Source: Candidatus Methanophagales archaeon (lineage in GTDB: Archaea > Halobacteriota > Syntropharchaeia > Alkanophagales > Methanospirareceae). Taken from it: a stretch of 7,661 nt of DNA. Under the pieces are notes generated by a model. That model did not search any database. It had not been told where the DNA came from and saw only the letters and a program-made list of their open reading frames with translations. Below are positions 1 through 7,661 of the stretch, piece by piece. Numbering within the stretch: the first letter of the stretch is position 1; each line of letters begins with the position of its first letter. The position numbers and the translations under genes were made by a program. The stretch is taken from assembly GCA_030621535.1 (NCBI GenBank), contig JAUXHM010000043.1, positions 1-7,661 of the forward strand, given 5' to 3'.

Positions 1-89
1 AATTCATTCGTCAGCTCGCCTATCTCCTTTATCAATGCCCCTATTTCCTCATCCTTTTCCTTTATCAATTCATCAGATACGACACCCAT
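1..89 (-). CDS. N-terminal part of an unidentified coiled-coil-like protein (runs off the window)
   Basis: On the minus strand an ATG at 89-87 opens a frame that stays open to the window edge (29 codons). A strong Shine-Dalgarno sequence, GAGGTGA, sits about 5 bases upstream and an archaeal TATA-like box lies further up, so this is very probably a real gene start. The visible peptide begins MGVVSDELIKEKDEEIGALI and continues with alternating acidic, lysine and isoleucine/leucine positions, which suggests an amphipathic helix or coiled coil. No family can be named from 29 residues. It lies downstream of rps10 on the same strand but has its own likely promoter, so it may be transcribed separately. 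Confidence 0.7.
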   Translation of the reverse strand, partial: MGVVSDELIKEKDEEIGALIKEIGELTNE

Positions 90-141
90 TTTATCACCTC
101 TTTTGTTTATGCCTCTATTATAATAGGAGTTTAAAAATTCT

Positions 142-153
142 AATATTTATATC
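142..153 (-). promoter_or_regulatory. TATA-like box for the partial gene at 1-89
   Basis: Read on the minus strand the bases are GATATAAATATT, a good match to the archaeal TATA box. It lies in the 77-base gap between the rps10 stop and the start of the next minus-strand gene. A start site about 25 bases downstream would fall near position 120, giving a leader of about 30 bases that contains the GAGGTGA ribosome binding site. A second weaker A/T box (TTTTTAAA, around 131-138) is also present. Confidence 0.5.
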
Positions 154-166
154 TTTCTATTTTTAT

Positions 167-478
167 CTATCCCTTCAGCACGATTTCTATATGAACGTCT
201 TTGGGTATGGGTACGCGCATAAGTTGTCGCAATGCTCGTTCATCTGCCTCCAAGTCTATCAATCGCTTGTGTATACGCATTTCCCAATGGTCCCATGTAG
301 GCGAACCTTCACCATCAGGGCTTTTTCTACAGGGCACGAGAAGTTTCTTTGTGGGAAGGGGGATGGGTCCCGACATTCTGACTCCCGTTGTATCTGCTAT
401 CTGCCTCACCTGCTGGCATATCCCATCCAGTTGTTTATGGTTCGTGCTCGACAGTTTTATCCGCGCTTTTTGGTCCAT
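167..478 (-). CDS. rps10: 30S ribosomal protein S10 (archaeal uS10)
   Basis: This 103-residue protein is a small-subunit ribosomal component; uS10 sits in the head of the 30S subunit. The length matches archaeal S10 (about 102 residues). The family signature [12 protein letters not shown] is at residues 33-44, followed by the conserved loop region with [18 protein letters not shown] (residues 55-72) and the usual C-terminal strand. The ATG at 478 is preceded by an AGGAAAGGGG purine tract that serves as ribosome binding site. It lies 39 bases downstream of the EF-1A gene on the same strand; the tuf-rps10 order is a classic archaeal translation operon. Nothing in it looks abnormal. Confidence 0.97.
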
Positions 479-517
479 TTCCCCTTTCCTTTTAGTTAGC
501 TCTGCTTGTGCCCTATC

Positions 518-1783
518 CTACCTCGGCTTTACGTCTATTACCATACCCGCAGCAACCGTCTGCCCCATGTCACGGATTGCAAACCTTCCTAACTGTGGTA
601 TCTCCTTTACACGCTCGATAACCAGCGGTCGTGTGGGTTTTATCGTTATGATAGCGGCATCACCGGATTTTATGAAGTCGGGATTTTCTTCTAATACTGC
701 TCCGGTCTTCGGGTCCAGCTTCTTAGAAATTTCCGTTACCGTAGATGCAACCTGAGCGGTATGGCAATGGAAAACCGGGGTGTAACCCACCGTAATTGCA
801 CTTGGATGCTGAAGGACAACTATCTGTGCTGTGAACTCGTCCGCAACCGTTGGTGGGGTGTCCGTATGACCGCAAACGTCTCCCCGCCTTATATCATTCC
901 TGCTTATTCCTCGTACATTCCAGCCGATATTGTCACCTGGAACTGCTTCTGGAATCTCTTCATGGTGCATCTCTATTGTTTTCACCTCACCCGTTTTATC
1001 CGCGGGTTCAAAGATAATCTTATCGCCCTTCTTTAGCTTTCCTGTCTCCACCCGTCCAACGGGAACGGTGCCAACGCCTGTTATTGTATACACATCCTGC
1101 ACAGGTATTCTAAGCGGAAGCTTAATCGGCTTTTCCGGCACTTTCATGAGGTCCATCGCGTCTAACAGGGTAGGTCCATCGAACCACTTCAGTTTATCGC
1201 CACGCTTCGTTACGTTCTCGCCATCAATAGCAGAAATAGGCAAAAACGTGACATGCTCGTCTTTATAGCCCACGGTCTTCAGAAGTGCTAAAATCTCTTT
1301 CTTCAACTCTTCATATCTCTTCTGGTCGTAATTCACCCGGTCCATCTTGTTTACTGCGATAATCAGCTGAGTTACACCTAACGTTCGGGATAAGAATACG
1401 TGCTCTTTTGTTTGCGCCATTATCCCGTCTTTAGCATCCACCACCAGTACCGCCGCATCTGCCTGCGACGTTCCTGTAATCATGTTCTTCACGAAATCCC
1501 TGTGACCGGGGCAATCTACAATGGTATAATAATACTTGTTAGTATCAAACCTCTGATGTGCAACGTCTATGGTAATGCCCCTCTCTCTTTCATCCTTCAA
1601 CGTATCCATCACCCAAGCATACTCGAACGTCGCTTTTCCTATCGCCTCTGCCTTTTTCCTGTACTCCTCTATCAAATGCGGGTCTATCGCTCCTGCTTCC
1701 GTCAGCAACCTTCCCAGCAGCGTTGACTTGCCATGGTCTATATGGCCAATCATTGCCAGATTCATGTGTTCTTTCTCTACCAT
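518..1783 (-). CDS. tuf: Translation elongation factor 1-alpha (aEF1A, EF-Tu homologue)
   Basis: This GTPase delivers aminoacyl-tRNA to the ribosomal A site. The 421-residue length is normal for archaeal EF-1A. The GTP-binding motifs are complete and in order: G1 GHIDHGKS (13-20), G2 RGITID (68-73), G3 DCPGH (90-94), G4 NKMD (145-148) and G5 SA (184-185). Domains 2 and 3 follow, with recognisable stretches such as [13 protein letters not shown] and the terminal [15 protein letters not shown]. The first ATG fits family N-termini, which have a few charged residues before HMNLAMIGH, and has an AGGAG about 10 bases upstream (1794-1798). The likely promoter is the A/T-rich divergent region near 1855-1873. 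It probably co-transcribes with rps10. Confidence 0.97.
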
Positions 1784-1854
1784 TTCTCTTCTTCTCCTAT
1801 TTTTCTTCTAATCTACCTCTTAGTCTTTTGTTATCTATAATGTTTCATTCTTTT

Positions 1855-1885
1855 TCCATATATAAATATATAAATAAATAAATAC
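1855..1885. promoter_or_regulatory. Shared A/T-rich divergent promoter region (EF-1A left, DUF89 right)
   Basis: A nearly pure A/T run made of overlapping TATATAAATA and TAAATAAATA words lies between the two divergent genes. For the plus strand, a box at about 1859-1870 would put transcription initiation about 25 bases on, essentially at the ATG at 1891. For the minus strand, TTTATATAT-type boxes at about 1857-1873 would start transcription near 1830, leaving a leader of about 45 bases that contains the EF-1A AGGAG. Boxes for the two directions overlap, so TBP could bind in either orientation. The exact boxes are inferred. Confidence 0.55.
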
Positions 1886-1890
1886 CACAA

Positions 1891-2808
1891 ATGAAACCGA
1901 AATCCGACTGTATCGCCTGTCTGGTAGAACGAACGAAATACGAGTGCGATATAGCTTTTAACGACGACAGTGAAAAAATCCGTGCAATGGAGGAATTTAT
2001 CGCTTTTCTCATGGCGCATCTCGATGAGGAAGGGAAAGCACCCGCTTTTTTTGGCACGGAAAGGGAAAGGATAATAAAAAGGCGAAGTGGAGTGAAAGAC
2101 CCTCACAGAGAAATAAAAAGGAGAAGCAACGAAGTTGCGAAGGGCTTACTTTCCGAAGTGTCCGACTTTTACGATGCGGCTGTCGCGAAGAGCGGGAATA
2201 AACTGGAAGCGCTGGTACGAATAGCAGCAGCGGCGAATTCGATGGAATATGGAGTAAAGGGGTATTTTTACGATGACGATGCTTTTAAAGATGATTTCGT
2301 GCACACATTAAATGAGAACCTTAATTGGGATAAGGACTTGATAACATCGGCAATAGAGGAGCGAAACAGGATTTTGTATTTGACTGATAATGCTGGCGAG
2401 ATATTTTTTGATGCGTTTGTGATACGGAAATTGATAGAGCTGGGTAAGGAAGTAGTTGTGTCGCCGAAGAGCGCGCCGGTTATAAACGATGCTACAACAG
2501 AAGACGTGAAGGAAGCGATTGAAAAGGTGGATATTTCGGATTCCGGGTTGGTAAAGATAGTTCCAAGTGGTTCATGCATAGGTGTTTTGATAGAAGAAGC
2601 GGAAGAGGAATTTATGGATGTGTTCTGTGATGAGCGCTATCTGGTGATAGCAAAGGGAATGGGGAATTACGAGACGATTTCGGAGTTTGAAGCCCGGGCA
2701 GAGTTGGGGTTAAGCGGCAGGTTGATATATGTCTTCAGGGCGAAATGTGAGCCAATAGCAAGTAATATAGGAGTAAAAAAGGGGGAGCTTGTAGCTAAGC
2801 TCGTGTGA
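1891..2808 (+). CDS. DUF89 / ARMT1-like metal-dependent phosphatase family protein
   Basis: This 305-residue protein matches the archaeal DUF89 family (ARMT1-like domain), known to include metal-dependent phosphatases proposed to remove damaged or overaccumulated sugar phosphates and related metabolites. Visible family motifs, in order, are an N-terminal Cys pair C7-x2-C10, the helix with N116 and EYG (119-121), the core DNAGE at 166-170 followed by D174, APVIND at 195-200, AKGMGNYE at 254-261, and the C-terminal RAKCEPIA (283-290) with GVKKGE (294-299). The Asp/Asn residues of these motifs are the expected metal and phosphate ligands and are all present. No signal peptide is seen, so it should be cytoplasmic. 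There is no Shine-Dalgarno before the ATG and the TATA box is about 25 bases upstream, suggesting a leaderless mRNA. The true substrate cannot be told from sequence. Confidence 0.9.
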   Translation: MKPKSDCIACLVERTKYECDIAFNDDSEKIRAMEEFIAFLMAHLDEEGKAPAFFGTERERIIKRRSGVKDPHREIKRRSNEVAKGLLSEVSDFYDAAVAKSGNKLEALVRIAAAANSMEYGVKGYFYDDDAFKDDFVHTLNENLNWDKDLITSAIEERNRILYLTDNAGEIFFDAFVIRKLIELGKEVVVSPKSAPVINDATTEDVKEAIEKVDISDSGLVKIVPSGSCIGVLIEEAEEEFMDVFCDERYLVIAKGMGNYETISEFEARAELGLSGRLIYVFRAKCEPIASNIGVKKGELVAKLV

Positions 2809-2821
2809 CTTGTCCGTTCAA

Positions 2822-2869
2822 TTAGCGGTTTAGCAGGTTAGCGGTTTGGCAGTTTGGCGGTTTAGTGGC
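2822..2869 (+). repeat. Six-unit 8-bp tandem array (TTRGCGGT type)
   Basis: Six consecutive 8-base units read TTAGCGGT, TTAGCAGG, TTAGCGGT, TTGGCAGT, TTGGCGGT and TTAGTGGC. Two are identical and the others differ by one to three bases. A 16-base higher period is also visible, because units 1 and 3 match exactly. It lies in the convergent spacer between the DUF89 and chaperonin genes, where neither gene needs a promoter. Function is unknown; it may simply be replication-slippage DNA. Confidence 0.8.
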
Positions 2870-2871
2870 TA

Positions 2872-2902
2872 CTGACACCTGACACCTAAAACCTGACACC
2901 TG
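2872..2902 (+). repeat. TGACACC-type short repeat cluster
   Basis: Immediately after the 8-bp array, the heptamer TGACACC occurs three times (about 2873, 2880 and 2894), with an AAAACC interruption between copies two and three. Just beyond, at about 2912-2929, TCTGCGGTAATCTGTGTC resembles a type of short intergenic repeat seen dispersed in many prokaryotic genomes. The 152-base spacer 2809-2960 holds no gene I can support. Confidence 0.7.
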
Positions 2903-2960
2903 TTTGGTCTGTCTGCGGTAATCTGTGTCAACAATTTATTTTCTTGCGGGTCGGGTCAGT

Positions 2961-4784
2961 TCACCTGTACACCGACTTTGGCTTTTTTTCGTCTCTTCCG
3001 GTGTATTTTAATCTTCCACCGCGGAAATCGAACTCGGGAGGGTTCCTCTCAGCATCTATCAGCTCTCGTGTTCTACCTGCAATTTGTGCTTCGGGATTCG
3101 CTGCCTCTGCCCTTGCCGCACTATTTGCTACGTGTAAATCGTCTATTTTCATCATTCCGGTTGCCGCTTCGGTAGCCGAGTTAAGCGCCTGCAACTTCAC
3201 GCTTAATGGGTCTAGTATCCCCGCTTTCATTACGTCTTTCACGCAGCACTTATCGCTGCCCGATATACCGGCATTCTTATCACCTGCGAAATGATCTGCC
3301 CTGAGTTTCGTAAGTGCATCTATCTGGTTCATTCCATTATTCTTCGCTAACGCCTTTGGTATAGACTCCAGAGCGTCAGCAAAAGCATCCATTGCCAGCT
3401 GCTCCTTACTCGGTATCTTCTTTGCGAATTTCCTCACTCGATACGCACATTCCATTTCTACCGCACCACCGCCGGGTACCACGCGGTTGTCCTCAAACAG
3501 TTGTGCAACGGCGTGCAGGGCGCTTCTTATCTCGCCTACGAGCCCCTCTAAAACCCTGGTTGATGCACCTCGTATAAACATCGTTGCGGATTTCTTATGC
3601 GAGCACTGCTCAAAAAACACGTAGTTATCACCACTTATCTCTCGCTGGACTACTCTTCCCGCAACGCCAAATTTGTCTTCACTGAGGTCACTTACGTCTT
3701 TCACTATCTTTCCTCCCGTAGACCGCTCCAATCGTTTCATGTCCGTTAATTTCACCCTTTTTATCAGCATTATCCCTGCTCGGCGGAACTTGCCCAGTGC
3801 ATCGTCATCCACACCCCAGCGGCAGCAAATCACGTTTGCACCTGATTTCACTACCGGGTCCACGACCGCATCAAAAATCTTTGCTCTTGCCTCCCGGAAC
3901 TCCTTAAACTGCGAAGGTTTTGAGAGTTTTACGTGAAAATCAAGTGCTCCGAGCGTTTCGCCCGCTTTACTGCGTTCTCGTGCTCCCGTACCGGTTTTGA
4001 GTTCTTGTCTCCCCTTTATCTTTGGCTCCTTATGTTCAAGCGGGAAATCAAGCAAAGCTATTCTCGCAGGCGTCATCTCCGTTGGAAGTGCCGCTAAAAC
4101 CTCTCGGTCCACCACGACTCCTTCGGCAAAACCCGTCTCCTGCATTCTGCCCCCGCTTTTTGTTTCTATCGCGATGTCATCCACGTCTATTGACTTATTC
4201 CCCGCACCATCGTCATCGCTATCGTCATCGCTTATTCGTTTTATGCTTTGTACCACCGCATCTGCCAATTTATCTTCCGCATAATAATCACCTTTCTTTA
4301 ACGCGGTCTTTGCCACGCACCGCAAGAGTTCATCGCCTCCTGCACCTCTCACGTCCACCTCAGCCGCTATTTCAGCTAAAACTTCTTTTACATGCTCAAG
4401 AGCGAGCTCGTAACCTTTCACCACGATATTTTGATGCACACCCTCATTTTTCAGCTCAAATCCACGCTTCACCAGTTCTCCCGTCAGAATCATCACCGTA
4501 GCTACGCCATCTCCCACTCTCTCCCCCTGTGTTAACCCTGCATTTATCAGCATGTCCGCAGTAGGGTGCATATATTTCAGTTCCTTTATCAGGCTGTATG
4601 CGTTGCCCGAAACGAGGTCAGCGGCTTCTATTTTAGTTGCCCCCTGTGTTATCAACATCTTTGACCCAAAAGGACCGAGAATCGGTTTAAACATATCAGA
4701 AAAAGTAGCGGAAACCCGCACATTCGCCTCTTGTATCTCTTCCGGCGATACGGCTCCCGGTGGCAATTCCTCCTTTATTGTCAT
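2961..4784 (-). CDS. Divergent group II chaperonin (thermosome-like subunit)
   Basis: Group II chaperonins form cytoplasmic double rings that fold proteins using ATP. At 607 residues this is longer than typical thermosome subunits (about 540-550). Clear family features are GDG (91-93), GYELALE (124-130), an apical domain with GANVICCRWGVDDDALGKF (315-333), EDNRVVPGGGAVEME (431-445) carrying the conserved hydrolysis Asp (D432), FADALESIPKALA (468-480) and ILDPLSVKLQALNSATEAA (523-541). The nucleotide site is altered: GPKG reads GPFG (37-40), the NDGAT segment aligns by spacing with GNAYS (60-64) so its Asp is Asn61, and GDGTTT reads GDGVAT. There is an acidic insert (186-192), an extra loop around 252-285, and a long charged tail (about 553-607) replacing the usual Gly/Met-rich end. 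The ATG has GAGGAGA upstream (4791-4797). It is probably a specialised paralogue rather than the housekeeping subunit. Confidence 0.9.
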   Translation of the reverse strand: MTIKEELPPGAVSPEEIQEANVRVSATFSDMFKPILGPFGSKMLITQGATKIEAADLVSGNAYSLIKELKYMHPTADMLINAGLTQGERVGDGVATVMILTGELVKRGFELKNEGVHQNIVVKGYELALEHVKEVLAEIAAEVDVRGAGGDELLRCVAKTALKKGDYYAEDKLADAVVQSIKRISDDDSDDDGAGNKSIDVDDIAIETKSGGRMQETGFAEGVVVDREVLAALPTEMTPARIALLDFPLEHKEPKIKGRQELKTGTGARERSKAGETLGALDFHVKLSKPSQFKEFREARAKIFDAVVDPVVKSGANVICCRWGVDDDALGKFRRAGIMLIKRVKLTDMKRLERSTGGKIVKDVSDLSEDKFGVAGRVVQREISGDNYVFFEQCSHKKSATMFIRGASTRVLEGLVGEIRSALHAVAQLFEDNRVVPGGGAVEMECAYRVRKFAKKIPSKEQLAMDAFADALESIPKALAKNNGMNQIDALTKLRADHFAGDKNAGISGSDKCCVKDVMKAGILDPLSVKLQALNSATEAATGMMKIDDLHVANSAARAEAANPEAQIAGRTRELIDAERNPPEFDFRGGRLKYTGRDEKKPKSVYR

Positions 4785-4835
4785 TTTTTCTCTCCTCGCT
4801 CCTTCTCCTACCTTTTCACTGTAATGCGAATAATA

Positions 4836-4845
4836 ATAAATATAT
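4836..4845 (-). promoter_or_regulatory. TATA-like box for the chaperonin gene
   Basis: On the minus strand the bases read ATATATTTAT, in the 118-base divergent gap between the chaperonin and the restriction-gene fragment. A start about 25 bases downstream would fall near 4815 and give a leader of about 30 bases with the GAGGAGA ribosome binding site. No inverted-repeat heat-shock operator could be recognised by eye. Confidence 0.4.
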
Positions 4846-4902
4846 CTCTATACTAAAAATAGCTTTTAGTTCCGTAACGAGTTTACACAAAAGAGAAAGC
4901 AA

Positions 4903-5193
4903 ATGGACAAGAAGGAAAAAGACAAACTTAGGAACGCACTCAAAAAATATTTTGGAGAAATTTACGCGATTTATGCTGGAGGGAACTTCAGTGAAGGCAG
5001 CTTCTACGATTGCTTGAAGCACTTTATTAAAGATTCAGGACGGATTTTAGGATATTCAACGTTCCCGTTTGTTCTGCCAAAGAGAACTGAAGTGGGCATA
5101 CCCGACTTTTTCGTCAGAAAGAACGGGGAGATTGTCGGGCATATCGAAGCGAAAGGGGTGGATAAGAACCTGGAGAATCTTCATTTGACATAG
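4903..5193 (+). pseudogene. 5' fragment of a restriction-modification type gene (PD-(D/E)xK nuclease domain)
   Basis: The 96-residue product resembles the N-terminal nuclease part of large single-polypeptide restriction-modification enzymes. The family pattern is visible: a helix with YAIYAGGNFSEGSF (21-34), then GIPDFFV (65-71), then IVGHIEAKG (77-85). These supply the PD (67-68) and ExK (82-84) residues of a PD-(D/E)xK metal-dependent nuclease site. Family members normally run on past ENLHLT with a conserved segment leading to a methyltransferase domain; here a stop follows at once, so only a small part of the gene remains. The ATG at 4903 has a weak purine-rich leader (AGAGAAAG) and A/T-rich DNA about 40 bases upstream. 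The break at about 5190 lies within a few bases of the end of the vapC remnant. The assignment is from motif pattern only; a short stand-alone nuclease is less likely. Confidence 0.65.
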
Positions 5194-5195
5194 CC

Positions 5196-5373
5196 TTATA
5201 TCAGCTTCACACGCCTCTTTGACTTTATTTTCTTATATAACTTCTCATCCGTAATCAGAAGTGGTACCCTTTCTCTTTCTGAAGCAGCTATGAAAAGGGA
5301 ATCATATATTGTGATTTTCTTTAAAAAATATCGCAGCAATAACACTTGAACCAAGGATTACTCGATCTGGCAT
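5196..5373 (-). pseudogene. vapC: VapC-type PIN-domain toxin, internally deleted remnant
   Basis: Two pieces of a PIN ribonuclease toxin remain on the minus strand. The first starts with an ATG at 5373-5371 inside the end of vapB and reads MPDRVILGSSVIAAIFFKEN before reaching a stop at 5304-5302. The second, in another frame, reads ITIYDSLFIAASERERVPLL and then ITDEKLYKKIKSKRRVKLI, ending with TAA at 5198-5196. These match the first and last parts of VapC proteins, which are about 130 residues; the middle is gone, leaving 178 bases. The first catalytic Asp, normally in an LDSSVIAA-like stretch, is Gly here (GGT in place of GAT). The D of ITDEK, a PIN acidic residue, is present. The toxin cannot be functional. 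Confidence 0.8.
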
Positions 5374-5578
5374 CTCTATCTGCCCGTATCAGTTCAGCAG
5401 CACTCACATCTACCTTCATCTCTTTCCTTATCCCCTTTGCCTCAGCAAGTAATCTTTCCTTACTCTTATCTTTGACCAGTTCTTCCACCATAGTTCTTAT
5501 TACCTCCTGCCAGTTTACTTCTTTCATCTCTTCCATCATCTTACGTAATTTCACCGGAACTCTTATGCTATACTTCAC
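5321..5578 (-). CDS. vapB: VapB-type ribbon-helix-helix antitoxin (probably orphan)
   Basis: The 85-residue frame has the typical archaeal VapB layout. There is a short strand and helix at the N-terminus (YSIRVPVKLRKMMEEM, 3-18), then VNWQEVIRTMVEEL (21-34) completing the ribbon-helix-helix DNA-binding fold, a charged helical linker, and a C-terminal toxin-binding tail ending near AELIRADRDAR (61-71). The last 14 residues (SSNPWFKCYCCDIF) look like read-through into vapC sequence and overlap it by 53 bases. The only start available is GTG at 5578, which overlaps the stop of the IS630 fragment (GTGTGA), with no convincing ribosome binding site. The native start and promoter may therefore have been lost. 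Since the partner toxin is dead, this is an orphan antitoxin that may be decaying. Confidence 0.7.
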   Translation of the reverse strand: MKYSIRVPVKLRKMMEEMKEVNWQEVIRTMVEELVKDKSKERLLAEAKGIRKEMKVDVSAAELIRADRDARSSNPWFKCYCCDIF

Positions 5579-5817
5579 ACCGCCACAGATTGAACTTTTT
5601 CAAAACTCTGAAACCGCAGTGTGAGTAAAGAGTCAAGTTCTTGTTTGTGGGTGGTATCTGCCTTGTTCAGGCAGTCGGAGATGGCATTTTTAAAATCCAT
5701 AAACTCGGAATAATATTTCGAATAGAGGCACTGTTTCTTAACAAATTTCCAGAGACGTTCAATGAGATTTAAATTAGGCGAATAAGGTGGTATATAAAGC
5801 AATTCGATATCAAGAGG
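5575..5817 (-). pseudogene. C-terminal fragment of an IS630-family transposase
   Basis: The frame reads LDIELLYIPPYSPNLNLIER and then LWKFVKKQCLYSKYYSEF, the hallmark C-terminal block of IS630-type DDE transposases. The Glu of NLNLIERLW (codon at about 5758-5760) is the third catalytic acid and is present. The frame ends with TGA at 5577-5575, and a TTG at 5802 is the only start-like codon, so this is not a stand-alone gene. Upstream, homology stops abruptly at about 5817, where the palindromic repeat begins; the first two catalytic Asp residues are missing. About 80 residues remain of roughly 330. Its stop codon runs into the start of vapB. Confidence 0.85.
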
Positions 5818-5985
5818 GCACTGTCGAATTTTCTAGTGAAATTGCTAAATCTTTAAATTCCACCGCAGAGCACACGGAGAACGCAAAGGCACCGGAAAGC
5901 CCAAACAATGATTGGAACCGTCTTAAAACTCTGCGTACTCTGCGCTCTCCGCGGTGGATAAATCACTTGATTTTTAGATAGTGCC
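5817..5985. repeat. 169-bp palindromic MITE-like element with CCGCAGAG arms
   Basis: The outer ends are inverted copies: GGCACTGTC at 5817-5825 and GATAGTGCC at 5977-5985, with further similarity inward (TCTAGTGA against TCAAGTGA). Inside lies a second inverted pair, 5860-5888 and 5929-5957, matching at 22 of 29 positions by hand alignment. The inner arms contain the CCGCAGAG...ACGCA words typical of a short repeat found dispersed in many prokaryotic genomes. The core between the arms is about 40 bases. No transposase is encoded. It abuts the truncated IS630 gene, so it may be a non-autonomous element or an insertion hot spot. No clear TA target duplication is visible at the ends. Confidence 0.65.
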
Positions 5986-6122
5986 GTTGGCATCTATTCG
6001 TTGGAGAAGAGAAGGTCAAAACAACGCATCTTAGCCCTACAATCTCTCCTTCCCGGCATGAAGAGAAGAAACGAAATTCATTATTTCACTGGGAACGCCG
6101 CATCCATAAATTTTGTTTAGAA
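5986..6122. other. Gene-free stretch, possibly decayed transposase sequence
   Basis: No gene is supported between the palindromic element and the promoter at 6125. On the minus strand, 6110-6087 reads FMDAAFPV in one frame, which recalls the MDAAHFV segment holding the first catalytic Asp of some IS630 transposases. Stop codons follow immediately and the other frames add nothing firm. The stretch might be a heavily decayed part of the same transposase as 5575-5817, but this is weak. Confidence 0.25.
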
Positions 6123-6124
6123 AG

Positions 6125-6133
6125 TTTTAAATA
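6125..6133 (+). promoter_or_regulatory. TATA-like box for the PEF-CTERM-like surface protein
   Basis: The bases TTTTAAATA form an archaeal-type TATA box. Initiation about 25 bases downstream would fall at about 6154-6158, next to the preferred ATG at 6158, so the transcript may be leaderless or nearly so. Confidence 0.5.
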
Positions 6134-6157
6134 GTGGTGAAAAGAAGAGGTTATTTG

Positions 6158-6862
6158 ATGCGTATGCTCAGAAGATTAATCGGGATTTTGGTATTGGTGA
6201 TGGTGGTGCTGGCGATGGTGCAGATGGTGGGGGCGGAGACGGCGCAGAGGTGGTATCTTTTACACGACGAATATACAGGGACAGAAGCCCATGATGGAAC
6301 AACACATCATAAAAATCTTTTTATGAACAAAATTGGAGAAACTTCTGTGACTCCTTGGTCTACTTATTTCAACTCACCTAAAACTGTGTGGTGGTATGCC
6401 GGGAACATCGCAGAATGCAACCTAGGGTTTGGAGAAAATGATTGGACGGCATATATAGCTCACGGAAGCATCAATACGGAGGTAGGCTCCCAAACACTTT
6501 ATGTAGATGTATATAAAGTGAAAGCTGATAACAGTGTAGTCCATTTGGCTGGTAGCACTCAATCCTTTAATGGGGGGGATACAGCAGGGACATGGGATAT
6601 CGTTTGTACAGACGATGATGGGACAACACAAGATTTTACAACAGGTGAAAGGTTAGCTTTTAGAATAACTCATAGTTATAGTGGGACAAAGCACATCACC
6701 ATTTACTATTATAAAGATGAGGGGGGTAAGCGATCTAGACTTGAAAGTCCTTCCTCAGACCCCGGCTATCCGGTCCCCGAACTCAGCGCCCTCCTACTAT
6801 TCTCGATCGGCTTAATCACACTAACCGGATACGTCTTATTAACAAAGAAGAGAAGGCAATAA
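6158..6862 (+). CDS. Secreted surface protein with C-terminal PEF-CTERM-like sorting tail
   Basis: The ATG at 6158 is preferred over the in-frame GTG at 6134: GAGG lies 7 bases upstream and the signal peptide then begins MRMLRRLIG, giving 234 residues. Residues 1-26 form a typical Sec signal (RR, then a long hydrophobic run, then VGA). The mature part is Thr/Ser/Gly/aromatic rich with alternating strand-like segments (TLYVDVYKVK 113-122, RLAFRITHSY 165-174, HITIYYYKD 179-187), suggesting a beta-sandwich, function unknown. The tail has SPSSDPGYPVPE (197-208), a hydrophobic helix (209-229) and KKRRQ, the three-part layout of archaeal PEF-CTERM signals processed by archaeosortases. The protein is probably exported and anchored to the cell surface. 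The variant reads PEL rather than PEF. The end is 4 bases before the next ATG, and the Arg/Lys codons supply purine-rich sequence ahead of it. Confidence 0.8.
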   Translation: MRMLRRLIGILVLVMVVLAMVQMVGAETAQRWYLLHDEYTGTEAHDGTTHHKNLFMNKIGETSVTPWSTYFNSPKTVWWYAGNIAECNLGFGENDWTAYIAHGSINTEVGSQTLYVDVYKVKADNSVVHLAGSTQSFNGGDTAGTWDIVCTDDDGTTQDFTTGERLAFRITHSYSGTKHITIYYYKDEGGKRSRLESPSSDPGYPVPELSALLLFSIGLITLTGYVLLTKKRRQ

Positions 6863-6866
6863 AAAA

Positions 6867-7152
6867 ATGGAAGAAGAAGAACTCACTGCAAAGCGGAAAA
6901 GATTTGAAAACGACACAAAATGGCTAATTGAACACTACGATGAACTAAAGATCGAATACCCCGAGGGAAGGGGTAGCATCGTTCAACAATAAAGTTGTAG
7001 GACACGATAAGGACTTATCCAATTTAATGGAGAAGCTTCGTGCAAAATATCGAGAAGATGCAGGGCATATAGCAGTGGAGTTCGTTACGCCAAGGAAAGT
7101 AGAGCTGATACTATGGGAATTTACTCGACAAATTCGCACTGATTATAGATAA
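6867..7152 (+). pseudogene. DUF5678-like small protein gene, broken by a frameshift
   Basis: The ATG at 6867 begins MEEEELTAKRKRFENDTKWL and continues IEHYDELKIEYPEG, but the frame stops at 6990-6992. The expected continuation, VASFNNKVVGHDKDLSNLME followed by KLRAKYREDAGHIAVEFVT, is in the +1 frame from about 6973 to the TAA at 7150-7152. Joined, these give about 94 residues resembling DUF5678 proteins, which have a pattern of W-(V/I)A, then GKVVAxGKDL, then a helix and xIxxVP. The function of this family is not known to me. The shift lies in the G-rich run GGGAAGGGG (6965-6973) and is explained by one extra base. It could be a true mutation or a sequencing error. The gene follows the surface protein by 4 bases, so they were probably co-transcribed. 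Confidence 0.55.
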
Positions 7153-7207
7153 ACCGAGAAATACGGTTTTGATAACCGATGAGGAGGTTAGAGTTCAACA
7201 GGCTTAA
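7109..7207 (+). pseudogene. C-terminal tail of a possible retropepsin-like aspartic protease
   Basis: A frame open from 7109 to TAA at 7205-7207 reads YGNLLDKFALIIDKPRNTVL and then ITDEEVRVQQA. It has no start codon of its own and overlaps the end of the DUF5678-like remnant in a different frame. The stretch resembles the end of small clan AA (retropepsin-like) aspartic proteases, where an LG-D-(F/L)LD motif is followed by a strand with an I(I)D-x-P pattern. The catalytic DTG region is absent, so at most about 30 residues survive. Identification is by pattern and is tentative. Confidence 0.35.
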
Positions 7208-7251
7208 TCGCACTCGCTGGATACGTCTTATTAACAAGAAGGAGGAACTAA
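7192..7251 (+). pseudogene. 3' end remnant of a second PEF-CTERM-like gene
   Basis: From 7201 the frame reads GLIALAGYVLLTRRRN and stops with TAA at 7249-7251. This is the transmembrane and basic tail of a PEF-CTERM-like protein. The DNA 7201-7238 matches 6809-6846 in the neighbouring surface-protein gene at 34 of 38 positions, in the same codon phase. Similarity starts abruptly at 7201. The rest of the gene is missing, so this is a recombination or duplication scar. Its Arg codons (AGA AGG AGG) form the Shine-Dalgarno of the next gene. Confidence 0.75.
7241..7245 (+). promoter_or_regulatory. Ribosome binding site of the SNase-like gene
   Basis: GGAGG (within AAGGAGG) lies 9 bases before the ATG at 7255. 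It is embedded in the arginine codons that end the PEF-CTERM remnant, and it fixes the start of the nuclease gene. Confidence 0.75.
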
Positions 7252-7254
7252 AAA

Positions 7255-7608
7255 ATGGAACCAAACTACCGGTACAGAGCGAAACTGGATAGAGTAGTGG
7301 ATGGCGATACGATGGACGTGGTCATAGACCTCGGGTTTTACGTGGAGCTGCGAGAACGAGTGCGTTTGGCAGGAATAGACACACCTGAAATATATAGAGT
7401 TAAAAAGGACAATAAAGAATACAAGAAGGGAATAGAAGCGAAAGAATACGTTGAGCGAAGATTAAACGAGAATGGAAACGAGATGGCCATTGAAACGGAG
7501 AAACGAGGAAAATGGAGAAGGTGGCTTGCAACGGTACATCTAAAAGACTCCTCGAAAACGCTGAATGATGAGTTGGTCGAGAACGGTCTGGCAGAAAGAG
7601 TGAGGTAA
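7255..7608 (+). CDS. Thermonuclease-like (SNase, micrococcal nuclease family) protein
   Basis: This 117-residue protein is a complete single staphylococcal-nuclease-type OB-fold domain; the family hydrolyses DNA or RNA with calcium. The active-site residues align with the Staphylococcus enzyme: VVDGDT (14-19) with D18 for Asp21, then RVRLAGIDTPE (35-45) with R37 for Arg35, D42 for Asp40, T43 for Thr41 and E45 for Glu43, and RRWLATV (88-94) with R89 for Arg87. The C-terminal NDELVENGLAERV is typical. No signal peptide or membrane segment is present, so it would stay in the cytoplasm, unlike many secreted thermonucleases. The ATG is supported by GGAGG. No promoter is visible directly upstream; it lies 3 bases after the PEF-CTERM remnant stop and may be read from the surface-protein promoter. 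All catalytic residues are intact. Confidence 0.9.
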   Translation: MEPNYRYRAKLDRVVDGDTMDVVIDLGFYVELRERVRLAGIDTPEIYRVKKDNKEYKKGIEAKEYVERRLNENGNEMAIETEKRGKWRRWLATVHLKDSSKTLNDELVENGLAERVR

Positions 7609-7637
7609 GGAATCGATTGTCACATAGATTCAAATTT

Positions 7638-7661
7638 ACCGCAGAGAACGCGGAGTTCGCA
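7638..7661 (+). repeat. Third copy of the CCGCAGAG-type repeat (cut by the window edge)
   Basis: The last 24 bases match 5862-5885, the left inner arm of the palindromic element, at 20 of 24 positions by hand alignment. It follows the SNase gene by 29 bases and may continue outside the window, possibly as another palindrome. Confidence 0.75.

What the first reader, a model, noticed from the sequence alone, without database searches (positions are those of the whole stretch)
2961..4784. Chaperonin with a rewritten ATP site
The NDGAT motif of group II chaperonins aligns by exact spacing (12 residues to the conserved HP, 31 to the Asp of GDG) with GNAYS, so a catalytic Asp is Asn61. GPKG is GPFG and GDGTTT is GDGVAT, while D92 and D432 are kept. 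The other hydrolysis Asp being retained suggests altered or slow ATP turnover rather than simple decay, because the remaining 607 codons are open and well conserved. Divergent extra chaperonins have been reported in Methanosarcina acetivorans; whether this belongs with them is unknown.
Basis: partly seen in the sequence, partly recalled or inferred. Interest (0 to 1): 0.75.

Follow-up and report, generated by a model that had tools for sequence, protein, structure and literature searches.

The report
Thermosome paralogue without catalytic aspartates
This gene, kept under purifying selection in ANME-1 methane-oxidising archaea and found in their close kin, encodes a protein-folding-cage subunit in which both aspartates that drive ATP breakdown are replaced, so it is predicted not to hydrolyse ATP and likely works as a passive partner beside the cell's normal chaperonins.

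Summary
The 607-aa ORF at 2961-4784 (-) is a real group II chaperonin in an ANME-1 (Methanophagales) genome that also has three canonical thermosome genes. But D432 is not the other hydrolysis Asp; it aligns with Mm-Cpn D397. The catalytic D386 aligns, without a gap, with Ser421, so both catalytic Asps are gone.

This holds for the whole clade: Asp at position 61 in 0 of 117 rows with a residue there and at 421 in 0 of 121. Of 311 chaperonin rows outside it, Asp is kept in 308 of 308 and 303 of 310, and none lacks both. The clade is supported 100/100. The gene is in 48 of 51 Methanophagales genomes and 5 of 7 other genomes of the class searched, with dN/dS 0.10-0.20. Most members carry a conserved 25-residue lid-tip insert and a conserved basic C-terminal tail. 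It is not the Methanosarcinaceae divergent clade.

Predicted: no ATP turnover. Most likely a non-hydrolysing partner of the canonical thermosome; a static scaffold, or a catalytic acid relocated to Glu418, remain open. Nothing was tested at the bench.

The parts
2961..4784 (-). chaperonin gene, 607 aa plus stop
4665..4676 (-). GPFG, residues 37-40 (GPKG or GPRG in canonical subunits)
   Evidence: P38 kept in 106 of 106 family rows with a residue
4602..4604 (-). Asn61 codon (AAC) at the position of Mm-Cpn catalytic D60
4497..4514 (-). GDGVAT, residues 91-96; GDG kept, both following Thr of GDGTT replaced
   Evidence: D92 in 107 of 107 family rows; T94 now I 85, V 21, T 1; T95 now A 100, S 5, T 2
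4281..4313 (-). shortened nucleotide-sensing-loop region, residues 158-168 (loop name recalled)
3942..4031 (-). lid-tip region, residues 252-281, holding an insert of 25 residues relative to canonical subunits
   Evidence: 38 against 13 residues in the compared stretch; insert in 101 of 110 family rows; conservation; pLDDT under 50 at 257-282
3531..3533 (-). Glu418 codon, an acid gained one helix turn before the lost Asp
   Evidence: E 85, D 22, Q 2, G 1 in 110 family rows; A, G or S in most others
3522..3524 (-). Ser421 codon (AGC) at the position of Mm-Cpn catalytic D386
3489..3491 (-). Asp432 codon, equal to Mm-Cpn D397; not the catalytic Asp
3465..3473 (-). GGG, residues 438-440, kept
   Evidence: 438 and 439 are G in 110 of 110 family rows
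2964..3083 (-). C-terminal tail, residues 568-607, with the motif RGGRLKY
   Evidence: motif in 92 of 110 family rows, in 0 of 160 non-family proteins and 0 of 23 other class rows

Best explanation
This gene encodes a group II chaperonin paralogue that lacks both catalytic aspartates throughout its clade, so it is predicted not to hydrolyse ATP and likely acts as a non-cycling subunit beside the canonical thermosome subunits of the same cell. Shown: the replacements, their conservation, the single clade, purifying selection and coexistence with canonical genes. Inferred: without the equivalents of Asp60 and Asp386 the attacking water is not held, so the subunit would not pass through the ATP cycle. 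GDG, GPxG and GGG are kept, so it may still bind nucleotide, though probably more weakly because the phosphate-loop Thr are gone. In a mixed ring it would form a fixed sector, holding a client or partner through its changed lid tip and tail while canonical neighbours turn over ATP. Mixed-ring assembly is the least certain step.
For: Both catalytic positions changed in every clade row examined (0 of 117 and 0 of 121 with Asp) and never both outside. One clade, 100/100, also found when the active-site columns are left out. dN/dS 0.10-0.20 in 28 pairs. In 48 of 51 Methanophagales genomes. Three canonical genes with both Asps in the same genome. Tail to tail with a canonical gene in five genomes of three genera. 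Published: mutating the D386 equivalent abolishes ATPase (PMC5473854, PMC5019054 passages); in yeast CCT3, 6 and 8 catalytic-Asp mutations do not stop growth (PMC9117761 passage).
Against: No ATPase, binding or assembly data. An acid is gained at 418 in 107 of 110 family rows and both sister rows, which could stand in for the lost Asp. Identity to canonical subunits is only about 35%, the loop before Asn61 and the N-terminus differ from canonical ones, and the lid insert may hinder ring closure, so it may not enter mixed rings. The linkage to canonical genes was seen in 5 of 48 genomes only. The single-subunit model says nothing on rings.
Confidence: 0.45

Rival explanations
1. It forms its own static ring or a smaller assembly and works as a binding-only scaffold or assembly chaperone for a lineage-specific client, as the chaperonin-like BBS proteins do.
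For: Both catalytic Asps replaced; conserved lid insert and tail not found in other chaperonins examined; single-gene unit. MKKS and BBS12 are reported to have a changed hydrolysis motif and not to form CCT-like rings (PMC2846930, PMC5534436 passages).
Against: GDG, GPxG and GGG stay conserved, unlike the hydrolysis motif of BBS12. A hydrolysis-dead Mm-Cpn homo-oligomer (D386A) fails to replace GroEL in E. coli (PMC5019054 passage). No client is known.
Confidence: 0.3
2. The catalytic acid has moved: Glu418, one helix turn before the lost Asp, activates the water and the protein is a slow or differently tuned ATPase.
For: Position 418 is E or D in 107 of 110 family rows and E in both sister rows and in the 9 added members, whereas A, G or S is usual elsewhere. 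Residues 409-431 are one predicted helix.
Against: The first Asp (D60) is also gone in every clade row with a residue there, replaced by N, S, K, H or T, and no acid takes its place at 61; Q or G at 418 in 3 of 110 rows. Distance to the nucleotide could not be measured.
Confidence: 0.2
3. The changes are sequencing or assembly errors, or decay of a redundant gene.
For: The genome is a draft of 170 contigs, 60.6% complete.
Against: The same replacements in relatives from many separate assemblies, and dN/dS 0.10-0.20.
Confidence: 0.01

Closest known systems
Canonical archaeal thermosome subunits (Mm-Cpn, T. acidophilum thermosome)
   Same: Same fold over about 500 residues, PF00118, GDG, GPxG and GGG kept
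   Different: Both catalytic Asps replaced, phosphate-loop Thr replaced, 25-residue lid-tip insert, basic C-terminal tail; about 35% identity
Divergent Methanosarcinaceae chaperonins (type 4 here; taken to include M. acetivorans subunits 4 and 5)
   Same: Extra divergent thermosome paralogues in a related class
   Different: Separate 100/100 clade; both catalytic Asps kept in 12 of 12 tree rows
Other divergent chaperonins of the same class (DIV rows)
   Same: Same class; 5 of 15 rows lack the D386 equivalent
   Different: All 15 keep the D60 equivalent and lie outside the clade
Chaperonin-like MKKS, BBS10 and BBS12 of vertebrates
   Same: Paralogues with changed ATP-hydrolysis sites (PMC2846930, PMC5534436 passages)
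   Different: The GDG motif is kept here; common ancestry beyond group II was not tested
Eukaryotic CCT/TRiC
   Same: Mixed rings in which some subunits tolerate catalytic-Asp mutation (PMC9117761 passage)
   Different: Natural CCT subunits keep the catalytic Asps (recalled; only CCT5 seen, PMC5473854 passage)

Membership tests
Group II chaperonin superfamily (PF00118) | Match over the curated cut-off | tested here: met
   421.1 bits against 34.3
Group II chaperonin superfamily (PF00118) | Three-domain chaperonin fold with built-in lid | tested here: met
Canonical, ATP-hydrolysing thermosome subunit | Catalytic Asp of NDG (Mm-Cpn D60) | tested here: not met
   Asn61
Canonical, ATP-hydrolysing thermosome subunit | Catalytic Asp of the intermediate domain (Mm-Cpn D386) | tested here: not met
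   Ser421
Canonical, ATP-hydrolysing thermosome subunit | NCBIfam thermosome models over cut-off | tested here: inconclusive
   thermosome_arch 401.5 against 671.1 and thermosome_alpha 420.8 against 450 fail; thermosome_beta 401.5 against 400 just passes
Canonical, ATP-hydrolysing thermosome subunit | ATPase activity and double-ring assembly | not testable with these tools
   needs purified protein
Divergent Methanosarcinaceae chaperonin clade | Falls inside that clade in a tree | tested here: not met
   the two are separate, each 100/100
BBS chaperonin-like proteins | Common descent with MKKS, BBS10 or BBS12 | not tested
   no BBS sequence was compared; used as a functional analogy only

The most novel reading that the evidence does not exclude
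Archaea have a true pseudo-chaperonin: an ancient thermosome paralogue that gave up ATP hydrolysis once, before its class diversified, and became a static scaffold or fixed ring sector with its own lid tip and tail, serving a client of methane- and alkane-oxidising archaea.
Probability: 0.4. Interest if true: 0.8.

Novelty: new variant of a known kind. Interest (0 to 1): 0.62.

Why it matters
Chaperonins are the textbook ATP-driven folding machines. A family kept across an archaeal class with both catalytic Asps replaced would mean that a ring subunit can be selected for something other than its ATP cycle, as eukaryotes did with the BBS proteins, and would give a simple system in which to ask what a non-hydrolysing subunit does. 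It also marks a conserved, unstudied gene in ANME-1, archaea that oxidise methane in the sea floor.

Tried and rejected
Rejected: D432 as the second hydrolysis Asp. Rejected: the Methanosarcinaceae clade as home of this gene; decay; a conserved operon partner.

Rows dropped: L096-L098 were fetched as a possible further divergent Methanolobus chaperonin but did not match the query at 1e-10, so they are not in the tree; I take them for group I GroEL, untested. Class rows under 450 aa were left out of the tree. DIV_L078 and MSx_P0209 were left out of the second tree as long branches. L038 was left out of dN/dS because its start string was not found. Both trees warn of long branches and odd composition in some rows.

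Led nowhere: no paper found for GroEL D398A with D52 (0 papers). Term look-ups in PMC8346469 gave no catalytic residue, and in two ANME-1 genome papers neither chaperonin nor thermosome occurs in the main text. The host of the sister rows P0251 and P0256 was not found: of 392 phylum genomes only G052 and G053 matched P0256 at 1e-105, at 38-39% identity, through their own family members. No model coordinates were at hand, so Glu418 could not be measured against a nucleotide.

In print: the listings of my searches for chaperonin with ANME-1 (5 papers), Methanosarcina acetivorans chaperonins (30 papers, 20 listed), divergent Methanosarcina thermosomes (13 papers) and thermosome with Methanophagales, Syntrophoarchaeum or ANME-1 (68 papers, 20 listed) showed no title or abstract start that reports this family. 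The library holds open-access papers only.

Full report
What is there. The ORF at 2961-4784 on the minus strand encodes 607 aa and matches PF00118 with 421.1 bits. Its nearest named relatives are ANME-1 proteins (ANME-1 cluster archaeon GoMg1, 96% identity), so the window comes from a Methanophagales genome, an assembly of 1.09 Mb in 170 contigs judged 60.6% complete. That genome has three further chaperonin genes, on contigs C73, C13 and C154, each with Asp at both catalytic positions. The AlphaFold model (58-row alignment, mean pLDDT 79.4, pTM 0.74) matches group II chaperonins over about 500 residues.

The two catalytic positions. In the Mm-Cpn rows, chain 5w74 (titled D386A deltaLid mutant) differs from 3j3x at 386, the second Asp of VDDAV; the Asp of EDGR is 397. 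The query has EIRSALHAV there, with no gap between the IRG and GGG landmarks: the spacing is 34 in all 28 family rows, both sister rows and 25 of the 26 canonical rows that the pattern found, one being 35. For CCT5 the literature says that Asp73 and Asp404 hold the attacking water and that mutating the second abolishes ATPase in Mm-Cpn and GroEL (PMC5473854, passages seen). I equate these with D60 and D386 by motif; CCT5 was not aligned residue by residue here. Mm-Cpn D386A binds ATP but cannot hydrolyse it, and no longer replaces GroEL well (PMC5019054, passages seen).

Family-wide counts. In 110 aligned rows over 40% identical to the query (loci and protein clusters, all distinct but many close), position 61 is N 98, S 5, K 2, H 1, with 4 gaps; position 421 is S 108, N 2. 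Nine further members found with a profile (P0242-P0250; P0245 is 100% identical to the L058 query row) give N 6, K 3 and N 7, S 2; two sister rows (P0251, P0256) give T, S and S, S. Together Asp at 61 is 0 of 117 rows with a residue and at 421 is 0 of 121. Of 311 rows outside the clade (293 distinct), Asp at 61 is 308 of 308 with a residue (3 gaps) and at 421 is 303 of 310 (1 gap; the rest E, A, C, R, T, Q, N); none lacks both. These outside rows are not a random sample: most are near kin of the query or Methanosarcinaceae, and some tree rows occur twice. Other nucleotide features: GDG kept in 107 of 107 family rows with a residue, T94 replaced (I 85, V 21, T 1), T95 replaced (A 100, S 5, T 2), P of GPxG in 106 of 106, GG at 438-439 in 110 of 110. 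The two sister rows have RDG in place of GDG. Twelve positions are at least 93% one residue outside the family and differ in its majority; 61, 62, 94 and 421 are among them.

New conserved features. A lid-tip insert of 25 residues is present in 101 of 110 family rows. Over 58 non-redundant full-length rows (from 98 with identity above 55.5% and more than 560 aa) the window 252-281 has mean conservation 0.885 against 0.795 for the protein, rank 45 of 564 windows of 30, although the model gives 257-282 a pLDDT under 50. A C-terminal motif like RGGRxKY is in 92 of 110 family rows; of the 18 without it, one is a fragment and 17 differ by one residue. It is in none of 160 non-family proteins or 23 other class rows. 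An acid is gained at 418 (E 85, D 22, Q 2, G 1) and 420 is K or R in 110 of 110.

Evolution. In a tree of 80 rows the 23 family rows are one side of a branch with 100/100 support, and the 12 Methanosarcinaceae rows are another. A second tree of 85 rows, built without the active-site columns, unites family and sister rows with SH-aLRT 100 (quick method, no bootstrap). One ancient change at both sites is the simplest reading. The gene is in 48 of 51 Methanophagales genomes (not found in G001, G003, G023; pieces only in G028, G035, G038; mean completeness about 83% by my own addition) and in 5 of 7 other genomes of the class (not in G054, G056). dN/dS is 0.10-0.20 in 28 pairs of eight Methanophagales genes.

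Context. No neighbour family is shared by more than 5 of 24 loci. In five genomes of three genera (G009, G018, G020, G026, G027) the gene lies tail to tail with a canonical thermosome gene on the same contig. That hints at a shared role but may be inherited position.

Mechanism. With both water-positioning Asps gone and the phosphate-loop Thr replaced, ATP turnover is predicted to be lost; GDG and GPxG suggest that nucleotide may still bind. I commit to a non-hydrolysing subunit beside the canonical thermosome. Yeast CCT gives a precedent: catalytic-Asp mutations in CCT3, 6 and 8 did not stop growth (PMC9117761 passage). In the same class, two of three tandem divergent pairs have one partner without the D386 equivalent while keeping D60 (L077, L081; in L083 both keep it). 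A static scaffold like MKKS or BBS12 (PMC2846930, PMC5534436 passages) and a relocated catalytic acid at Glu418 stay open.

Novelty. Eukaryotic chaperonin paralogues with altered hydrolysis sites are known. An archaeal family with both catalytic Asps replaced across a class did not appear in the listings of my searches, which cover open-access papers only. I rate it a new variant of a known kind.

Noticed in passing
L077, L081, L083 (genomes G053, G057, G056): Tandem pairs of divergent chaperonins; in L077 and L081 one partner lacks the D386 equivalent but keeps D60, in L083 both keep Asp.
   Followed up: partly
genomes G051, G052, G057: Six PF00118 matches each (in G051 two are partial, at contig ends), more than the one to five group II genes per archaeal genome given in PMC6420498 (passage).
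   Followed up: no
P0251 and P0256 (unnamed source): Sister rows with TTTGY or TTSGY at the NDG site, RDG in place of GDG, and EIKS at the D386 site: a still more altered chaperonin of unknown host.
   Followed up: partly
Methanosarcinaceae type-4 chaperonins (P0122-P0211): A second divergent clade with CGDGTK and a mostly Asn D397 position, but Asp at 61 in 87 of 87 and at 421 in 88 of 89 rows with a residue.
   Followed up: partly
window 4903-5193 (+): A 96-aa ORF is the start of a 542-aa protein of relative L037 (76% identity over residues 1-125) with weak restriction and N6-methylase domain matches; it is cut short here, with a transposase-like piece (DDE_3) nearby at 5575-5802.
   Followed up: partly
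window 167-1783 (-) and 1891-2808 (+): Ribosomal protein S10 and an EF-1 alpha-like GTPase on the minus strand, and an ARMT1-like (DUF89) protein between them and the chaperonin on the plus strand.
   Followed up: no
L003 (G000:C154): The third canonical thermosome reads AWTKGY where GPKG is expected, so its first part looks frame-shifted or misassembled in this draft.
   Followed up: no
P0082: A 1047-aa protein with a chaperonin domain, Asp at the D60 site and Gln at the D386 site.
   Followed up: no
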